A stretch of 64,000 nucleotides of DNA from Hyphomonadaceae bacterium (GTDB lineage Bacteria > Pseudomonadota > Alphaproteobacteria > Caulobacterales > Aquidulcibacteraceae). The stretch spans positions 170,236 through 234,235 of the forward strand of contig JALHQO010000003.1 of the NCBI GenBank assembly GCA_022841905.1, written 5' to 3'. Under the pieces are notes generated by a model. The model worked only from the letters and a program-made list of their open reading frames with translations, did not search any database and was not told where the DNA came from. The position numbers and the translations under genes are program-made. Positions 1 through 64,000 of this stretch are shown here, one piece after another. Each line of letters starts with the position of its first letter. The stretch's first letter is position 1.

Positions 1-1
1 C

Positions 2-715
2 AGGCGCGACATCTTCTGGCTTCTGGCCGCGGGCGTCCTCTTCGGCATCGAACTCAATCTCTGGGCAATCGCGCTCACCAAGACGACCGTCGCCAATGCG
101 ACACTGCTCGCCAACACCACGCCCGTCTTCGCGGCGGCCTTTGGTTGGTTCGTGTTCAAGGAGCGGTTGGGCGCGGGCGTGCTGCTGGGCGGGCTCTGCG
201 CGATGATCGGCGCGGTGCTGCTGACGCTCGGCCGCGCGCAAACCGGTGTCGGGCCGGCGGGCGCGGAGCAAGGCTTGATCGGTGACGGCATGGGCCTCGC
301 TGCTGCCGTTGGCTATGCTGGCTATCTGCTGATCGTGCGCTCGCTGGGTTCGCGCGTGAGTGTCGGCGCTGTGATGTTCTGGGCGGGCGTCAGCAGTGCG
401 GCGTTGACGTTCGTGCTGTGCTTGATCACCGGCGAGCGATTGTTTCCGCACTCCGTGCAGGGCTGGGCGCTCTTGGTCGGGCTTGGCGCTTTCGTGCAAG
501 TCGGCGGGCAGGGGCTGATTGCGTACGGCGTCGGCCGTTTGCCGATCGTGATCTCCACCGTGCTGCTCTGGACGCAGCCTCTGGCGGCTGCCGCACTCTC
601 ATGGGTGCTGTTCAGCGAAGCCCTTGGCCCCGTCGCGCTGCTTGGCGCAGCGCTCGTGTTAGGCGGGCTCTATATCGTCCAACGCGCGCGTGCGCCTGCG
701 CCGGTCCATCAATGA
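2..715 (+). CDS. EamA/DMT-family transporter, 5' truncated by window
   Basis: Inner-membrane drug/metabolite transporter superfamily protein of unknown substrate. The frame is open from base 2, so the N-terminal part lies outside the window; about 237 residues are seen. The visible part starts inside the first EamA repeat (motif NATLLANTTPVFAA, then the helix-ending FKERL), and the second repeat follows from about residue 95, ending in a sequence typical of EamA domains (QPLAAAALSWVLFSEALGP). Roughly seven hydrophobic helices remain. Its stop overlaps the 3' end of the convergent signal peptidase gene by a few bases. The family is certain enough; the transported solute cannot be told. Confidence 0.88.
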   Translation, partial: RRDIFWLLAAGVLFGIELNLWAIALTKTTVANATLLANTTPVFAAAFGWFVFKERLGAGVLLGGLCAMIGAVLLTLGRAQTGVGPAGAEQGLIGDGMGLAAAVGYAGYLLIVRSLGSRVSVGAVMFWAGVSSAALTFVLCLITGERLFPHSVQGWALLVGLGAFVQVGGQGLIAYGVGRLPIVISTVLLWTQPLAAAALSWVLFSEALGPVALLGAALVLGGLYIVQRARAPAPVHQ

Positions 716-1449
716 TGTAAGCGCCGCATCCAGCGCGGCATTGGGCACGCCACGGTGTGGTCGCGCTCGCATGAAGCGAAGTTGGTCGCATACACGATCT
801 CGGCGCGGCCGATCAGGTTTTCCATCGGCACTGGCCCCATGCCGTCCCAGCGGCTGTCGAGCGAGTTGTCGCGATTGTCGCCCATGAAGAAGAGATGGCC
901 TTCCGGGACCTGATAAGGGCCGAACGTATCGAAGCTACCGGCGTCGGTCAGATTGTGGACGCTATGGGTCACGCCATCCGGCAATGTCTCTTCGCTGCGC
1001 GCCGCATATTCGCGCCCGCGCGGATCGACGCGCCGCAACAGCATGACTGGCTCGGTTTGCGCCGCGCGCTCGCCATTGATCCACAACGCGCCCTCGATCA
1101 CTTCGATCGTATCGCCGGGTAGCCCGATCAAGCGCTTGATCATGGTCTCGCCGCTGACCGGATGGATGAACACGACGACGTCGCCACGGCGCGGCATGTT
1201 CTCGAACAAGCGATGCGCGCCGGCCGGCAACAGCAGCCCGGCATTGAACGGCAGCGAATGGCGGCTGTAGCCGTAGGCGAACTTCGACACGGTGACGCGG
1301 TCGCCCACCTCCAAGTGCGGGACCATGCTCTCAGACGGGATGCGATACTGCGCAAACGCCACCGTGGTGAAGGCGACATAGGCAAGGAACGCGCTGCCTA
1401 GGGTCTTCAGCCAATCGATTGACTCGGTGCGGAGGGCTTTGAAATCCAT
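709..1449 (-). CDS. lepB: Signal peptidase I
   Basis: Membrane-bound serine protease that removes signal peptides from exported proteins on the periplasmic side. The 246-residue protein has one N-terminal membrane segment (about residues 15-33), then the box B motif SESMVP with catalytic Ser41, the catalytic Lys105 in TMIKRLIGLPGD, and the box E motif GDNRDNSLDSR near residue 190. Length is normal for alphaproteobacterial type I peptidases. In many relatives lepB is beside rnc and era; here it stands alone, convergent with the transporter gene and divergent from the EI24-like gene. Confidence 0.95.
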   Translation of the reverse strand: MDFKALRTESIDWLKTLGSAFLAYVAFTTVAFAQYRIPSESMVPHLEVGDRVTVSKFAYGYSRHSLPFNAGLLLPAGAHRLFENMPRRGDVVVFIHPVSGETMIKRLIGLPGDTIEVIEGALWINGERAAQTEPVMLLRRVDPRGREYAARSEETLPDGVTHSVHNLTDAGSFDTFGPYQVPEGHLFFMGDNRDNSLDSRWDGMGPVPMENLIGRAEIVYATNFASCERDHTVACPMPRWMRRLHH

Positions 1450-1511
1450 GGGTCCAGCGTCGGGCGGCTTGGTCTTGGGGTCAAGCGGGCGCGCATGCTA
1501 GGAGCGTGGCC

Positions 1512-2168
1512 ATGCGACCAGCGACGCTCGCTGCCATTGCCGGCGGCATTAAAGATACATTTGGCGGCCGCCTCGGCGGCTTGGCGGCTCTGTGCTTCGT
1601 CGCGGCGGTGGCGGCGACCGCCATCGCCGCTTGGGCGGGCTTCCGCTTCCTCATTCCGCTGCTGCCCGAAGGCGAGGGCTGGACGGCCTATCTGTGGAAC
1701 GCGGCAGAGTTTCTCTCCGGCGCTGGCGTCGTCATCCTCGCCATCGTGCTGTCGCCGACCATTTCGATGATCGTGGGCTCGATGCTGTTCGACATCGCCG
1801 CCGAGCGCATCGAGAAAGATGTCGGCTTGCCGAAGGGCCGGATGGTGTCGATCGGCGAAGGCTTGCTGAACGGCTTTCGCATCGCTTGGCTGCCGCTGGT
1901 GCTCAACATCGTTACGCTGCCGCTGCTGTTCATTCCGGTCGTCAACATCGTTTGGTTCTTGAGCCTCAACGGCTATCTGATGGGCCGCGAATATTTCTCG
2001 CTCGCCGCCGTGCGGCGGATGCCGTTCACTGAAGCGCGGCGCCTGCGCGCAAGAAATGGCGCTAGCATTTTCCTCGTCGGCCTCGCCTGTTCGTTCATTC
2101 CGTTCGTCGCGCCTCTGGTGGGTGCGAGCGCGATGACGCGTCTGGTGAAGTCCCTCGCTCCAGTTTGA
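1512..2168 (+). CDS. EI24/CysZ-like integral membrane protein
   Basis: Predicted inner-membrane protein of the EI24 domain family, which includes the sulfate permease CysZ; a sulfate role here is only a family-level possibility since no sulfur genes are near. About 218 residues with four or more hydrophobic helices and the family pattern in which a conserved loop (ERIEKDVGLPKGR) follows the second helix, then a re-entrant helix pair and NGYLMGREYFSLAAVRR. An AGGAG ribosome binding site lies seven bases before the ATG at 1512; the in-frame GTG at 1506 is too close to it to be the start. Confidence 0.8.
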   Translation: MRPATLAAIAGGIKDTFGGRLGGLAALCFVAAVAATAIAAWAGFRFLIPLLPEGEGWTAYLWNAAEFLSGAGVVILAIVLSPTISMIVGSMLFDIAAERIEKDVGLPKGRMVSIGEGLLNGFRIAWLPLVLNIVTLPLLFIPVVNIVWFLSLNGYLMGREYFSLAAVRRMPFTEARRLRARNGASIFLVGLACSFIPFVAPLVGASAMTRLVKSLAPV

Positions 2169-2211
2169 AAAGAATTTTGCCGCTTGCGCTCTGATGGCGT
2201 CTGGCTTAAGC

Positions 2212-2227
2212 GTAACCGTATGGTTAC
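2212..2227. promoter_or_regulatory. Palindromic operator overlapping the arsR-type start codon
   Basis: GTAACC-gtat-GGTTAC is a perfect 6+4+6 inverted repeat. The ATG at 2220 of the downstream ArsR-family gene lies inside its centre. Such AACC...GGTT palindromes are a common binding site form for ArsR regulators paired with SRPBCC proteins, so autorepression is a reasonable inference. The position implies either a leaderless mRNA or an operator immediately within the start region. Confidence 0.7.
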
Positions 2228-2576
2228 AAAAGCCCGAGCACGGACGGAGAGCGCCTTCGGCGCCATCGCCGACCCGACGCGCCGGGCCATCCTCGATCTG
2301 GTGCGCCAGCGTGAAATGAGCGCCGGCGATATCGCGCGGCGCTTCCCCGTCAGCCGCCCTGCCATCGCCAAGCATGTGCGTGTGCTGCGCCAAGCGGGGC
2401 TTTTGCGCGAACGGCGCGAGGCGACATCACGCTATTACCAACTCGATCCAGCCGCACTGCAAGCCGTCGATCAATGGCTCGGGCCATATCGCTTGTTTTG
2501 GGCCGCACGACTCGTCGATCTCAAACGCGTCGTTGAAGACGAAGCAAAATCCAAAAAGAAGAAGGGTGACTCATGA
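2220..2576 (+). CDS. ArsR/SmtB-family winged-helix repressor
   Basis: DNA-binding repressor of about 118 residues. The N-terminus has the ArsR signature FGAIADPTRRAILDLVRQRE, followed by the recognition helix (SAGDIARRFPVSRPAIAKHVRVL) and a wing (REATSRYYQLDP). No cysteine metal site is visible, so this belongs to the non-metal ArsR group usually linked to SRPBCC genes. The start at 2220 is preferred over an in-frame ATG at 2184 because homology begins just after it and the operator palindrome overlaps it. The stop overlaps the next gene's ATG (ATGA), so the two are translationally coupled. A Lys-rich tail ends the protein. Confidence 0.88.
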   Translation: MVTKARARTESAFGAIADPTRRAILDLVRQREMSAGDIARRFPVSRPAIAKHVRVLRQAGLLRERREATSRYYQLDPAALQAVDQWLGPYRLFWAARLVDLKRVVEDEAKSKKKKGDS

Positions 2577-3484
2577 GCGCGCTCACGCACGAATTTACGT
2601 GGAAGCTTCCGGCGCGTCCCGCGCGCGTGTTCGCGGCGTTGACCGATGCGAGCGAGCTTTCGCAATGGTTTGCTGAATATGCCGAAGTCGAGCCGCAACT
2701 GGGCGGCGCCTATCGCTTCTGGGGCAAGCATACATATGGCGCGCCTTCGAAAGCCGAGGCGACCCAGCGCATCACCAAATTCGCGCCGAGCCAGGCCATC
2801 GCCTATTCGTGGCGCATCCACGATCGCGACAGCGAAGTCGCGTTCACGATCGAAACCGATCCCGAGAACGCCGAAGCCTCGGTCGTCAAAGGCGTACACA
2901 GCTTCACCGAAGCGCCTTCTATCAATCGCGCCAAGGAAATGATCGACGACCTCTGGCGCTTCAACTGGGGCAACATCTCCGCTCATATCGCGGGCGGGCA
3001 GGGCAAGCTGATGGTGGATTACGGCGCCGCCGATCCCAACGTCACGCTCTCCATCTTTATTGACGCGCCGCCCTCAGCTGTTTTCCGCACGCTCATCGAC
3101 CCTGAGAAAATCCAGCAATGGTTCGGCGTCGCCGCCGCTGTCGATCCGCGCGTGGGCGGCGATTGGCATTTGAAGATGGAGTTCGAAAAGGACGGGAAGA
3201 AGCAAACGGCGCCGGCGATGAAGATACTCGAGATCGAAGAGAACAAGCGCCTCTCCATTTCTTGGCCCGATTGGCGCGGCGACAAGAGCGTCCCCGACCA
3301 GCGCGTCACCTGGCAGCTTTCACCCGAAGGCGCGGGCACGCGCGTCGAACTCGTCCACGACGGCTTCGTGCGCGCAGTGGACATCAGCGACTATCCGTTC
3401 GGCTGGCGCTGGTTCCTGTCGCGTATCGATGCAGTTGCGCAAGGCAAGCGGATCGAAGCGCCGCCCGCTGAGCATCAGTGCTGA
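2573..3484 (+). CDS. SRPBCC (AHSA1-like) protein with two tandem domains
   Basis: Cytosolic protein of 303 residues carrying two START/Bet v1-type hydrophobic-pocket domains, roughly residues 1-145 and 155-295. Each begins with the usual pattern of a beta strand plus P-x-x-VF-x-x-L-T/I-D-x-E-x-x-x-QWF (first copy ARVFAALTDASELSQWF, second SAVFRTLIDPEKIQQWF). Most ArsR partners have a single domain, so the duplication is a little unusual. It is coupled to the ArsR gene through ATGA. The ligand is unknown; members bind hydrophobic small molecules or act in stress tolerance. Confidence 0.85.
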   Translation: MSALTHEFTWKLPARPARVFAALTDASELSQWFAEYAEVEPQLGGAYRFWGKHTYGAPSKAEATQRITKFAPSQAIAYSWRIHDRDSEVAFTIETDPENAEASVVKGVHSFTEAPSINRAKEMIDDLWRFNWGNISAHIAGGQGKLMVDYGAADPNVTLSIFIDAPPSAVFRTLIDPEKIQQWFGVAAAVDPRVGGDWHLKMEFEKDGKKQTAPAMKILEIEENKRLSISWPDWRGDKSVPDQRVTWQLSPEGAGTRVELVHDGFVRAVDISDYPFGWRWFLSRIDAVAQGKRIEAPPAEHQC

Positions 3485-3485
3485 G

Positions 3486-4034
3486 CTAGTTGGCGCGCCT
3501 GCTCGGTGGTTCGCCGGTCGCGACAACGCCGAGCAGGGCTGCGCCGCCGATCGTTTTCGTGCGCGTGGTGACAGCGCCGAAGAACGGCGCGAGGCGTTGC
3601 TTCAACGCGCTGGCGATCTTCGCGCGCTGTTCGGCGGCTGGCGGCTCGTACACCTGCACGAACAGGCTCTGGCGATGCATGAGCCGGCGCACGTTGCGGA
3701 TTTCCGCGCCGTCGCCGGTCCAGAACATGTTGACGTTGACGGCGAGGATGCGGCTGAACAGGGCAGGCTCGCGGTCGGCGGCGTTGAATGCTCCTTCGAG
3801 AAAGATCGCCCGGCCTGCTTTCGTGTAAGCGGCGTTGCGCGCCAGCGCCGCTTTGATCGCCGCGGGCGATTTGTCGATGCCCATATAGGCGCCGCGCCCC
3901 AGCAGCGGGCAGATGCGTTGCGCCGCTACGCCGCTGCCGCAGCCGATCTCCAGTACGTTGCTCGATTTCTCAACCGCAAGCAGCTCGATCGCCCATTTGA
4001 TCCGCGCTGGCGCGAGCGCCTTGACGCTAGGCAC
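3486..4034 (-). CDS. Class I SAM-dependent methyltransferase
   Basis: Small 182-residue methyltransferase. The SAM-binding motif I is clear (VLEIGCGSGVAAQRI, residues about 29-43), followed by motif II acid MGIDKS and a motif IV region (FSRILAVNVNMFW). No substrate-defining domain is present. Its start codon lies inside the last codons of the ethylmalonyl-CoA mutase gene (8-base overlap), so the two are very likely one transcript. The 3' end is convergent with the SRPBCC gene, separated by one base. Substrate unknown. Confidence 0.82.
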   Translation of the reverse strand: MPSVKALAPARIKWAIELLAVEKSSNVLEIGCGSGVAAQRICPLLGRGAYMGIDKSPAAIKAALARNAAYTKAGRAIFLEGAFNAADREPALFSRILAVNVNMFWTGDGAEIRNVRRLMHRQSLFVQVYEPPAAEQRAKIASALKQRLAPFFGAVTTRTKTIGGAALLGVVATGEPPSRRAN

Positions 4035-6012
4035 GCGCCGCGACGAGCTTCACAACATCGCCCATGATGCCGGTGATCTTGAAATCCTTCGGCGTGTAAA
4101 CGCCGGCCACGCCCATCTGCTTCAGCGCCAGCGCATCCGCTGGCGGAATGATGCCGCCGACGACGAGCGGCACATTGTCCATGCCTTCGGCGCGCATCAG
4201 CCGCACGACCTCTTGCACAAGGTCGAGATGCGACCCCGAGAGGATCGACAGCCCCACCGCATGCGCGCGCTTTTCTTTCGCGGCGGCGACGATCTCCGCT
4301 GGCGTGAGCCGGATGCCCTCATAGATCACGTCCATGCCGACAGCGCGTCCGCGCGCGGCGATCTGTTCGGCGCCGTTGGAATGGCCGTCGAGCCCTGGCT
4401 TGCCGACAAGGAAGGTGAGCTGCCGCCCGAGCTTCTCGCTCAGCGCCGCCACATCGCGCTTCACCGCCTCGCTATCTTCGGCTTCAGTCTCGATCACCAA
4501 CGCCACGCCCGTCGGCCCGCGATACTCGCCGTAGACCCCCCGTAGCGCCGCCGCCCATTCGCCGGTGGTGACGCCGGCTTTCGCCGCGGCGATGGACGCC
4601 GGCATGATGTTCTTATCCGCGCGCGCATCCGCTTCGAGCGCCGCCAACGCCGATTCCGCGGCGCTTCTATCGCGTTGCGAGCGCCAAGCCTTAAGGCGCG
4701 CGATCTGTTCTGCTTCGACGCTCAGATCGACAGTGTGAATGTTCTTCTCGCCCGCCTCGAGCGGCGAGGGCTCGGCTTCAGTGAAGGCGTTGACGCCGAC
4801 AATCTTCTGTTTGCCAGCTTCGATCTGTTCGATGCGTCGGCGATTGGAGTCCACCAATGCCGCCTTCATGTACTCGACATTGGCGATGGCGCCGCCAGCG
4901 GCTTCGATTTTCGCCAACTCCGCGCGCGCCCCCGCGACGAGTTCGGCGACCTTCGCTTCGATCACCTTCGAGCCTTCGAAGATGTCTTCAAACTCCAGCA
5001 AGTCCGTCTCATACGCCAGAACTTGCTGCATCCGCAGCGACCATTGCTGATCCCAAGGCCGCGGCAGTCCGAGCGCTTCGTTCCAAGCCGGCAGTTGCAC
5101 AGCGCGCGCCCGCGCATCTTTCGAGAGCGTGACCGCCAGCGTCTCCAGCAAGATGCGATAGACGTTGTTCTCCGCCTGCTGCTCGGTCAGCCCCAGCGAG
5201 TTGACTTGCACGCCATAGCGGAAGCGCCGCGCTTTTTCGTCGGTAACGCCATAGCGCTCGCGGCCGATCTCGTCCCACAGCTGCACGAATGCGCGCATCT
5301 TGCAGGTCTCGGTGATGAAGCGGAGGCCCGCATTGACGAAGAAGGAAATGCGGCTGAACACATCGGCGAAGCGGTCGCCCGCGACTTCGCCGCGCGCCTT
5401 AACCTCGTCCAGCACCGCAATCGCCGCCGCCAGCGCAAACGCCAGTTCCTGGTCCGGCGTCGCGCCAGCTTCCTGCAAATGGTACGAACAGACGTTCATC
5501 GGATTCCATTTCGGAATCTCGTCCAAGCTCCAGGCGATGGTGTCGGCGGTGAGTTTAAGGCTCGGCGCGGGCGGGAAGATGTAGGTGCCGCGCGAGAGAT
5601 ATTCCTTGAGGATATCGTTCTGCGTCGTGCCGGTGAGCTTCGCGCGCGCCGCGCCTTGCTCGTCCGCCAGCGCCACGTAAAGCGCCAGCAGCCACGCGGC
5701 CGGCGCGTTAATCGTCATCGACGTGTTCATCTGGTCGAGCGGAATGCCGTCGAACAGCGCCCGCATGTCGCCCAAATGCCCAACCGGCACGCCAACCTTG
5801 CCGACTTCGCCGCGCGCCAGGATGTGGTCGCTGTCGTAGCCGGTCTGCGTCGGCAGATCGAAGGCGACGGATAAGCCCGTTTGCCCGCGCGCGAGATTGG
5901 CCCGGTAGAGCTTGTTGGACTCCGCTGGCGTGGAGTGCCCGGCATAGGTCCGGAAGATCCAGGGCGGGTCGGGTGAGTGCTGGAATGGCGGCATCAGGGC
6001 GCCATGCTGCAT
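4027..6012 (-). CDS. ecm: Ethylmalonyl-CoA mutase (MeaA-type)
   Basis: Adenosylcobalamin-dependent mutase that converts (2R)-ethylmalonyl-CoA to methylsuccinyl-CoA in the ethylmalonyl-CoA pathway. At 661 residues it is shorter than methylmalonyl-CoA mutase large subunits and carries the MeaA-type N-terminus RTYAGHSTPAESNKLYRANL with GQTGLSVAFDLPTQTGYDSD. The C-terminal B12-binding domain has the DxHxxG motif in GLDGHSNGAE (about residue 540) and the later GG of VVGGIIPP. The assignment to Ecm rather than Mcm rests on the N-terminal sequence and on the neighbouring crotonyl-CoA carboxylase/reductase and methylsuccinyl-CoA dehydrogenase genes. A methyltransferase gene overlaps its 3' end. Confidence 0.9.
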   Translation of the reverse strand: MQHGALMPPFQHSPDPPWIFRTYAGHSTPAESNKLYRANLARGQTGLSVAFDLPTQTGYDSDHILARGEVGKVGVPVGHLGDMRALFDGIPLDQMNTSMTINAPAAWLLALYVALADEQGAARAKLTGTTQNDILKEYLSRGTYIFPPAPSLKLTADTIAWSLDEIPKWNPMNVCSYHLQEAGATPDQELAFALAAAIAVLDEVKARGEVAGDRFADVFSRISFFVNAGLRFITETCKMRAFVQLWDEIGRERYGVTDEKARRFRYGVQVNSLGLTEQQAENNVYRILLETLAVTLSKDARARAVQLPAWNEALGLPRPWDQQWSLRMQQVLAYETDLLEFEDIFEGSKVIEAKVAELVAGARAELAKIEAAGGAIANVEYMKAALVDSNRRRIEQIEAGKQKIVGVNAFTEAEPSPLEAGEKNIHTVDLSVEAEQIARLKAWRSQRDRSAAESALAALEADARADKNIMPASIAAAKAGVTTGEWAAALRGVYGEYRGPTGVALVIETEAEDSEAVKRDVAALSEKLGRQLTFLVGKPGLDGHSNGAEQIAARGRAVGMDVIYEGIRLTPAEIVAAAKEKRAHAVGLSILSGSHLDLVQEVVRLMRAEGMDNVPLVVGGIIPPADALALKQMGVAGVYTPKDFKITGIMGDVVKLVAARA

Positions 6013-6184
6013 CGCAAAATGCTCGGCGGCTAGACGTTGTGTTTTTGAAAGCGACTGAGGTTCCCGCGATTCGCATCAGTTCGGAGGCAGCCGATGTGGG
6101 ACGGCGCGCGCGCGCCGGAACCGTGTGCCTCGTGAGAGGGGAGTTTTGAAAGTTCCAATTCGCGCGTGAGCGTACTTTGCGTGC

Positions 6185-6196
6185 CGTGACGTCACG
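6185..6196. promoter_or_regulatory. 12-bp perfect palindrome in the divergent ecm / exported-protein intergene
   Basis: CGTGACGTCACG is a perfect 12-base palindrome in the 250-base gap between the divergent ecm gene and the Asn/Gly-rich protein gene. It contains the TGACGTCA core. It could be an operator for either gene; no cognate regulator can be named from this window. Confidence 0.4.
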
Positions 6197-6226
6197 AAAT
6201 GCCGGTGCGCCGTTTGCATCTGGGCC

Positions 6227-6249
6227 GGCCAAGGGCGGCTTTCTTGGCC
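6227..6249 (+). promoter_or_regulatory. Hairpin just before the ribosome binding site of the exported-protein gene
   Basis: GGCCAAG / CTTGGCC form a 7-bp stem with a 9-base loop. The stem ends directly before the AGGAG (6250-6254) that serves the GTG start at 6263. It may influence translation or mRNA stability; it has no T-tract and is not a terminator. Confidence 0.4.
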
Positions 6250-6262
6250 AGGAGAATTTGAA

Positions 6263-7207
6263 GTGAAGTCAGTGAGAATTTACGTAGCAGCCGTGGCGAT
6301 GGTGGGCGCATTCGCGTTCGCGCCAGCGGCGTTCGCCACCAATGGCGGCGGCAACCAGTGCCAACGCGATTGCGGCGGCAACAATGGCGGCGGCAGCGAA
6401 GGTGTCTCGGTCGACACCAATATCGACATCGACAACAGGTCTTCGTCCTCATCGTGGGCGCAAGGCGGCAATGGCGGTTCGGCCAACAACACCAACTCCA
6501 ACACCGCTTACGGCGGCGCTGGTGGTGCGGGTGGCGCAGGCGGCGCCGGTGGTTTGGGCGGAACGGGCGGCACGGCCAACAACGCCAACGTCAACAACGC
6601 AAACAATTCGAGCAACGCCACAGGCGGTTCTTCGAGCGCCGACAATAACGGCAACAATAACGGCAACAACAATTCGAGCTCGAGCAACGAGCAGTCGCAA
6701 GGTCAGGGCCAATCGCAATCGTCGAACAACGACAACTCGAATTCGAACAATGCGAGCCAGAGCGTCAACACCTATAACGAACGCGACCCGGTGAGCACGG
6801 CTTATGCCGCGCCGCTCGCTGTCGGCGAAGACACCTGCATGGGCTCCAGCACGATGGGCGCTCAAGCAGTCAGCTTCGGCCTGTCGATCGGCACCACTTG
6901 GCAAGATCGCAACTGCCAACGCCTGAAGAACTCGCGCCAGCTGATGGTCCTCGGCTATCAACGCGCTGCGACTGCGCTGATGTGCGTCGATGACGACGTG
7001 CGCCACGCCATGGCTGAAGCCGGTACGCCTTGCCCGACTGGCGGCGTGGTCGAGGCGTCTTACGCCCCGCCCGCGCCTCCGGCGCAAGTGGTCTACGTGC
7101 AAGAGCCCGTCGCTGCTGTCGTCCAAGAAGAGCCGGTGACAGTTGTCGAACCCGAGCCGCGCCCGACACCGCGTCGCGCATGGCGTCCGGAAGACGACGA
7201 GAAATAA
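6263..7207 (+). CDS. Exported Asn/Gly/Ser-rich protein with Cys-containing C-terminal domain
   Basis: Probable secreted or periplasmic protein of 314 residues. A signal peptide (residues 1-26, ending AAFAT) is followed by a long low-complexity stretch rich in Asn, Gly and Ser (about 27-175), then a compact segment with conserved-looking cysteines (EDTCMGSSTMGAQAVSFGLS, then DRNCQRL, LMCVDDDV and GTPCP, about 190-255), and a Pro/Val/Glu-rich tail (256-314). The start is GTG at 6263, served by AGGAG eight bases upstream. A strong terminator follows. I have seen proteins with a similar DTCMGSS segment annotated only as hypothetical; function is unknown, and a surface or adhesion role is speculation. 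Confidence 0.8.
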   Translation: MKSVRIYVAAVAMVGAFAFAPAAFATNGGGNQCQRDCGGNNGGGSEGVSVDTNIDIDNRSSSSSWAQGGNGGSANNTNSNTAYGGAGGAGGAGGAGGLGGTGGTANNANVNNANNSSNATGGSSSADNNGNNNGNNNSSSSNEQSQGQGQSQSSNNDNSNSNNASQSVNTYNERDPVSTAYAAPLAVGEDTCMGSSTMGAQAVSFGLSIGTTWQDRNCQRLKNSRQLMVLGYQRAATALMCVDDDVRHAMAEAGTPCPTGGVVEASYAPPAPPAQVVYVQEPVAAVVQEEPVTVVEPEPRPTPRRAWRPEDDEK

Positions 7208-7228
7208 ACGAGCCTACGAAGCGAAGAG

Positions 7229-7254
7229 CGGCCCCGGGAAACCGGGGCCGTTTT
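7229..7254 (+). terminator. Rho-independent terminator after the exported-protein gene
   Basis: A perfect 9-bp stem (CGGCCCCGG / CCGGGGCCG) closed by a GAAA tetraloop and followed by TTTT, 21 bases after the stop codon of the Asn/Gly-rich protein gene. It insulates that gene from the downstream ccr gene. Confidence 0.9.
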
Positions 7255-7338
7255 CGTATGCACCGGCGGCGGCGTGCGGCATTGACGATTCCGCCTGAAA
7301 CTGGCCATTGTGCGCCGCAGCAAAACTTGAGAGCGGCC

Positions 7339-8610
7339 ATGACCCAACCGAACCTGAAAGCCGTCAAAGACATTTACGCCATCGGCGAGATTCCGCCGGC
7401 CTTTCACGTGCCTGAAAAGATGTGGGCGTGGGCGATCCGCAAGGAGCGCCATGGCCGCCCGCTCACCGCGATGCAGCTCGAAGAAGTGCCGGTGCCGGGG
7501 ATCGGCGAGGACGAAGTGCTCGTGCTCGTGATGGCGGCGGGCGTAAACTATAACGGCGTGTGGGCCGCGCTCGGCCAGCCGCTCAGCCCACTCGACGGAC
7601 ACAAGCAGCCGTATCACGTCGCCGGCTCCGATGCCTCCGGCATTGTCTGGGCCGTCGGCGCCAAGGTGAAGCGCTGGAAGCCGGGCGACGAAGTCGTCAT
7701 CCACTGCAACCAAGACGACGGCGACGACGAAGAGTGCAATGGCGGCGACCCGATGTTCTCGACCAGCCAGCGCATCTGGGGTTACGAGACGACCGACGGC
7801 TCGTTCGCGCAATTCTGCAAAGTGCAGGCGCGCCAGCTGATGCCGCGCCCCAAGCACCTCACTTGGGAAGAGGCGGCCTGCTACACGCTGACGCTGGCGA
7901 CGGCCTATCGCATGCTGTTCGGCTGGCGTCCGAACGTGCTGCGTCCAGGGCAGAACGTGCTCGTGTGGGGCGCGAGCGGCGGGCTTGGCGTCTTCGCCGT
8001 GCAGCTTTGCGCGGTCAGCGGCGCGCATGCGATCGGCGTCGTCTCCGATGATAGCAAGAAAGATTACGTGCTCTCGATGGGCGCGAAGGCAGTGCTCAAT
8101 CGTAAGGATTTCGATTGTTGGGGTCAGCTGCCGAAAGTGAACGGCGAAGGCTTTGCCGAATACATGAAGGAAGTCGGCAAGTTCGGCAAAGCCGTGCGCG
8201 CCATCACTGGCGGCAAAGACCCAGACATCGTTTTCGAACACCCGGGCGAGCAGACATTCCCTGTTTCCGTGCGCGTCGTGAAGCGCGGCGGCATGGTCGT
8301 CATCTGCGCCGGCACCACCGGCTATAATCTCACCATGGACGCGCGCTATTTGTGGATGCACCAAAAGCGCGTGCAGGGTTCGCACTTCGCGCACCTCTAT
8401 CACGCATCCCAAGCCAACCAGCTCGTCATCGACCGCCGCATCGATCCGGCCATGGGCGAAGTCTTTCCCTGGGATAAGATCCCCGACGCGCACGAGAAGA
8501 TGCTCGATAACAAGCACACGCCCGGCAACATGGCCGTGCTCGTGAACGCGCAGCGCAGTGGGCTCCGGACGTGGGAAGATGTGCTGGAGCTGAGCGACGC
8601 GCGGGGTTGA
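7339..8610 (+). CDS. ccrA: Crotonyl-CoA carboxylase/reductase
   Basis: NADPH-dependent reductive carboxylase that makes (2S)-ethylmalonyl-CoA from crotonyl-CoA and CO2, the defining enzyme of the ethylmalonyl-CoA pathway. The 423-residue protein is of family length in the medium-chain dehydrogenase/reductase superfamily. It shows NYNGVWAALGQP with the conserved Asn, the characteristic insert CNQDDGDDEECNGGDPM, WGYETTDGSFAQF with the conserved Glu, the nucleotide-binding GASGGLGVFAVQL, and GSHFAHLYHASQAN with the conserved His. Start at 7339 is chosen because the family N-terminus (MTQPNLKAVKDIYAIGEIPP) begins there; an upstream in-frame extension overlaps the previous gene and terminator. Confidence 0.96.
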   Translation: MTQPNLKAVKDIYAIGEIPPAFHVPEKMWAWAIRKERHGRPLTAMQLEEVPVPGIGEDEVLVLVMAAGVNYNGVWAALGQPLSPLDGHKQPYHVAGSDASGIVWAVGAKVKRWKPGDEVVIHCNQDDGDDEECNGGDPMFSTSQRIWGYETTDGSFAQFCKVQARQLMPRPKHLTWEEAACYTLTLATAYRMLFGWRPNVLRPGQNVLVWGASGGLGVFAVQLCAVSGAHAIGVVSDDSKKDYVLSMGAKAVLNRKDFDCWGQLPKVNGEGFAEYMKEVGKFGKAVRAITGGKDPDIVFEHPGEQTFPVSVRVVKRGGMVVICAGTTGYNLTMDARYLWMHQKRVQGSHFAHLYHASQANQLVIDRRIDPAMGEVFPWDKIPDAHEKMLDNKHTPGNMAVLVNAQRSGLRTWEDVLELSDARG

Positions 8611-8668
8611 GCGAAGTCAAAGCCTAACGCGCGCGCCAGCCGCATGTTGACGCTAAGGAGCGACAGCC

Positions 8669-9127
8669 ATGCTTACTCCCGAGCAACGTCAGCACGTCGC
8701 GGCGATACTGTCCGCATCCAACGATCTCACCATCGCCACGGTGCGGCCGGACGGCTGGCCGCAGGCGACCACGGTGAGTTTCGTCAGCGACGGCGCGACG
8801 ATCTATTTCGGCACGTGGTCAAAATCGCAAAAGGCGATGAACATTGCAGCCGACCCGCGCGTGTCGGTGGCGGTGACGGCGCCTTACACGAGCTGGGACA
8901 CGATCGAAGGCGTGTCGCTGGCTGCGCACGCGGTGCGGGTCACGGAGATGGCGGAGTTGAATCGGGTCTTTCAGCTGATGATGGCCAAGTTTCCCCAGCT
9001 TGGGCAGTACGTCAAAGCCGGCGAAGACGCCGAAATGGCGCTCTACCGGATCGAACCCGAGATCGTGTCGATCCTCGATTACAGACGGGGTTTCGGCCAC
9101 ACTGAACTGGCGAGCGTCGCACCTTAA
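8669..9127 (+). CDS. Pyridoxamine 5'-phosphate oxidase-like (FMN split barrel) protein
   Basis: Small 152-residue flavin/F420-type split-barrel protein. The fold is suggested by LTIATVRPDGWPQATTVSF, the strand-turn IYFGTWSKSQKAMNI, and DPRVSVAVTAP. It lacks the complete PdxH signature, so a vitamin B6 role is not implied; members act as oxidoreductases or heme-binding proteins on unknown substrates. An AAGGAG lies seven bases upstream of the ATG. It follows ccrA by 58 bases and may be on the same transcript. Confidence 0.8.
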   Translation: MLTPEQRQHVAAILSASNDLTIATVRPDGWPQATTVSFVSDGATIYFGTWSKSQKAMNIAADPRVSVAVTAPYTSWDTIEGVSLAAHAVRVTEMAELNRVFQLMMAKFPQLGQYVKAGEDAEMALYRIEPEIVSILDYRRGFGHTELASVAP

Positions 9128-9214
9128 GACCGGCAGCGTTGACCTCCGCCGCGTCAGAGCCCCTAATCGTGGCGCCAGAGCGCGGCATAGCCTGCGCCCG
9201 GCGGGGGAAACGGG

Positions 9215-10693
9215 ATGGTTCGACTTATCTTGGCGGCGCTTGCGCTGGTTCTAGCGGCGGGCGCGGGCTTCATCGGCTATCGCACCTACACGTTCACAGC
9301 GCCGCCGCCGCCGGCCGCGGTCGAAATCCCCGACACTGGCGCCTACGCCATCGATGCAAGTGCGGCCGCCATGCGTCTGGCCGAGGCGATCCGTTTCCGC
9401 ACCGTGTCGCTGGTCGAAGACACCGACGACCGCGCCCCCTTCGTGGCATTCCACGCCTGGCTGCAGCAGCGTTACCCCGCCTTCCACGCCGCTGCGCGCC
9501 GCGAAATGATCAGCGAGCTTTCGCTGCTCTACACTTGGGAAGGCAGCGACCCCGGCCAACCGCCCATCATTCTGCTCGCACACCAGGACGTGGTGCCGGT
9601 CCCCGACGACACGCGCGAGAATTGGCAAGTCGATCCGTTCGCCGGGATTATCCGTGACGACGCCATCTGGGGCCGCGGCGCCATCGATGACAAAGGCTCG
9701 CTCGTCGCACTCATGGAAGCGGCGGAGTTTCTGGCCGCGCAAGGGCGCCGGCCGGTGCGCACCATCATTTTTGCCTTCGGCCACGATGAAGAGATCGGCG
9801 GCGACGAGGGCGCTGTCGTCATGGCGCAAGCTTTGGCGCAGCGGGGCGTGCGCGCTTGGTTCGTGCTCGATGAAGGCATGGCCGCGCTCGATCAGCATCC
9901 GCTCACCGGCGGCCCGGCCTCGATGATCGGCATTTCCGAACGCGGCGGCGGTAATTTGCGCATCCACGCAGTCGGCCAGCCTGGTCACTCATCGATGCCG
10001 CCGAACGAGACGGCAGTGTCGCTCGTCGCCGAGTCCGTCGATCGCATCCATTCCATGCCGATCGAACAACGGCTCGAAGGCGGGCCCGCACTCGGCATGA
10101 TGCGTGCGCTGGCGCCGGAGCTTTCCTTCACCAACCGCATGGCCGTCGCCAACGAGTGGCTGTTTGCGCCGCTGTTGCGCGCGCGTATGGCCGACAACGC
10201 CGCCGCCCGCGCGCTGCTTGGCACCACCATCGCGCCGACGGTGATCGAAGGCGGCTCGCGCCCCAACGTGTTGCCGGGCGAGGCCAACGCCTGGATCAAT
10301 TTCCGCATCCATCCGCGAGATAGCGGCGCCGATCTACTGCGCCGTGCGCGCGAAGAGGTCGCCGATCTAGAAGGCGTCACGCTGGAATGGGATGGCACGC
10401 CGCGTGATGCGACACCGATCTCGAGCACCACGTCGTCAAGCTACGGCCTGATCGCGGCGCTCTCCAGCGCCGTACTGCCCGACGCGCCGGTCGCGCCCGG
10501 CCTCGTGCTCGCCGGAACGGACTCGCGCCACTATTCGGAAGTCGCCGAGAACGTTTATCGCTTCCAGCCCATCCTGCTGACTTCGGCGGATCTCGAAATG
10601 CCGCACGGCCTGAATGAGCGGCTATCGATCGAGAATTTCGAGCGTATGATCCGGTTCTATATCGGCCTCATGGAAGCGGGAGCGATGCAATGA
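9215..10693 (+). CDS. M20-family metallopeptidase (carboxypeptidase-like), membrane-anchored
   Basis: Zinc peptidase of 492 residues in the M20 family, likely facing the periplasm. An N-terminal hydrophobic segment (about residues 3-25) acts as anchor or signal. The catalytic core shows LLAHQDVVPV (metal His and catalytic Asp), GRGAIDDKGSL (bridging Asp) and FGHDEEIGGDEGA (catalytic Glu pair), with a later metal His in DSRHYSEVAENVYRFQP. The inserted dimerisation domain begins near ERGGGNLRIHAVGQPGHSS. Length fits the carboxypeptidase S-like group. Its stop codon overlaps the next gene (ATGA), coupling it to a protease-inhibitor lipoprotein. Confidence 0.9.
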   Translation: MVRLILAALALVLAAGAGFIGYRTYTFTAPPPPAAVEIPDTGAYAIDASAAAMRLAEAIRFRTVSLVEDTDDRAPFVAFHAWLQQRYPAFHAAARREMISELSLLYTWEGSDPGQPPIILLAHQDVVPVPDDTRENWQVDPFAGIIRDDAIWGRGAIDDKGSLVALMEAAEFLAAQGRRPVRTIIFAFGHDEEIGGDEGAVVMAQALAQRGVRAWFVLDEGMAALDQHPLTGGPASMIGISERGGGNLRIHAVGQPGHSSMPPNETAVSLVAESVDRIHSMPIEQRLEGGPALGMMRALAPELSFTNRMAVANEWLFAPLLRARMADNAAARALLGTTIAPTVIEGGSRPNVLPGEANAWINFRIHPRDSGADLLRRAREEVADLEGVTLEWDGTPRDATPISSTTSSSYGLIAALSSAVLPDAPVAPGLVLAGTDSRHYSEVAENVYRFQPILLTSADLEMPHGLNERLSIENFERMIRFYIGLMEAGAMQ

Positions 10694-11139
10694 TGCGCAT
10701 GCTATTGATCGCGGCGGCGTTGACGATGGCGGCGTGCACGCCGGAAGCGGAAGAAGAGGTAGAGCCCGTGGCCGAACAAGGGGTTGCCGCGCCGACGCCG
10801 GATGATGTCACCGTGCGCATCACGGCAGAGCAAGCGGGGCAAACGATCAATGTTGGCGTCAACCAGCGCTTCGCCGTCGAACTCGTCGGCGTGCCGACGG
10901 CGGGCTACGTCTGGAGGCCCGCGCAAATCCCCGCCTTCGTCACCCGCGCCGGCGAAGCGACCGGCAACACCAGTGCTGCGCAGAGTCAGCCCGGTTTCAC
11001 CGGCGGCAATCACTGGGAAGTGTTGATGTTCTCCGCCACGGCGCCAGGGACGGGCGAACTCGTGATCGAGCAGCGCCGCCCCTGGGAAACCGACGAACCG
11101 GCTAGCGACACTTTCCGCGTCACGATCGTGGCGCAGTAG
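10690..11139 (+). CDS. Chagasin-like (I42) cysteine-protease inhibitor lipoprotein
   Basis: Lipoprotein of 149 residues: signal with lipobox MAAC (Cys16), an acidic linker, and an Ig-like inhibitor domain. The three loops of the I42 family are visible: VPTAGYVW (the NPTTG loop equivalent), GFTGGNHWEVLMFSA (the GxxxF/GG loop) and RRPWE (the RPW loop). The family inhibits papain-type cysteine proteases by a three-loop wedge. It starts inside the stop of the M20 peptidase gene. Its 3' end overlaps the convergent membrane-protein gene by 20 bases. Confidence 0.82.
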   Translation: MMRMLLIAAALTMAACTPEAEEEVEPVAEQGVAAPTPDDVTVRITAEQAGQTINVGVNQRFAVELVGVPTAGYVWRPAQIPAFVTRAGEATGNTSAAQSQPGFTGGNHWEVLMFSATAPGTGELVIEQRRPWETDEPASDTFRVTIVAQ

Positions 11140-11569
11140 CCAATCGCGCGCCGCTGCTCTGCAGCACGCCACTGCCGAGAATGGGTGCGAGGAACGTTAC
11201 CAGCAGACCGGTGTTCGAGAGCGCGTTCACTGGCGCCCCGAGTGCGACCGATATGATCGAGTCGATCACGTACCAAACCACGATCGAGAGCGTCAGTGTC
11301 CGCCACGCCGGCGCGCCGACTGTATCGGCTGCGCTCACCAATCCAAGAATAGCGATCGCCCAGCCGATCATCACCGCGCCCAGCAACGACGCCGTCAGCT
11401 GTACGTCTTGCCCATAAGGGCTCACGCCATCGATCGGCCAATAGATAGTGTCGTAGAACAGCCGCACGCCACCTTCGAGCGCGGGCACGGCCGCTGCTGC
11501 GAACAGGGCGCCGATGCCCATCACCGCCCAGCACCAAACCAGCATCCAAGTTTTCCAAAAACCTGTCAT
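11120..11569 (-). CDS. Four-helix membrane protein of unknown function
   Basis: About 149 residues with four predicted membrane helices (starting TWMLVWCWAVMGIGALFAAA, then the LLGAVMIGWAIAILGLVS, LTLSIVVWYVIDSIISVALG and LLVTFLAPILG segments). I do not recognise a named family with certainty. The start at 11569 is chosen because a GGAG-containing site lies about eight bases before it; the longer reading from 11596 would include that site. It is convergent with the inhibitor gene and divergent from the XRE regulator. Confidence 0.7.
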   Translation of the reverse strand: MTGFWKTWMLVWCWAVMGIGALFAAAAVPALEGGVRLFYDTIYWPIDGVSPYGQDVQLTASLLGAVMIGWAIAILGLVSAADTVGAPAWRTLTLSIVVWYVIDSIISVALGAPVNALSNTGLLVTFLAPILGSGVLQSSGARLATAPRS

Positions 11570-11677
11570 GTTTCGCTCCTTTGCATTGATGGCCAAGGGT
11601 GAGCGCGAAGAGGGAATGGCTGCAATTCCCCGCGAGGTAATGGACAGGCGCAGGCGCGAGCGGGAATAGTCGCGCCC

Positions 11678-12463
11678 ATGGCAGTGACCGATCTCGACGA
11701 TGGCGGCTTTGGCGCCGCACTCCGCGCTTGGCGGCGCGCGCGTGGCTTGAGCCAGCTCGATCTAGCGCTCGCCGCCGACGCGTCGCCGCGACACCTCTCA
11801 TTCCTGGAAACCAACCGCGCCAAGCCGAGCCGCGACATGGTGCTGGCTCTGGCCGACGCGATGGTGTTGCCGCGCGCCGCTTGCAACACGCTGCTGAACG
11901 CCGCCGGCTTCGCCGCACTCTTTCCGGTGACGCCACTCGACGCCGCAGCACTCGGCCCTTTGCGCGCGATCCTCGATGAGATGATGCGGCGCCATGCGCC
12001 GAACCCGGCTTTGCTCTGCGATCGGCATTGGACGGTGCTCGATGCAACCCCAAGCGCACGCATGCTGCTCGCGGGCTTGGCTGGCGACAGTGGCGAGATG
12101 AATGTGGTGCGTATGCTGGCGAAGAGTCCGCTCGCGCCGCAGGGCATCGCGAACTACCCGGAAGTGTTGCAAGAGATGACCGGCCGCATTCGCTTGGAGG
12201 CGCTCGAGGCTGGCGCCGATCCGGTGTTCACCGAACATCTGCGCGCGTTGGAGGAGGCGATGCGTCGCCATCCGTCGACGGGCGCAACGCAGCGCCGGCC
12301 GCTGGCGCCGATCATTCTGCGAAGCCCCGGCGGCGATCTTAGCTTTCTCTCCACCATCGCTCATTTCGGCACCAGCGAGGATGTCACCGTCCGCGACCTC
12401 CGCCTCGAACTGCTTTTCCCGGCCGACGACGCAACGCGCGCCGCAATGGCTGCGCTGGCCTAG
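11678..12463 (+). CDS. XRE/MmyB-like transcriptional regulator
   Basis: Regulator of 261 residues. An N-terminal Cro/C1 helix-turn-helix (about residues 10-65, LRAWRRARGLSQLDLALAAD, then SPRHLSFLETNRAKPS) is joined to a C-terminal MmyB-like ligand-binding domain (about 90-255), recognisable by NPALLCDRHWTVLDATPSA and the closing strand FGTSEDVTVRDLRLELLFPA. This group typically senses small hydrophobic ligands and controls neighbouring dehydrogenase or oxidoreductase genes. Its divergent neighbour is the four-helix membrane protein; the Rieske oxygenase lies downstream. Confidence 0.88.
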   Translation: MAVTDLDDGGFGAALRAWRRARGLSQLDLALAADASPRHLSFLETNRAKPSRDMVLALADAMVLPRAACNTLLNAAGFAALFPVTPLDAAALGPLRAILDEMMRRHAPNPALLCDRHWTVLDATPSARMLLAGLAGDSGEMNVVRMLAKSPLAPQGIANYPEVLQEMTGRIRLEALEAGADPVFTEHLRALEEAMRRHPSTGATQRRPLAPIILRSPGGDLSFLSTIAHFGTSEDVTVRDLRLELLFPADDATRAAMAALA

Positions 12464-12508
12464 GGCGAAGGCTGTCAGCCGCCAAGGCGGCGTGCTAGCC
12501 GGAGCGGC

Positions 12509-12739
12509 ATGTTCGCCCTGGCGTTTCAACTCCTGCTCTACATGGCCGCCGTCGCCGGCATCGTTGGCGGTACGCTCGGCATGATCTTTTTTGCCGGCGG
12601 GGCGATGAACCAGGCGCGGCCGCCAGAAATGCGCCGCCGCCGCTGGGCGCTGGCCGCCCTTTGCCTGGGCGGCATCGTCGCATCCGCCGTCCTGGGGTTT
12701 GTAGGCATCCCGTCGATACTCTATCTGGCTCAACAATGA
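12509..12739 (+). CDS. Small two-helix membrane protein
   Basis: A 76-residue protein with two hydrophobic helices (about 3-29 and 46-68) separated by a basic loop (RPPEMRRRRW). Its stop overlaps the start of the Rieske oxygenase gene in an ATGA arrangement, which supports it being translated. No family is recognised. Confidence 0.65.
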   Translation: MFALAFQLLLYMAAVAGIVGGTLGMIFFAGGAMNQARPPEMRRRRWALAALCLGGIVASAVLGFVGIPSILYLAQQ

Positions 12740-13794
12740 GCGAGCTTCTGCGAGACCTCTGGTACTTCGCCGCGACGTCGCGCGAGTTGAAGAACGGCGG
12801 CATGTTCCGCCGCGAAATTCTGGGCGAACCGGTGCTGCTCGGGCGCGACGAGGAGGGCAACGCGTTCGCGCTGCGCGACATCTGCCCGCATCGCGCCGTG
12901 CCGCTGTCAGCCGGGCGCGTGTGCGCCACCAACGGCGTGCAAACCGTCGAGTGCCCGTATCACGGCTGGCGCTTCGGCACGCAGGATGGCGTGTGCAAAC
13001 AGATTCCGTCGCTGGTCGAGGGCCAACCATACGAAGCCGGCCGCATCCGCGTGCGACGTTTCCCAACACACGAAGCCAATGGCATCGTGCTCGTCTTCGT
13101 CTCCAGCGATCAGCGTTTCATTGGCGAGCCGCCGCCGCCGCCGGAGTTTGGCTTGGCCGAACTCACCGAACCGAAATTCGTCATCGACCGCATCTTCGCG
13201 GCCACCATGGACAACGCCGTCGTCGGCCTGATGGACCCCGCGCACGTACCGTACGTGCATAGCCAGTGGTGGTGGCGTCCGCCGAGCACGGGCAAGAAGC
13301 TCAAGGAAAAGCGCTTCGTGCCGCGCGCGCGCGGCTGGGCGATCGAGCGGCACAAGCCGGCGTCAAACTCGCTTGCCTACAAATGGCTGTTCGGCGGCGA
13401 TGTGACGACGGAAATCTCGTTCATGCTGCCGGGCTTCCGCTGGGAAGTGGTGGAGACGCGGAAAGCGCGGCTCTTCACGCTGACCTGCCTCACGCCCGAA
13501 AACGAAAACTCAACTCGCATCACGCAAATCACCTATTGGCGCGATGCGTTGCTGCTCGATGTATTGAAGCCGATCCTCATCCCGGCCGGCCGCGAGTTTC
13601 TCGATCAAGACGGCCGCATGGTCGATCTACAAAACAGCGGCTTGGCCTACAGCCCGTCGATGCTGTGGATCGACGATATCGATGTCCAGGCCAAATGGTA
13701 TCTGAAGCTCAAACGCGAATGGACCAAGAGCCGCGAAGAGAGCCGCGACTTCGTCAACCCGATCGAGCCGACGACGCTGAAGTGGATGAGCTAG
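12736..13794 (+). CDS. Rieske-type aromatic-ring/oxidative-demethylase oxygenase, large subunit
   Basis: Oxygenase component of 352 residues. The N-terminal Rieske 2Fe-2S ligands are CPHRAVPL and CPYHGWRF (about residues 52-77); the catalytic mononuclear iron site shows Asn-x-x-x-x-x-x-Asp-x-x-His-x-x-x-x-His in NAVVGLMDPAHVPYVH (about 157-172). Layout and length resemble VanA and related monooxygenases acting on methoxylated aromatics or sterol-like compounds. No reductase or ferredoxin gene is adjacent, so electrons must come from elsewhere. The start at 12736 gives the family N-terminus and ATGA coupling. Substrate unknown. Confidence 0.9.
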   Translation: MSELLRDLWYFAATSRELKNGGMFRREILGEPVLLGRDEEGNAFALRDICPHRAVPLSAGRVCATNGVQTVECPYHGWRFGTQDGVCKQIPSLVEGQPYEAGRIRVRRFPTHEANGIVLVFVSSDQRFIGEPPPPPEFGLAELTEPKFVIDRIFAATMDNAVVGLMDPAHVPYVHSQWWWRPPSTGKKLKEKRFVPRARGWAIERHKPASNSLAYKWLFGGDVTTEISFMLPGFRWEVVETRKARLFTLTCLTPENENSTRITQITYWRDALLLDVLKPILIPAGREFLDQDGRMVDLQNSGLAYSPSMLWIDDIDVQAKWYLKLKREWTKSREESRDFVNPIEPTTLKWMS

Positions 13795-13865
13795 TATGGA
13801 GCGCGGGCGTCCTCGCCCGCATAGCTGCCTAGATCGAAACGCGGCGAGTACGCCCGCGCTCCATA
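13795..13865. repeat. REPIN-like paired palindromic repeat (copy 1)
   Basis: A 16-base perfect inverted repeat (TATGGAGCGCGGGCGT at 13795-13810 against 13850-13865). The left arm continues into its own palindrome, GCGGGCG-TCCT-CGCCCGC. The element fills the gap between the convergent Rieske oxygenase and Gmad2 lipoprotein genes. It resembles the copies at 24271-24389 and 35978-36039 in size, layout and the shared core GGCGTC...CGCC. Confidence 0.75.
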
Positions 13866-14297
13866 TCACTCCGCCGCCAACACCACATCGATCCGCACTT
13901 GACGCGGCTCGTTGCCTTCGCCCGGCATGTCTTCTTCCAGCACCAGCGTGGCTGGCGTATCGGTCGCCACCGAGAAGGCGAGCGTTGCGTCGAACTGCTT
14001 GTCGCCAGGATCGGTCCAGTTCACGCGTGGCGTGGCCGGGCCTTCGGCGATCACCGCGCCTTGGGCGTCGAGCAACCGCACCGGGAACTGGTTCTCGAAG
14101 TACCAATTACCCGGCGCTGTTCCGGTGATGGTGACCGGGCTTGTTATGCGTGCGCCGGGCGCAGGCGCGTCGACGATTGCGAGATTGCCGATGCTGGCGG
14201 CCTCGACTGGCGCATCCGGGGCGGTCGCGGTTGGCGGCGTGCACGCGGCAAGCGCGGCGATCAGCGCCAGGGCGCAAAGTTTGCGAAGCATAGTCAT
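13866..14297 (-). CDS. Gmad2-domain lipoprotein
   Basis: Periplasmic or outer-membrane lipoprotein of 143 residues. The signal ends in lipobox ALAAC, and the mature part is one Gmad2 immunoglobulin-like domain with the family pattern PAPGARITSPVTITGTA, NWYFENQFPVRLLDAQG and, at the end, EPRQVRIDVVL. Gmad2 was described from spore-germination proteins but is widespread in other bacteria; function is unknown. The start at 14297 gives a normal signal peptide; the longer frame to 14456 runs into the opposite gene and is not credible. Confidence 0.78.
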   Translation of the reverse strand: MTMLRKLCALALIAALAACTPPTATAPDAPVEAASIGNLAIVDAPAPGARITSPVTITGTAPGNWYFENQFPVRLLDAQGAVIAEGPATPRVNWTDPGDKQFDATLAFSVATDTPATLVLEEDMPGEGNEPRQVRIDVVLAAE

Positions 14298-14359
14298 TCT
14301 CTCTGATTTCTGTTGTTTGGCGCGGCGGCGGCGGCAACAAGGCGACACGGAGTATCTCC

Positions 14360-15055
14360 ATGGCGCGTCTGCACCTCGAACGCCACCTCGTTTCTCGCAT
14401 CGGCTGGCTGCGCGCCGCCGTGCTCGGCGCCAATGACGGTATCGTTTCGACCGCAAGCTTAATCGTCGGCGTCGCTGCGGCGTCCGCTACGCGCGGCGAT
14501 ATCCTCGTCGCGGGTGTCGCGGGCCTCGTTGCCGGCGCGATGTCGATGGCGGCGGGGGAGTATGTGTCGGTCAGTTCGCAGTCGGACACCGAGCAGGCCG
14601 ATCTTGCGCGCGAACGGCGCGAATTGGCCGACGATCCAGAGTTCGAAACGGCGGAACTTGCGGCCATCTATACCAATCGCGGCCTAGAGCCTGCCCTCGC
14701 CAAACAAGTCGCGCAGCAATTGATGGCCAAGGATGCACTCGGCGCCCACGCGCGCGATGAGTTGGGCATTTCGGACATGACCACGGCGCGCCCGATCCAG
14801 GCTGCGCTAACGTCAGCCGCGACATTCGCCACCGGCGCTGCACTGCCGCTGCTGGTCGTCCTCCTCGCGCCGCCGAGTGCGCTGATCTGGGCGACGTCGC
14901 TCGCTTCGCTTGTCTTCCTCGCCGCGCTTGGCTTTGTCAGCGCCAAGACGGGCGGTGCAGGCGCGTGGAAGGCGGTGGCGCGCGTCACATTCTGGGGCGC
15001 CATCGCGATGGCGGTGACGGCGGGGATCGGCGCGCTGTTCGGCGCGGTGGTTTAG
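14360..15055 (+). CDS. VIT1/CCC1-family transporter
   Basis: Predicted iron/manganese transporter of 231 residues. It shows the family N-terminus LRAAVLGANDGIVSTASLIV followed by a helix ending in AGAMSMAAGEYVSVSSQSD, a cytosolic helical loop with Glu-rich metal-binding segments (about 70-130), and three C-terminal helices. Length matches the bacterial VIT family. In plants and yeast the family moves Fe2+ or Mn2+ into vacuoles; in bacteria it is thought to export or detoxify these ions. The 3' end overlaps the convergent antiporter gene by 4 bases. Confidence 0.92.
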   Translation: MARLHLERHLVSRIGWLRAAVLGANDGIVSTASLIVGVAAASATRGDILVAGVAGLVAGAMSMAAGEYVSVSSQSDTEQADLARERRELADDPEFETAELAAIYTNRGLEPALAKQVAQQLMAKDALGAHARDELGISDMTTARPIQAALTSAATFATGAALPLLVVLLAPPSALIWATSLASLVFLAALGFVSAKTGGAGAWKAVARVTFWGAIAMAVTAGIGALFGAVV

Positions 15056-16797
15056 TCGCCGCTGCTGAAGATGGCGCGTGCGATTTCTGCTTCGCGGCGC
15101 AGATTAATGACCTGGCGCGCGATCTCATCGGGCACGCCGACGCCGTTCAACAGCGCTTCGCCCAATTGCAGCGCCGCTTCGATCGAGTCGGGACTCGCGA
15201 GCGTAGCGCCCGCCGCATGCAAGCGCCGCGCATGATCGCTGTCGCGTGCGCGCGCATAGACCGGTACTTGCGGCCAAGCTTCCCGGGCTTCCTTCACGAT
15301 GCGATCGACTGCGTCGGCGTCATTGATGGTCACGACGATGGCGGCCGCGTGCGGGGTGCCGACGGAGGTCAGCATTTGGCGGCTGGAGGCGTCGCCGAAA
15401 TAGGCGGCGCGTCCGGTTTCGCGCATGCGGTTCACGGTCGAAGCATCGCCTTCTATGGCGATGTGCGGGATTTCTTGCGCATCGAGAATGTCGGCCAGCG
15501 TTTGGCCCACACGCCCGAAGCCGGCGATGACGACATGGCCTGATTGCAAGGTGGCGTCGGAAGGCGGCGCGTCTTTTTTGGCGTCGCCACTCAATTTGCG
15601 CGCAACGCGCGCGCCGAGGCTTGCGACGATTGGTGTGATGAAGATTGAGAGCGCGGTGACGATCAGCATGTAGTTGGCCGTGTCGGCGGGGATGGCTTGG
15701 CCCGCTTGCGCCGCCGCGATCACCACGAACCCGAACTCGCCAGCTTGGCCGAGCAGAAAGCCTGTCTCGATCGCGCGCGGCCAGGTGAGACCGAACATCC
15801 GGCCGAGCACACCGATAATGGTGATCTTCAGCGCAAAAAGCCCGAACACGCCGAGCAGGATCATCGCCGGTTGGCTGAGCAGCAACTGAATGTCGATCTG
15901 CATGCCGACGGTGACGAAGAAGAGCCCGAGCAGCAAATTCTTGAACGGGTCGAGGTCGGCTTCGATCTGATGGCGAAACTCTGTCTCCGCCAGCAACAGC
16001 CCCGCCAAGAAGGCGCCAAGCGCCATCGAGAGCCCGGCCATCTCAGCAGCGGCGGCCATGCCGATCGCGGCGAGCAGAGCGGCGGCGATGAAGATTTCGC
16101 GGCTGTCGGCGGCGGCGACCCAGCCAAACAAAGGCCGGAGCAGCAAGCGTCCGATCACCAAAATCGCCGCGAGCGCCGCAAGCGCCGTCAGCAGCGCGAT
16201 CCAGACTTGGTTCTCACCGAATGCATCGGCGCCGGGGCTGAGCGCGGCCACCAGAAACAGGATCGGGACGACCATGAGATCCTGCATCAGCAGGATCGAG
16301 AATGAGGTCCGCCCAACGGTTGAGGCCGCTTGGCGCCGTTCACGCAAAAGCTGCAACACCAAAGCCGTGGACGAGAGCGCAAAGGCCAAGCCCAGCACCG
16401 CCGACACCGCAAAGCTGTTGCCGAACGCCATCGCGACCGCGCCGATCGCCAGCGCGCTGACAATGACTTGCGCCAAGCCCAAACCAAACACGAAGCGCCG
16501 CAGCGCCCACAACCGCTCGAACGAGACTTCGAGCCCGATCACGAACAGCAGGAAGACGACGCCCAACTCGGCCAGAAAGAGCGTCGGCGCCCCTTCCTCC
16601 AACTCGAACGCCCCGAGCCATGGCCAAGTCTCAGCCAAGCGCCCCAGCACGTGGGGGCCCATAGCCACGCCGATCAGGAGAAACCCCATGACCGCCGAGA
16701 GCCGCGCTTTCCGTAGCGCCGGCACCACGACGCAGGTGGCCGCCAAGAACACCAGCGTCTGGGTAATGACCTCGGCGCTGCCGCTGCCGTGCTGCAT
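15052..16797 (-). CDS. CPA2-family cation:proton antiporter with RCK domain
   Basis: Inner-membrane K+/H+ or Na+/H+ antiporter (KefB/KefC/YbaL-like) of 581 residues. About 12 membrane helices form residues 1-395; the exchanger motif GAFLAGLLLAETEFRHQIE is at about 265. A C-terminal RCK/TrkA-N domain begins with the NAD-binding GHVVIAGFGRVGQTLADIL (about 418-436). KefF/KefG-type ancillary subunits are not encoded nearby. Its exact ion cannot be settled from sequence. Confidence 0.92.
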   Translation of the reverse strand: MQHGSGSAEVITQTLVFLAATCVVVPALRKARLSAVMGFLLIGVAMGPHVLGRLAETWPWLGAFELEEGAPTLFLAELGVVFLLFVIGLEVSFERLWALRRFVFGLGLAQVIVSALAIGAVAMAFGNSFAVSAVLGLAFALSSTALVLQLLRERRQAASTVGRTSFSILLMQDLMVVPILFLVAALSPGADAFGENQVWIALLTALAALAAILVIGRLLLRPLFGWVAAADSREIFIAAALLAAIGMAAAAEMAGLSMALGAFLAGLLLAETEFRHQIEADLDPFKNLLLGLFFVTVGMQIDIQLLLSQPAMILLGVFGLFALKITIIGVLGRMFGLTWPRAIETGFLLGQAGEFGFVVIAAAQAGQAIPADTANYMLIVTALSIFITPIVASLGARVARKLSGDAKKDAPPSDATLQSGHVVIAGFGRVGQTLADILDAQEIPHIAIEGDASTVNRMRETGRAAYFGDASSRQMLTSVGTPHAAAIVVTINDADAVDRIVKEAREAWPQVPVYARARDSDHARRLHAAGATLASPDSIEAALQLGEALLNGVGVPDEIARQVINLRREAEIARAIFSSGD

Positions 16798-16846
16798 CGA
16801 AAACTCGCTTCGTTAGGGCGCCGCAAGGTCGGGCGCGAACGTCGCA

Positions 16847-16860
16847 TTCGCAAGTGCGAA
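16847..16860. promoter_or_regulatory. Candidate operator upstream of mcd
   Basis: TTCGCA-ag-TGCGAA is a perfect 6+2+6 inverted repeat, 36 bases before the mcd start codon. Position fits a promoter-proximal operator. No equally good copy was found before ecm or ccrA, so a shared regulon is not supported. Confidence 0.35.
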
Positions 16861-16895
16861 AAGGTTAGCTAGGTTGGCCCGACTCGCGAGGACCC

Positions 16896-18512
16896 ATGGC
16901 TGATCTTGTCCCCCAACTCGACACCGTCGCCAATGCAGCAGGCGCCTATGCCGACGCCGCGCGCGAAGCCGTGCGGGCGCGTGTCGCCAAGGGTGGAAAA
17001 ATCGACCGCCGCGCCGTCGACCGCGAACAGCACGTCGTTCACGGCCTGGCCTGGGTCGCCACCTATGCCGAAACGCTGCGCGAAGTCCGCGACTGGGCCC
17101 GGGCGCTAACCGAGCAGGGCGCATTCGGCGAGACGGAACAGTTGTTGGCGAAGTTGCTGGCCAGCGAATACGCCGCCCAACTCGCCGGCGGCTTGCCGAT
17201 GACGCAAGTGGAGATCATTCGCCCGAGCGATTTCGGCGTCGAGGCGCCGACGGCTTCGCTGGCGATCACGCAAGACGAAAAAACGCGCCTCGCGGTTCTG
17301 CTGCGCGACGGCCGCGGCCGCGCGACATTGGAGAACACCGGCCTCGACGCCGACTTCGAAATGATCCGCGATCAGTTCCGCAAGTTCGCCGACGCCGAAG
17401 TGATGCCGCACGCGCATGGTTGGCACATGCGCGACGAACTGATCCCGCTCGAAATTCTCCAGCAGATGGGCGAACTCGGGGTCTTCGGGCTGACTATCCC
17501 GGAAGAGTTCGGCGGCAGCGGTCTTGGCAAGACAGCGATGTGCGTGGTCTCGGAAGAACTATCGCGCGGCTATATCGGCGTCGGCTCGCTGGGCACGCGC
17601 TCGGAGATCGCAGCCGAACTCATCCTCACCGGCGGCACGGACGAGCAAAAAGCTTACTGGCTGCCGAAAATCGCGACGGCGGAAATTCTGCCGACCGCCG
17701 TGTTCACCGAACCGAACACGGGCTCCGATCTGGGCTCGCTGCGAGCGCGGGCGGTGCAGCAGGGTGAAGATTACGTCGTCACCGGCAATAAAACCTGGAT
17801 CACGCACGCGGCGCGCGCCGACGTGATGACGCTGCTCGTGCGCACCGATCCCGCGACGGACAATTTCTCCGGTCTCTCCATGTTGCTCGCGGAAAAGCAG
17901 CGCGGCGATGACGCCAATCCGTTCCCGACACCCGGCATGAGCGGTGGCGAGATCGAAGTGCTCGGCTATCGCGGCATGAAGGAATACGAGATCGGCTTCG
18001 ACGGTTTCCGCGTGCCGCAAGCCAATTTGCTTGGCGGCGTCGAGGGCCAAGGCTTCAAGCAATTGATGGCGACGTTCGAAAGCGCGCGCATCCAAACCGC
18101 CGCCCGCGCTGTCGGCGTGGCCCAATCGGCGCTTGAACTCGGGCTGCAATACGCGCTTGAACGCAAGCAATTCGGCGCCGAGATTTTCGAGTTTCCGCGC
18201 GTCGCCAACAAGCTCGTGATGATGGCGGCCGAGATCATGGCCGCGCGCCAGATCACCTATTTCGCGGCGCGGCGCAAAGACAGCGGCAAGCGCTGCGATG
18301 TGGAGGCCGGCATGGCCAAGCTGCTGGCTGCGCGCGTGGCGTGGGCGGCGGCGGATAACGCGCTGCAAATCCACGGCGGCAACGGCTTTGCGCTCGAATA
18401 TCCGATCAGCCGCGTCCTGTGCGACGCGCGTATTCTCAACATTTTCGAAGGCGCCGGCGAAATTCAGGCTCAAGTGATTGGCCGCAGATTGTTGGAAGAG
18501 GGCGCGAACTAG
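16896..18512 (+). CDS. mcd: Methylsuccinyl-CoA dehydrogenase
   Basis: FAD-dependent acyl-CoA dehydrogenase that oxidises (2S)-methylsuccinyl-CoA to mesaconyl-CoA in the ethylmalonyl-CoA pathway. The 538-residue length, with an extra N-terminal domain of about 150 residues before the acyl-CoA dehydrogenase fold, is typical of Mcd and unlike ordinary acyl-CoA dehydrogenases (about 380). The core shows AVFTEPNTGSDLGSLRARA, the FAD/substrate loop GYRGMKEYEIGFDGFRVP, and the closing LQIHGGNGFALEYPISRVLC with the region IFEGAGEIQAQVIGRRL. The assignment is reinforced by ccrA and ecm within 13 kb. Confidence 0.88.
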   Translation: MADLVPQLDTVANAAGAYADAAREAVRARVAKGGKIDRRAVDREQHVVHGLAWVATYAETLREVRDWARALTEQGAFGETEQLLAKLLASEYAAQLAGGLPMTQVEIIRPSDFGVEAPTASLAITQDEKTRLAVLLRDGRGRATLENTGLDADFEMIRDQFRKFADAEVMPHAHGWHMRDELIPLEILQQMGELGVFGLTIPEEFGGSGLGKTAMCVVSEELSRGYIGVGSLGTRSEIAAELILTGGTDEQKAYWLPKIATAEILPTAVFTEPNTGSDLGSLRARAVQQGEDYVVTGNKTWITHAARADVMTLLVRTDPATDNFSGLSMLLAEKQRGDDANPFPTPGMSGGEIEVLGYRGMKEYEIGFDGFRVPQANLLGGVEGQGFKQLMATFESARIQTAARAVGVAQSALELGLQYALERKQFGAEIFEFPRVANKLVMMAAEIMAARQITYFAARRKDSGKRCDVEAGMAKLLAARVAWAAADNALQIHGGNGFALEYPISRVLCDARILNIFEGAGEIQAQVIGRRLLEEGAN

Positions 18513-18588
18513 GTCTCAGGTGGTCGGGTGTCAGCTTGTCAGCGCGGCTTATCCCTGGCACCTGACAGGCCGACACCTGAAACCTGTG
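18513..18588. repeat. Intergenic palindromic repeat, type B (copy 1)
   Basis: Between mcd and a lipoprotein gene. An imperfect inverted repeat pairs CAGGTGGTCGGGTGTCAG (from about 18517) with CTGACAGGCCGACACCTG (about 18564-18581). The same element in the opposite orientation lies at 20125-20196; they share the ends GGTCGGGTGTCAG / GCCGACACCTGAA in a mirrored arrangement. Confidence 0.6.
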
Positions 18589-18595
18589 AGCACCG

Positions 18596-18910
18596 ATGCG
18601 CCTTCTAATTCTTGCAGCTCTCTTCACGCTCGCCGCTTGCGGTCAGCCGCAATCGGCCGGCTATCCGCCGGAGATCGAGTTGAACTTCCGCAATGCCTGC
18701 CAAGCGCAGAGCCCGCCGGACGGCGTCTGCTCATGTGTCTGGCAACGGATCGTCGCCGAAGTGCCGCCGGAGGATTTCATCGCTCTGGAGCGGCTGCCGA
18801 TGACCGAGCGGCTGGCGCATCCGCTGACTGAACAGATCAACAATTTCGCCTTGGCCTGCGCGCCTGAGCCCGAAATCCCGGTCGATGGGGAACCGCAACC
18901 CGCTCCTTGA
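18596..18910 (+). CDS. Small lipoprotein with CxCxW motif
   Basis: A 104-residue lipoprotein: signal with lipobox LAAC (Cys15), then a mature segment with Cys and the motif CSCVW near residue 45, and a Pro-rich acidic tail. It is clearly similar in layout to the lipoprotein at 19433-19705: lipobox followed by GQP, a tyrosine-proline (YP), a Cys about ten residues before CxCxW, and a later single Cys. Function unknown; the three or four cysteines suggest disulfides in the periplasm. Confidence 0.7.
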   Translation: MRLLILAALFTLAACGQPQSAGYPPEIELNFRNACQAQSPPDGVCSCVWQRIVAEVPPEDFIALERLPMTERLAHPLTEQINNFALACAPEPEIPVDGEPQPAP

Positions 18911-18924
18911 CGTTAGGCGGGATC

Positions 18925-19344
18925 ATGCTGCGCATCACCCCTCGTATTCTGGCCGTCGCCTGCATCGCCAGCGGGCTCATAACGGCAGCATGCGCGTCTT
19001 ATGCGCCGACCCCCAGCTCCGATCTCGCCGGCACCAACTGGGCCGTGCAATCCATCGATGGCCAGCCGACTTCTGTGCGTTCGCCGTCCGTGCAGTTTGC
19101 CGCCGAGGATCGAATCAGCGGCGCTGGCGGCTGCAACAGCTTCTCCGGCGTCTATGAAGCCGCCAATGGCGCCATCAGCGTCCGCGCGTTGGGCCGCACG
19201 GAAATGGCCTGCGACGGCGGCGTCATGCGTCAGGAAGATGCGTTCTTTGCCGTGCTCGACGGCGCCGCGCGCTATGCGCGCCAGCAGGATCGCCTCGTCA
19301 TCACGGCCGATGACGGCCGCGCGCTTGTGCTCGCCCCGCTTTAA
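18925..19344 (+). CDS. META-domain (HslJ-like) lipoprotein
   Basis: A 139-residue exported protein: signal ending in TAAC (probable lipobox), then one META domain with the hallmark SGAGGCNSFSGVYE and the later MACDGGVMRQEDAF. HslJ of E. coli, with the same domain, is a heat-inducible protein linked to novobiocin resistance; a specific role here is not known. The ATG at 18925 is preferred to an in-frame TTG at 18907 because it starts the signal peptide directly. It sits between two related CxCxW lipoproteins. Confidence 0.85.
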   Translation: MLRITPRILAVACIASGLITAACASYAPTPSSDLAGTNWAVQSIDGQPTSVRSPSVQFAAEDRISGAGGCNSFSGVYEAANGAISVRALGRTEMACDGGVMRQEDAFFAVLDGAARYARQQDRLVITADDGRALVLAPL

Positions 19345-19432
19345 CGACGTTATCCCGCTTCTCTCTTAACCGTGTTGGCGCATACTGCTTGTCAGTACGC
19401 GGCAATTTTTGCCGCCTCGCGGAGGCAGGCCC

Positions 19433-19705
19433 ATGCGCCTGAGCTTGATCGCAATCGCAGCTTTAGCTTTGCTCGCCAGCTGTGGGCAGCCAGCGGCAAA
19501 CCCTTATCCTGAAAGCGCCCGCGCGCGCTTCGAAGTCTCGTGCCCAAGCGATAGCCCCGTGTGCACGTGCACGTGGGACCGGCTCACGCGCACGCTGACC
19601 TACGAAGAATACGAAGCCGCGTTGGAGCGCTTCCGCGAAACCGGGCTGATGGAGCCCAAGGTCACGCGGGCGCGCACGCAATGCATCGAGCGTCACCGCG
19701 AGTAG
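19433..19705 (+). CDS. Small lipoprotein with CxCxW motif (paralogue)
   Basis: A 90-residue lipoprotein with signal MRLSLIAIAALALLASC, then GQPAANPYPESARARFEVSC, the motif CTCTWDRL and a final Cys in RARTQCIERH. The matching order of residues with the 18596-18910 protein (C-GQP-YP-E-F-C-CxCxW-C) marks them as diverged paralogues. The start at 19433 gives the signal peptide directly; the longer reading from 19409 adds a basic leader without support. Confidence 0.7.
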   Translation: MRLSLIAIAALALLASCGQPAANPYPESARARFEVSCPSDSPVCTCTWDRLTRTLTYEEYEAALERFRETGLMEPKVTRARTQCIERHRE

Positions 19706-19708
19706 GCG

Positions 19709-20110
19709 TCAGGCTTTCTTGCGGAAGAGCATGGCGTCCAGGCTCCACGGCCCGCCACCAGCGGCTGCGATGTAGAGAAACACGAAGCAGTAGAGGATCG
19801 CCGCGTCGCCGCCGTTCTGCACCGGGTAGGTCGATGCCGGCGCGTGGAACATCCAGTACGCCACCGCCATCATGCCTGAGAGCACGAACGCAACTGGCCG
19901 CGTGAACAGGCCAACCAGCAACAACGCGCCGCCGAACGTCTCCAGAATGCCGCCAACCCACATCAGCGTCATCGGCTCAGGCGCGACAGCGAACATTTCC
20001 GTCGGCGGAAAGCCAAACAGTTTGGTTGTGCCGTGCGCGATGAACAGCAGCGCGCTGACGATGCGCAGCACGCTTAGAAGCGGCCCTGAGAATTTGTCGA
20101 GAAAGCCCAT
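19709..20110 (-). CDS. DoxX-family membrane protein
   Basis: A 133-residue inner-membrane protein with four hydrophobic helices and the DoxX pattern LRIVSALLFIAHGTTKLFGF, LETFGGALLLVGLFTRPVAF and MMAVAYWMFHAP. The family is implicated in thiosulfate:quinone oxidation (DoxD/DoxX) and in mycobacterial oxidative stress complexes, but most bacterial members are uncharacterised. It is convergent with the CxCxW lipoprotein gene, 3 bases apart. Confidence 0.88.
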   Translation of the reverse strand: MGFLDKFSGPLLSVLRIVSALLFIAHGTTKLFGFPPTEMFAVAPEPMTLMWVGGILETFGGALLLVGLFTRPVAFVLSGMMAVAYWMFHAPASTYPVQNGGDAAILYCFVFLYIAAAGGGPWSLDAMLFRKKA

Positions 20111-20124
20111 GCAATATCCTCCCG

Positions 20125-20196
20125 CTTCAGGTGTCGGCTTGTCGGGCGCCCGGTGTCAACGCCGCTCGCCTGACACCCGACACCCGACACCTAGGT
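20125..20196. repeat. Intergenic palindromic repeat, type B (copy 2, inverted)
   Basis: Contains CTTCAGGTGTCGGCTTGTCGG on one side and tandem GACACCCGACACC units on the other, which pair imperfectly. Its reverse complement matches the element at 18513-18588 at both ends. It fills the gap between recR and doxX and extends to the recR stop codon. Confidence 0.6.
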
Positions 20197-20802
20197 GGAG
20201 CGCCGACTTTGCAGAGCCGCGAATAGAGTGCCGTCGTCGAGCAGATCAAGCTCCCCGCCAACCGGCACGCCGTGTGAGAGGCGGCTGATGGTGATGCCGA
20301 GCGAATGCAAGCGCTCAGCCAGATAATGCGCCGTCGTTTGGCCATCGACCGTGGCTGACAGCGCCAAGATGATTTCGCGCACGCCAGGCGCGCTGGCGCG
20401 TTCGAGCAGCTTCGGTATCCGCAGATCGTCCGGCCGCACGCCGTCGAGCGCCGAGAGCACGCCGCCGAGCACATGGTAGCGTCCCTTGAACGCGCCCGCG
20501 CGCTCCAGCGCCCAAACATCGCCGACCTCGGCGACAACGCAGATCACGCCGTCGTCGCGATCATGCGCCGAGCACAGCGCGCACGGATCTTGCGTGTCCA
20601 AAGCACCGCAATTCGAGCATGCGCGCACTTTCTCCGCCGCCAAAGTCAGCGCCGCCGCCAGCGGCGACATCAGCTGATCCTTCTTCTTCAAAAGCTGCAG
20701 CGCCGCCCGCCGCGCCGAACGCGGCCCAAGCCCCGGCACTTTCGCCAGCAGCGCGATCAGCGCCTCGATCTCAGGGGCGGCGGTAATGGATTTGGCGCGC
20801 AT
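20191..20802 (-). CDS. recR: Recombination protein RecR
   Basis: RecFOR-pathway protein that helps load RecA at ssDNA gaps. At 203 residues it has the N-terminal helix-hairpin-helix ([20 protein letters not shown]), the zinc finger [16 protein letters not shown], and a Toprim domain ([34 protein letters not shown]). The gene starts immediately after the stop codon of the DUF5615 toxin-like gene (TAAATG), so it is probably translated by re-initiation. It is usually directly behind dnaX and ybaB; here about 2.7 kb of other genes separates them. Confidence 0.95.
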
Positions 20803-21132
20803 TTAACTTCCGGACGAATGCAAGACTAAAGCTGCGCCGGGTTTGGCAGTGTCCAACGCTTGGGTCGGCGCAGGGACCATTGGCAGTAGATCGGCCAGAC
20901 GATTGGTCCGTGCTCTCAAAACGATGATGGCTAGATCATGCGTGGCGAGGTTTTGCTGGTGTGCGAGATTAGTGTCCGCTGTGACGAACACGTCGAATGC
21001 ATTTGCTACGAGACGCAGCAACGCCCCGTTCTTCACGCCAGTCCAACCCGCTTGCTGCGCGGTTACCACCTCATGGCCAGTCATGTGCTTTGCAAGTCGG
21101 CGATCGACGCACTCGTCCAGAAACACTCTCAC
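20803..21132 (-). CDS. DUF5615 PIN-like toxin component
   Basis: A 109-residue PIN-like protein. It has the DUF5615 pattern MRVFLDECVDRRLA with acidic residues at 6-7, GHEVVTAQQAGWTGVKNGAL, and FDVFVTADTNLAHQQNL with a further Asp of the putative nuclease site. It overlaps the DUF433 gene by 4 bases (ATGA), the normal arrangement of this VapBC-like pair. Its stop codon directly touches the recR start. Nuclease activity is inferred from the family only. Confidence 0.82.
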   Translation of the reverse strand: MRVFLDECVDRRLAKHMTGHEVVTAQQAGWTGVKNGALLRLVANAFDVFVTADTNLAHQQNLATHDLAIIVLRARTNRLADLLPMVPAPTQALDTAKPGAALVLHSSGS

Positions 21133-21341
21133 GGCAGCGTTTCTAGCAAGCTGTCCTTGGCGGCTTCTAGGAATGCGACGACCTTCGCGCGAGACACGCT
21201 GGGAAATCCGTCGAGAAAATCGTCAATCGTGTCGCCCGCTTCGATATAATCGAGCAACGTCTGCACCGGCACCCGCGTGCCGACGAATACGGCCGCGCCG
21301 CTCATCACCTCAGGGTCGCGGGAGACGACTGTTTCGCTCAT
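21129..21341 (-). CDS. DUF433 antitoxin-like protein
   Basis: A 70-residue DUF433 protein with the signature EVMSGAAVFVGTRVPVQTLL, then a helical stretch ending SRAKVVAFLEAAKDSLLE. DUF433 proteins are DNA-binding antitoxin candidates paired with DUF5615 toxins. It is encoded first, as expected of an antitoxin, and overlaps the toxin gene. Confidence 0.85.
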   Translation of the reverse strand: MSETVVSRDPEVMSGAAVFVGTRVPVQTLLDYIEAGDTIDDFLDGFPSVSRAKVVAFLEAAKDSLLETLP

Positions 21342-21399
21342 GTCCTTAGAATAGGCGCGCCGCCCGTCTGCGACAACGCCCTAACGCCGCATCCCAGCG

Positions 21400-22422
21400 C
21401 TAACCCGGCAGTTTGCGGATGTGGTCGGGCACGGCTTGCCGCTTGCGATACTCGGCGGGTGATTCTCCCACATAGCGCCGGAATATCCGGCGGAAGGAGG
21501 CAGAGTCCGCGTAGCCGACCTTTTCGCCGATCGTTTCGACGGCGTCATCGCTCGTCTCGAGCATTTGCTTGCTCTCTTCCACGCGCAGCCGCTGCACGTA
21601 TTCGAGCGGCGCATAGCCGGTGGCGGCCTTGAAGCGGCGCGCGAACGTCTTATCCGAGAGCTGCGTGCGGGCGGTCATGGCGCTGACGATGTCGGGCACG
21701 GCGTAATTTTCTGCCGCCCATTCTTGCACGGCGTGGATGGCGCCATCGTCGCGCTGCGGCTTGGTGACGAAGCGTGTGTACGGATTTTGTCCCTGATGGT
21801 GCCAATCGAATAACGACATCTTCGCCAGCCGCCGCGCTTCTTCTTGGCTCACGAAACGCCCAACCAGATAAAGCACGAGATCAGTCCAAGACGTCGCGCC
21901 ACCCGCAGTGACGATGCGCCCGTCCTCGTCTGCGGCGACGATGATGCGGTCTCCGCGCACTTTGACCTTTGGATATTCTTTGCGCATCGGCTCAACGAAA
22001 GCCCAGTGCGTGGTCGACTCGCGTCCATCGAGCAAGCCTGCTTCCGCGAGTACAAACGAGCCAGTGCAAGACGAAACAACGCGTGCGCCATTGACGTGCG
22101 CCGTCTTGATCCATGTGAGCACATCCGGATTGCTGCGCCCAAACTCGGCGCCGGAGGTGATCAGCACAGATGGCACGAAGATGATGTCCGGATCGGCAAG
22201 AGAGGCAAGCGTCGCTTGCGGATTGATCTCCATGCCGGTGCTGGTTTTCATCACGGCTCCGTCGAGCGAGACCACTTGCGGCGCAAACGCCGGCGCTTCC
22301 GCTTCACCCATCACCCGATTCCACAAAACGCCGACTGCCCAGAGCGCGTCATGGATGCCGAGCGCCACCCAAGGCTCGACTTCCGGGGTCGCCAGGATCG
22401 CTACGCGGATCGGCCGTTGCAC
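21400..22422 (-). CDS. GlxA-family AraC-type transcriptional regulator
   Basis: Regulator of 340 residues with an N-terminal DJ-1/PfpI-like domain (about 5-195; the nucleophile-elbow-like VVSSCTGSFVLAEAGLLDGR keeps the Cys) and a C-terminal AraC helix-turn-helix pair (about 235-330: LSDKTFARRFKAATGYAPLEY, then IGEKVGYADSASFRRIFRRY). Members control amine, nitrogen or arginine-related catabolism. It is divergent from the diiron-protein gene, a plausible target. Confidence 0.9.
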   Translation of the reverse strand: MQRPIRVAILATPEVEPWVALGIHDALWAVGVLWNRVMGEAEAPAFAPQVVSLDGAVMKTSTGMEINPQATLASLADPDIIFVPSVLITSGAEFGRSNPDVLTWIKTAHVNGARVVSSCTGSFVLAEAGLLDGRESTTHWAFVEPMRKEYPKVKVRGDRIIVAADEDGRIVTAGGATSWTDLVLYLVGRFVSQEEARRLAKMSLFDWHHQGQNPYTRFVTKPQRDDGAIHAVQEWAAENYAVPDIVSAMTARTQLSDKTFARRFKAATGYAPLEYVQRLRVEESKQMLETSDDAVETIGEKVGYADSASFRRIFRRYVGESPAEYRKRQAVPDHIRKLPG

Positions 22423-22536
22423 GCTTGATCTCCCTTTTTGTCCATTTTGCCTCTATCAAGGGGGTTCCGCCACTCCAAGGCGCCGCGCGAAGAGGGCATT
22501 GGTCTCCTCGCGGGTGGACGCAAAGGAGGCACGTGA

Positions 22537-23442
22537 GTGCAACAGCATACGTATCAGACACTGCTCGATGTTTCGAAGCGCGTGAACTGGCGCATCGATG
22601 ACATTATCGGTGGCGACAAGAAACTCGATTTCAGCAAACCGTTCCTGCCGGAAACGTTCTCTCGCACCGAAGCGCTGGCGTTTCTCTCCGATCGCGAGCG
22701 GCTGACGCTCAACCACATTCGCGCGCATGGCTATCTCGCCATGTTTGGCCTGGTGGAGGAGTGCATCCTGCCGTTCGTGAATATGGCGATCGAGCACGAT
22801 GAGGGCGAGCCGCATCGCATACCTGCGCTGCAGCAATTCGCGGAGGAGGAGGTCAAGCACATGGAGCTTTTCCGCCGCTTCCGCCGCGAATTCGCCGACG
22901 GCTTCGGCAGCGAGTGCGGTTTCATCGGCCCGCCGGAAGCGGTGCGCGACGCGTTTCTAGCGCATCACCCGATGGCCGTAGCGATCGCCACACTCGGCAT
23001 CGAGTGGATGTCGCAAGCGCACTATGTTGAGAGCGTCCGCGACGACGGCGACCTCGATCCGCAGTTCAAGAGCTTGCTCAAGCACCATTGGCAGGAAGAG
23101 TCGCAGCACGCCCGTATGGATGCGCTCTTGCTCCAAGAGCTCGCGCGTCACGCGACGCCGGATGTGGTCGAGCGCGCGATCGACGAGTATTTCGAGATCG
23201 GCGCCTTCCTCGACGGCGGCCTAAAGGGCTTGGCGCAGCTCGATCTCGAAAGCTTCGAACGCGCGACAGGGCGCACGCTCACCGCCGATCACCGCGAAGA
23301 ATTCTTGGCGGTGCAGTTCCAAGCCCTGCGCTGGACGTTCCTCGGCTCCGCCATGCGCAACAAGAACTTCTTGGCGGCGCTCGGCGAACTCGGCGGCAAT
23401 GCGCGGGCGCGCGTTGAAGAAGCCTCGGCGATGTTCTGCTGA
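22537..23442 (+). CDS. Ferritin-like diiron carboxylate protein
   Basis: A 301-residue all-helical protein with a probable diiron site. Metal ligands are suggested by GLVEECILPF, FAEEEVKHMELFRRF (ExxH), TLGIEWMSQAHY and HWQEESQHARMDAL (ExxH), the spacing of a four-helix ferritin-like bundle. This resembles metal-dependent hydrolase/AurF-like oxygenase families, but I cannot name the reaction. GTG at 22537 is the start, seven bases after AGGAGG. It diverges from the GlxA regulator, which may control it. Confidence 0.72.
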   Translation: MQQHTYQTLLDVSKRVNWRIDDIIGGDKKLDFSKPFLPETFSRTEALAFLSDRERLTLNHIRAHGYLAMFGLVEECILPFVNMAIEHDEGEPHRIPALQQFAEEEVKHMELFRRFRREFADGFGSECGFIGPPEAVRDAFLAHHPMAVAIATLGIEWMSQAHYVESVRDDGDLDPQFKSLLKHHWQEESQHARMDALLLQELARHATPDVVERAIDEYFEIGAFLDGGLKGLAQLDLESFERATGRTLTADHREEFLAVQFQALRWTFLGSAMRNKNFLAALGELGGNARARVEEASAMFC

Positions 23443-23478
23443 ATTTGAGCGGCCGGCGGCGTTCGCGCCGCTGGCTGC

Positions 23479-23799
23479 TCAGAACGGCATTTTGAAGCCG
23501 GGCAAAATCCCTAGGCCGCCGCTCAGGCCCTTCATCTCTTCGCCTTGCGCGTCTTCGAGTTTGCGGCGGGCGTCGTCGTGGGCGGCTTTGATCAGGTCTT
23601 CGAGAATTTCGCGGTCGTCGCTCATCAGCGACGGATCGATCGAAAGCCCGATCATCGCGTTCTTGCCGGAGAGCTTCAGCTTCACCATGCCGCCGCCGGC
23701 CGAACCTTCGACTTCCATGGCTTCGAGCTTCTTCTGCGCCTCGTTGATCTTGGCCTGCATGGCCTGCGCCTGGCGCATGATCTGCGAGATGTCTTTCAT
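23479..23799 (-). CDS. ybaB: YbaB/EbfC nucleoid-associated protein
   Basis: A 106-residue dimeric DNA-binding protein with the family pattern IMRQAQAMQAKINEAQKKLE, VEGSAGGGMVKLKLSGKNAM and EILEDLIKAAHDDARRKLED. It overlaps the 3' end of dnaX by 4 bases. In most bacteria recR follows next; here it does not. Confidence 0.95.
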   Translation of the reverse strand: MKDISQIMRQAQAMQAKINEAQKKLEAMEVEGSAGGGMVKLKLSGKNAMIGLSIDPSLMSDDREILEDLIKAAHDDARRKLEDAQGEEMKGLSGGLGILPGFKMPF

Positions 23800-25583
23800 C
23801 GGTCGGCTTCCTTCTTGCGCGCGGGCGAGGGCGCGCCGGGTTTAGCTTGCGGCATCTGCACGACGTCAGCGCCCTGCGTTTCCTCAATGGGCGCACGCAC
23901 AGCGCTAATCTCGGCGTCCGGAAAATACTTCAACGCCTCCGCCACAAACGGCTGGCGCTTCAATTCTTCAAGCGCTTTCGCCTCTTCGCGGCGACGGCGT
24001 TCGGTCAAGCTCTCGACGGGCGCGGCCGGCGCATCGGCGGCGCGCACCGTCCATTCGAACGGCGAGCGCTCCTCCAGAAACGCCTTCAAGCGCCGCACCA
24101 AATCGCGCGGCTGGTCCGGCGTCGCGACAAACACGATCTCACCGTTCGGATTGAAGCGCGTGATCTTCAACCTCTCGAGCGTGATTTCCAGATCGACATC
24201 GCGCTCCTCGGCGACCAGGCGAATGACGTCCTCATACGACGCGATGCCAGTGGGCGAGGGCAGCGCTTCTTCTTGGACCGCCGGCGTCTCACTGGCGGTT
24301 TTTGCAACAGGCGCTGCCGGCGCTCCGTTGATCGCGGCTTCTTTGCTTGACGCTTTCGGCGCCGCCGGCGAGACGCCTGCGGTCCAAGACGCCCCATCGC
24401 GCAGCATCCGCGCTGCGTCTTCCGGCGGCGGCATATTCTGCGCCGCGCACAGGCGCACCATCGCCATCTCAACCGCCGCGACCGGGTCGGGCGCCTTGCC
24501 GGCTTCTTCCAACGCCTTCAGCAGCATCTGCCACAGCCGCGACAGTTGCGCTGGCGTCAGCTGCTCCGCGAGCCCGCGCACGCGTCCCACCCAGTCAGCG
24601 CCGCCAATGATCCGCGCGTCGGCGCCGAGCGCTTGCGCGCGCGCGGCTTCGTGGCCGATGTCCAACAGATCGCGCAGGATCAGCGTTGGCTCCGCGCCGC
24701 TATCATACTGGCTGCGCACTTCGGTGATGGCGGTTCTTGCATCGCCTTTGGCGATCGCGTCGAAGAGATCAAGGATGCGGCCGCGATCGGCGAGGCCCAG
24801 CATCTCGCGCACGTCGGCGGCACTCACGCTCGCGCCGGGCTTTTGCACCAAAGCTTGATCCAGCAGCGACAAGCCATCCCGCGCCGACCCTTCCGCCGCG
24901 CGCGCGATCAGCGCCACGCCATCGGGATCAACCTTCACGCCTTCCTTGGCGCAGATATTGGTCAGGTGTTCCGCCAGCCGCTCGCTATCGATGCGCTTCA
25001 AATCGAAGCGTTGGCAGCGCGACAGCACCGTGACCGGCACTTTGCGGATTTCTGTCGTCGCGAAAATGAACTTCACGTGCGGCGGCGGCTCTTCGAGTGT
25101 CTTCAGCAGGCCGTTAAAGGCCTGCGTCGAGAGCATGTGCACTTCGTCGATGATGTAAACTTTGAAGCGCGCCATCACCGGCGCGTAGCGGACGCTGTCC
25201 AGAATTTCGCGGATATCGCCGATGCCGGTGCGCGATGCGGCGTCCATCTCGTGCACGTCTGGGTGGCGGCTCTCCATGATCGCCTGGCAGTGCTCGCCCG
25301 GCGGGTCGAGATCGACGCTCGGCGCATTGATGTCGCCGCGTTGATAATTGAGCGCGCGCGCCAGCAGCCGCGCCGTTGTCGTCTTGCCGACGCCGCGGAC
25401 GCCGGTGAGCATGGTGGCGTGCGGGATGCGCCCGAGTGCGAACGAATTGGCGATGGTGCGCACCATCGCTTCCTGGCCGATCAGGTCCTCGAAGGTCTTC
25501 GGCCGGTACTTCCGCGCCAGCACGACATAGCCGGGGCCGGTCGTATCGTCGCCGAAAAGGCTGGAGTTAGAGGATTCGCTCAC
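23796..25583 (-). CDS. dnaX: DNA polymerase III subunits gamma/tau
   Basis: Clamp-loader ATPase of the replisome, 595 residues. The AAA+ part (residues about 18-260) has Walker A GVRGVGKTTTARLL, Walker B VYIIDEVHML and sensor FIFATTEIRKVPVTVLSRCQ. The segment that normally holds a four-Cys zinc module reads SVDLDPPGEHCQAIMESRHP, with a single Cys. Domain III follows, then a flexible Ala/Pro linker and a tau-type C-terminal domain ending about residue 570. In the linker (about residues 399-440) the peptides SWTAGVSPA and ETPAVQ are encoded by the two arms of an inverted repeat. The 3' end overlaps ybaB. Confidence 0.95.
   Translation of the reverse strand: MSESSNSSLFGDDTTGPGYVVLARKYRPKTFEDLIGQEAMVRTIANSFALGRIPHATMLTGVRGVGKTTTARLLARALNYQRGDINAPSVDLDPPGEHCQAIMESRHPDVHEMDAASRTGIGDIREILDSVRYAPVMARFKVYIIDEVHMLSTQAFNGLLKTLEEPPPHVKFIFATTEIRKVPVTVLSRCQRFDLKRIDSERLAEHLTNICAKEGVKVDPDGVALIARAAEGSARDGLSLLDQALVQKPGASVSAADVREMLGLADRGRILDLFDAIAKGDARTAITEVRSQYDSGAEPTLILRDLLDIGHEAARAQALGADARIIGGADWVGRVRGLAEQLTPAQLSRLWQMLLKALEEAGKAPDPVAAVEMAMVRLCAAQNMPPPEDAARMLRDGASWTAGVSPAAPKASSKEAAINGAPAAPVAKTASETPAVQEEALPSPTGIASYEDVIRLVAEERDVDLEITLERLKITRFNPNGEIVFVATPDQPRDLVRRLKAFLEERSPFEWTVRAADAPAAPVESLTERRRREEAKALEELKRQPFVAEALKYFPDAEISAVRAPIEETQGADVVQMPQAKPGAPSPARKKEADR
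24271..24389. repeat. REPIN-like paired repeat inside dnaX (copy 2)
   Basis: Arms 24271-24290 (TCTTGGACCGCCGGCGTCTC) and 24370-24389 form an inverted repeat with 19 of 20 positions complementary, 79 bases apart. Both arms are read in frame as part of the dnaX linker (peptides WTAGVSP and SETPAVQE). The arm sequence is close to the copy at 35978-36039 (GGACGGCCGGCGTCTCGCC). Confidence 0.75.
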
Positions 25584-25692
25584 CGGCCAAACCTAGGGCT
25601 TTCGGGCCGGAATAACGACCCCTCGGCGGCCGTTACCGCCGCGTTTACCAACCCATGCCTACCACAAGGGAAAGCGCCCTGGGGAGGGACGA

Positions 25693-27108
25693 TTGACACG
25701 CGAACCGCCGTCCCGGCGCACTTGGATCATGACTATCCGGCGTTTCGCCGAGGTCGCCTGGACCCGCCACGGGCCCACCCGATACTTGTCGGTGGCGGCC
25801 ACGCCGATCGTCGTTGCGCTGATCGTGCCTGGCTGGTGGTGGTTGGGCTGCGCCGTCGGGGCCGCGATCGGGGTCATCATCGACCTTCGTACGCAGCGCG
25901 CCTTCCAACGCCTGGCCGAGCATGTGGAGGAGGTCGACGACGACGATATCCACGTCGCGGTGACGAACTACGTCTGGGCGATCGCCGCCACCACGACCGC
26001 CTACGTGCTGCCCTACACGCTGCTCGCGTTTTCACCGCAGCCCGGCCCGGTGATCGGGCTGCTCTTCTGCGCGGGCGCAGCCCTCATCTGTTCGACGCTG
26101 CATGTGATGACGTCGACCATGGTGTTTTACACCATACCCACGGTGTTCCTGGGGCTGGTGCTCAACGCTGCCGATCTAACGATCGGCGCCAACAAATTCG
26201 TTCTCGCCGCCATGGCCGCCTTGGTCGGCGTCAACGCCATCATGGCGGCGCGCGCCGGCGCCCGCAGTTTCGGCGATCTCATCGCCGCAAGACAACGCGC
26301 GGAGGAGGCGGCCGAGGATTTGGAAGCGCGCGTCAAGCAGCGCACCGCCCAACTCGCCATCGCCACCCAGCGCGCGCAAGCGGCGAACCGCGCCAAATCC
26401 ATGTTCCTGGCCAATATGAGCCACGAATTGCGCACGCCGCTCAACGCCGTCATCGGCTATTCCGAGATCATCGAGGAAGATCTCGCCAGCGGCGAAACCG
26501 AACAGAGCGCGGCTGATCTCAGCCGCATCCGCAGCTCCGCCAACCATTTGCTGGCGATGATCAACGAGGTGCTTGATCTCTCGCGCATCGAAGCCGGCAA
26601 GCTCGAACTGCGGCCGGCCGATTTTGATTTAACCGCCCTGCTGCGCGCTTCGCTCGACACGGTGAGGCCGATGGCTTCGAAAAATCGCAGTCTGTGTCAG
26701 CTCAATGTCACCGCCAGCATCGGCGCGGTTCATCTGGACGAAACGCGTGTGCGCCAGTGCGTGCTCAATCTGCTCTCTAACGCCGCTAAGTTCACGCAAG
26801 CCGGCGTCATCGCGCTCGATGCGCGGCCGTGCCGGATCGGCAGCGTCGAGGGCGTGGCGATCTCGGTGCGCGACACGGGGCCCGGCATTCGCGAGGAACA
26901 GCTGGCGCGCCTGTTTCAGCCCTTCGTGCAAGCCGACAACTCGCACACGCGCGTCCATGACGGCGCCGGCCTCGGCCTCGTCATCACGCGGCGCCTGGCG
27001 CGCGCCATGGGCGGCGACGTGCAAGCCACGAGCAAACTCGGCGAAGGATCAACCTTCACGCTCTACCTGCCGCTGCGCATGACAAACGCGCAGGCGGTAG
27101 CGGCCTAA
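25693..27108 (+). CDS. Membrane sensor histidine kinase
   Basis: A 471-residue kinase. The N-terminal region has five or six membrane helices in three pairs (about 30-190) without a recognisable periplasmic sensor domain. A coiled linker precedes the HisKA box FLANMSHELRTPLNAVIGYS (phospho-His near 247), then HATPase motifs LNLLSNAAKFT (N box), DTGPGIREEQLARLF (G1) and GAGLGLVITRRLARAMGG (G2). No receiver domain or response regulator is adjacent. The start is TTG at 25693, preceded by GGGAGGGA; ATG at 25729 is the alternative. Confidence 0.88.
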   Translation: MTREPPSRRTWIMTIRRFAEVAWTRHGPTRYLSVAATPIVVALIVPGWWWLGCAVGAAIGVIIDLRTQRAFQRLAEHVEEVDDDDIHVAVTNYVWAIAATTTAYVLPYTLLAFSPQPGPVIGLLFCAGAALICSTLHVMTSTMVFYTIPTVFLGLVLNAADLTIGANKFVLAAMAALVGVNAIMAARAGARSFGDLIAARQRAEEAAEDLEARVKQRTAQLAIATQRAQAANRAKSMFLANMSHELRTPLNAVIGYSEIIEEDLASGETEQSAADLSRIRSSANHLLAMINEVLDLSRIEAGKLELRPADFDLTALLRASLDTVRPMASKNRSLCQLNVTASIGAVHLDETRVRQCVLNLLSNAAKFTQAGVIALDARPCRIGSVEGVAISVRDTGPGIREEQLARLFQPFVQADNSHTRVHDGAGLGLVITRRLARAMGGDVQATSKLGEGSTFTLYLPLRMTNAQAVAA

Positions 27109-27734
27109 TTGCCCAGAAATACCAGCCGCACGAAGGCGCGGTATTGCATGATCTGGCGCGACAGCACGCCGGGCTCGCTCAAGCTCTTCGACAAGATAAT
27201 GCCGCCATCGGCCACGGCTGAGAGCATGTCGGCCATGTCGTCTAGATTGACTTCGATGCGCGACGGATAGCGCGCGGCGATCCGATCCAGCCGCTCGCGG
27301 AAACGGCGCCGCCAGATGCGGTGGCCCTCCGTCGTCATCTCGCGCACATCGCGGCTGAACATGTGGTCGGAATAGACATAGGATGAGACCAAGCAGCCCG
27401 GGTGACCATTCGGCAGATCGCCCATCACTTCCGCGAACAGCTTCAAGAAGATTAGGAAGCTATGCAGCGGGTCTTCGCTGAGCTCGTCGGCCTGTTTGAA
27501 CAGCGCGTCGAACACCGACCATTCCGTATCGAGGTAGCGCTGCAGCAGCGCCTTCGCGAGATCGTTCTTATCCTTGAAGTGATAGAAGAAGCCGGACTTT
27601 GTAATCCCCGCTTCGGCGATGATCTCGTCGAGCGACGTGCCGGCAAAGCCTTTATGGAGCACAGCGTCCTGCGCGATATCCAGGATGCGCTCGCGCGTCT
27701 GCTCGCCTTTGCTCAGTGTCTGCACATTGGCCAT
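27105..27734 (-). CDS. TetR-family transcriptional repressor
   Basis: A 209-residue regulator with an N-terminal TetR helix-turn-helix (about 10-58: TRERILDIAQDAVLHKGFAG, then SLDEIIAEAGITKSGFFYHF, FKDKNDLAKALL) and a helical ligand domain. It overlaps the 3' end of the histidine kinase gene by 4 bases (convergent). Divergent small open frames and the TPR gene follow; the target is not known. Confidence 0.9.
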   Translation of the reverse strand: MANVQTLSKGEQTRERILDIAQDAVLHKGFAGTSLDEIIAEAGITKSGFFYHFKDKNDLAKALLQRYLDTEWSVFDALFKQADELSEDPLHSFLIFLKLFAEVMGDLPNGHPGCLVSSYVYSDHMFSRDVREMTTEGHRIWRRRFRERLDRIAARYPSRIEVNLDDMADMLSAVADGGIILSKSLSEPGVLSRQIMQYRAFVRLVFLGN

Positions 27735-27984
27735 CGGCTCAAACCTTCACCGCCAAAACCATACCACAAGTACTGTACCGCGAGTGCTTTTCTCACGCGT
27801 CCGTTATCAATCAGAAGCGCCGCTGCAATGCCTGTGACGCGCGTAACGGCCTTATTTTCCAAGGCCTTCTAGAAATCCGCAGGCGCTGCACCATGAGCTT
27901 TCTAGTTCGCCGTGCGGCGCGCCGATACACCCTTGGTCATCGTCAGCACAAGGGCTGACGCGATCACAACGAAGGGAACGTCAA

Positions 27985-28083
27985 ATGTCACGCGGCTTCG
28001 CCGTCTTGGTTTCGGTCATCGTCTACTTGCACAGCCCATTGCCTGTGCTGGTCGCGAGCGCCGCCGGCGTCAGCTTCGCCTGA
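27985..28083 (+). CDS. Small hydrophobic peptide (32 residues)
   Basis: A short frame starting MSRGFAVLVSVIVYLHSPLP and ending in GVSFA, with one hydrophobic segment. It has GAAGGGA about eight bases before the ATG and lies between tetR and the TPR gene, 66 bases upstream of the latter. It might be a small membrane protein or a leader. Evidence is limited to the ribosome binding site and composition. Confidence 0.35.
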   Translation: MSRGFAVLVSVIVYLHSPLPVLVASAAGVSFA

Positions 28084-28149
28084 CCGGCTAATCCTCAACC
28101 CAATTTCACCCGCGCCAACTCACCAAGCAGGGCGCGAAGGAGTCCTCCC

Positions 28150-29487
28150 ATGTTTCTCAAAGACCGCTACGGCAACGCCAGTTCGACTGCCTCGTCAACC
28201 GCCATGGCCCATTATAACGAAGCGCTCGATCTGATCCGGCTCTATCGCGGCGATCCGATTGCAGCGCTCGATGCGGCGCTGGCCGAAGACCCGGAGTTCG
28301 GCGGCGCCTGGGCTGCGCGCGCGGGACTGCTCGTGCAACAGACCGATAAGGCTTACGCCGAAGAAACCGCGAAAAGCCTGCGCGCCGGCGCTGCCGCTCA
28401 TCTGAACGATCGCGATCGCAAGCATTTGCAGGCGGCGACCGATTGGGCCGAAGGCCGCTACCAGGAAGGCACCATGCGTCTGGCGCGTATCGCGCAGGAA
28501 AACCCGCGCGATCTTTTGGCGCTGCAATACGCGCACGTCGGCTGCTTCTTCCTCGGCCTGCAAAGCGAATTGCGCGACTGGCCGCTGCAAGCGCTGCGCG
28601 CCTTCAAAAAAGGCGAGGACGGCTATTCCTACATCCAAGGTATGGCTGCGTTCGGCCTCGAAGAATGCGGCGACTATGCCCGCGCCGACATTTATGGCCG
28701 CCAGGCCGTCGAAGCCGATCCGCGCGATGGCTGGGCCGTGCACGCGGTGGCGCACGTCAACGAAATGCGCGGCGATCTTGACGCCGGCATCCCATGGCTG
28801 GCCAACAATGCCGATCAATGGGCGCCGGAGAGTGGCTTTGCCTATCACAATTGGTGGCACCTCGCTTTGCTCTATCTCGACAAGGGCGACACCGCGCGCG
28901 TGCTCGATCTCTATGATCAAAAAGTGCGGCCCAATCCCGACTCGAGCGTCATCCTCGAAGGCATCGATGCCTCGGCGCTGTTGTGGCGCTTGAAGCTCGA
29001 AGGCGTCGACGTCGGTAATCGTTTCGAACCAGTGGCCAACGCTTGGCAGCGTGCGAGCGAAGACGCGTTCTACGCCTTCAACGATCTGCACGCGATCATG
29101 GCCTTCCTCGGCGCCGGCCGCACCGGCGACGCCGAGCGCACGCTGAAAGCCATGCGCAATGCGGCGGCCGATAGCGGCGACAATGCGTACATGACGCGCA
29201 AGGTCGGCTTGCCGTTGGCGGAGGCGTTCGTCGCGTTCGAAGCGGGCCGCTACGGCGAGTGCGTCGAAAAGATCGCCGCCACACGCGGCATCGCCCAACG
29301 CTTCGGCGGCAGCCACGCGCAGCGCGACATCCTCACGCTGACAGCGCTGCATGCAGCCATTCGCGGTGGCTTCGCCTCAACCGCTGAGGCCTTCGCCGCC
29401 GAGCGCCTCGCCCACAAGCCGCAAAGCCCTTGGGCTGGCCGTCTTGCCCGTCAGGCCCGTGCTTTGAGCACCAAGGTCGCGGCCTGA
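28150..29487 (+). CDS. TTC38-like tetratricopeptide protein
   Basis: A 445-residue helical-repeat protein resembling the TTC38 family, cytosolic with no signal peptide. Characteristic segments are MAHYNEALDLIRLYRGDPIA, HLNDRDRKHLQAATDWAEGR and AVHAVAHVNEMRGDLDAGIP followed by FAYHNWWHLALLYLDKGDTA. Function of bacterial members is unknown. GAAGGAG lies eight bases before the ATG. A hairpin follows the stop, and a hydrolase gene follows in the same direction. Confidence 0.82.
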   Translation: MFLKDRYGNASSTASSTAMAHYNEALDLIRLYRGDPIAALDAALAEDPEFGGAWAARAGLLVQQTDKAYAEETAKSLRAGAAAHLNDRDRKHLQAATDWAEGRYQEGTMRLARIAQENPRDLLALQYAHVGCFFLGLQSELRDWPLQALRAFKKGEDGYSYIQGMAAFGLEECGDYARADIYGRQAVEADPRDGWAVHAVAHVNEMRGDLDAGIPWLANNADQWAPESGFAYHNWWHLALLYLDKGDTARVLDLYDQKVRPNPDSSVILEGIDASALLWRLKLEGVDVGNRFEPVANAWQRASEDAFYAFNDLHAIMAFLGAGRTGDAERTLKAMRNAAADSGDNAYMTRKVGLPLAEAFVAFEAGRYGECVEKIAATRGIAQRFGGSHAQRDILTLTALHAAIRGGFASTAEAFAAERLAHKPQSPWAGRLARQARALSTKVAA

Positions 29488-29493
29488 TCCAAA

Positions 29494-29535
29494 GAGCCGG
29501 CGGCGTCCTGCCCGCCGCCGCCGGCTCACGTCTTT
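29494..29535 (+). terminator. Probable terminator after the TPR gene
   Basis: A 12-bp perfect stem GAGCCGGCGGCG / CGCCGCCGGCTC (29494-29505 with 29516-29527) and a 10-base loop, followed seven bases later by TTTT in ACGTCTTTT. The T-tract is short, so termination may be partial with read-through into the hydrolase gene. Confidence 0.6.
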
Positions 29536-29550
29536 TGATGGAGTGCTCCG

Positions 29551-30384
29551 ATGAGAGCCGATTGTTCGTTCGTGCGCGCCGCCAACGGCTTGCGCTTTGC
29601 CTATGTCGAGCAGGGGGACCGTGACGGTGCGCCAGTGCTGCTGCTGCACGGCTACACCGACTCTCATCGCTCGTTCGATTTCCTGCGCGCGCACTTGCCG
29701 GAGGCGTGGCGCGTCATCGCCATGACCCAACGCGGCCACGGCCGCAGCGACAAACCAGCCGCCGGCTACGCGATGAGCGATATGGCGGCGGACGTTGCAG
29801 CCTTTCTCGATGCGCTCGGCATCGAGCGCGCGATATTGGTCGGCCATTCGATGGGCGCGTCCGTGGCGGTGGAAACCGCGGCGCGCTTTCCTGATCGCGT
29901 CGAAGGCCTCGCGCTCATCGGCGGTTTCGCCAGCTTCGACAAACCAGAGATCGCCGAACTCGCAACTCAGGTCGCGGCCTTCGGCGACGCCGTCGATCCG
30001 GAGTTTGTGTTGGCGTTCCAGGAAAGCACGATTGCAGACATGATCCCGCAACGCTTTCTCGATCTGGTCATCGCGGAAAGTCTGCGGTGCCCGGCCCATG
30101 CTTGGCGCGCGTTGCTCGAAGGCCAGCGCGCGTCAGAGACCGCCGCCAGGGCCAAGCAATGCATCGCGCCCGCCATGCTCATTCGCGGCGAGCACGACGC
30201 GTTCGTCCTGCACGCTGACCAGTTGGCGCTGCGCGACGGCTTCGGCTCGGCCCGCATCTACACCATCCCCGGCGCCGGCCATGCCACGCACTGGGAGCGG
30301 CCAGAACAGGTGGCCAGCCTCGTGCGCGCCTTGGTCGCCGAACTCGGCGACGCCGATCTCTTGCGCCACGGCGTGTTCGGCTGA
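29551..30384 (+). CDS. Alpha/beta hydrolase
   Basis: A 277-residue soluble alpha/beta-fold hydrolase. The oxyanion motif LLLHGYTDSHRSF, the nucleophile elbow VGHSMGASVAVE (Ser near residue 100), an acid near IRGEHDAFVLHADQ and the catalytic His in PGAGHATHWERPEQV are all in place. Similar to the 3-oxoadipate enol-lactonase/haloperoxidase-like group; substrate unknown. Confidence 0.9.
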   Translation: MRADCSFVRAANGLRFAYVEQGDRDGAPVLLLHGYTDSHRSFDFLRAHLPEAWRVIAMTQRGHGRSDKPAAGYAMSDMAADVAAFLDALGIERAILVGHSMGASVAVETAARFPDRVEGLALIGGFASFDKPEIAELATQVAAFGDAVDPEFVLAFQESTIADMIPQRFLDLVIAESLRCPAHAWRALLEGQRASETAARAKQCIAPAMLIRGEHDAFVLHADQLALRDGFGSARIYTIPGAGHATHWERPEQVASLVRALVAELGDADLLRHGVFG

Positions 30385-30398
30385 CGGTTCGCGCTTCA

Positions 30399-30507
30399 GG
30401 GGAAAGTGCAGACAGGACGACGACCCGTACGCAACCCGTTACGGCTGCTTCCTTCCGGACCTGACCGGGTTGGCGGGGCGGCCGTCCGCCGCCTGCCTGC
30501 GCGCCCC
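30399..30507 (-). ncRNA. ffs: Signal recognition particle 4.5S RNA
   Basis: The complement of 30443-30465 holds the universal SRP domain IV core GTCAGGTCCGGAAGGAAGC, with the neighbouring CCCCGCCAACCC and AGCCGTAACGGG. The flanks pair into the long stem of the small bacterial SRP RNA (GCAGGCAGG with CCTGTCTGC, including G-U pairs). It binds Ffh to make the SRP. The ends are placed by pairing and are approximate. Confidence 0.92.
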
Positions 30508-30620
30508 ATATCGCCTTTGACGGGAACCGAGGCAAGGGGCGGAACGCCGCGCGCCGCCGTGCGTTAAGTCTGCGTCCAACCACTGGAAAGAGGCCGCGCA
30601 CCAAAGGCGCGGAAACGCAA

Positions 30621-30935
30621 ATGCTGCGCACCCTGGTTTTCGCTCTCGCTATCGGCCTTCCCGGCATCGCTGCGGCTGACCAGTTCCCGCAATCCGCCAT
30701 CGGTGCGGAAGTGGTTGCCGACAACGGCGAAGTCGTTGGCCGCGTCGATCACATTGAGCGGGATGGCGATGGGCGCGTGGTGGCCGTTGAGGCCGGCGCG
30801 CTTGAGCCCGCCAGCGCGCCGTATGCGTCGCGCGAGCTTGTAGCCGAAAATACCGCGAATGCGCTTTACATCACCGATCGCCGCGACGATCAGCGCGAGC
30901 GCCCGGTTATCGATATGCGCTCGCGCAGCCGCTAA
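30621..30935 (+). CDS. Small exported PRC-barrel-like protein
   Basis: A 104-residue protein with a signal peptide (MLRTLVFALAIGLPGIAAAD), then a short segment resembling a PRC-barrel strand pair (SAIGAEVVADNGEVVGRVDH, DGDGRVVAVEAG) and a basic C-terminus. PRC-barrel proteins bind ribosomal or RNA-processing partners in the cytosol (RimM) but exported versions are of unknown function. The last 4 bases overlap the convergent membrane-protein gene. Confidence 0.65.
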   Translation: MLRTLVFALAIGLPGIAAADQFPQSAIGAEVVADNGEVVGRVDHIERDGDGRVVAVEAGALEPASAPYASRELVAENTANALYITDRRDDQRERPVIDMRSRSR

Positions 30936-31462
30936 CGAGGCCGTTGCAAGAGCGACACGCCCGCCCACACAAAGCCTGCGCCAAACAGCACGCCCGCCGC
31001 CATGAACCCGTAATCTGGCAGAGGCGCGGGCAACATGCCCAGCACGCCAGCGGCGATCACGCTGCCGAACCAGCATAGCGGCGGCGCAAACGGCCGCTCT
31101 CCTGCGCGGAGCCAGGCGAGCGCGAATGCCGTCATTGCAATGGCCAACGTCGCCGCGCCCTGCTCGTAGGTGCTGAAGCCGAACACGTCGGCATCCGGTC
31201 CGCCGATGAAGGATAGCGCCGCAACCGCGACGCCAAAGCTCGCCAGCCCCAGGAAGCCCAGCGCTTCGAAGCGGTCGAGATAAATGCCGATCAGGCCAAA
31301 CAGGAAAAGCACGTCGATGGCGATGTACAGCCATTCCAGCGTCACCGGGTCCGATAGCGCGCCGAAGGACGAGACGATCCTGAGCCCGCCCCCGACGATG
31401 GCGGCGACCGCGGCGAGGCGAAAGAGGGCTGTGGCGTTCAGGCTGTTCATCAGCTCAGCCAT
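30932..31462 (-). CDS. Membrane protein of unknown function
   Basis: A 176-residue protein with about five to six hydrophobic helices (starting [20 protein letters not shown], then [20 protein letters not shown] and so on). It is not one I can place in a family. It is divergent from the peptide deformylase gene. Confidence 0.65.
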
Positions 31463-31602
31463 GCGCCAAGCCAGCCGCGCTCCGCAACCCGGCGCCGACT
31501 AGGGAAAACCCCCGCCCCGAGGCGCCCGAAACTGCAAGCCGCACCCCCGGCCGACTGCCTTCGCTTGACGATATTGGCGGCGCTTCATACCTCAATGGGC
31601 AT

Positions 31603-32154
31603 ATGGCTATACGTCCCATCCTCGTCGCGCCCGATCCGGTGCTGAAGCAAAAGTCGCTGCCCGTCGAAGGGCCGGTGACCGACGCTCATCGTCGTCTGAT
31701 GGATGACATGCTGGAGACGATGTACGCAGCCCCCGGCATTGGCCTCGCCGCCATCCAGATTGGCGAGCCGCTGCGCATTATCGTCATGGATCTGGCGCGC
31801 GAGGGCGAGCCGCCGCAGCCGCGCTATTTCGTCAACCCCGAAATCCTCACCCGCGCCGCCGAGACGCAACCTTACGAAGAAGGCTGCCTCTCCGTGCCCG
31901 ACATTTACGAGGAAGTGCAGCGTCCCGATAAGGTGCGGCTGCGCTACATGAATTATCAGGGCGAAACGATCGAAGAGGATTGCGACGGCCTCTACGCGGT
32001 GTGCATCCAGCACGAGATGGATCACCTCGAAGGTATTTTGTTCATCGACCACCTCTCACGGCTGAAGCGCGAGAAGGCGCTGAACAAGCTGAAGAAGGCC
32101 AAGAAGCTGGCGGAAGAAGAGATCACGCCAGCACAGAAGTCGCACCGAATATAG
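31603..32154 (+). CDS. def: Peptide deformylase
   Basis: Metalloenzyme that removes the formyl group from nascent proteins. The 183-residue protein has motif 1 [10 protein letters not shown], motif 2 EGCLSVP and motif 3 [12 protein letters not shown] with both zinc/iron His residues. It stands without fmt, which is at 44865-45785 in this window, though the two are commonly adjacent. Confidence 0.96.
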
Positions 32155-32244
32155 GTCGCACCCCCTTTCGCGGCGCAGCAAACCCGTTAATCTCCGGCGC
32201 GAATTGCGGCGCACTGGCGCGCCCTGAAGTCTGGGGATTTTTCC

Positions 32245-32940
32245 ATGTCTGAGGCCTTTGCCGGTTACGTCTGCACCTCCGCCGCGATCGACGCGGCCAT
32301 CGCCGAACGCTCGATGCTCTCGCACCCGTTCTACCAAGCCTGGGAAGAGGGCGCGCTCACGCGCGAAGCGCTGAAGGAATATTCCAAGCAATATTTCCAT
32401 CACGTCGAAGCGTTCCCTCGCGCCGTGAGCGCGGTGCACGCAAACTGCCCGAGCGCGGTCGGCCGCAAGCTGCTGGCGGAAAACCTCGCCGAAGAAGAAG
32501 GCTTGGGCCAAGGCAAAGACGATCACGCCACGCTCTGGCTCGGCTTTGCCGCCGGCATGGGCGCCGATGAAGGCGAAGTGCGCGGCGTCGCCGTAAACGC
32601 CGAAACGCAAACGCTGATCGACACTTTCCGCACGCTCTCGCGCAAATCCTACGCCTCCGGCCTTGGCGCGCTCTACGCCTACGAGAGCCAGTTGCCGGAT
32701 ATCGCCAAGACGAAGATTAAGGGTCTGGTTGAGCGCTATGATGTCAACGAAGCGGCGACGCTGAAATTCTTCGAAGCGCACGAACTGGCCGACATCGAAC
32801 ACTCGGACGTCTGCCGCGAATTGCTTGACGCGCTGCCGGAAGATCAACGCGCCGAAGCCCACGCCGGCGCCTGCGAACTCGCCGAAGCGCTGCGCCTGTT
32901 CCTCACCGGCATGCAACGCCAGACCGGCATGGTCTGCTGA
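32245..32940 (+). CDS. CADD-family (TenA/PqqC-like) protein, possible pABA synthase
   Basis: A 231-residue helical oxygenase-fold protein. The pattern SHPFYQAWEEGALTREALKE, YSKQYFHHVEAFPRAVSAVH, AEEEGLGQGKDDHATLW and GALYAYESQLPDIAKTKIKG resembles the CADD family (Chlamydia protein associating with death domains), annotated as a folate-metabolism protein and shown in Chlamydia to make p-aminobenzoate from its own tyrosine. The Glu/His residues for a diiron site are present. A generic TenA assignment cannot be excluded. It ends in a strong terminator. Confidence 0.72.
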   Translation: MSEAFAGYVCTSAAIDAAIAERSMLSHPFYQAWEEGALTREALKEYSKQYFHHVEAFPRAVSAVHANCPSAVGRKLLAENLAEEEGLGQGKDDHATLWLGFAAGMGADEGEVRGVAVNAETQTLIDTFRTLSRKSYASGLGALYAYESQLPDIAKTKIKGLVERYDVNEAATLKFFEAHELADIEHSDVCRELLDALPEDQRAEAHAGACELAEALRLFLTGMQRQTGMVC

Positions 32941-32962
32941 TCACCTACGATCGCTAACTGCG

Positions 32963-32996
32963 AAGCGCTCCTGTTCACGCAGGAGCGCTTTTTGTT
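32963..32996 (+). terminator. Rho-independent terminator after the CADD-like gene
   Basis: An 11-bp perfect stem AAGCGCTCCTG / CAGGAGCGCTT with loop TTCACG, followed by TTTTTGTTT. It is 22 bases after the stop codon. Confidence 0.92.
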
Positions 32997-33002
32997 TGGG
33001 GC

Positions 33003-33971
33003 CTACCGTCCCGCGACCTGCTTTTGCCCGCCATCGGCGGCGATCGGCGGCTCGATCGTCTCGCCCGCCTCCACTGGCGCGGCAGGCTTTCCGGCGGCGA
33101 AGAATTCCAGCTCCGCGTTGAGCGCGCCGCCGAGCAGGAACACCAAAGCCGTCACATAAAGCCAAAGCAACAACGCCACGACGCTGGCGAGCGAGCCATA
33201 CGCCGCGCCAAACGCCGGAAACTCGCGCAGCGCAAATGTCAGCGTGCTTGACGCGATCAGCCAGAGCAGCGGCGCCAGCACCGCGCCCGGCCACAGCCAA
33301 CGCCAAGGCGGCGGCCGCCGCCGCGGCCCCCAGCGATACAACAGAAGCGCCACGCCTATCGCCGCGCCGCCGAGCACCGGCCAGCGCAACACCAAGAGCC
33401 AAAGCTCGACGCTCGAATCGATGTGCAGAAACGCCAGCGCCAACGGCGCGACACCCATCAGCAGCACCGCCGCCACGCTCAGCCCCAAGCCGTAAAGCGT
33501 AAACATGCCCGCCGCGATAAAGCGGCGAAGCATTTTGCGTTGCTCGGCGCGGCGGTTGACGGCGGTCAGCGCCATCAACGTCCAGCGCGTGCCTTGCAGC
33601 GCGCTCCACAGCGCCAGGACGATGTTGAAGAGCGCGCCGAGCAACAGCCGATCATTGTTGCTCACCAGCAGACGCGAGACTTGTTCGTTGATGATCGTCA
33701 CCACTGCGTCGGGCGCCACACCGCCGAGCGCGCGGATCTGCTGCGCCAGCCACTCCGGATCGCCGAAGGCGCCGACAAGCGCCGTCACCGCCGCCAGACC
33801 CGGTATCACCGCCATCAGCGCAAAGAACGCCACGCCGGCCGAGATCAGCGCCAGGCTGGCGCGCTCAGCCGTCGCGCCGACGCCCTTGAGCACGGCCCAC
33901 CATTGAGCTGGGCTGAGCGACAGCGGGCCTTTGATTTCGGGTGTCGGATTTGCGGTGGGTTGCGTGCTCAC
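33003..33971 (-). CDS. YihY/BrkB-family membrane protein
   Basis: A 322-residue inner-membrane protein with six hydrophobic helices. The family pattern is seen in RASLALISAGVAFFALMAVI, LLLGALFNIVLALWSALQGT, then LGLSVAAVLLMG and FGAAYGSLASVVALLLWLYV. Earlier naming as ribonuclease BN is wrong. Function is uncertain. Its start overlaps the stop of the sterol desaturase-like gene (4 bases), so both are one transcript. Confidence 0.9.
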   Translation of the reverse strand: MSTQPTANPTPEIKGPLSLSPAQWWAVLKGVGATAERASLALISAGVAFFALMAVIPGLAAVTALVGAFGDPEWLAQQIRALGGVAPDAVVTIINEQVSRLLVSNNDRLLLGALFNIVLALWSALQGTRWTLMALTAVNRRAEQRKMLRRFIAAGMFTLYGLGLSVAAVLLMGVAPLALAFLHIDSSVELWLLVLRWPVLGGAAIGVALLLYRWGPRRRPPPWRWLWPGAVLAPLLWLIASSTLTFALREFPAFGAAYGSLASVVALLLWLYVTALVFLLGGALNAELEFFAAGKPAAPVEAGETIEPPIAADGGQKQVAGR

Positions 33972-34798
33972 GCGGCTCCAACACGTGCGCGGAACCTAAG
34001 GTTCCGCATGAGCACGCGCAGCGGCCACACCAATTGCGCCAAAGCGCCTTTACCAATCTCGTCGCGCACGCCCAGCGGCGCCGCGCATGGCCCCGGCAGG
34101 TGATATGTCCCGAAGGCTTGATCGAACACGGAAAACAGCGTCGCGAAATTCACGCCGGCGCCGCGCGCGTCGCGCACATGATGCCAGCGATGCATGGCGG
34201 GCGAAACGAACACGCGCCCGAGCGGCCCGTACGTCCACGGCAAATCCGTGTGAATGAACATGCCATAATAGTGACGCACCATGCCGTTGGCGACGACCGC
34301 CCAGATCGGCAGCCCGAGCAGCGCCAGCGCGCTCATGTCGATCAAAGTCGTGGTCAAGCGATTGAGCGGGTGGAAGCGCAAGCCGGTCGTCCATGTCATG
34401 CGCTCGTCGCTGTGGTGGATCGCGTGCCACGGCCAGATTAGACCGACATGCTCGAGGCGGTGGCGCCAGTAGGCGACGAAATCGCCGACGAAGAGTGCGA
34501 CAAAAATAACGAGGGCCGCCGGCAGCGCCTCCCATTGCGCCGCGCTGAACAGACGCAAACCTTGCGCCTGCAGCCATGCGCCGACGCTCGCCATCATCAG
34601 CACAAGCAGCGGCGTTACAGCGACAATATCGAACGTGAAGAGCAGAAGATTGGTGCGCACTTCGCCGGTTGCGCGCCGCGCCGTGTGCAGCGCCTCTGCT
34701 CCGCGGAACGCCAGCGCCACGCCCGCAAAGATCAGCGCCGGCCAGAAGAGGCCAGCGTAGGCCGTCCAAAGTGGCCGGAGGAGGGCCTCGATCTGCAT
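33968..34798 (-). CDS. Sterol desaturase / fatty acid hydroxylase-like membrane protein
   Basis: A 276-residue membrane diiron protein. The three histidine clusters are YWRHRLEH, WHAIHHSDE (HxxHH) and MHRWHHVRD, between four or so helices. Family members hydroxylate lipids or carotenoids; this one is not specified by its neighbours. It precedes the BrkB-type gene and overlaps it by 4 bases. Confidence 0.9.
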   Translation of the reverse strand: MQIEALLRPLWTAYAGLFWPALIFAGVALAFRGAEALHTARRATGEVRTNLLLFTFDIVAVTPLLVLMMASVGAWLQAQGLRLFSAAQWEALPAALVIFVALFVGDFVAYWRHRLEHVGLIWPWHAIHHSDERMTWTTGLRFHPLNRLTTTLIDMSALALLGLPIWAVVANGMVRHYYGMFIHTDLPWTYGPLGRVFVSPAMHRWHHVRDARGAGVNFATLFSVFDQAFGTYHLPGPCAAPLGVRDEIGKGALAQLVWPLRVLMRNLRFRARVGAA

Positions 34799-34799
34799 G

Positions 34800-35699
34800 T
34801 CAGACGAACAGTACGCCTTCGCTGATCTTCACCGCTTTGCCCGCGATGCGCGCGCCCGCCAGCGCGCCGTTTTCGATGTTCACTTCCAAGCCGATCAGCG
34901 AGGGACGGCCCATTTCGACGCCTTGCAGGATTGGCAGCGTGTGCCAGCCCTCCGGCAAATCCTCGAACCGCGCGAGCACGCCGGCGAACGCCGCTGCAGC
35001 GCTGCCGGTCGCCGGATCTTCGACGATGCCGATCTCCGGCGCGAACATGCGCGCGTGAAACGAATGCGCTTCCTGCCTGTCCGCGCGGGCATAAACGAAA
35101 ATCTCCGTCGCGCCGAGCGCTTCCGAGAGCGTGGCGATCGTCGGTTTCGCGCGCACCAAGGCATCCGTGCTGGCCAACGGGATCATCGCAAACGGCACGC
35201 CGGCGCTGAAGAGCGAAGGCTTGTGCGCGCCAAAGCCGATATCGCTTTCTGCCAATCCCAACGCGGCTGCCGCCGCTTCGATGCTCGGATCGGCGCCTGC
35301 TTTCTCCGAGAGTTTCGGCGCCGTGAACTCGGCAAAGCTCGCGCCGTCATCGCCAATCTTTACACCACAGCGGACGAGGCCTATCTTTTCTTCCAGCACG
35401 ATAATGAGATCATGCGTCGCCCCGCGTCCATGCCGCGCCTCGGCGATGGCGATGGCGCAGCCGATGGTGGGGTGGCCGGCGAACGGCAGCTCCTTGCCCG
35501 GCGTGAAGATGCGCACGCTCGCGGCATGCTGCGCATTCTCTGGCGCGCGCACGAACACCGTCTCCGACAAGTTGAACTCGCGCGCGATGGTTTGCATCTG
35601 CGCATCGCTCAAAGCGTCGGCGTCCCACACCACGGCGAGCGGATTGCCGGCGAAGGCGGTGTCGGTGAAGACGTCATAGGTGGTGAAGTTGAGGGCCAT
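34800..35699 (-). CDS. PhzF-family isomerase/epimerase-like protein
   Basis: A 299-residue two-domain protein of the diaminopimelate-epimerase fold. The family N-terminus MALNFTTYDVFTDTAFAGNP and the catalytic Glu in FNLSETVFV are visible, with GHPTIGCAIA and EDPATGSAAAAFAGVL later. There is no phenazine gene cluster, so phenazine synthesis is not implied. The desaturase-like gene follows after one base. Confidence 0.92.
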   Translation of the reverse strand: MALNFTTYDVFTDTAFAGNPLAVVWDADALSDAQMQTIAREFNLSETVFVRAPENAQHAASVRIFTPGKELPFAGHPTIGCAIAIAEARHGRGATHDLIIVLEEKIGLVRCGVKIGDDGASFAEFTAPKLSEKAGADPSIEAAAAALGLAESDIGFGAHKPSLFSAGVPFAMIPLASTDALVRAKPTIATLSEALGATEIFVYARADRQEAHSFHARMFAPEIGIVEDPATGSAAAAFAGVLARFEDLPEGWHTLPILQGVEMGRPSLIGLEVNIENGALAGARIAGKAVKISEGVLFV

Positions 35700-35722
35700 G
35701 CGCTTTCCAGTTCAGCTCGGCG

Positions 35723-35977
35723 CTACAATAGCTTCGCCAACGCGGCGCGAAAGCGCCGATCGCGCTTTAAGAACACTTCACGGCTCATCGCTTCACGCCG
35801 CGTGGGATAACGCTCGGCATAAAGCAGCACCCAGAGGCGCCCACGCGTCGAACGCGCGCCAAGCCCGGCATTGTGCGTGACCAGCCGCTGATCGATATCA
35901 ACGCTCCAGCCAACATAAGTCCGCCGATCCGCGCCGCTCACGCTGCCGAGGACATAGACGAAGGCGGGCGCCGTCAT
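35723..35977 (-). CDS. Small GIY-YIG nuclease-family protein
   Basis: An 84-residue UPF0213-like GIY-YIG protein. It begins MTAPAFVYVLGSVSGADRRT followed by YVGWSVDIDQRLVTHNAG and ends with EAMSREVFLKRDRRFRAALA, matching the Tyr, Arg and Glu positions of the fold. The frame could be read upstream to 36058 through the repeat, adding the peptide LAGETPAVH; I chose 35977 as the start because homology begins there and the extension is repeat sequence. Confidence 0.82.
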   Translation of the reverse strand: MTAPAFVYVLGSVSGADRRTYVGWSVDIDQRLVTHNAGLGARSTRGRLWVLLYAERYPTRREAMSREVFLKRDRRFRAALAKLL

Positions 35978-36039
35978 ATGGACGGCCGGCGTCTCGCCGG
36001 CCAGCACCGGTGCATGCCGGCGAGACGCCGGCCGTCCAT
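35978..36039. repeat. REPIN-like paired palindromic repeat (copy 3)
   Basis: A perfect 24-base inverted repeat (35978-36001 against 36016-36039; arm core GGCCGGCGTCTCGCCGGC) around a 14-base loop. Each arm is itself palindromic (GCCGGCG-TCT-CGCCGGC). It fills the gap between the GIY-YIG gene and the succinate-semialdehyde dehydrogenase gene and touches the former's start codon. Confidence 0.85.
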
Positions 36040-36041
36040 GA

Positions 36042-37481
36042 TCAAACAAACCCGCCAAAATTCACGAACTTCGTTTCCAGATATTCCTCCAACCCTTCGA
36101 CGCCGCCTTCGCGCCCCAAGCCGCTTTCTTTCCAGCCGCCGAACGGGATGACTTCGTTGGAGAAGATGCCGTCATTGATCGAGACCATGCCGCTCTCGAT
36201 CCGCTCCGCCACACGCCAGGCGCGGTTGACGTCGCGGGTAAAGAAATAGGAGGCGAGCCCAAACGGCGTGTCGTTGGCGATCGAGACGGCCTCGTTTTCG
36301 CTCTTGAATCGGATCAGCGGCGCCACCGGCCCGAAAATCTCCTCGCGGTTCACACGCATTTCGCGCGTCACGTTGGTCAGCACAGTCGGCGTATAAAATT
36401 GCGCGCCGGCCGCATGCGTCTTGCCGCCCGTCAGCGCCACGGCGCCGGAAGCCAAAGCCTCCGCCACCATGCGCTCGACTTTCTCGATCGCCTTGCCGTC
36501 AATCAATGGCCCAATCTCAACCCCGGCTTCATCGCCCGGCCCAACCTTCAGCTTCGCCACCGCATCTGCGAGCTTCTTCGAAAACGCATCATAAATCGCG
36601 TCCTCCACCAAAATCCGGTTCGCGCACACGCAGGTCTGGCCGGCATTGCGGAATTTGGAAGCAATCGTACCTTTAACCGCCAGATCGAGATCGGCGTCGG
36701 CGAACACGATCAGCGGCGCGTTGCCGCCGAGTTCCAGCGACACGCGCTTCACGGTGGAACCCACGCACACCGCGCCCAATTTCTTGCCGACCTCAGTCGA
36801 GCCAGTGAACGAGAATTTCCGCACCAGCGGGCTTTCGCAGAACACGCGGCCGATCTCGCTCGTGTGATCATGCGTCGTCACCACATTGAACACGCCCGCT
36901 GGCAGCCCGGCGCGTTCGCCCAGCTCCGCCAAGGCCAAAGCCGTCAGCGGCGTCTGCGACGGCGGCTTCAGCACGATTGTGTTGCCCGCCGCGATCGCGG
37001 GCGCGGCTTTGCGCGTGATCATCGCCATCGGAAAATTCCACGGCGTGATCGCGGCACATACGCCGATCGGCTGTTTGATCGTCACATAGCGCCGCGTCGC
37101 TGTCGTCGTCGGTATAGTGCGCCCGTAGGCGCGCTTTGCTTCTTCGCCGAACCATTCCACGAAGCTCGCGCCATACGCCGCTTCGCCCTTGGCCTCCGCC
37201 ACCGGCTTGCCGCCTTCGCGCGAGATGAGCGCCGCGAGCCGATCGATGTCGGCCATCATCAGATCGTACCAAGCGCGCATAACGCTAGCGCGCTCCTTCG
37301 CCGACTTCGCCGCCCATGCCAGGAACGCCTTGTGCGCCGCCGCGATCGCTTCTTCCGCTTCCGCCGCGCCGAGATCCGGGACTTCCGCGATTTGCTCCTG
37401 CGTCGCAGGATTGAGCACCGCGAAGCGCTTGCCCCCGCCGCGCCACTGGCCGTCGATGTAAGCGTCGGAACGGAGGCTCAT
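36042..37481 (-). CDS. gabD: NAD(P)-dependent succinate-semialdehyde dehydrogenase
   Basis: A 479-residue aldehyde dehydrogenase. The family segments are ITPWNFPMAMITRKAAPAIA, SFTGSTEVGKKL, LELGGNAPLIVF with the catalytic Glu, NAGQTCVCANR with the catalytic Cys, and EIFGPVAPLI. The overall match is nearest to GabD-type succinate-semialdehyde dehydrogenases. There is no gabT nearby, so substrate identity is by family resemblance. Confidence 0.85.
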   Translation of the reverse strand: MSLRSDAYIDGQWRGGGKRFAVLNPATQEQIAEVPDLGAAEAEEAIAAAHKAFLAWAAKSAKERASVMRAWYDLMMADIDRLAALISREGGKPVAEAKGEAAYGASFVEWFGEEAKRAYGRTIPTTTATRRYVTIKQPIGVCAAITPWNFPMAMITRKAAPAIAAGNTIVLKPPSQTPLTALALAELGERAGLPAGVFNVVTTHDHTSEIGRVFCESPLVRKFSFTGSTEVGKKLGAVCVGSTVKRVSLELGGNAPLIVFADADLDLAVKGTIASKFRNAGQTCVCANRILVEDAIYDAFSKKLADAVAKLKVGPGDEAGVEIGPLIDGKAIEKVERMVAEALASGAVALTGGKTHAAGAQFYTPTVLTNVTREMRVNREEIFGPVAPLIRFKSENEAVSIANDTPFGLASYFFTRDVNRAWRVAERIESGMVSINDGIFSNEVIPFGGWKESGLGREGGVEGLEEYLETKFVNFGGFV

Positions 37482-37615
37482 GTCGGATCGTTTCCTTCAA
37501 GTTGAGCCTGACTTTGCGCAGCCTCAACGCCGCTTCAAGCCCCGCGCGCGATCTTAGCGCGGATAAAGTGGCGCGGCGTTTCAGCCGGGCGTATAGGTGA
37601 ACGCGGAGAGCCCCC

Positions 37616-38461
37616 ATGAGCTGGAAAGATATCCTCGTCATCGTCTCCGAAGCGGAGGGCGACGAGCCCGCCATTGCGCTCGCCGAAGCTTTGGCGGCCC
37701 AAAGCGGCGACTGCCACCTCGCCGCCGCGTTCTTGACGCCGCTGCCGGACGAGCCTCTTGCTTACGAGCCCACCGTCGTCGCGGGCGTTTGGGCTGAATT
37801 GCTAGGCCGCGCCCGCCAGGATGCCGAGGCCGAGCGCAAGAAAGTCGAAGCGCGCCTGTTGCGCTCGGCGAAGTCATCCGAGCTGCGCAGCGCCGAGGCG
37901 CTGTCGCGCGATCTTGGCCGCGTCGCCGCCGTGCACGCGCGTTACGCCGATGTCGCGGTGATGACACGCCCGTCCGACGGGCCCGGCGCGGAACTGCGCG
38001 AAGAGATCATCGAAGGCGTTCTGTTTCACTCCGGCCGCCCGGCGCTCATCGCCCCGCCGAACTGGAAGGGCGGCGGCATCGGCAAGCGCGTCGTCGTCGC
38101 CTGGGACGCCAGCCGCGAATCCACCCGCGCGCTCTCGGAAGCCGACGATATTCTGGAATTCGCCGATAGCGTCACCGTGCTGACCGTGGACGCCAAGCCC
38201 AAGATGTTCGGCCACGGCGATCAGCCGGGCGCCAATATCGCCGGCCACCTCTCGCGCCGCGGCCTGCCGGCCGAGGTGCGCAACGTCGACAGCATGGGCC
38301 GCTCGGCCTCGCTGGCGATCCTGGAGGAGGCGGTGTCGCTCAACGCCGATCTCATCGTCATGGGCGGCTACGCCCACTCGCGCCTGCGCGAACTCGTGTT
38401 CGGCGGCGCCACCCGCGAACTGCTACGCACCGCCACCGTGCCGCTCCTGATGGCGCATTAA
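37616..38461 (+). CDS. Tandem universal stress protein (UspA-like)
   Basis: A 281-residue protein with two Usp domains (about 1-145 and 150-280). The first is degenerate. The second has VVVAWDASRESTRALSEADD and the ATP-binding-type GGYAHSRLRELVFGGATREL followed by TVPLLMAH. Tandem Usp proteins often respond to stress or oxygen limitation. A short membrane-protein gene follows 15 bases later. Confidence 0.9.
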   Translation: MSWKDILVIVSEAEGDEPAIALAEALAAQSGDCHLAAAFLTPLPDEPLAYEPTVVAGVWAELLGRARQDAEAERKKVEARLLRSAKSSELRSAEALSRDLGRVAAVHARYADVAVMTRPSDGPGAELREEIIEGVLFHSGRPALIAPPNWKGGGIGKRVVVAWDASRESTRALSEADDILEFADSVTVLTVDAKPKMFGHGDQPGANIAGHLSRRGLPAEVRNVDSMGRSASLAILEEAVSLNADLIVMGGYAHSRLRELVFGGATRELLRTATVPLLMAH

Positions 38462-38476
38462 ACAAGGACGGCGCGC

Positions 38477-38653
38477 ATGAATTTTGATTTTTCAATGATC
38501 GACGGCGTCCTGGCCGTCGCGCTGGTGATCGTGATCATCTGGATGGCGATGAAGATCGCGACACGCTTGATCTTGGGCGTGATCTTGGCGGTGGTGATCG
38601 CCGTGATCTTTTTCGGCGTGAACCTCGGCGATTTCGGGATCAGGTTGGGCTGA
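38477..38653 (+). CDS. Small two-segment membrane protein (58 residues)
   Basis: A 58-residue protein, beginning MNFDFSMIDGVLAVALVIVI, with two nearly continuous hydrophobic stretches split by KIATRL. AAGGA lies eight bases before the ATG at 38477 and the gene follows the Usp stop by 15 bases. It is too short for most gene callers. No family is known to me. Confidence 0.6.
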   Translation: MNFDFSMIDGVLAVALVIVIIWMAMKIATRLILGVILAVVIAVIFFGVNLGDFGIRLG

Positions 38654-38770
38654 ATCGGCGGCCCACCCTTGCGTGCCCTTTGCGCCACACCTACTTCCAG
38701 GGCACAACATCAATCATGCCGTGTTGACGGGCCTCAAGGACGTTGACGCGGGACGCCTTAGGGGTCGCTC

Positions 38771-41356
<2,586 letters not shown>

Positions 41357-41362
41357 AATACA

Positions 41363-41395
41363 AAACGGGCGGTGCCATCAAGACGCCGCCCGTTT
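41363..41395 (+). terminator. Rho-independent terminator after clpB
   Basis: A 10-bp stem AAACGGGCGG / CCGCCCGTTT around a 13-base loop, 7 bases after the clpB stop codon. The left arm begins with A residues so it could also stop transcripts from the convergent lipoprotein gene. Confidence 0.8.
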
Positions 41396-41421
41396 CTCAT
41401 TTCAGCGCCGTCGCGCGAAAC

Positions 41422-41646
41422 TTAGTTCGTGGCCGGATTGTCATCCGTCGCGTGCTCGACTTCGGTCGCCGCGTCGTTGACGGCGCCTTCGACGGCTTCG
41501 CCAGCTTCGTGAGCCGCTTCACCAACCGCAGTGCCCGCTTCTTCGGTCGCGGTCGCTGCTTCGTCAGCGGCGTTTTCGGTTTCGGCTTGCGAGCAGGCAG
41601 CGAGGCCCAGGGCCGCGGCGGCGGCGAGCGCCATGAGAATACGCAT
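41422..41646 (-). CDS. Small Ala/Glu-rich lipoprotein
   Basis: A 74-residue lipoprotein: signal MRILMALAAAAALGLAAC with a lipobox, then an acidic, Ala-rich repetitive segment (ATATEEAGTAVGEAAHEAGE) predicted to form a helix. A GGAG lies about 8 bases before the ATG at 41646. The longer reading to 41688 lacks a signal start. Such entericidin-like or Lpp-like small lipoproteins are common; function unknown. Confidence 0.72.
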   Translation of the reverse strand: MRILMALAAAAALGLAACSQAETENAADEAATATEEAGTAVGEAAHEAGEAVEGAVNDAATEVEHATDDNPATN

Positions 41647-41785
41647 AGTGTCGTCTCCAATCCGCCCCCAGCGGCGGTAGCGGGACATTACGGGCTCGTT
41701 ACGCGCACGAGTAGGGTAAAGTTCGCATATCGAGGGCGTCAGCTATGCGCAGGGAACTTTTCGCGGTGGCCTGGATTACCGTCAG

Positions 41786-42511
41786 ATGCCTGGTTCAAGC
41801 TTGAATATACAGCCGAAAATCTGGCTCGCCTGGGCCCGCCAGGAGATTATGCCGATCGCGTTTTTTCTCGGCATAGCAGCCCTGCTGCTGATGTTTATCG
41901 AGATCACAGACGAGGTCACTGAGGGCGAAGGCGAGGTGCGCTGGTTGGACGAGGGCCTTTTGCTCGCGCTGCGCACCGCCGATCCGGCCGATCCGATTGG
42001 CCCGCGCTGGTTTGAACTCGCGGTCGCCGACATCACATCGCTCGGCGGATTCGCCGTGCTGGCCCTGATCACGCTCCTAGCCGTCGGTTATCTCGGCGTG
42101 CTGCGCAAATGGATTGAGGCTGCGACGCTGCTCGTCGCCACCATGGGCGGCACGGCGATCAGCGAAGGGCTCAAAACCGAAATCGGCCGCGCCCGCCCCG
42201 ATCTGGTCGCGCACATCGTCGAGACCACAAGCATGAGCTTCCCGAGCGGTCACGCCATGCTCTCCGCTGTCACATATCTGTCCATCGGCGCGCTGCTCGC
42301 GCACACGCAGGCCAGCGCGCGGCTGCGTGGTTACATTCTGGGTGCGGCCATTCTGGTGACGCTGCTGATCGGCGCGAGCCGCGTCTATCTCGGCGTTCAT
42401 TGGCCGACCGACGTGCTGGCTGGCTGGTGTCTCGGCGCAGCGTGGGCGCTGATCTGCTGGGCGGCGGCGGCTTGGCTCACACGCGATGATCGGCGTAAAC
42501 TCGACGCATGA
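41786..42511 (+). CDS. PAP2-family lipid phosphatase
   Basis: A 241-residue membrane phosphatase with four or more helices. The catalytic signature is complete: KTEIGRARPD (motif 1), SFPSGHAMLS (motif 2, His) and SRVYLGVHWPTDVLAG (motif 3). It probably acts on phosphatidate or undecaprenyl pyrophosphate on the periplasmic side. It overlaps the pirin gene by 4 bases. Confidence 0.9.
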   Translation: MPGSSLNIQPKIWLAWARQEIMPIAFFLGIAALLLMFIEITDEVTEGEGEVRWLDEGLLLALRTADPADPIGPRWFELAVADITSLGGFAVLALITLLAVGYLGVLRKWIEAATLLVATMGGTAISEGLKTEIGRARPDLVAHIVETTSMSFPSGHAMLSAVTYLSIGALLAHTQASARLRGYILGAAILVTLLIGASRVYLGVHWPTDVLAGWCLGAAWALICWAAAAWLTRDDRRKLDA

Positions 42512-43428
42512 GCATCCGCCCCGGAGACGAAACCCCGCCCGTCTGTGACGACGCTGAACACGTCGGTATGATCACACTCGAACCAAAGCCGCGCGATCTC
42601 GGCGGCGGCTTTTCCGTGCGCCGCGCGCTGCCGGCGATCGAGAAACGCATGGTTGGCCCGTTCATATTTTGGGACGAGTTCGGCCCCGCGCACTTCGCCG
42701 CCGGTGAAGGCCTCGACGTGCGCCCGCATCCGCACATCAATCTCGCTACCGTCACGTATTTGTTCGAAGGCGAGATCTTCCACCGCGACACGCTCGGCTC
42801 ATCGCAAGCGATCAATCCGGGCGATGTGAACTGGATGAACGCCGGCCGCGGCATCGCGCACTCTGAACGCACGCGGCATGAATTGCGTGCGACCGGTTCG
42901 CCCATTGCCGGCATTCAGTCCTGGGTGGCGCTGCCGGAGGCGCACGAAGAGAGCGCGCCGTTCTTCAAGCACCACGCGCAAAGCGAGTTGCCGACTTTGG
43001 AAGAGGGCGGCAAGCGCGCCCGCATCGTTGCGGGCTCGCTCTGGGGCAAGGCCTCGCCGGTGCAAACCTATTCGGAGATGTTCTACGCCGACGTGCAACT
43101 CGACGCTGGCGCCAGCGTCCCACTTGACGCCGCGCACGAAGAACGCGGTCTCTATCTGACCGCCGGTGAAATCGAAATCGCCGGCGATCGCTTCGAGCGC
43201 GGCCGCTTGCTCGTCTTCCGCCCGGGCGACGCCATCACCATCAAAGCGCTCACGCCAGCGCGCTTCATGCTGCTCGGCGGCGCAAACTTGGGCGCCCGCC
43301 ACATCTGGTGGAATTTCGTGTCGTCGCGCAAAGAGCGCATCGAGCAAGCCAAAGAAGATTGGAAAGCCGGCCGCTTCGGCACAGTCCCCGGCGACGACAA
43401 GGAATTCATCCCACTGCCGGATCCGTGA
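42508..43428 (+). CDS. Pirin-family protein
   Basis: A 306-residue bicupin. It has the pirin signature RPHPHINLATVTYLFEGEIF, HRDTLGS, GDVNWMNAGRGIAHSERT and HEERGLYLTAGEIEI. The metal-binding His/Glu set is present in the N-terminal cupin. Some pirins are quercetinases or redox sensors; role unknown. The ATG overlaps the PAP2 stop. Confidence 0.9.
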   Translation: MSIRPGDETPPVCDDAEHVGMITLEPKPRDLGGGFSVRRALPAIEKRMVGPFIFWDEFGPAHFAAGEGLDVRPHPHINLATVTYLFEGEIFHRDTLGSSQAINPGDVNWMNAGRGIAHSERTRHELRATGSPIAGIQSWVALPEAHEESAPFFKHHAQSELPTLEEGGKRARIVAGSLWGKASPVQTYSEMFYADVQLDAGASVPLDAAHEERGLYLTAGEIEIAGDRFERGRLLVFRPGDAITIKALTPARFMLLGGANLGARHIWWNFVSSRKERIEQAKEDWKAGRFGTVPGDDKEFIPLPDP

Positions 43429-43446
43429 GCTCGATCCGGAGCACAC

Positions 43447-43541
43447 GCCGAGGACCGCCGGCTACCAGCAGGCATCTTTGCTTCAATAACACAACGGCTT
43501 GGCGGCTGAACGAATGCCGACTGGAAGCGGCGGTCCTCGGC
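43447..43541. repeat. Intergenic inverted repeat, 14-bp arms
   Basis: GCCGAGGACCGCCG (43447-43460) and its complement (43528-43541) are perfectly paired, 67 bases apart, about the same layout as the REPIN-like copies but with a different arm sequence. It lies just downstream of the pirin gene. Confidence 0.55.
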
Positions 43542-43685
43542 ACTTACGGGGATAATCGTCGCCAATCCGACCGAGTTCAGTCCGCGCTACAATGCCCCCA
43601 TCATCTTCGCAGGAGGGCAGTTGGATCCCTGTTCAGCCAACGCGGAGATGATGTGATCGAGCGTGATGCAATTGATGTTTCTCTT

Positions 43686-43934
43686 TCATGAGAAGGCGCC
43701 GCGAAGAGACGGACAGACCCCTTGGACGCCCTCCCGTCGCGTACCGCATCGAAGACAGAAGCCAACGGGGTCGCAACCGTTGGAGTACGCACCGGGGCCT
43801 CGCGGATCGAATACCGCGCACCTGCACGCCGTCGGCTGCGCCGCCTCCTGGAGTGAAACACCTCCAGCGACGGCGCCGATGAAGCAGATCACGGAGACGC
43901 GAGCGAAGCGTCTGGCGCCGAGCAATCGGCGCAC
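43686..43934 (-). CDS. Possible small Cys-rich exported protein
   Basis: An 82-residue frame starting at GTG with a plausible signal (RVSVICFIGAVAGGVSLQEA) and then several cysteines (ACRCAVF, SNGCDP, FCLRCG, GVCPS). There is no convincing ribosome binding site, so this may be noncoding. It is listed because the cysteine spacing is unusual for a shadow frame. Confidence 0.28.
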   Translation of the reverse strand: MRRLLGARRFARVSVICFIGAVAGGVSLQEAAQPTACRCAVFDPRGPGAYSNGCDPVGFCLRCGTRREGVQGVCPSLRGAFS

Positions 43935-44073
43935 ACTGTAACTGCCTTGAGATGCAACTCTCGCGTCTCCGCCCTCCGGGGCAGGTTAGAAAACCCATGC
44001 ACGGTTCAAGAATCCCCTTGAGCCGTCCCTTAGGGCTGGCCTTTTTCTCGGACGCGTCTGAGGAAAGGACGCG

Positions 44074-44844
44074 ATGAAACCGAGCGTATTCCAGGAAACG
44101 GCGGCGGCGGTCGCGCGGCGCTTCGGCGTCAGCGTGAAGGCGTTGCGCGTTTACGAGGACGCCGGGCTTTTGAAGCCGGCGCGGACGGTCGCCGGCTGGC
44201 GCATTTATCGTCAGCCGGAGCTTGAGCGCCTCTCCGCCATTATGGCGCTGAAGCAACTGGGCCTGCCGCTCAAACGCATCGGCGAACTCTTGCGCGGCGC
44301 CGGCGATCTCGGCGCTGCCTTGGCGTTGCAGGAAGCCGCACTCGAAGACGCCAAGTCGGAAACCGAACACGCGCTCGCACTGGTGCGCGCCGCACGGGCC
44401 AAGTTGGCGGATCGCAAGAGCCTTTCTCCAGACGAGTTGGGAAATCTCGTAAGGAGTACGGCCATGTCAGAGTTCAAGTGGAACGACAAAATGGAGGCGC
44501 TGGCGCAGCAGCATTATACGCCAGAGCAATTGCAGGCGCTTCGTGGGCGACCGTTCACGGCCGAGGATCAAGCCCGCGTCAGCGCCGCCTGGACGCAAGT
44601 GTTCGCCGACATCGACGCGCTCGGCCCCAATGCCGATCCAACAGCGCCGCAAGCGCTCGCCATCGGCCGTCGCGCTCAGGCCTTGATCGCCGAGTTCACG
44701 CAAGGCGATCCGGCGCTGTTCAAGGCCGCTGGCGCGATGAACCGCGATGCGATGGCCGATCCGGATTTGGCCAAGCAAATGCCAGGCGCAGGGCACTGGC
44801 AATTCATGGGGCGCGTGTTCGAGGCGTTGAAGGTCGGCGGCTAA
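44074..44844 (+). CDS. MerR-family TipA-like regulator with TipAS domain
   Basis: A 256-residue regulator: N-terminal MerR DNA-binding domain (about 12-80; RFGVSVKALRVYEDAGLLKP and WRIYRQPELERLSAIMALKQ), a coiled coil (about 85-125), and a C-terminal TipAS antibiotic-recognition domain (about 140-250, LAQQHYTPEQLQAL, GALFKAAGAMNRDAM-type segment and AGHWQFMGRVFEAL). Inside it, AAGGAG at 44451-44456 precedes an in-frame ATG at 44464. GGAAAGGA serves the upstream ATG. TipA proteins bind thiopeptide antibiotics. Confidence 0.88.
   Translation: MKPSVFQETAAAVARRFGVSVKALRVYEDAGLLKPARTVAGWRIYRQPELERLSAIMALKQLGLPLKRIGELLRGAGDLGAALALQEAALEDAKSETEHALALVRAARAKLADRKSLSPDELGNLVRSTAMSEFKWNDKMEALAQQHYTPEQLQALRGRPFTAEDQARVSAAWTQVFADIDALGPNADPTAPQALAIGRRAQALIAEFTQGDPALFKAAGAMNRDAMADPDLAKQMPGAGHWQFMGRVFEALKVGG
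44464..44844 (+). CDS. Putative TipAS-like short product from an internal start
   Basis: In-frame ATG (MSEFKWNDKMEALAQQHY...) preceded at seven bases by a perfect AAGGAG at 44451-44456, within the TipA-like gene. It would give a free TipAS domain of 126 residues, without the DNA-binding region. In Streptomyces tipA, the short TipAS form is made from an internal start and sequesters antibiotic, so the same arrangement is an inference here. Confidence 0.5.
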   Translation: MSEFKWNDKMEALAQQHYTPEQLQALRGRPFTAEDQARVSAAWTQVFADIDALGPNADPTAPQALAIGRRAQALIAEFTQGDPALFKAAGAMNRDAMADPDLAKQMPGAGHWQFMGRVFEALKVGG

Positions 44845-44864
44845 CCGTGTCATAGCCGGGCGCA

Positions 44865-45785
44865 ATGACACTCCGCCTGGCCTTCATGGGTTCGCCCACC
44901 TTCGCGCTGCCTGCGCTTGAGGCTCTGCTTCAAGCTGGGCACGAGATCGCCTGCGTCTATTCGCAGCCGCCGCGTCCAGCTGGGCGCGGCAAGCAGGATC
45001 GTCCGACGCCGGTCCATGCATTCGCCGCAGAACGCGGGTTCGAGGTGCGCACGCCGAAGAGCTTAAAGAAGGCGGAAGAGCAAGAGGCGTTCGCCGCGCT
45101 CAAGCTCGATGCCGCCATCGTCGTCGCCTACGGACTCATTCTGCCGAAGGCGATCCTCGAGGCGCCCAAGCTTGGCGCCTTCAACTTGCACGGCTCACTT
45201 TTGCCGCGTTGGCGCGGGGCTGCGCCGATACAGCGCGCGATCATGGCCGGTGATGAGATCACCGGCGTGCAAGTTATGCGCATGGAAGAAGGGCTCGACA
45301 CCGGCCCGGTGCTCGCGACGGCGACAACGCCAATCACACCGGAGGACAACACGAGCACGCTACATGATCGCTTGGCGACGCTCGGCGCGGCGCTGCTGCT
45401 TGAAGCATTGGCGAAGGTCGAGAATGGCACGACGGTGGAAACACCGCAGTCCGAAGTCGGCGTCACCTACGCGCACAAAATTACGCCGGCTGAGGCGCGT
45501 GTCGATTGGACGAAACCCGCGCGCGAGATCGACTGCATGATTCGCGGTCTCGCGCCCCATCCCGGCGCGTGGTTCGACCTCGGCGGCGCCCGCATCAAAG
45601 CGCTGCACGCGCGCGCCGAAGCAGGCGAGGGCGAGGCGGGCATGGTTCTCGACGATGCGCTGCTGATTGCCTGCGGATCGGGCGCTGTGCGGCTCTTGAC
45701 CGTGCAACGCGAGGGGCGCGGACCCTTGGCGGCGGAAGCTTTTTTGCGTGGCAATCCGGTCGCGTCGGGAACTCGCTTGGCGTAG
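44865..45785 (+). CDS. fmt: Methionyl-tRNA formyltransferase
   Basis: Formylates the initiator tRNA. The 306-residue protein shows the N-terminal formyltransferase domain with [15 protein letters not shown] and the catalytic segment [20 protein letters not shown], then the C-terminal domain ([16 protein letters not shown]). It is 20 bases after the TipA-like gene; def is elsewhere. A lipoprotein gene separates it from truA. Confidence 0.95.
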
Positions 45786-45836
45786 CCGATTGAAGGCCTT
45801 GGCGGGTGCGGCTATGACAAGCCTCGGAGGACGTAC

Positions 45837-46403
45837 ATGAACCTGCGCATCGCCCTTATCGCCCTGACGCTCGCGCTCGCCGCCTGCGATGGGCAAAATC
45901 CGATCGCACAGGACGGAGCGTCCGATGCGCCGCAGCTCGATGCGCCCGCGCCCGACAGCGAGCCGTCGCGCGTCTTTTCCGCCGCCAATGACGGCGCACG
46001 CACGGTGGCGCCCGAACTCACCGTCTCCATTTCCACGCGTCTGCCGGATAACGCCGAAGGCGATGTGCAAGAAGTGCTGACACTGCGCGGCGCCAACGGA
46101 GTGATCGTTGAAGCGACTGTGTCCGGCGCGGTTTCGCCTGCAACGCAAGTGCAAGGCCAGACCCTGCGCGCGCTTTTGTCGATCCCGGTCGAGGAGCCGC
46201 AAGTGCTGGTCTATCGCATCAGCAGCGAGTCGCGCCCGCAAAGCGGCGGTGGCGTCTGTGGCGCCGAAGAGGCGGCGTATGTCGTCGTCTGGGAGCCTGC
46301 CGGCCCGGGCGAGCCGGTGATGAAGCTGCTCGGCCTAACCGGCGGCCAACCCGGCGCCGCAAACGCGCGCGCCTGCGCCATGCTCGAGTATCGGCGCAGC
46401 TAA
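45837..46403 (+). CDS. Lipoprotein of unknown function
   Basis: A 188-residue protein with signal MNLRIALIALTLALAAC (lipobox), an acidic linker rich in Asp/Pro, and a beta-rich C-terminal part with two cysteines in GGGVCGAEEAAYVVVWEPAG and NARACAMLEY. It is not assigned to a known family. It lies between fmt and truA in the same direction, and its stop is 7 bases from the truA start. Confidence 0.7.
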   Translation: MNLRIALIALTLALAACDGQNPIAQDGASDAPQLDAPAPDSEPSRVFSAANDGARTVAPELTVSISTRLPDNAEGDVQEVLTLRGANGVIVEATVSGAVSPATQVQGQTLRALLSIPVEEPQVLVYRISSESRPQSGGGVCGAEEAAYVVVWEPAGPGEPVMKLLGLTGGQPGAANARACAMLEYRRS

Positions 46404-46409
46404 AACACT

Positions 46410-47144
46410 GTGCGTTATAAGCTCACGATTGAATACGATGGCGGGCCTTATGTGGGGTGGCAGCGTCTAGCTGGTTCGCAAACTGTTCAAGGCGCGCTTG
46501 AAGATGCCGTTGAAAAACTGACAGGCGCACGTAGCGAAGTTATGGGCGCGGGACGCACGGACTCCGGCGTCCATGCACTTCGCCAAGTTGCGCACGTTGA
46601 TCTTGAAAAGCACTTCGCGCCGTCACGCTTATGCGATGCACTGAACGCGCATCTGCGGCCGCATCCGATTTCAGTCTTGAGCGCCGAGGAGGTGAGCGAA
46701 GATTTTCACGCCCGCTTCAGCGCCAAGCGACGGGTTTATCTCTACACCATTCTCAACCGCCGCGCGCCTCCGGCGATCGCGCGCGGCAAAGTCTGGCGCC
46801 TCTCGCGCTACCTAGACGCTGACGCCATGCACGCGGCCGCGCAACGGCTCATCGGTAAGCACGATTTCACAACTTTTCGCGACGCCAATTGCCAAGCCAA
46901 AAGCCCCGTCAAAACACTCGACCGCTGCGACGTCACGCGCGACGGCGACAAACTGCTTATCTGGTGCGAAGCGCAGAGCTTCTTGCACCGGCAAGTCCGC
47001 TCCATTGTCGGCACGCTGGTCGAAGTCGGCGACGCCAAGATGAGCGCCGACGACGTCGCCGCGGCTCTCGCTGCCGCTGACCGCACGCGCTGCGGCCCTG
47101 TCGCGCCTCCGGACGGGCTTTTCCTGATGCGCGTCGATTATTGA
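46410..47144 (+). CDS. truA: tRNA pseudouridine(38-40) synthase
   Basis: Makes pseudouridine at positions 38-40 of the anticodon stem. The 244-residue protein has the N-terminal [16 protein letters not shown], the catalytic Asp in [18 protein letters not shown], and RKVYLYTI-type and [17 protein letters not shown] segments. The start is GTG at 46410, set by homology of the first residues. Confidence 0.95.
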
Positions 47145-47211
47145 GCAAACCACTTGGGCAAAGCCGCTCGCGCCGCTAAAGAGTGGAGCGCCGAAACGAG
47201 AGGGGAGTCTC

Positions 47212-48435
47212 ATGACTGACGCCGCGCCGGTTCTCACTGAAAGCCGGATCAAGAGCCTCGACGTCATGCGCGGCTTTGCCGTGCTGGGCATCCTTATCGT
47301 CAACGCCGCCTTCTTTGCGGCGCCTTGGCAAACCTCGCAGAACCCGCTGCTCGAGCCTCTGGCGGTCGACGCAAGCTCGGTTTGGTCTTGGTTTTTGATG
47401 CATGTGTTCTTTGAGTTCAAATGCATCACGCTGTTTTCACTTTTGTTCGGCGCCAGCATTTTTCTGGTCGGCGGCGAGCGTAGCAACAAGGAACGCGGCG
47501 CGATCCTGCGCCGGCGCTTGTTCTGGCTGCTCATCTTCGGCCTGATCCACGCGACTTTGATCTGGTACGGCGACATCCTCGTCACCTACGCGCTGACCGG
47601 CTTTCTGGTCATGTTCGCGCGCTCGTGGAAAGCGCTGACGCTCTTCATCGTCGGCGCCTTGTTGGTGGCGTTCTCGGTTTTCATGCAGACCTCGCTCGGC
47701 TTGTTTTACGAATATGTTCCGCGCGAGGCCGTGGACGAAATTTACGCCATGCTCTGGGCGCCGGCCAACATGGACGAGATCATTGCGGCGTTCCGCGGCG
47801 ATTTCCTTCAGGTGACGGTCCAGAACGCAACCACGTGGTCGGAGTTCATCATCAACGCCTTGATTGGTCTTCTCTTCCGCACGGCCGGCGTGATGATGGT
47901 CGGCATGGCGCTCTTCAAGTGGGGTTTCTTAAGCGGACGCGCCCCGGTCTGGGTTTATGGTTTGACGCTCGCCATCGGTGCGGCGGCGCTTGCGGTCGTA
48001 GGCTATCAAGCCTGGCTCAACTGGCAGGCGCAGTTCGACTTCACCCACATGTTGACGCGCGGCAATGTCGCAAACGTAGCGCTCTCGATTTTCATTTCGA
48101 TCGGCTATGCGAGCCTGTTTGTGCTGCTGGTCAAAGCCGGGGCGCGTTTTCTCACCGAGCCGCTCGCCGCGGTGGGGCGGATGGCGTTCACGAACTACAT
48201 CACGCAATCCATCATCATGACGACGATTTTCTGGGGCGGACGCGGCTTCGGGCTGTTCGGCGAGGTTGATCGCCCGACGCTGACTGCCATTGTGTTCGGC
48301 GTGTGGGCGCTGCAATTAATTTGGTCGCCGCTATGGTTGTCGCGTTTCTCGATGGGCCCGCTCGAATGGCTGTGGCGCCGGTTGAGTTACGCGCGGCCAG
48401 TCAGCATGGCTAAATCGGCGCCAGCCGCCCGCTAA
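47212..48435 (+). CDS. DUF418-domain membrane protein
   Basis: A 407-residue inner-membrane protein with about ten hydrophobic helices. Family landmarks: SRIKSLDVMRGFAVLGILIVNA-type N-terminus, KWGFLSGRAPVWVYGLTLAI, a long middle and the C-terminal LAAVGRMAFTNYITQSIIMT and WSPLWLSRFSMGPLEWLWR. DUF418 proteins resemble acyltransferase-fold membrane proteins; function unknown. Confidence 0.9.
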   Translation: MTDAAPVLTESRIKSLDVMRGFAVLGILIVNAAFFAAPWQTSQNPLLEPLAVDASSVWSWFLMHVFFEFKCITLFSLLFGASIFLVGGERSNKERGAILRRRLFWLLIFGLIHATLIWYGDILVTYALTGFLVMFARSWKALTLFIVGALLVAFSVFMQTSLGLFYEYVPREAVDEIYAMLWAPANMDEIIAAFRGDFLQVTVQNATTWSEFIINALIGLLFRTAGVMMVGMALFKWGFLSGRAPVWVYGLTLAIGAAALAVVGYQAWLNWQAQFDFTHMLTRGNVANVALSIFISIGYASLFVLLVKAGARFLTEPLAAVGRMAFTNYITQSIIMTTIFWGGRGFGLFGEVDRPTLTAIVFGVWALQLIWSPLWLSRFSMGPLEWLWRRLSYARPVSMAKSAPAAR

Positions 48436-48457
48436 ATTCAAATAGGGAGAGAATGAT

Positions 48458-48832
48458 ATGAAAAAACTAGCAGCGCTCGTCGCGTTCGCCGCCGTGCTCG
48501 GCGCAACGCCAGCCTTCGCCGATACGCTTGAGAATGGCTACGGCAACACCTTCGTCGTGACGCTCGGCAGCGATACGGTGCGCTATCACTTCAACGAAGA
48601 CGGCACTTTCGGCGCGATCGCACCCGATGGCTCGGTGCAGCACGGCCGCTACGAATCCGCCGATGGCCAAATCTGCTTTCTCGGCGAAGGCGATGCGCGC
48701 CAATGCGCGCCGCTGGTGAGTGGCAAGAATGTCGGCGACACCTGGCAGCAAGCCGACGCCAACGGCAACCAAATCACCGTCACCATCGAAGCCGGCCGCA
48801 CGCACGGTGCGGGCCACGGTCACGGCCACTAA
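48458..48832 (+). CDS. Small secreted protein with C-terminal His tail (tandem paralogue 1)
   Basis: A 124-residue exported protein: signal ending AFA (residues 1-21), then [50 protein letters not shown] (two Cys) and NVGDTWQQADANGNQITVTI, closing with HGAGHGHGH. The next gene encodes a close paralogue without the His tail. The tail could bind metal. Function unknown; both look like stable small beta proteins of the periplasm. Confidence 0.75.
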   Translation: MKKLAALVAFAAVLGATPAFADTLENGYGNTFVVTLGSDTVRYHFNEDGTFGAIAPDGSVQHGRYESADGQICFLGEGDARQCAPLVSGKNVGDTWQQADANGNQITVTIEAGRTHGAGHGHGH

Positions 48833-48853
48833 TCGCCCAATAAGGAAAACTAC

Positions 48854-49204
48854 ATGAAGAAAATTCTCGCCGCCACCGCGCTGGCATTTGCGCTCAGCGC
48901 GGGCGCGGCATTCGCGGACACCATGCAGAACGCATTCGGCAACACGGTTGTCGTCACCTATGCCAGCGGTTCAAGCGCGCAGTATCACTTCAACGAAGAC
49001 GGCACGTTCACCGGCGTCGCCGTCGGCGGCACTGGCATGCGCGGCCGTTGGGCGACGGAAGGCGAGCAACTCTGCCTCATCCCGCCAGGCGGCCAAGCGC
49101 CGACGTGCTTGCAGATCGCGGCTGACAAGAGCGTCGGCGACACCTGGACGCAAGCAGGTTCGGACGGCTCGGAAATCACCGTGACGCTGCAGGCGGGACG
49201 CTAG
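48854..49204 (+). CDS. Small secreted protein (tandem paralogue 2)
   Basis: A 116-residue paralogue of the preceding gene: signal ending AFA, then [55 protein letters not shown] (two Cys) and [20 protein letters not shown]. The shared YHFNEDGTF and VGDTW make common origin clear. It ends in AGR without the His tail. Its TAG stop overlaps the stop of the convergent dapD gene through CTAG. Confidence 0.78.
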
Positions 49205-50046
49205 TCGCGCAGCAGTTCGTTCACGCCGGTCTTGGCTCGCGTCTGTGCATCGACACGCTTGACGATCACAACGCAGGCCAAGCTCGGGCCGCCTTTGGGG
49301 TCTGGCAACGAGCCAGGCACGATCACCGAATAGGCCGGCACTTCGCCGCGCGTGATCTCGCCGGTGGCGCGATCGACGATCTTGGTGGATTGGCTGATAA
49401 ACGTGCCCATGGCGAGCACTGCGCCTTCGCGTACAATCACGCCTTCGGCCACTTCCGAGCGCGCGCCGATGAAGCAGCCGTCCTCGATGATGGTCGGGTT
49501 GGCCTGGATCGGCTCCAAAACGCCGCCAATGCCTGCGCCACCGGAGATATGAACGTTCTTGCCGATCTGCGCGCACGAACCGACAGTCGCCCAAGTATCA
49601 ACCATCGTGCCTTCATCTACGTAGGCGCCGATGTTCACGAACGAGGGCATCAGCACGACGTTCTTGGCGATGAAGCTGCCGCGCCGCGCAACGGCGCCGG
49701 GCACGGCGCGAAAGCCGGCTTTCTCAAACGCCGCGTCGCTCCAGCCGAGAAACTTGGACGGCACTTTGTCCCAGTAGGGGCCCGGCGAAGGATCGCCGTT
49801 GCCGCTTGCTGCGCCAATGAGTTGGTTCGCCGTCGTGCGGAAGGAGAGCAGCACCGCCTTCTTCAGCCATTGCTGTGTCGTCCAGACGCCGTCAGCGCCG
49901 CGTGAGGCGACGCGCGTTTGTCCTGAATCAAGCAGCGCAAGCGCTGCTTCGATTGCTTCGACATCGGCGCCTTTGGTTTGCGGCGTAAGTTCGGTGCGCC
50001 GCTCCCATGCGGCTTCGATCTGGGCGGCGATTTGGTCGGTGCTCAT
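49201..50046 (-). CDS. dapD: Tetrahydrodipicolinate N-succinyltransferase
   Basis: Succinylates tetrahydrodipicolinate in lysine/meso-DAP synthesis. The 281-residue protein has the left-handed beta-helix repeats ([60 protein letters not shown]) and the N-terminal [20 protein letters not shown]. The start at 50046 (MSTDQIAAQ) fits family length. It is the last gene of the minus-strand operon from rpmH. Confidence 0.95.
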
Positions 50047-50078
50047 GGGCTGGGGCTTAAAGCGGCGTGCGCCGCTAA

Positions 50079-50720
50079 TCAACCGATCCAGCCGCCGAGC
50101 AGGGTTTTCAGATCGTGCGCCCAGTATTGGATGTAAGCCGGTTTCGGATCGGGATGGATGTCGCCGACCAGCGCTGTGGCGAAGCCCATGGCGTGCGCCG
50201 GTTCGAGATTGCGCAACGTGTCCTCGATCAGGATCGCCTTGCGCGGATCGAGACTGAAGCGCTCCACGAGCCGATGATACGCCTCCGGCTGAGGCTTTGG
50301 CGAAAGCCCGGCGGTCTCGATGTCGAACACGCCGTCGAACACATCGGCCAAGCCGAGGCTCGTCAGCACGCGTTCGGCATGGCCGCCGCCGCCATTGGTG
50401 AAAATGATCCGCTGGCCGGGCAGGGCCGCAATCTGCGCGCGAAGCGCCTTGTCGGCAGTGAGCACGGAGTGATCGGCCAAGTGCACATCGCCCAGGAAGT
50501 CCGCTGCATCGACGCCGTGGTGGCGCTGCAGGCCGACGACCGTTGCGCCGTACAGATGGAAATAGCGTTCACGCAGTCTCAGCGCTTCCGCCGCATCCAC
50601 GCTCAGTGCGCGCGCGATATAGGCCGTCATACGCTCGCCGATCTCGTCATAGAGATCGGACGCTGGATAGAGCGTGTTGTCGAGATCGAAGACCCAGACG
50701 CTGATCCCTGCCGGGATCAT
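50079..50720 (-). CDS. HAD-family pyrimidine 5'-nucleotidase-like protein
   Basis: A 213-residue HAD hydrolase with motif [21 protein letters not shown], the cap segment [20 protein letters not shown], motif [17 protein letters not shown] and motif [21 protein letters not shown]. It matches the Sdt1/PPN-type pyrimidine 5'-nucleotidase group. The gene overlaps the DUF1036 gene by 4 bases and precedes dapD, an order usual in Caulobacterales. Confidence 0.9.
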
Positions 50721-51889
50721 GGCGTCTCCGTGCGGTCCTGCGGTGGCGCGGTTTCCGGCGCCATGCCGCGCGGCGCATCGGTTGCGCGCAAGGCGTCCGC
50801 GGCGTCGCGCGCCTGCTGCAACTGGCGCGGTATTTCACCGACCGGCAGGAAGTCGCGCTCTTCGAAGTCCACCACCAAGCCGCCGCGTCCGCGCGCTGCG
50901 ATCGGGGTGAACAGCATCGTGTCGTAATAGCGCGCCTCGCAGTTTTCCCGGCCGATGACAGCAAAACGCGCGCCGCTGGTGCAGAATGGCTCGCCGCCTG
51001 CGGCCAGGAAGCGCGTGCCTTCCGGCGTCTCGAGGCTCGCGTGCACGAAATAGGCTTCCTGGATCAGCACTTCGTCGATGGTGCGCACGCATCCGCCAGC
51101 AGCGAGCGGCCACCAGCCGCGGCTTTCCCAGCCTTCGCCGCGCCGGCGCGCAATCGCGGTCCACATGCGCCCGCGTGAGCGATTGCAGAGCGTCAGGCCC
51201 ACTTGTTGAGCCCGGCGGCGTGCATAGTTTTCGAGCGCGTCGATCAATTGGTTTTCGCTGGCGGTGGGCGCGAGCCGCGCCGTCGTTCTGAATTGCGCCA
51301 GCGCTTGGGCGATGCGGCGCGGATCGGCGCCGCGACGGCCTTCGCGGAGGTCATAGCCGGCATCGTCGAGCAAGCGCTGCAGGCCGGCTTGGCGGGCGCG
51401 CGTCAGCGTATAGGTCGTCGCTTCCGAGAAGGTCGTACGCCAACTGTCGCGTTTATTGATCTGCACGCGGCGGAAGCGGCGCTCGTCCAGGCTCATCGCT
51501 GCGCATTGGGGCGGGTTCTCGATCGTGAACGAGTCCGATGAATCGACGCAGAGGCGCGCGTCGCCAGTCCATTGCCGGCGTCCGCCGCGGTGCGCGGAGG
51601 AGGAGCGCGCGTAGAGATAGTGCGTGCCGCGTGCGAGCGGCGCGTTCACCGCGACGCGGCATTCGCCCGGCCGCAGCCGCGTCCAGCCCTGCACGACGAT
51701 GGCGCGCCCGTCAGGACGCCCGGTGGCCGCTTCGAGTACGAAGCTCGTCTCGTTGCAGACTTGCCAGCCATTGGCCGGGCGTTCCTGCTGCGCGTCTGCG
51801 CGTCCGCTGAACGCAAACAGCGCCGCGAACGCGGCAGCCACAAACGCCGCAGCGACGCACGGCTTAATGAATGAGCGTGCCAGCGCCAT
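50717..51889 (-). CDS. Exported protein with two DUF1036 domains
   Basis: A 390-residue protein with a signal peptide (residues 1-34). Two related domains follow: one from NGWQVCNETSFVLEAATG (about 40-120) and one from QVGLTLCNRSRGRMWTAIAR (about 215-300). Each has C-N-x-[ST] then a W/GW and later G-E-C/GGC, with YFVHA/HYLYARS strands, as in DUF1036. A helical linker lies between. The argB stop region overlaps its 5' end by 26 bases. Confidence 0.75.
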   Translation of the reverse strand: MALARSFIKPCVAAAFVAAAFAALFAFSGRADAQQERPANGWQVCNETSFVLEAATGRPDGRAIVVQGWTRLRPGECRVAVNAPLARGTHYLYARSSSAHRGGRRQWTGDARLCVDSSDSFTIENPPQCAAMSLDERRFRRVQINKRDSWRTTFSEATTYTLTRARQAGLQRLLDDAGYDLREGRRGADPRRIAQALAQFRTTARLAPTASENQLIDALENYARRRAQQVGLTLCNRSRGRMWTAIARRRGEGWESRGWWPLAAGGCVRTIDEVLIQEAYFVHASLETPEGTRFLAAGGEPFCTSGARFAVIGRENCEARYYDTMLFTPIAARGRGGLVVDFEERDFLPVGEIPRQLQQARDAADALRATDAPRGMAPETAPPQDRTETP

Positions 51890-52796
51890 GTTCGGTGAAC
51901 AATTCCATCAGGAGAACGTGGGGCGTACGCCCGTCGAGAATGACAGCGGCCTCGACGCCATTGTCGAGCGCTGCGATGCAGGTTTCGAGCTTCGGGATCA
52001 TGCCGCCAGTTGCGACGCCGGAGCTGATCAGCTGCTTTGCATCATCGACCGACATTTCGCGGATTAGTTCGCCATTGCCATCCAGCACGCCGGCGACGTC
52101 GGTGAGCAGCACGAAGCGCTTGGCCGACAGCGACTTGGCGATCGCGCCAGCGGCAGTGTCGGCGTTGATATTGTAGGTCTTGCCGTCTTCGGCCACGCCG
52201 ATTGGCGCGATGACGGGGATATAGTCTTCTGGTGCGTTGATCAGAGCCTGGATCAAAGTCGGATCGACGTCGCACGGTTCGCCGACATAACCCAGATCGA
52301 CGACTTGTTCGATCATGCTGTCGGGATCCTTGCGCGAGCGCACGGCTTTCTCGACCGTGATGAGCCGCGCGTCTTTTCCCGACAAGCCAACGCCGCGCAC
52401 GTCCGCTTCACGCCCTTCGGACGTGATCAGATGCGCGAGCTCTTTGTTGACGCTGCCTGACAGCACCATCTCCGCCACTTCCATCGTTTCGGAATCCGTC
52501 ACCCGAAGTCCGTCCACGAATTGCGATTTGACGCCCGCTCGGTCGAGCATGCGGCTGATTTGCGGGCCGCCGCCGTGAACGACGACAGGATGAATGCCCA
52601 CCAGCTTCAAAAGGACGATGTCTGCGGCGAATTTGCGGGCGGTTTCAGTATCGCCCATGGCGTGGCCGCCATATTTCACCACAACGATCTCGCGATCGTA
52701 GATTTGGATGAAGGGCAGCGCTTCCGCGAGCGTTTTCGCCGCGGTCAAACCGTCTTCCAGCGCCTTCAGGCGATCTTTGGGGGGCAGCTTGCTCAC
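51864..52796 (-). CDS. argB: Acetylglutamate kinase
   Basis: Phosphorylates N-acetylglutamate in arginine synthesis. The 310-residue protein has the N-terminal phosphate loop VVKYGGHAMGD, VVVHGGGPQISRMLDRAGVK, NINADTAAGAIAKSLSAKRF and the closing GMIPKLETCIAALDNGVEAA. It begins 26 bases after engB stop and its 3' end overlaps the DUF1036 gene. Confidence 0.96.
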   Translation of the reverse strand: MSKLPPKDRLKALEDGLTAAKTLAEALPFIQIYDREIVVVKYGGHAMGDTETARKFAADIVLLKLVGIHPVVVHGGGPQISRMLDRAGVKSQFVDGLRVTDSETMEVAEMVLSGSVNKELAHLITSEGREADVRGVGLSGKDARLITVEKAVRSRKDPDSMIEQVVDLGYVGEPCDVDPTLIQALINAPEDYIPVIAPIGVAEDGKTYNINADTAAGAIAKSLSAKRFVLLTDVAGVLDGNGELIREMSVDDAKQLISSGVATGGMIPKLETCIAALDNGVEAAVILDGRTPHVLLMELFTEHGAGTLIH

Positions 52797-52822
52797 CAGC
52801 GGTTCCTAAGCGGTAACGCCGC

Positions 52823-53455
52823 CTACGCCAAGGCCGCTATTTCAGCTCTGAGCACGTCTATCCCGAGGCCCGTCTCGGACGAGGTTGCAATGACTTCCGG
52901 GTGCGCGGCGGGGCGCTTGGCGATGGCAGCACGTGTCGCCGCTGCGACCTCAGCCAGTTCGCTGGGTTTGATCTTGTCGGCTTTGGTCAGCACGATCTGA
53001 TAGGTCACCGCCGCGGTGTCGAGCGCGTCCATGACTTCCTTGTCATGCGGCTTCAGCCCGTGGCGTGAATCGATCAGCAGAATGACGCGCATCAGCGACG
53101 GGCGCCCGCGCAGATAGTCGCGCGTCAGCGTCGTCCAACGCTTGATGTCGGCTTGGCCGGCCTTGGCGTAGCCATAGCCCGGCAAGTCCACCAACCGCAG
53201 CGTCTCGCCAACGCGAAAGAAATTCAGCTCACGCGTGCGCCCCGGTTCCGTCGAAGCGCGCGCAAGTTTGAGACGGCCCGTGACGGCGTTGACCAAACTA
53301 GATTTGCCAACGTTGGAGCGCCCCGCGAACGCGACCTCTGGCAAGGACGCGTCCGGCAGATTGTCCATGCTCACGACGCCGAGCTCAAAATCCACCGGCC
53401 CTGCAAACAGCAGGCGCCCAGCTTCAATCCAATCTTCGCGTTCTTTCTCGTTCAC
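52823..53455 (-). CDS. engB: Ribosome biogenesis GTPase EngB/YsxC
   Basis: GTPase for 50S assembly. The 210-residue protein has G1 [17 protein letters not shown]3 [14 protein letters not shown]4 [10 protein letters not shown] and G5 TSSETGLG. The GTG at 53455 is the start, two bases after the yidC stop; the longer reading overlaps yidC and is not used. Confidence 0.95.
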
Positions 53456-53457
53456 GG

Positions 53458-55335
53458 CTATTTCGCCGCTTCCGCGCCGCTCCCAAAGCGTTTGCGAATA
53501 AACACGTCCAGCTGTGTCTCCACGCCTTGCCTGCGCATGATGACGTATTGCTGCAGGATCGAGAGCGTATTCGACCAGGTCCAGTAGATCACGAGGCCGG
53601 CCGGGAAGGCGGCGAACATGAAGGTGAACAGGATTGGCAGGAAGCGGAAGATCTGCGCCTGTATCGGATCGGCCGGCGGCGGGGACAGCGCTTGCAGCGC
53701 CCACATCGACACACCGTACATGATCGGCCACGCGCCAATCATCAGCACCGCGCCAATCAGCGGAATGCTCGACGGATCGAATGGCAGCAGGCCGAAGAGG
53801 TTGAACAGCGAAGTCGGATCGCGCGCCGAGAGATCGTTGATCCAGCCATAGAACGGCGCGTGCCGCATTTCGATGGTGACAGTCAGCACTTTATAGAGCG
53901 CGAAGAAGACCGGAATTTGCAGCAGGATCGGAATGCAGCCCGAGACCGGGTTGATCTTTTCGGTTTGATAGAGGCGTAGGATTTCTTGTTGCTGGCGCTG
54001 CTTGTCGGCGGCGTAGCGTTCCTGGATTTCCTTCATCTTCGGCTGCAGGCCGCGCATCTTCGCCATCGCCTTGAACGACTGATAGACGAGTGGGAACAGC
54101 AGCACTTTGACGACGATCGTCGTCAGCAGGATGCCGAGGCCGAAATTGCCGGCGAACTGCGCCAGGAAGTGCAGCACCGCGAAGAACGGCCGCGTCAAAA
54201 ACCAGAAATTGCCCCAGTCCACCGCATCGTCGAAGCGGGGGATGTTCAGCTCTTCCTGATAGCCGCGCAGCAGATCTACGCGTTTGGCGCCGGAGAAGAG
54301 GCGCTGCGTGTAGGTGATCGAGCCGCCAGCCGGCGCTTCGCGCCATTGGCCGCGATAGGCGGCGCGAAAATCGGTCTGGCCGTCTTCAGTGCGGCTGTCG
54401 AAATAGGCCGACATCTGCTCGCTTTGATCTGGCACGATGGCCGTGAGCCAATAGTGATCGGTGAGGCCGAACCAGCCGCCTGTGGCGGTTTCTTCTTCGA
54501 TGCGTTCGCCTTCGCCGACGCGGCCGCGGACGCGGTCACGCGCATGGTTGCGGGCGTTCGGATAAGTCACTTGCCGCAACTGGCGTTCGCCGAAGACGCC
54601 GATCAGGCCTTGATGGACGATCTGGTTGTTGACGAAATCTTCCGGCATCCCGTCGCGTCGCACGGTGCCGAACGGGCGCACCTGGATCGGCGCGTCAGTC
54701 GTGTTCGTCACCACGTCAGTGATCGTGAACATGTAGTTTTCGTCGATCGAGATGGTGCGCTCGATGGCGAGACCATTGTCGGATGCGAAGCTCAGCGTCA
54801 CCGGTGTCGTCGGCGTCAGTCGCGCGCCGTCTTCGGCGGTCCAGGTGCTGAACGCATCGGCGAGCGTTGCGGTGTCGGGGCCGGTCTGGCGCTCCCAGCC
54901 GAAGAAGGCGTCATGGCCGAAGCGCGAATTCATCGGCGCCAGCACCGTCACTTCGGGGCTGGTGTCCTCGACCGTGCGGCGATAGCCGCGCAGGTTGAGA
55001 TCATCGATGCGTGCGCCTTGCAGCGAGATCGAGCCATCGACGCTCGCCGTTTCGATCACCACGCGCGCATCGGCGCTGGCGGCGAGCACTTGCTCGCGGT
55101 CTACCGGTCCTTGCCGGGCAGGTGTCTCGGTTTGAGCGTCGGGCGTTTCGGCGACGCCGGCGCCGGCTTCCTGGCGCTCTTGCTGTTCCGATTGCGCGCG
55201 CTGTTCGGCCAACGCGCGTTCGCGCGCGGGACCGTTATAGAGCATCTCAAAGCCCACAAAAATGCCGATCGATAAAACGATCGCGATGAGCATGTTTCGA
55301 GTTTCGTTGGGGCCGGGGCCAGCGCGGTTTTGCAT
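53458..55335 (-). CDS. yidC: Membrane protein insertase YidC
   Basis: Inserts and folds inner-membrane proteins, alone or with SecYEG. The 625-residue protein has an N-terminal signal-anchor ([20 protein letters not shown]), a large periplasmic beta domain (about 60-360) typical of Gram-negative forms, and the C-terminal five-helix core with the conserved Arg/charged groove ([60 protein letters not shown]). Confidence 0.96.
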
Positions 55336-55339
55336 CGTT

Positions 55340-55756
55340 TCAATCGCTCTCAGTCGGCGTTTCGCGCTTATTTAGGGATGGCGCGCGCTGAGGGCGTGCG
55401 GCTGCCCCCGTTTCCAGCTCGGCGCGGAGCCTTATCAACGCGTTCTTGAGATCGTCAAGCAAAGCAGCCCAATCGGCCTCCGGGGTCGATTGACGCGCCA
55501 CCAGGACGTAATCGACGCCAGCCAGGCCATGTTGAGGCAGAAGCTGGCGGGCGGCTTCCCGGAGCCTCCTGCGCGCCCGGTTGCGGGCCACCGCGTTACC
55601 CACCTTCTTGCTGGCGGTCAGCCCAAGCCCGATCGCCCCAGCTTCAGCCCGGCGACGGGCCTCGACCAGCACGACGCCGCGCCCGGCGCGCGCGCCTTGG
55701 CGCACAAGCAGGAATTGCGCGCGTTTGGTCAGCTTTTGGATTGAATTTTGGGACAT
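55340..55756 (-). CDS. rnpA: Ribonuclease P protein component
   Basis: Protein subunit of RNase P, 138 residues, with the RNR motif AVARNRARRRLREAARQLLP. The N-terminal LTKRAQFLLVRQGARAGRGV fits the family. It lies between yidC and rpmH. A hairpin lies right before its start codon. Confidence 0.95.
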   Translation of the reverse strand: MSQNSIQKLTKRAQFLLVRQGARAGRGVVLVEARRRAEAGAIGLGLTASKKVGNAVARNRARRRLREAARQLLPQHGLAGVDYVLVARQSTPEADWAALLDDLKNALIRLRAELETGAAARPQRAPSLNKRETPTESD

Positions 55757-55758
55757 GA

Positions 55759-55776
55759 GCCGGGTTCCGACCCGGC
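55759..55776 (-). promoter_or_regulatory. Hairpin ahead of the rnpA start codon
   Basis: GCCGGG / CCCGGC with a 6-base loop (TCGGAA on the coding strand) occupies the rpmH-rnpA gap and ends two bases before the rnpA ATG. The GGA that could serve as ribosome binding site lies in the loop, so the structure may reduce rnpA translation relative to rpmH. Confidence 0.45.
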
Positions 55777-55782
55777 CAGACG

Positions 55783-55923
55783 TCAGGCCGAGAGCTTCTT
55801 GCGGCCCTTGGCGCGACGGCGCGCCAGCACTTTTTGGCCGCCGGCGGTGGCCATGCGCGCGCGGAAACCATGGCGGCGCTTACGAACGAGCCGGCTTGGT
55901 TGATAGGTCCGCTTGGTGCTCAC
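55783..55923 (-). CDS. rpmH: 50S ribosomal protein L34
   Basis: A 46-residue ribosomal protein, coding for [20 protein letters not shown] then [20 protein letters not shown] and KKLSA, a full match to L34. It starts with GTG at 55923 and is followed by rnpA. It is too short for most ORF cutoffs. Confidence 0.95.
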
Positions 55924-55996
55924 GACACGATCTCATCTATTCTGGCGGGAAAATGAAGGGGCGGGAGTTACCCTAGGCCTCCGCAAGCGTCAAGGC

Positions 55997-56107
55997 TCAG
56001 CCCGGTTCGAACATCCGCCAGACCAGAAACAAGATAGCCGCCAGCCAGAGGGCGCCAAGAACAAGCCACGGTCGGCTCTTGGGTGGGCTGGATTGGGGCG
56101 GCTGCAT
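55997..56107 (-). CDS. Small single-helix membrane protein (36 residues)
   Basis: A 36-residue frame with N-terminal MQPPQSSPPKSRPW, one membrane helix (LVLGALWLAAILFLVWRMF) and stop. GGAG lies eight bases before the ATG at 56107. It sits upstream of rpmH on the same strand. I do not recognise it; composition and ribosome binding site argue for a real small protein. Confidence 0.5.
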   Translation of the reverse strand: MQPPQSSPPKSRPWLVLGALWLAAILFLVWRMFEPG

Positions 56108-56240
56108 GGGATTCGCTCCGGCACGAACAGGCGGGAGCGCAATCGGTCTCTCAGGTGCCGATCCACCAAAGTCGTTATCGGCAATAGCTCACCCTACACC
56201 GCGGCCACGCATTCACCTATGCCATTTGCTATAAGCAGCG

Positions 56241-57689
56241 ATGGCAAATCCTGAATCCCCGCGAAGAGGTGGCGTACTTGGCGTCATCCAGGCCATCGGC
56301 GCCTTTGCCGGCAGCTTAGCCGGGCGCTTGTTGGCGCTGACGGTCGCGGCGGTGGTCCTGGCTGAAATCCTGGTATTCGCGCCCGCGCTCGCCGGATTTC
56401 ATGAGCAATGGCTGCGCGAGCGCATGAATTTGGCGCAGGTGGCGGCGCTTGCGCTTGAAGTCTCGCCTGAGTTCGAGATCGCGGAATCGCTCGAGTTCGA
56501 ATTGCTCACCAACGCCGAAGTGCAACGCGCCGCATTGCAGCGTCAGGGCGAGCGCGTGCTGCTGCTGGAAGATCCCAACGCAGGCACGGTCGCGCCGCAA
56601 GCCACGTACGATTACACGCGCGCGGAAGACGCTCGGCCGATGCTCTGGGCGTTTGAGAGCTTCTTTGCGCCGCCCGACCGTGTCCTGCGCGTGATGGCGC
56701 GGCCGCGGTTCGAGAGCGGCGAATTCATCGAGGTGGTGTTGAACGAAGGCCCGCTGAAGCGCGCCATGGACGATTTCGCCCGCAGCTTCCTGTTGGCGTC
56801 GACGCTCATTCTCGTCGCCGCCGCCACGCTCATTTATGGCACGCTGACGCTCGCCTTCGTGCGCCCGATGCACGATCTCACCGAGGCGATCGAGCGCTTC
56901 CGCGACAAGCCAGAAGACGTCTCGATCGCCTTCCCGCGCAGCTCACGCGGCGACGAAATCGGCCGCGCCCAGCGCGCCGCTGCTGACATGGCCGAACAGG
57001 TGCGCAATGCGCTCAGGCAAAACGAGCGCCTAGCTGCGCTGGGCGGCGCCGTGGCGCGCATTGGCCACGATTTGCGCAACATGCTCTCCACCGCGCAATT
57101 GGTGGCGGATCGCCTGAGCCAATCTGAAGATCCTGACGTGCGGCGTTTGTTGCCACGCCTGGAGCGCACCATTGCGCGCGCCGCGGGGCTCGCCTCAAGC
57201 ACGCTGAAGTATGGCCGCGCCGATGAGAAAGCGCCCGATCTCGAACGCGTCGATGTTCGCGCCGCGCTGGAGGAGGCGGCTGGCGACGTACTGCCGGGCT
57301 ACGATTTCGTGGAATTGCGCCTCGACGTCGAAGCCAAGCTCGCCTGTGTCGCCGATCCCGAACACTTGCAGCGCATTCTCGGCAATCTGATCCGCAACGC
57401 TGCGCAAGCGATGAAGGATCATAAGCGCGCGGACAAATCCCTCATCATCCGTGCGGCGCGCATCGAAGGGCGCTGCGAGATCGAGATCATCGATCATGGC
57501 CCCGGCGTGCGTCAAAACATCGGCGCGCGTCTGTTTGAGCCCTTCGTCTCGGCGGCGCCGGAGGCTGGCGGCGCGGGCCTAGGTCTGGCGATTGCGCGCG
57601 AACTCACGCGCGCCATGGGCGGCGAACTCGAACTCACGCGCACCGGCGCCGAGGGCACGACGTTCAAGATTACGCTGCCAGCGGCGTGA
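56241..57689 (+). CDS. Sensor histidine kinase (HAMP), orphan
   Basis: A 482-residue kinase with two membrane segments (about 30-48 and 182-205), a periplasmic sensor domain between, a HAMP-like linker, the H-box ARIGHDLRNMLSTAQLVADR (His about 275), N-box LQRILGNLIRNAAQAMKDH, G1 IIDHGPGVRQNIGARLFEPF and G2 AGGAGLGLAIARELTRAMGG. No response regulator is adjacent. Confidence 0.9.
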   Translation: MANPESPRRGGVLGVIQAIGAFAGSLAGRLLALTVAAVVLAEILVFAPALAGFHEQWLRERMNLAQVAALALEVSPEFEIAESLEFELLTNAEVQRAALQRQGERVLLLEDPNAGTVAPQATYDYTRAEDARPMLWAFESFFAPPDRVLRVMARPRFESGEFIEVVLNEGPLKRAMDDFARSFLLASTLILVAAATLIYGTLTLAFVRPMHDLTEAIERFRDKPEDVSIAFPRSSRGDEIGRAQRAAADMAEQVRNALRQNERLAALGGAVARIGHDLRNMLSTAQLVADRLSQSEDPDVRRLLPRLERTIARAAGLASSTLKYGRADEKAPDLERVDVRAALEEAAGDVLPGYDFVELRLDVEAKLACVADPEHLQRILGNLIRNAAQAMKDHKRADKSLIIRAARIEGRCEIEIIDHGPGVRQNIGARLFEPFVSAAPEAGGAGLGLAIARELTRAMGGELELTRTGAEGTTFKITLPAA

Positions 57690-57695
57690 AGCCTG

Positions 57696-58421
57696 CTAGG
57701 AGAGGCCGAAGCCGTCATAGGCCGGATTGTCTGGCTCCAAACGGTGCGCCGTTTCGAAGTCCGCCAACGCGCGCTCTGTCTCGCCGAGTGCCCGCAGCGA
57801 GCGGCCGCGATAATGGTAAGCGTTGGCTTGGTTCGGATTGAGCCGGATGGCGGCGTCGAAATCGGCGACGGCGCGGATATGATCGCCGAGGCCGACATAA
57901 GCGCGGCCGCGGTTCACATACGTATTGGCCGCGCTCGCATCGAGCAGGATAGCGGCAGAATAATCCTCGACCGCGCGCGTGTAGTCCTGCAACGCGCGAT
58001 AGGAATTGCCGCGATTGTTGAGCACGTAGCCCAGACGCGGGTTTAGCCCCAGCGCCATATTGTAGTCCTCGATGGCGCGCTGATGCGCGCCTTGGCCGGC
58101 ATAGGCGCTGCCGCGATTGGCGTACGGGGCGGCGAAGCGCGGGTCGAAGCGCACGGCCTGATCGTAATCGGCAATAGCGCGGACGAAATCGCCGCGCTGG
58201 CGATAGATGGTGCCGCGATCATTATAAGCGTTGGCGATAGCCTCGTTGCCGGCGCGCGGGTCGGAGATCACCATCGTGCAGGCGCCTTCGCGCATTTCCG
58301 CCGAAACGCCGCCGCCGCGATTGGAGCACATGACCCGCTGCGCATGCGTTTGCGCCGCCGCCAAGCTCGGCGTCAGCGCCAGGGCGGCAAGGGCTGCCGC
58401 GAAGACGAAATGTCGGTTCAT
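57696..58421 (-). CDS. Exported tetratricopeptide-repeat protein
   Basis: A protein of about 241 residues with a signal peptide (MNRHFVFAAALAALALTPSL...AAAQ) and a run of at least five TPR units from about residue 60 (AIADYDQAVRFDPRFAAPYA, AIEDYNMALGLNPRLGYVLN, AVEDYSAAILLDASAANTYV, AVADFDAAIRLNPNQANAYH). An in-frame ATG two codons upstream (58427) is possible. It is convergent with the histidine kinase gene. Confidence 0.85.
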   Translation of the reverse strand: MNRHFVFAAALAALALTPSLAAAQTHAQRVMCSNRGGGVSAEMREGACTMVISDPRAGNEAIANAYNDRGTIYRQRGDFVRAIADYDQAVRFDPRFAAPYANRGSAYAGQGAHQRAIEDYNMALGLNPRLGYVLNNRGNSYRALQDYTRAVEDYSAAILLDASAANTYVNRGRAYVGLGDHIRAVADFDAAIRLNPNQANAYHYRGRSLRALGETERALADFETAHRLEPDNPAYDGFGLS

Positions 58422-58517
58422 GAGCATAGAACCAGCGCGCGCACGCGCGCGACGCATGCTTAAACACCCCGCAGGAGAGAAGTTTTTGCAGTGAACGCGT
58501 GCTGGTGCGCGTATTCA

Positions 58518-60269
58518 CTATGAACGCGGAGCAGGCGCCGTTCGCCAAACCAAGCCCTCGCGCCGCGGGTCAGCGCCGCCGACTAGGCCGCTGGGCGTTA
58601 CCTGGATCGCGTGCAGTCCGCTCGCTTCCAGCGCGCCGACTTCCTGCAATTGCCAGCCGCGCGCGCGCAGCGCGTCGCCGATCCCCCCCGGCAAGCGACT
58701 GTTTTCTACGACTACCGGCGAAGACCGCGCCGTCGCATTAGAAAGATTGATCGCCGCCTCCGGCGTCAGCCCCCAATCGAGAATGCCGATGGTCGTGCGC
58801 GCCACATAGCCGATGATCGACGATCCGCCGGGCGAGCCGATCACCAACACCAACTCGCCATTGCGATCGGTCACGATCATCGGCGCCATCGAGGAGCGCG
58901 GCGCTTTGCCTGGCGCGGCGGCGTTCGCCACCGGCAGGCCGTTCAGCGTTGGTTCAAAAGCAAAGTCGGTCAGCTGATTGTTGAGGAAGAAGCCGCCCAC
59001 CATGCGTTGCGAGCCGAATGCGCTCTCTACAGTGGCGGTCATCGACACCGCGTTGCCCCAAGCATCGACGATGGAAATATGTGTCGTGCCCGCGTCGTCG
59101 CTGCCCGCGCGTCCCCAGCGATCGTGCAGCTCTTGCCCAGCTGGCACGCCGGCTGCGACGCTTCCCGGCGCGCGCGCAACGTCGATCAACCGCGCGCGCT
59201 CATCGAGATAAGCGGCAGCCACCAATTCCGCCGTTGGCACAGGCACGAACTGATCGTCGGCCATGTAGTGATCGCGATCAGCATAGGCGAGACGGCTCGC
59301 CCACAAGAATGCGGCCCAATCATCAGCGTTCTCAGCGCCACCCGGTTGCGGCCGCGCACGCTCATACAATCCCATGATCGCCAGCGCCGCGTTGCCAGAA
59401 CCCGGCGCGCCGATCGTGCAGGCGCGATAAACGCGGTAGGCCGCGCACACCGGCTCTAACCGTCGCGGCTGCACGGCGCGCAGATCGTCATGGTTCAGCG
59501 TCCCGCGACGCGGCTGGCGCTGCGCGGCTTCGACGATGGCGTCCGCAATCGGCCCTTCGCTTAAGGCGCGCGGACCCTGTTCGGCGATCGCGCGCAACGT
59601 TGCGGCATAATCTGGGTTGCGCAGCAGATAGCCAACAGGGCGCGGCGCGCCGGCTGCATCGAAGAAATACGCGCGCGCTGCAAAGTCCGCACGCAAGCGT
59701 CCGCGTTCGCCGTAGGCTGCGATCATCGTCGCCAAGCGCGGCGACACCGCAAAGCCTTGCTCCGCCAATCGGATCGCCGGTTCAAACAATTGCGCCCACG
59801 GCAAGCGTCCGTGATCGGCATGCGCCATGTGCAGCATCGCGATCAGCGACGGGGCGCCGGTTGAAAGCCCGCTCGCTTGCGCATCCATGAACGCCATCGG
59901 CCGGCCGCGCGCGTCGAGAAACATGTTGGCGCGTGCACCCGCTGGCGCGCGTTCGCGCCCGTCATAGGCGCTGATGTCTTCGCTCTCGCTATCGTAGAAG
60001 AGCAGAAATCCGCCGCCGCCAATGCCGGATGATTGCGGCTCCACGAGCCCCAACACCAGCTCTGCCGCGATCGCCGCATCCACGGCGCTGCCGCCGGCGC
60101 GCAGGATTTCGGATGCTGCGCCCACGGCGTGCGGGTTAGCCGCCGCCACCATCGCTTCGCCGTCAGCGCGCGGCGCCTGGCCCGGCGCCGATATCGATCC
60201 CGAAGCGCACGCCGTCAGCGCCAAAGCGAAGAACAGCGCGGCGAGGCGCTTCATCTGCTTGTCAAACAT
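58518..60269 (-). CDS. ggt: Gamma-glutamyltransferase
   Basis: Autoprocessing periplasmic enzyme acting on glutathione and other gamma-glutamyl compounds. About 583 residues: signal with lipobox-like LALTAC, large subunit (ADGEAMVAAANPHAVGAASE, QSSGIGGGGFLLFYDSESED, LDERARLIDV), the processing site before the nucleophilic Thr of DAGTTHISIVDAWGNAVSM, and GSPGGSSIIGYVARTTIGIL. I chose 60269 because AGGA lies nine bases upstream; the 651-residue reading overlaps the divergent gene. Confidence 0.9.
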   Translation of the reverse strand: MFDKQMKRLAALFFALALTACASGSISAPGQAPRADGEAMVAAANPHAVGAASEILRAGGSAVDAAIAAELVLGLVEPQSSGIGGGGFLLFYDSESEDISAYDGRERAPAGARANMFLDARGRPMAFMDAQASGLSTGAPSLIAMLHMAHADHGRLPWAQLFEPAIRLAEQGFAVSPRLATMIAAYGERGRLRADFAARAYFFDAAGAPRPVGYLLRNPDYAATLRAIAEQGPRALSEGPIADAIVEAAQRQPRRGTLNHDDLRAVQPRRLEPVCAAYRVYRACTIGAPGSGNAALAIMGLYERARPQPGGAENADDWAAFLWASRLAYADRDHYMADDQFVPVPTAELVAAAYLDERARLIDVARAPGSVAAGVPAGQELHDRWGRAGSDDAGTTHISIVDAWGNAVSMTATVESAFGSQRMVGGFFLNNQLTDFAFEPTLNGLPVANAAAPGKAPRSSMAPMIVTDRNGELVLVIGSPGGSSIIGYVARTTIGILDWGLTPEAAINLSNATARSSPVVVENSRLPGGIGDALRARGWQLQEVGALEASGLHAIQVTPSGLVGGADPRREGLVWRTAPAPRS

Positions 60270-60318
60270 GGGGACGCTTCCTACGAGGGCGAGTGTAAAC
60301 GAACGCGGAAGCAAGCAC

Positions 60319-61323
60319 ATGGCGCGTCCCGGCCCGAGCAATTCTTTGAGTGATGTGGCCGGTTTGTCTATAGGCTGCGCCGTTGACGATGCCGCACTCA
60401 CCGGCGTCACCGTGATTGTTCCAGATGCGCGCTCTGTGTGCGCTGTCGATGTGCGCGGCGGCGGCCCCGGCACACGCGAAACCGATGCGCTGGCGCCGGA
60501 AAACCTTGTCGATGCGGTGGACGCTGTCGTGCTGAGCGGCGGTTCCGTTTACGGCCTTGCCGCAGCGGATGGCGTCGCCAGCGCGATGGGCGCGGAAGGC
60601 CGTGGTTTCGCGCTTGTGGATTTGCCCGGCGTGCCGCGCTCACCGGTGGTGCCAGCAGCGATCCTCTACGATCTCGCCAATGGCGGAAATAAAGCCTGGG
60701 GCGATGCGCCGCCCTACGCCGCGCTTGGCAAGCGCGCTTACGCGGCGCGCAGCAAGTCCGTCCCGCTCGGCAATGCCGGCGCTGGTCTCGGCGCAAAAGC
60801 CGGCGCGCTGAAAGGCGGGCAGGGCAGTGCGAGCATCGTCACCACCGATGGTTTCACCATCGCAGCGTTGGTGTGCGTGAACTCTTGGGGTTCGACGACA
60901 ATGCCAGGCCAACGCGCGTTCTGGGCGCATGCGTTCGAAATCGGCGACGAGTTCGGCGCGGTCGCCCCGAGCGGCGCGCGCGTGGACTCAGAAGATTGGT
61001 CGGGCGCCAAGTTCGCACCCAGCGCCAACACCACTATCGCCTGCGTCGCCGTCGACGCCGATCTGACGCCCGCTGAAGCCAAGCGCGTCGCCCAAATGGC
61101 CAGCGCCGGTCTCGCCCGCGCCATCCGGCCAGTTTACGCGCCGTTCGATGGCGACGTCGTCTTCGCGCTCGCCACCGCCCAACGCTCGATGCCTGAACCC
61201 CGCGCGCTCGCCATCGCCCGCTTCGGCGCGCTCGCCGCCGATTGCCTGGCCCGCGCCATCGCCCGCGGCGTCCACGCCGCCGAAACTGTCGGCCTGCACG
61301 CCGCCTGGCGGGACTGGCGCTAG
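60319..61323 (+). CDS. P1-family (DmpA-like) aminopeptidase
   Basis: An Ntn-type autoprocessing peptidase of 334 residues. It shows the P1 N-terminal NSLSDVAGLSIGCAVDDAAL, GGSVYGLAAADGVASAMGAE, LGNAGAGLGAKAGALKGGQG, and the cleavage/nucleophile segment SANTTIACVAVDADLTPAEA, where Thr replaces the Ser of DmpA. The gene is divergent from ggt with 49 bases between starts. Both act on small peptides. Confidence 0.88.
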   Translation: MARPGPSNSLSDVAGLSIGCAVDDAALTGVTVIVPDARSVCAVDVRGGGPGTRETDALAPENLVDAVDAVVLSGGSVYGLAAADGVASAMGAEGRGFALVDLPGVPRSPVVPAAILYDLANGGNKAWGDAPPYAALGKRAYAARSKSVPLGNAGAGLGAKAGALKGGQGSASIVTTDGFTIAALVCVNSWGSTTMPGQRAFWAHAFEIGDEFGAVAPSGARVDSEDWSGAKFAPSANTTIACVAVDADLTPAEAKRVAQMASAGLARAIRPVYAPFDGDVVFALATAQRSMPEPRALAIARFGALAADCLARAIARGVHAAETVGLHAAWRDWR

Positions 61324-61372
61324 TCTTTGCCTTGCCAGCGCCCCACACCAGCGCTATGCACCCCCCCTTCGC

Positions 61373-61449
61373 GCGCCCTTAGCTCAGCTGGATAGAGCAC
61401 CAGACTACGAATCTGGGGGTCAGGAGTTCGAATCTCTTAGGGCGCGCCA
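61373..61449 (+). tRNA. tRNA-Arg(ACG)
   Basis: A complete cloverleaf: acceptor GCGCCCT / AGGGCGC, D arm GCTC...GAGC, anticodon arm CCAGA-CTACGAA-TCTGG with anticodon ACG at 61407-61409, T arm AGGAG-TTCGAAT-CTCTT, and encoded GCCA 3' end. Anticodon ACG needs A34-to-I modification by TadA to read CGN codons. Confidence 0.97.
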
Positions 61450-61816
61450 TAAAATCAAGCAGTTAGGTTTCGGACTGCCAAATCCAATCTTGGGAAATTG
61501 AGGATTTCCCAAGATTGGCTGCTGCCAAATCCCATCCCCGAGGCCCGTTCACACCTGTCGCTACGCGCGTTGGCTCGCTCCGCTGACCAAGCGCGGTCCG
61601 GCGCCAAGACGGACGCCGATCGCGCCTGCGCCGCCGCAGAGCGAACTCCCCGTTGAGGTCGCAAATCCAAAGGCCGCGTGAATGGCGCGGGGGGTAACGT
61701 GGCATGACGTGGCGCCACGCATTACGCGGTTGCGCCTTGTGTCCATGTTGCTTGCGCGTTGGCCTCGGGCGTCTCAGGGCGTGGCTTGGCGCGGAGGTCG
61801 CCTATAAGCTTGTGCG
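61450..61816. other. 367-base gap behind tRNA-Arg without a gene
   Basis: Holds the strong hairpin at 61484-61518. I see no integrase, no tRNA fragment repeat that would mark an attachment site, and no coding frame with a good ribosome binding site. The short word CTGCCAAATCC occurs at 61475 and again at 61522, flanking the hairpin. Confidence 0.6.
61484..61518. repeat. Perfect 15-bp inverted repeat after tRNA-Arg
   Basis: CCAATCTTGGGAAAT and its exact complement ATTTCCCAAGATTGG are separated by only TGAGG. The short loop would form a very stable hairpin, 35 bases after the tRNA. There is no following T-tract. It may terminate or process the tRNA transcript, or be an insertion remnant; the direct word CTGCCAAATCC on both sides would fit the latter. 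Confidence 0.7.
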
Positions 61817-62500
61817 ATGTGTAACCGCTACGCCTCCGACATCCGCAAAGCCGGTAAGGAAAAAGACTATTACGGTTTTGAGGAGTGGAGCGACACGAGG
61901 ATCAATCCGGTTCTTGGCAATGCCGTGCTTGAGGTGTTTCCAAAGAGCTTTGGTCCGGTGCTCAGAAGCGGAAAAAGCGGCCGGCTCGAATGGACCAAGA
62001 TGCGCTGGGGATTGCCAGGGCCGCCGCAATTTGGAAGCGCGCCAGTCACAAACATTCGCAACATTAAAAGTCCGCACTGGCGTGCGCTGCTCAGTCCAAC
62101 GCATCGCTGTCTCGTGCCTTTCACGGCCTTCAGCGAATACGACGACGCTTCACCAAAGGGGGCGAAAGTGATCCGTTGGTTCGCGCCGCCCGATAGAGGG
62201 ATGCTTTTCTTCGCCGGGGTCTGCGGCGAATGGTACGGCGACTATGGTTCGAAGAAGGAGCCCAATGTCGGCGCCCATCAGCTCTTTAGTTTTCTGACCA
62301 CAAAAGCGAACGATCTGGTGCGTCCCATCCACGCGAAGGCAATGCCGGTCATCCTGCGCACCGAGGCGGAATGCGAGGAGTGGCTGCAGGCGCCGGCCGA
62401 TCGCATCGAGGCGATGCAGGCGCGCGTTCTGCCTGCCGAGGCATTGGACGTCGTCCCCGACGAGGAAGCCGTCCAGTATGCGGGCGGTTATCTGAGATAG
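61817..62500 (+). CDS. SOS response-associated peptidase-like (SRAP/YedK) protein
   Basis: A 227-residue SRAP-domain protein that crosslinks abasic sites in single-stranded DNA through Cys2. It starts MCNRYASDIRKAGKEKD with the catalytic Cys2, has NIRNIKSPHWRALL, FTAFSEYDD, LFFAGVCGEWYG and the catalytic His in RPIHAKAMPVIL. No LexA box is evident upstream. Confidence 0.88.
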   Translation: MCNRYASDIRKAGKEKDYYGFEEWSDTRINPVLGNAVLEVFPKSFGPVLRSGKSGRLEWTKMRWGLPGPPQFGSAPVTNIRNIKSPHWRALLSPTHRCLVPFTAFSEYDDASPKGAKVIRWFAPPDRGMLFFAGVCGEWYGDYGSKKEPNVGAHQLFSFLTTKANDLVRPIHAKAMPVILRTEAECEEWLQAPADRIEAMQARVLPAEALDVVPDEEAVQYAGGYLR

Positions 62501-62506
62501 AACGCG

Positions 62507-63135
62507 ATGCTCACGGGTTTTTCGATTTCTTGGCTCGTTGCGCGCTGCGGCGTTTACTGGTGGGCTTCGACTTGGGGTTCGACTTGGGCTTTGGCTTCGG
62601 CTTCCGCTTTGCCTTTGCACGCCTTGGGGTGGAGCCGCCGCCGCCGTCGTCGTTGCGTTTGCTGCGAGCCCGTCGAGCGCGTCGGCGTGCGCACGAAGGA
62701 TGGCGGCAGATGCCTCGAGTTCGGGCTTAGAGCTGAGCATTCGACGCGCGCGCCGGTCCTGGCGCACCGCTTCCCAAACTGCTTTGAGATCAGGATCGAG
62801 CTTGTTGTTGTCCGCCGTTCGCGCCAGGTACCGAAAAGCGTCGCGTAGTCCGCCTCGCGCTCCAAATAGATGATCAGCGGCGGTGCGGCTACCGCGTCAG
62901 TGTTTGATGGGCGGCCGCGCAATTGCGGGTCAAAACGGCGGCGGCGTTCGTATTGCGAAAGTGCTGCGCCATTGAGGCGCTTTGCCTTCCAGATGGCTTT
63001 GATGTCGCGCAGAGTTTTGATCTTGTGACACTTGGCGCACCTAAGTTGGTGACCCGCATTCAGGCGGCGGCGCCCGCAATCAGTTCGGGTCAGATCAAGC
63101 CGATTGCTTGAGGGGTAGCGAAAATCCGCGCACAC
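62507..63135 (-). pseudogene. Possible frameshifted zinc-ribbon protein gene
   Basis: Three minus-strand frames read together would give one protein. Frame one (63135 to about 62812) has CGRRRLNAGHQLRCAKCHKI, then KAIWKAKRLNGAALSQYERR and IYLEREADYATLFGTWRER. Frame two (about 62815 to 62670) has TADNNKLDPDLKAVWEAVRQ and LSSKPELEASAAILRAHADA. Frame three (about 62670 to 62507) has a Lys/Pro tail KAKRKPKPKPKSNPKSKPTS and a stop 7 bases from the SRAP stop. Two frameshifts would have to be real or sequence errors; the frames could also be chance. N-terminal cysteines suggest a zinc ribbon. Confidence 0.42.
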
Positions 63136-63188
63136 GGTGGTAACGTAGCCGAGCGGGCGTTTGTGGCTGCGACGGGTCTGGGAACGGC

Positions 63189-64000
63189 ATGGATATCGAT
63201 ACCTGGCTCAGGGGTCTCAAGCTGTCGCAGTACGCATCGTTGTTCCGCGACAGGGCGATCGAGCCAAAAGATCTTGAATGGCTCGACGATGGCGAGCTCA
63301 AGCGCATGGGCATTGCGCCGCGCCACCGCAAGCAGCTGCTTGCCGCCATCGGAGCGCTCAACCCGCTTTTGGACGAAGGCCGCGCCTCGCCCCGCGACGA
63401 AGAAGCCAAGACGCTTGGCCTCAATGCCCAGCACCGGCGCATGACCGTGCTGTTTTGCGATCTGGTTGGTTCAACCGCACTATCCACGCAGCTGGACGCC
63501 GAGGCGCTGCGCGACCTAGTCGGCGCCTTTCACCGGGTTTGCGCCGCTGCGGTGGCGGACGCTTCCGGTTTCGTGGCGCAATATGTTGGCGATGGCCTGA
63601 TGGCGTTCTTCGGCTATCCCGATGCTCACGAGGATGACGCCGAACGCGCCATCCTCGCTGGGCTCGCCATCGTTGACGCGGTGCCGCGGCTTAAGGGGCC
63701 GGACGGCTCGCCGCTGGGTGTACGCGTCGGGATTGCGACTGGCGCGGTCGTGGTCGGGGACTTGAGACACACGTTCGATAGGCAAGAGCGCGCTATAATT
63801 GGCGAGACGCCCAATCTCGCGGCGCGACTGCAGTCGCTGGCGCAGCCCAACAGCATCATCATAGCCGCCAGCACGCACGGCGACGCAAGCGAGGTGTTTG
63901 CATATAGGCGCTTCGATGGCGTGTGCGTCAAAGGCGTCGCCGCCCCGCAGACAGTTTTCGAAGTGATCGGCGAGGCCGCGACGGGCGATCCGCGCAGGCG
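63189..64000 (+). CDS. SAM-domain class III adenylate cyclase, 3' truncated by window
   Basis: The start of a signalling enzyme. The N-terminal sterile alpha motif domain (about 1-65: MDIDTWLRGLKLSQYASLFR, DDGELKRMGIAPRHRKQLLA) is followed by a class III nucleotidyl cyclase domain (about 80-260) with RRMTVLFCDLVGSTALSTQL, VGDGLMAFFGYPDAHEDDAE and GIATGAVVVGDLRHTF. Both metal-binding Asp residues are present (CDLVGS, YVGDG). In this family a large AAA/TPR region normally follows; the frame is open to the end of the window. Confidence 0.88.
   Translation, partial: MDIDTWLRGLKLSQYASLFRDRAIEPKDLEWLDDGELKRMGIAPRHRKQLLAAIGALNPLLDEGRASPRDEEAKTLGLNAQHRRMTVLFCDLVGSTALSTQLDAEALRDLVGAFHRVCAAAVADASGFVAQYVGDGLMAFFGYPDAHEDDAERAILAGLAIVDAVPRLKGPDGSPLGVRVGIATGAVVVGDLRHTFDRQERAIIGETPNLAARLQSLAQPNSIIIAASTHGDASEVFAYRRFDGVCVKGVAAPQTVFEVIGEAATGDPRR

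Follow-up and report, generated by a model that had tools for sequence, protein, structure and literature searches.

How two arms of a mobile palindrome come to lie in frame inside dnaX, the gene for the gamma/tau subunit of DNA polymerase III, and whether they matter there, is the question raised by the window analysed here, a stretch of 64,000 nucleotides from a Hyphomonadaceae bacterium.

A pair of REP units in the dnaX linker

The dnaX product of the window scores 744.5 bits with NCBIfam PRK09111 (cut-off 604), and the gene has one match in the window's genome at E≤1e-80. Both arms are in frame, in the linker that leads from clamp-loader domain III to the C-terminal tau domain. A preliminary description of this DNA had pointed to the outer 20 bases of the pair, 24271-24290 and 24370-24389, which pair at 19 of 20 positions with 79 bases between them. 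The arms are indeed there, and they can be extended to 28 nt each, complementary at 25/28 positions (89%) and 63 nt apart. The arm copy that it had reported between genes, at 35978-36039, is likewise a real inverted pair of the same family: its arms of 31 nt are 94% complementary, and it constitutes a compact dimer of the dnaX arm unit.

Table 1. Coordinates in the window of the dnaX gene, its linker borders and the REP units.
Feature	Coordinates	Strand	Basis or remark
dnaX, gamma/tau subunit of DNA polymerase III; undisrupted open frame of 595 aa	23796..25583	minus	Pfam, NCBIfam
DnaX domain III (Pfam DNA_pol3_gamma3, residues 253-394); borders the linker on the upstream side	24402..24827	minus	coordinates converted from residues
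First REP unit in the coding sense, type A, 17-nt core with one mismatch, peptide SWTAGVSPA	24362..24389	minus	
Spacer between the dnaX arms with (T/I)N-AP motif, common to relatives missing one or both arms	24299..24361	minus	
Second REP unit in the coding sense, type A, core with two mismatches, peptide ASETPAVQE	24271..24298	minus	
Tau domain at the DnaX C-terminus (Pfam DUF3646, residues 448-562); borders the linker on the downstream side	23898..24242	minus	coordinates converted from residues
Intergenic REPIN, type A: two exact 17-nt cores, inverted, starts 31 nt apart	35978..36039	.	

The two pairs differ in form. Their cores are separated by 67 nt in dnaX and by 14 nt in the local intergenic pair; the latter has the shape of a REPIN, two inverted REPs with a short spacer; the 63-nt spacer in dnaX contains a motif of an older linker. 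The type A units of dnaX lie inside an intact coding sequence, and not outside genes as the name REP implies.

For the chance occurrence of such pairs, we searched for 28-nt arms with at least 25 pairs and a span of at most 200 in the window and in six first-order Markov windows of equal length. At that threshold the window has only these two pairs, and six of the six Markov windows have none. When the window's own dnaX linker is re-coded synonymously, the observed pairing is reached in 1 of 300 trials, so the linker peptide does not force the palindrome.

The type A unit and its transposase

The core of the type A unit is GCCGGC-GTCTC-GCCGGC and, read from the sequence, all six of its frames are open. 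A search pattern that takes in type A together with its variants gives 18 exact matches in the window's genome (G000), with none for the reversed control pattern; it is positive in 27 of 30 genomes of the genus, with a maximum of 214 matches in G022. A genome-wide search for the arm and for a RAYT (REP-associated tyrosine transposase), proposed in the preliminary description, thus succeeds in its first half. In its second half it fails: G000, which is 99.4% complete, gives no match for a Y1_Tnp gene, and this weakens the case for mobility in that genome.

The cognate transposase is found in the nearest relative, G001, whose DnaX is 97% identical to that of the window's genome. Its RAYT gene (180 aa) has inverted type A units on both sides; the product scores 39.7 bits with Y1_Tnp (cut-off 23) and 79.4 bits with NCBIfam REP_Tyr_transpos, just below the cut-off of 80. 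Positions 24271-24303 of the window are identical to the upstream REP of this gene at 31 of 33 positions, a T run beyond one core included, and the other dnaX arm, 24362-24389, is identical to the downstream REP at 27 of 28. The dnaX arms are the best match to the G001 RAYT REPs among the G000 sequences compared, and when the G001 locus is set against the whole G000 genome they come first among REP-sized matches (40 of 251 candidates scored). The earlier proposal that dnaX contains, without loss of frame, a mobile palindrome of the REP kind is borne out by these near-identical units around a RAYT.

At the site of the G001 RAYT, G000 has no RAYT and about 139 bases instead, with a CGTC-like repeat pair (L368:2019-2159, contig C1) between a gshA-like and an ABC transporter gene. 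The gene beside this site is taken for gshA from motifs or Pfam domains. The comparison of this site in G000 and G001 indicates that intergenic repeats turn over too. An inspection by eye recognised no unpaired GTAG or CGTC tag, the mark of the REP super-families of those names, at either end of the type A unit.

We examined 15 distinct RAYT loci. Four have a flanking pair of a single core type: GCCCTC in G010 and G001, GTCCTC in G021 and GTCTC in G001. Elsewhere there is a mixed unit set in G022 and a single unit at a contig end in G012; most of the 15 loci have no flanking unit of the scanned types, which counts against the explanation that we favour below, and an exact or one-mismatch type A pair occurs at one of the 15 only, in G001. 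The RAYT genes L051, L052, L361 and L362 each lie between a pair of one core type (GCCCTC, GTCCTC, GCCCTC and GTCTC, respectively). One core type per RAYT suggests matched REP-RAYT pairs. Across 25 genomes of the genus, REP units are more numerous with a RAYT than without (13 against 12 genomes, one-sided p 0.015); three RAYT-bearing genomes have fewer than 10 units.

Linker contents in the genus and its sister genera

We compared the linkers of all 30 genomes of the genus that were found, assigning the element states by hand. Palindrome family A, B or C is present in 23 of the 30: type A in 14 (some rows with up to 4 core mismatches), type B in 6 and type C in 3, the other 7 having none or an eroded one. 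Type B is a REP unlike A, with a TTCCAG core whose partner, in some genomes, is an inverse ATCTT core. Type C is a different hairpin, CCCCC...GGGGG, imperfect in G010.

The preliminary description had read the pair as a single recent REPIN insertion in this genome. That reading does not survive the comparison: the unit is genus-wide, and part of the spacer, a TVN/TIN motif, is also present in relatives missing one or both arms (G005, G015, G018 and G023), for which reason the two units probably flank an older linker. A recent insertion private to the window's genome is ruled out by the arms that relatives carry; the dnaX insertion is old and not unique.

A DnaX tree of 38 rows, from which the linker was left out and in which 18 of 35 inner branches have good support, requires at least 16 changes for all states together, at least 4 for type B and at least 4 for type C, the last figure including one sister-genus row; the branches of G010 and G043 are weak, and their type C could be one event rather than two. 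The best local case of mixed linkers is a 100/100 clade of G041, G044, G024, G004, G003 and G007. Here G041 and G044 have a recognisable type A pair and two other members are eroded; G003 combines an inverted B pair with one type A arm and has the outer GGACCGCCGGC in common with type A; in G007 the linker lies on two contigs, with a stop close to one of the contig ends, and type C is found where a contig ends. The basal genome, G009, carries type A.

Not every copy is seen in frame. Besides the split linker of G007, the frame is broken within the type A linker of G014, perhaps by sequencing errors. In G014 (L026, contig C1) two net frame changes leave an ORF of gamma length, the C-terminal part being in a frame of its own with an ATG just ahead of the second REP unit, and the mutL frame of the same genome is broken in its REP-bearing linker as well. 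Long-read indel errors are a likely cause of the dnaX break (the assembly has 8 contigs and is 89% complete). In G008 (L029, contig C26) the dnaX match falls in two frames around query residues 209-218, in the ATPase lid region.

Sister genera have such palindromes too. In G057 an inverted B pair lies in frame, its B2 core exact and its B1 core with one mismatch; this genome was added after the tree and is outside the change counts. G056 has type C in its dnaX linker, and G073 has a fourth family, another inverted palindrome with GAGCCTTCAGGCTC. In 17 of 20 added genomes of the family, the dnaX linker holds no scanned unit at ≤2 mismatches. Linkers palindromic beyond re-coding number 2 of 80 named loci (one from this genus, one on a G073 contig), the loci being mostly titled Caulobacter, Hyphomonas, Asticcacaulis and kin, members of this genus included. 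No clean filled/empty pair of dnaX sites with a target duplication was found among the genomes compared; the states differ by replacement and erosion.

Codon conservation of the arms

The 3' arm is strongly conserved at the level of codons. Across 12 genomes, 377 of 412 same-residue comparisons have identical codons (92%), G044 (whose start residue differs) and G014 (frame broken) being excluded by the pattern. Over the dnaX gene body, 6601 of 10354 same-residue codons are identical (64%), and 0 of 177 body windows are as high as the 3' arm. The 5' arm is closer to the gene average, with 316 of 441 identical (72%). Because the synonymous sites of the 3' arm are so conserved, neutral decay of one old insertion is insufficient. 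Re-insertion or conversion from other REPs explains the pattern, with selection as a possible added factor.

A conserved hairpin under selection was considered and is not general: the pairing is matched by at most 2 of 300 re-codings in 10 of 30 linkers and by most re-codings in some others. The arm windows of this test were fixed, so that it can miss pairs confined to the first half of the linker, such as those of type B.

REP units in other linkers

Two further proteins of DNA metabolism have REP units in their linkers. Of 30 genomes, 7 have a unit with ≤2 mismatches in the MutL linker and 3 others one with 3 mismatches; type C hairpins are found there in five of six genomes checked, just those whose peptide suggested type C, with no intact hairpin in G016. 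The mutL frame is kept in G005, G018 and G009 and is not open through the linker in G014 and G043. In G006, mutL has two matches of near-equal score (G006:C30:1269-3125 and G006:C31:4524-6380), perhaps an assembly duplicate or mixed strains. The NrdJ linker has units at ≤2 mismatches in 6 of 27 genomes.

Outside dnaX, in-frame REPs of the window's genome lie in a ribonucleotide reductase, in MnmE and in a radical-SAM MtaB-like protein; those of relatives lie in an RsmE-like RNA methyltransferase (G020), MnmA (G007) and an HI0933-like oxidoreductase (G018). The RsmE-like and MtaB-like cases are below the coding threshold on one flank and stand outside the counts given next. The names NrdJ, RsmE and MtaB are our assignments from motifs or Pfam domains, and two REP-bearing ORFs of G022 are presumably IleRS and CarB, to judge from motifs. 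An insertion that keeps the frame had been called uncommon in the preliminary description; given a unit that is stop-free in six frames and in-frame REPs in several other enzymes, this is not borne out.

We scored 189 exact sites in seven genomes (G000 18/18, G020 14/14, G009 9/10, G008 2/2, G018 31/31, G007 25/75 and G022 90/214) with a home-made coding score, trained on the window and with a threshold of our choosing; four thresholds were computed. Coding-like sites make up 12 of 41 for type A and 7 of 148 for the other types. Without the three dnaX units the figures are 9/38 and 7/148 (Fisher p 0.001), and at the strictest threshold, dnaX units again excluded, 6/38 and 1/148 (p 0.0003). Of the coding type A units, 10/12 are in the arginine-free frame, which reads WTAGVSPA / AGETPAVQ (7/9 with dnaX excluded, p 0.008). 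Since none of the six frames has a stop, this bias looks like a peptide filter and not a termination filter. For both the phase and the coding enrichment, the sites are few and partly related, and the p values are to be taken as guides.

DnaX processing and alternative explanations

Partial processing of Caulobacter DnaX by ClpXP was reportedly described by Vass and Chien in 2013. Excerpts of PMC5422525, PMC6677533 and PMC7566177 likewise state that Caulobacter DnaX is partially processed by ClpXP. In Caulobacter, which belongs to the same order as this genus, gamma is made by this protease and no frameshift site is used (excerpt of PMC7566177); a glycine-rich tract between domains III and IV hinders ClpXP, and gamma is released (excerpt of PMC6677533). 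The linker has the same position in both, between domains III and IV, but of the two only that of Caulobacter is glycine-rich: the peak number of Gly in a 15-residue stretch is on average 3.2 for 29 linkers of the genus versus 9.6 for 15 of Caulobacter. Hyphomonas linkers also have no glycine tract (3.4 Gly per 15 residues, 8 loci). By analogy with Caulobacter, an effect of the REP-coded linker on tau/gamma processing is possible.

The preliminary description had gone further, with a possible hairpin in the dnaX mRNA at the place where other bacteria make gamma by slippage or frameshifting; on this reading, a hairpin of the arms would drive such an event. The coding strand of the linker does fold strongly, at -82.2 kcal/mol (z -3.27 versus dinucleotide shuffles). 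Yet a scan with a set of slippery motifs, up to 60 nt from where the linker starts, is negative for 28 of 30 genomes (G008 and G012 have one motif each), the distances to the -1 and +1 stops vary widely between genomes, and in G021, G045, G041 and G008 pairing is no better than in re-coded linkers. A conserved programmed site, combining slippery sequence, structure and a near off-frame stop, is thus not what these linkers contain, and Caulobacter makes do with ClpXP; we regard this reading as highly improbable. The chance that the palindrome arose by itself in an Ala/Pro-rich, GC-rich linker is close to nil: the codons for A, G, P and T, being rich in GC, do give some self-complementarity (null mean 9.2), but the random windows, the re-coded linkers and the near identity to RAYT-flanking REPs all speak against it.

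Two other readings deserve more weight. A single ancestral insertion, inherited genus-wide, eroded afterwards and never repeated, would account for type A in the basal G009 and in most clades and for the common spacer motif; types B and C, however, differ in their core or in their whole sequence and occur in separate clades and in sister genera, and the synonymous near-identity of the 3' arm is ill-suited to great age without renewal, which makes this history unlikely. The palindrome peptides may instead be kept for protein function, the linker setting tau/gamma processing or replisome contacts. Its location is that of the Caulobacter glycine-rich tract (excerpt of PMC6677533), the tract itself is absent, the synonymous sites of the 3' arm are conserved, and REPs are found in the MutL and NrdJ linkers too. 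But the peptides differ widely between close relatives with A, B or C, 7 of 30 linkers have no recognisable unit, and the glycine tract is absent from Hyphomonas as well, so that REP carriers are not alone in lacking it; on balance we hold a kept function for quite unlikely.

Origin of the arms

Frequent insertion of REPs and their survival in tolerant linkers, the dnaX arms being type A units that a RAYT mobilises, or once mobilised, in this genus, is in our judgement the probable explanation. The comparison shows that the arms are nearly identical to REPs beside a RAYT, that the site has been reused and that several linkers are affected. In such a process, REP insertion driven by RAYT would be frequent across the chromosome; copies in folded domains would be lost, and copies in long flexible linkers, such as those of DnaX domains III-IV, MutL and NrdJ, would be kept if their length preserves the frame. 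With no stop in any frame, the remaining filter would be the peptide, as the arginine-free frame of most coding type A units suggests. A resident REP could then be swapped or refreshed by REP-REP recombination. The product would be a DnaX with a linker derived from a mobile element, probably without a special role.

A stronger version, in which unrelated palindromes repeatedly rewrite the DnaX, MutL and NrdJ linkers with measurable effects, and mobile repeats are thus a recurring source of linker variation, we consider distinctly unlikely. If it were true, sister species could differ in their tau to gamma ratio through palindrome-rewritten DnaX linkers.

Relation to known systems

In-frame REPs are known, a good number of them from genes for DNA synthesis and repair, and different REPs occur at about one site in Xanthomonas recB (excerpted text of Di Nocera et al. 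2013, PMC3733652). As in the excerpted cases of that study, the units described here are short palindromes, often inverted dimers, in replication and repair genes and tRNA enzymes; unlike there, one linker is the site of several unrelated families, both within a genus and in its sister genera, and the dnaX pattern is partly repeated in MutL and NrdJ. The main text of that paper does not mention dnaX, tau, polymerase III or clamp, and no published work on REPs in dnaX was found, judged by title. With the REPIN-RAYT system, as excerpted from Bertels and Rainey 2011 (PMC3116915), our case has in common inverted REP pairs and, in a close relative, a RAYT flanked by REP; it differs in a low copy number (18 exact units in G000), in that no RAYT was detected in G000 and in the 67 nt between the dnaX cores.

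Palindromes in frame also make one think of Rickettsia, whose palindromic elements were reportedly described by Ogata et al. in 2000 and 2002. They measure ~150 bp and lie in frame in many unrelated genes (cited in the excerpted text of PMC10969869). The likeness lies in palindromes in frame inside several unrelated genes; in contrast to the Rickettsia elements of that excerpt, we find single units of ~28 nt, or pairs around an older linker.

The kind of event is therefore already known: single in-frame insertions have precedents. The recurrence of different palindromes at one spot of dnaX is unusual and, as far as we searched the literature, it is new that unrelated palindromes alternate across a whole genus in a single linker of an essential gene. 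Earlier single in-frame REPs in replication genes were hard to interpret, and this genus offers a natural series of replicates: three or more palindrome families take turns in the linker of an essential gene, and two more linkers of DNA metabolism are affected. With such a series one can ask whether REPs prefer these genes or merely survive there, how fast the linker turns over, and whether a REP-coded linker alters clamp-loader processing.

Further REP-bearing reading frames

Among the ORFs L044, L169, L176 and L179, those of G000 and G020 with the motif AWPLAERxEALxRVxNNP or a similar one have REP units of different types immediately ahead of it, and an ORF of G009 that looks related has a unit too; the two tested, L176 and L179, have no Pfam match. 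In G009 (L178, contig C2), a protein composed of TIR, nSTAND1 and FGE-sulfatase domains, a make-up seen in defence genes, has a REP-like unit in frame.
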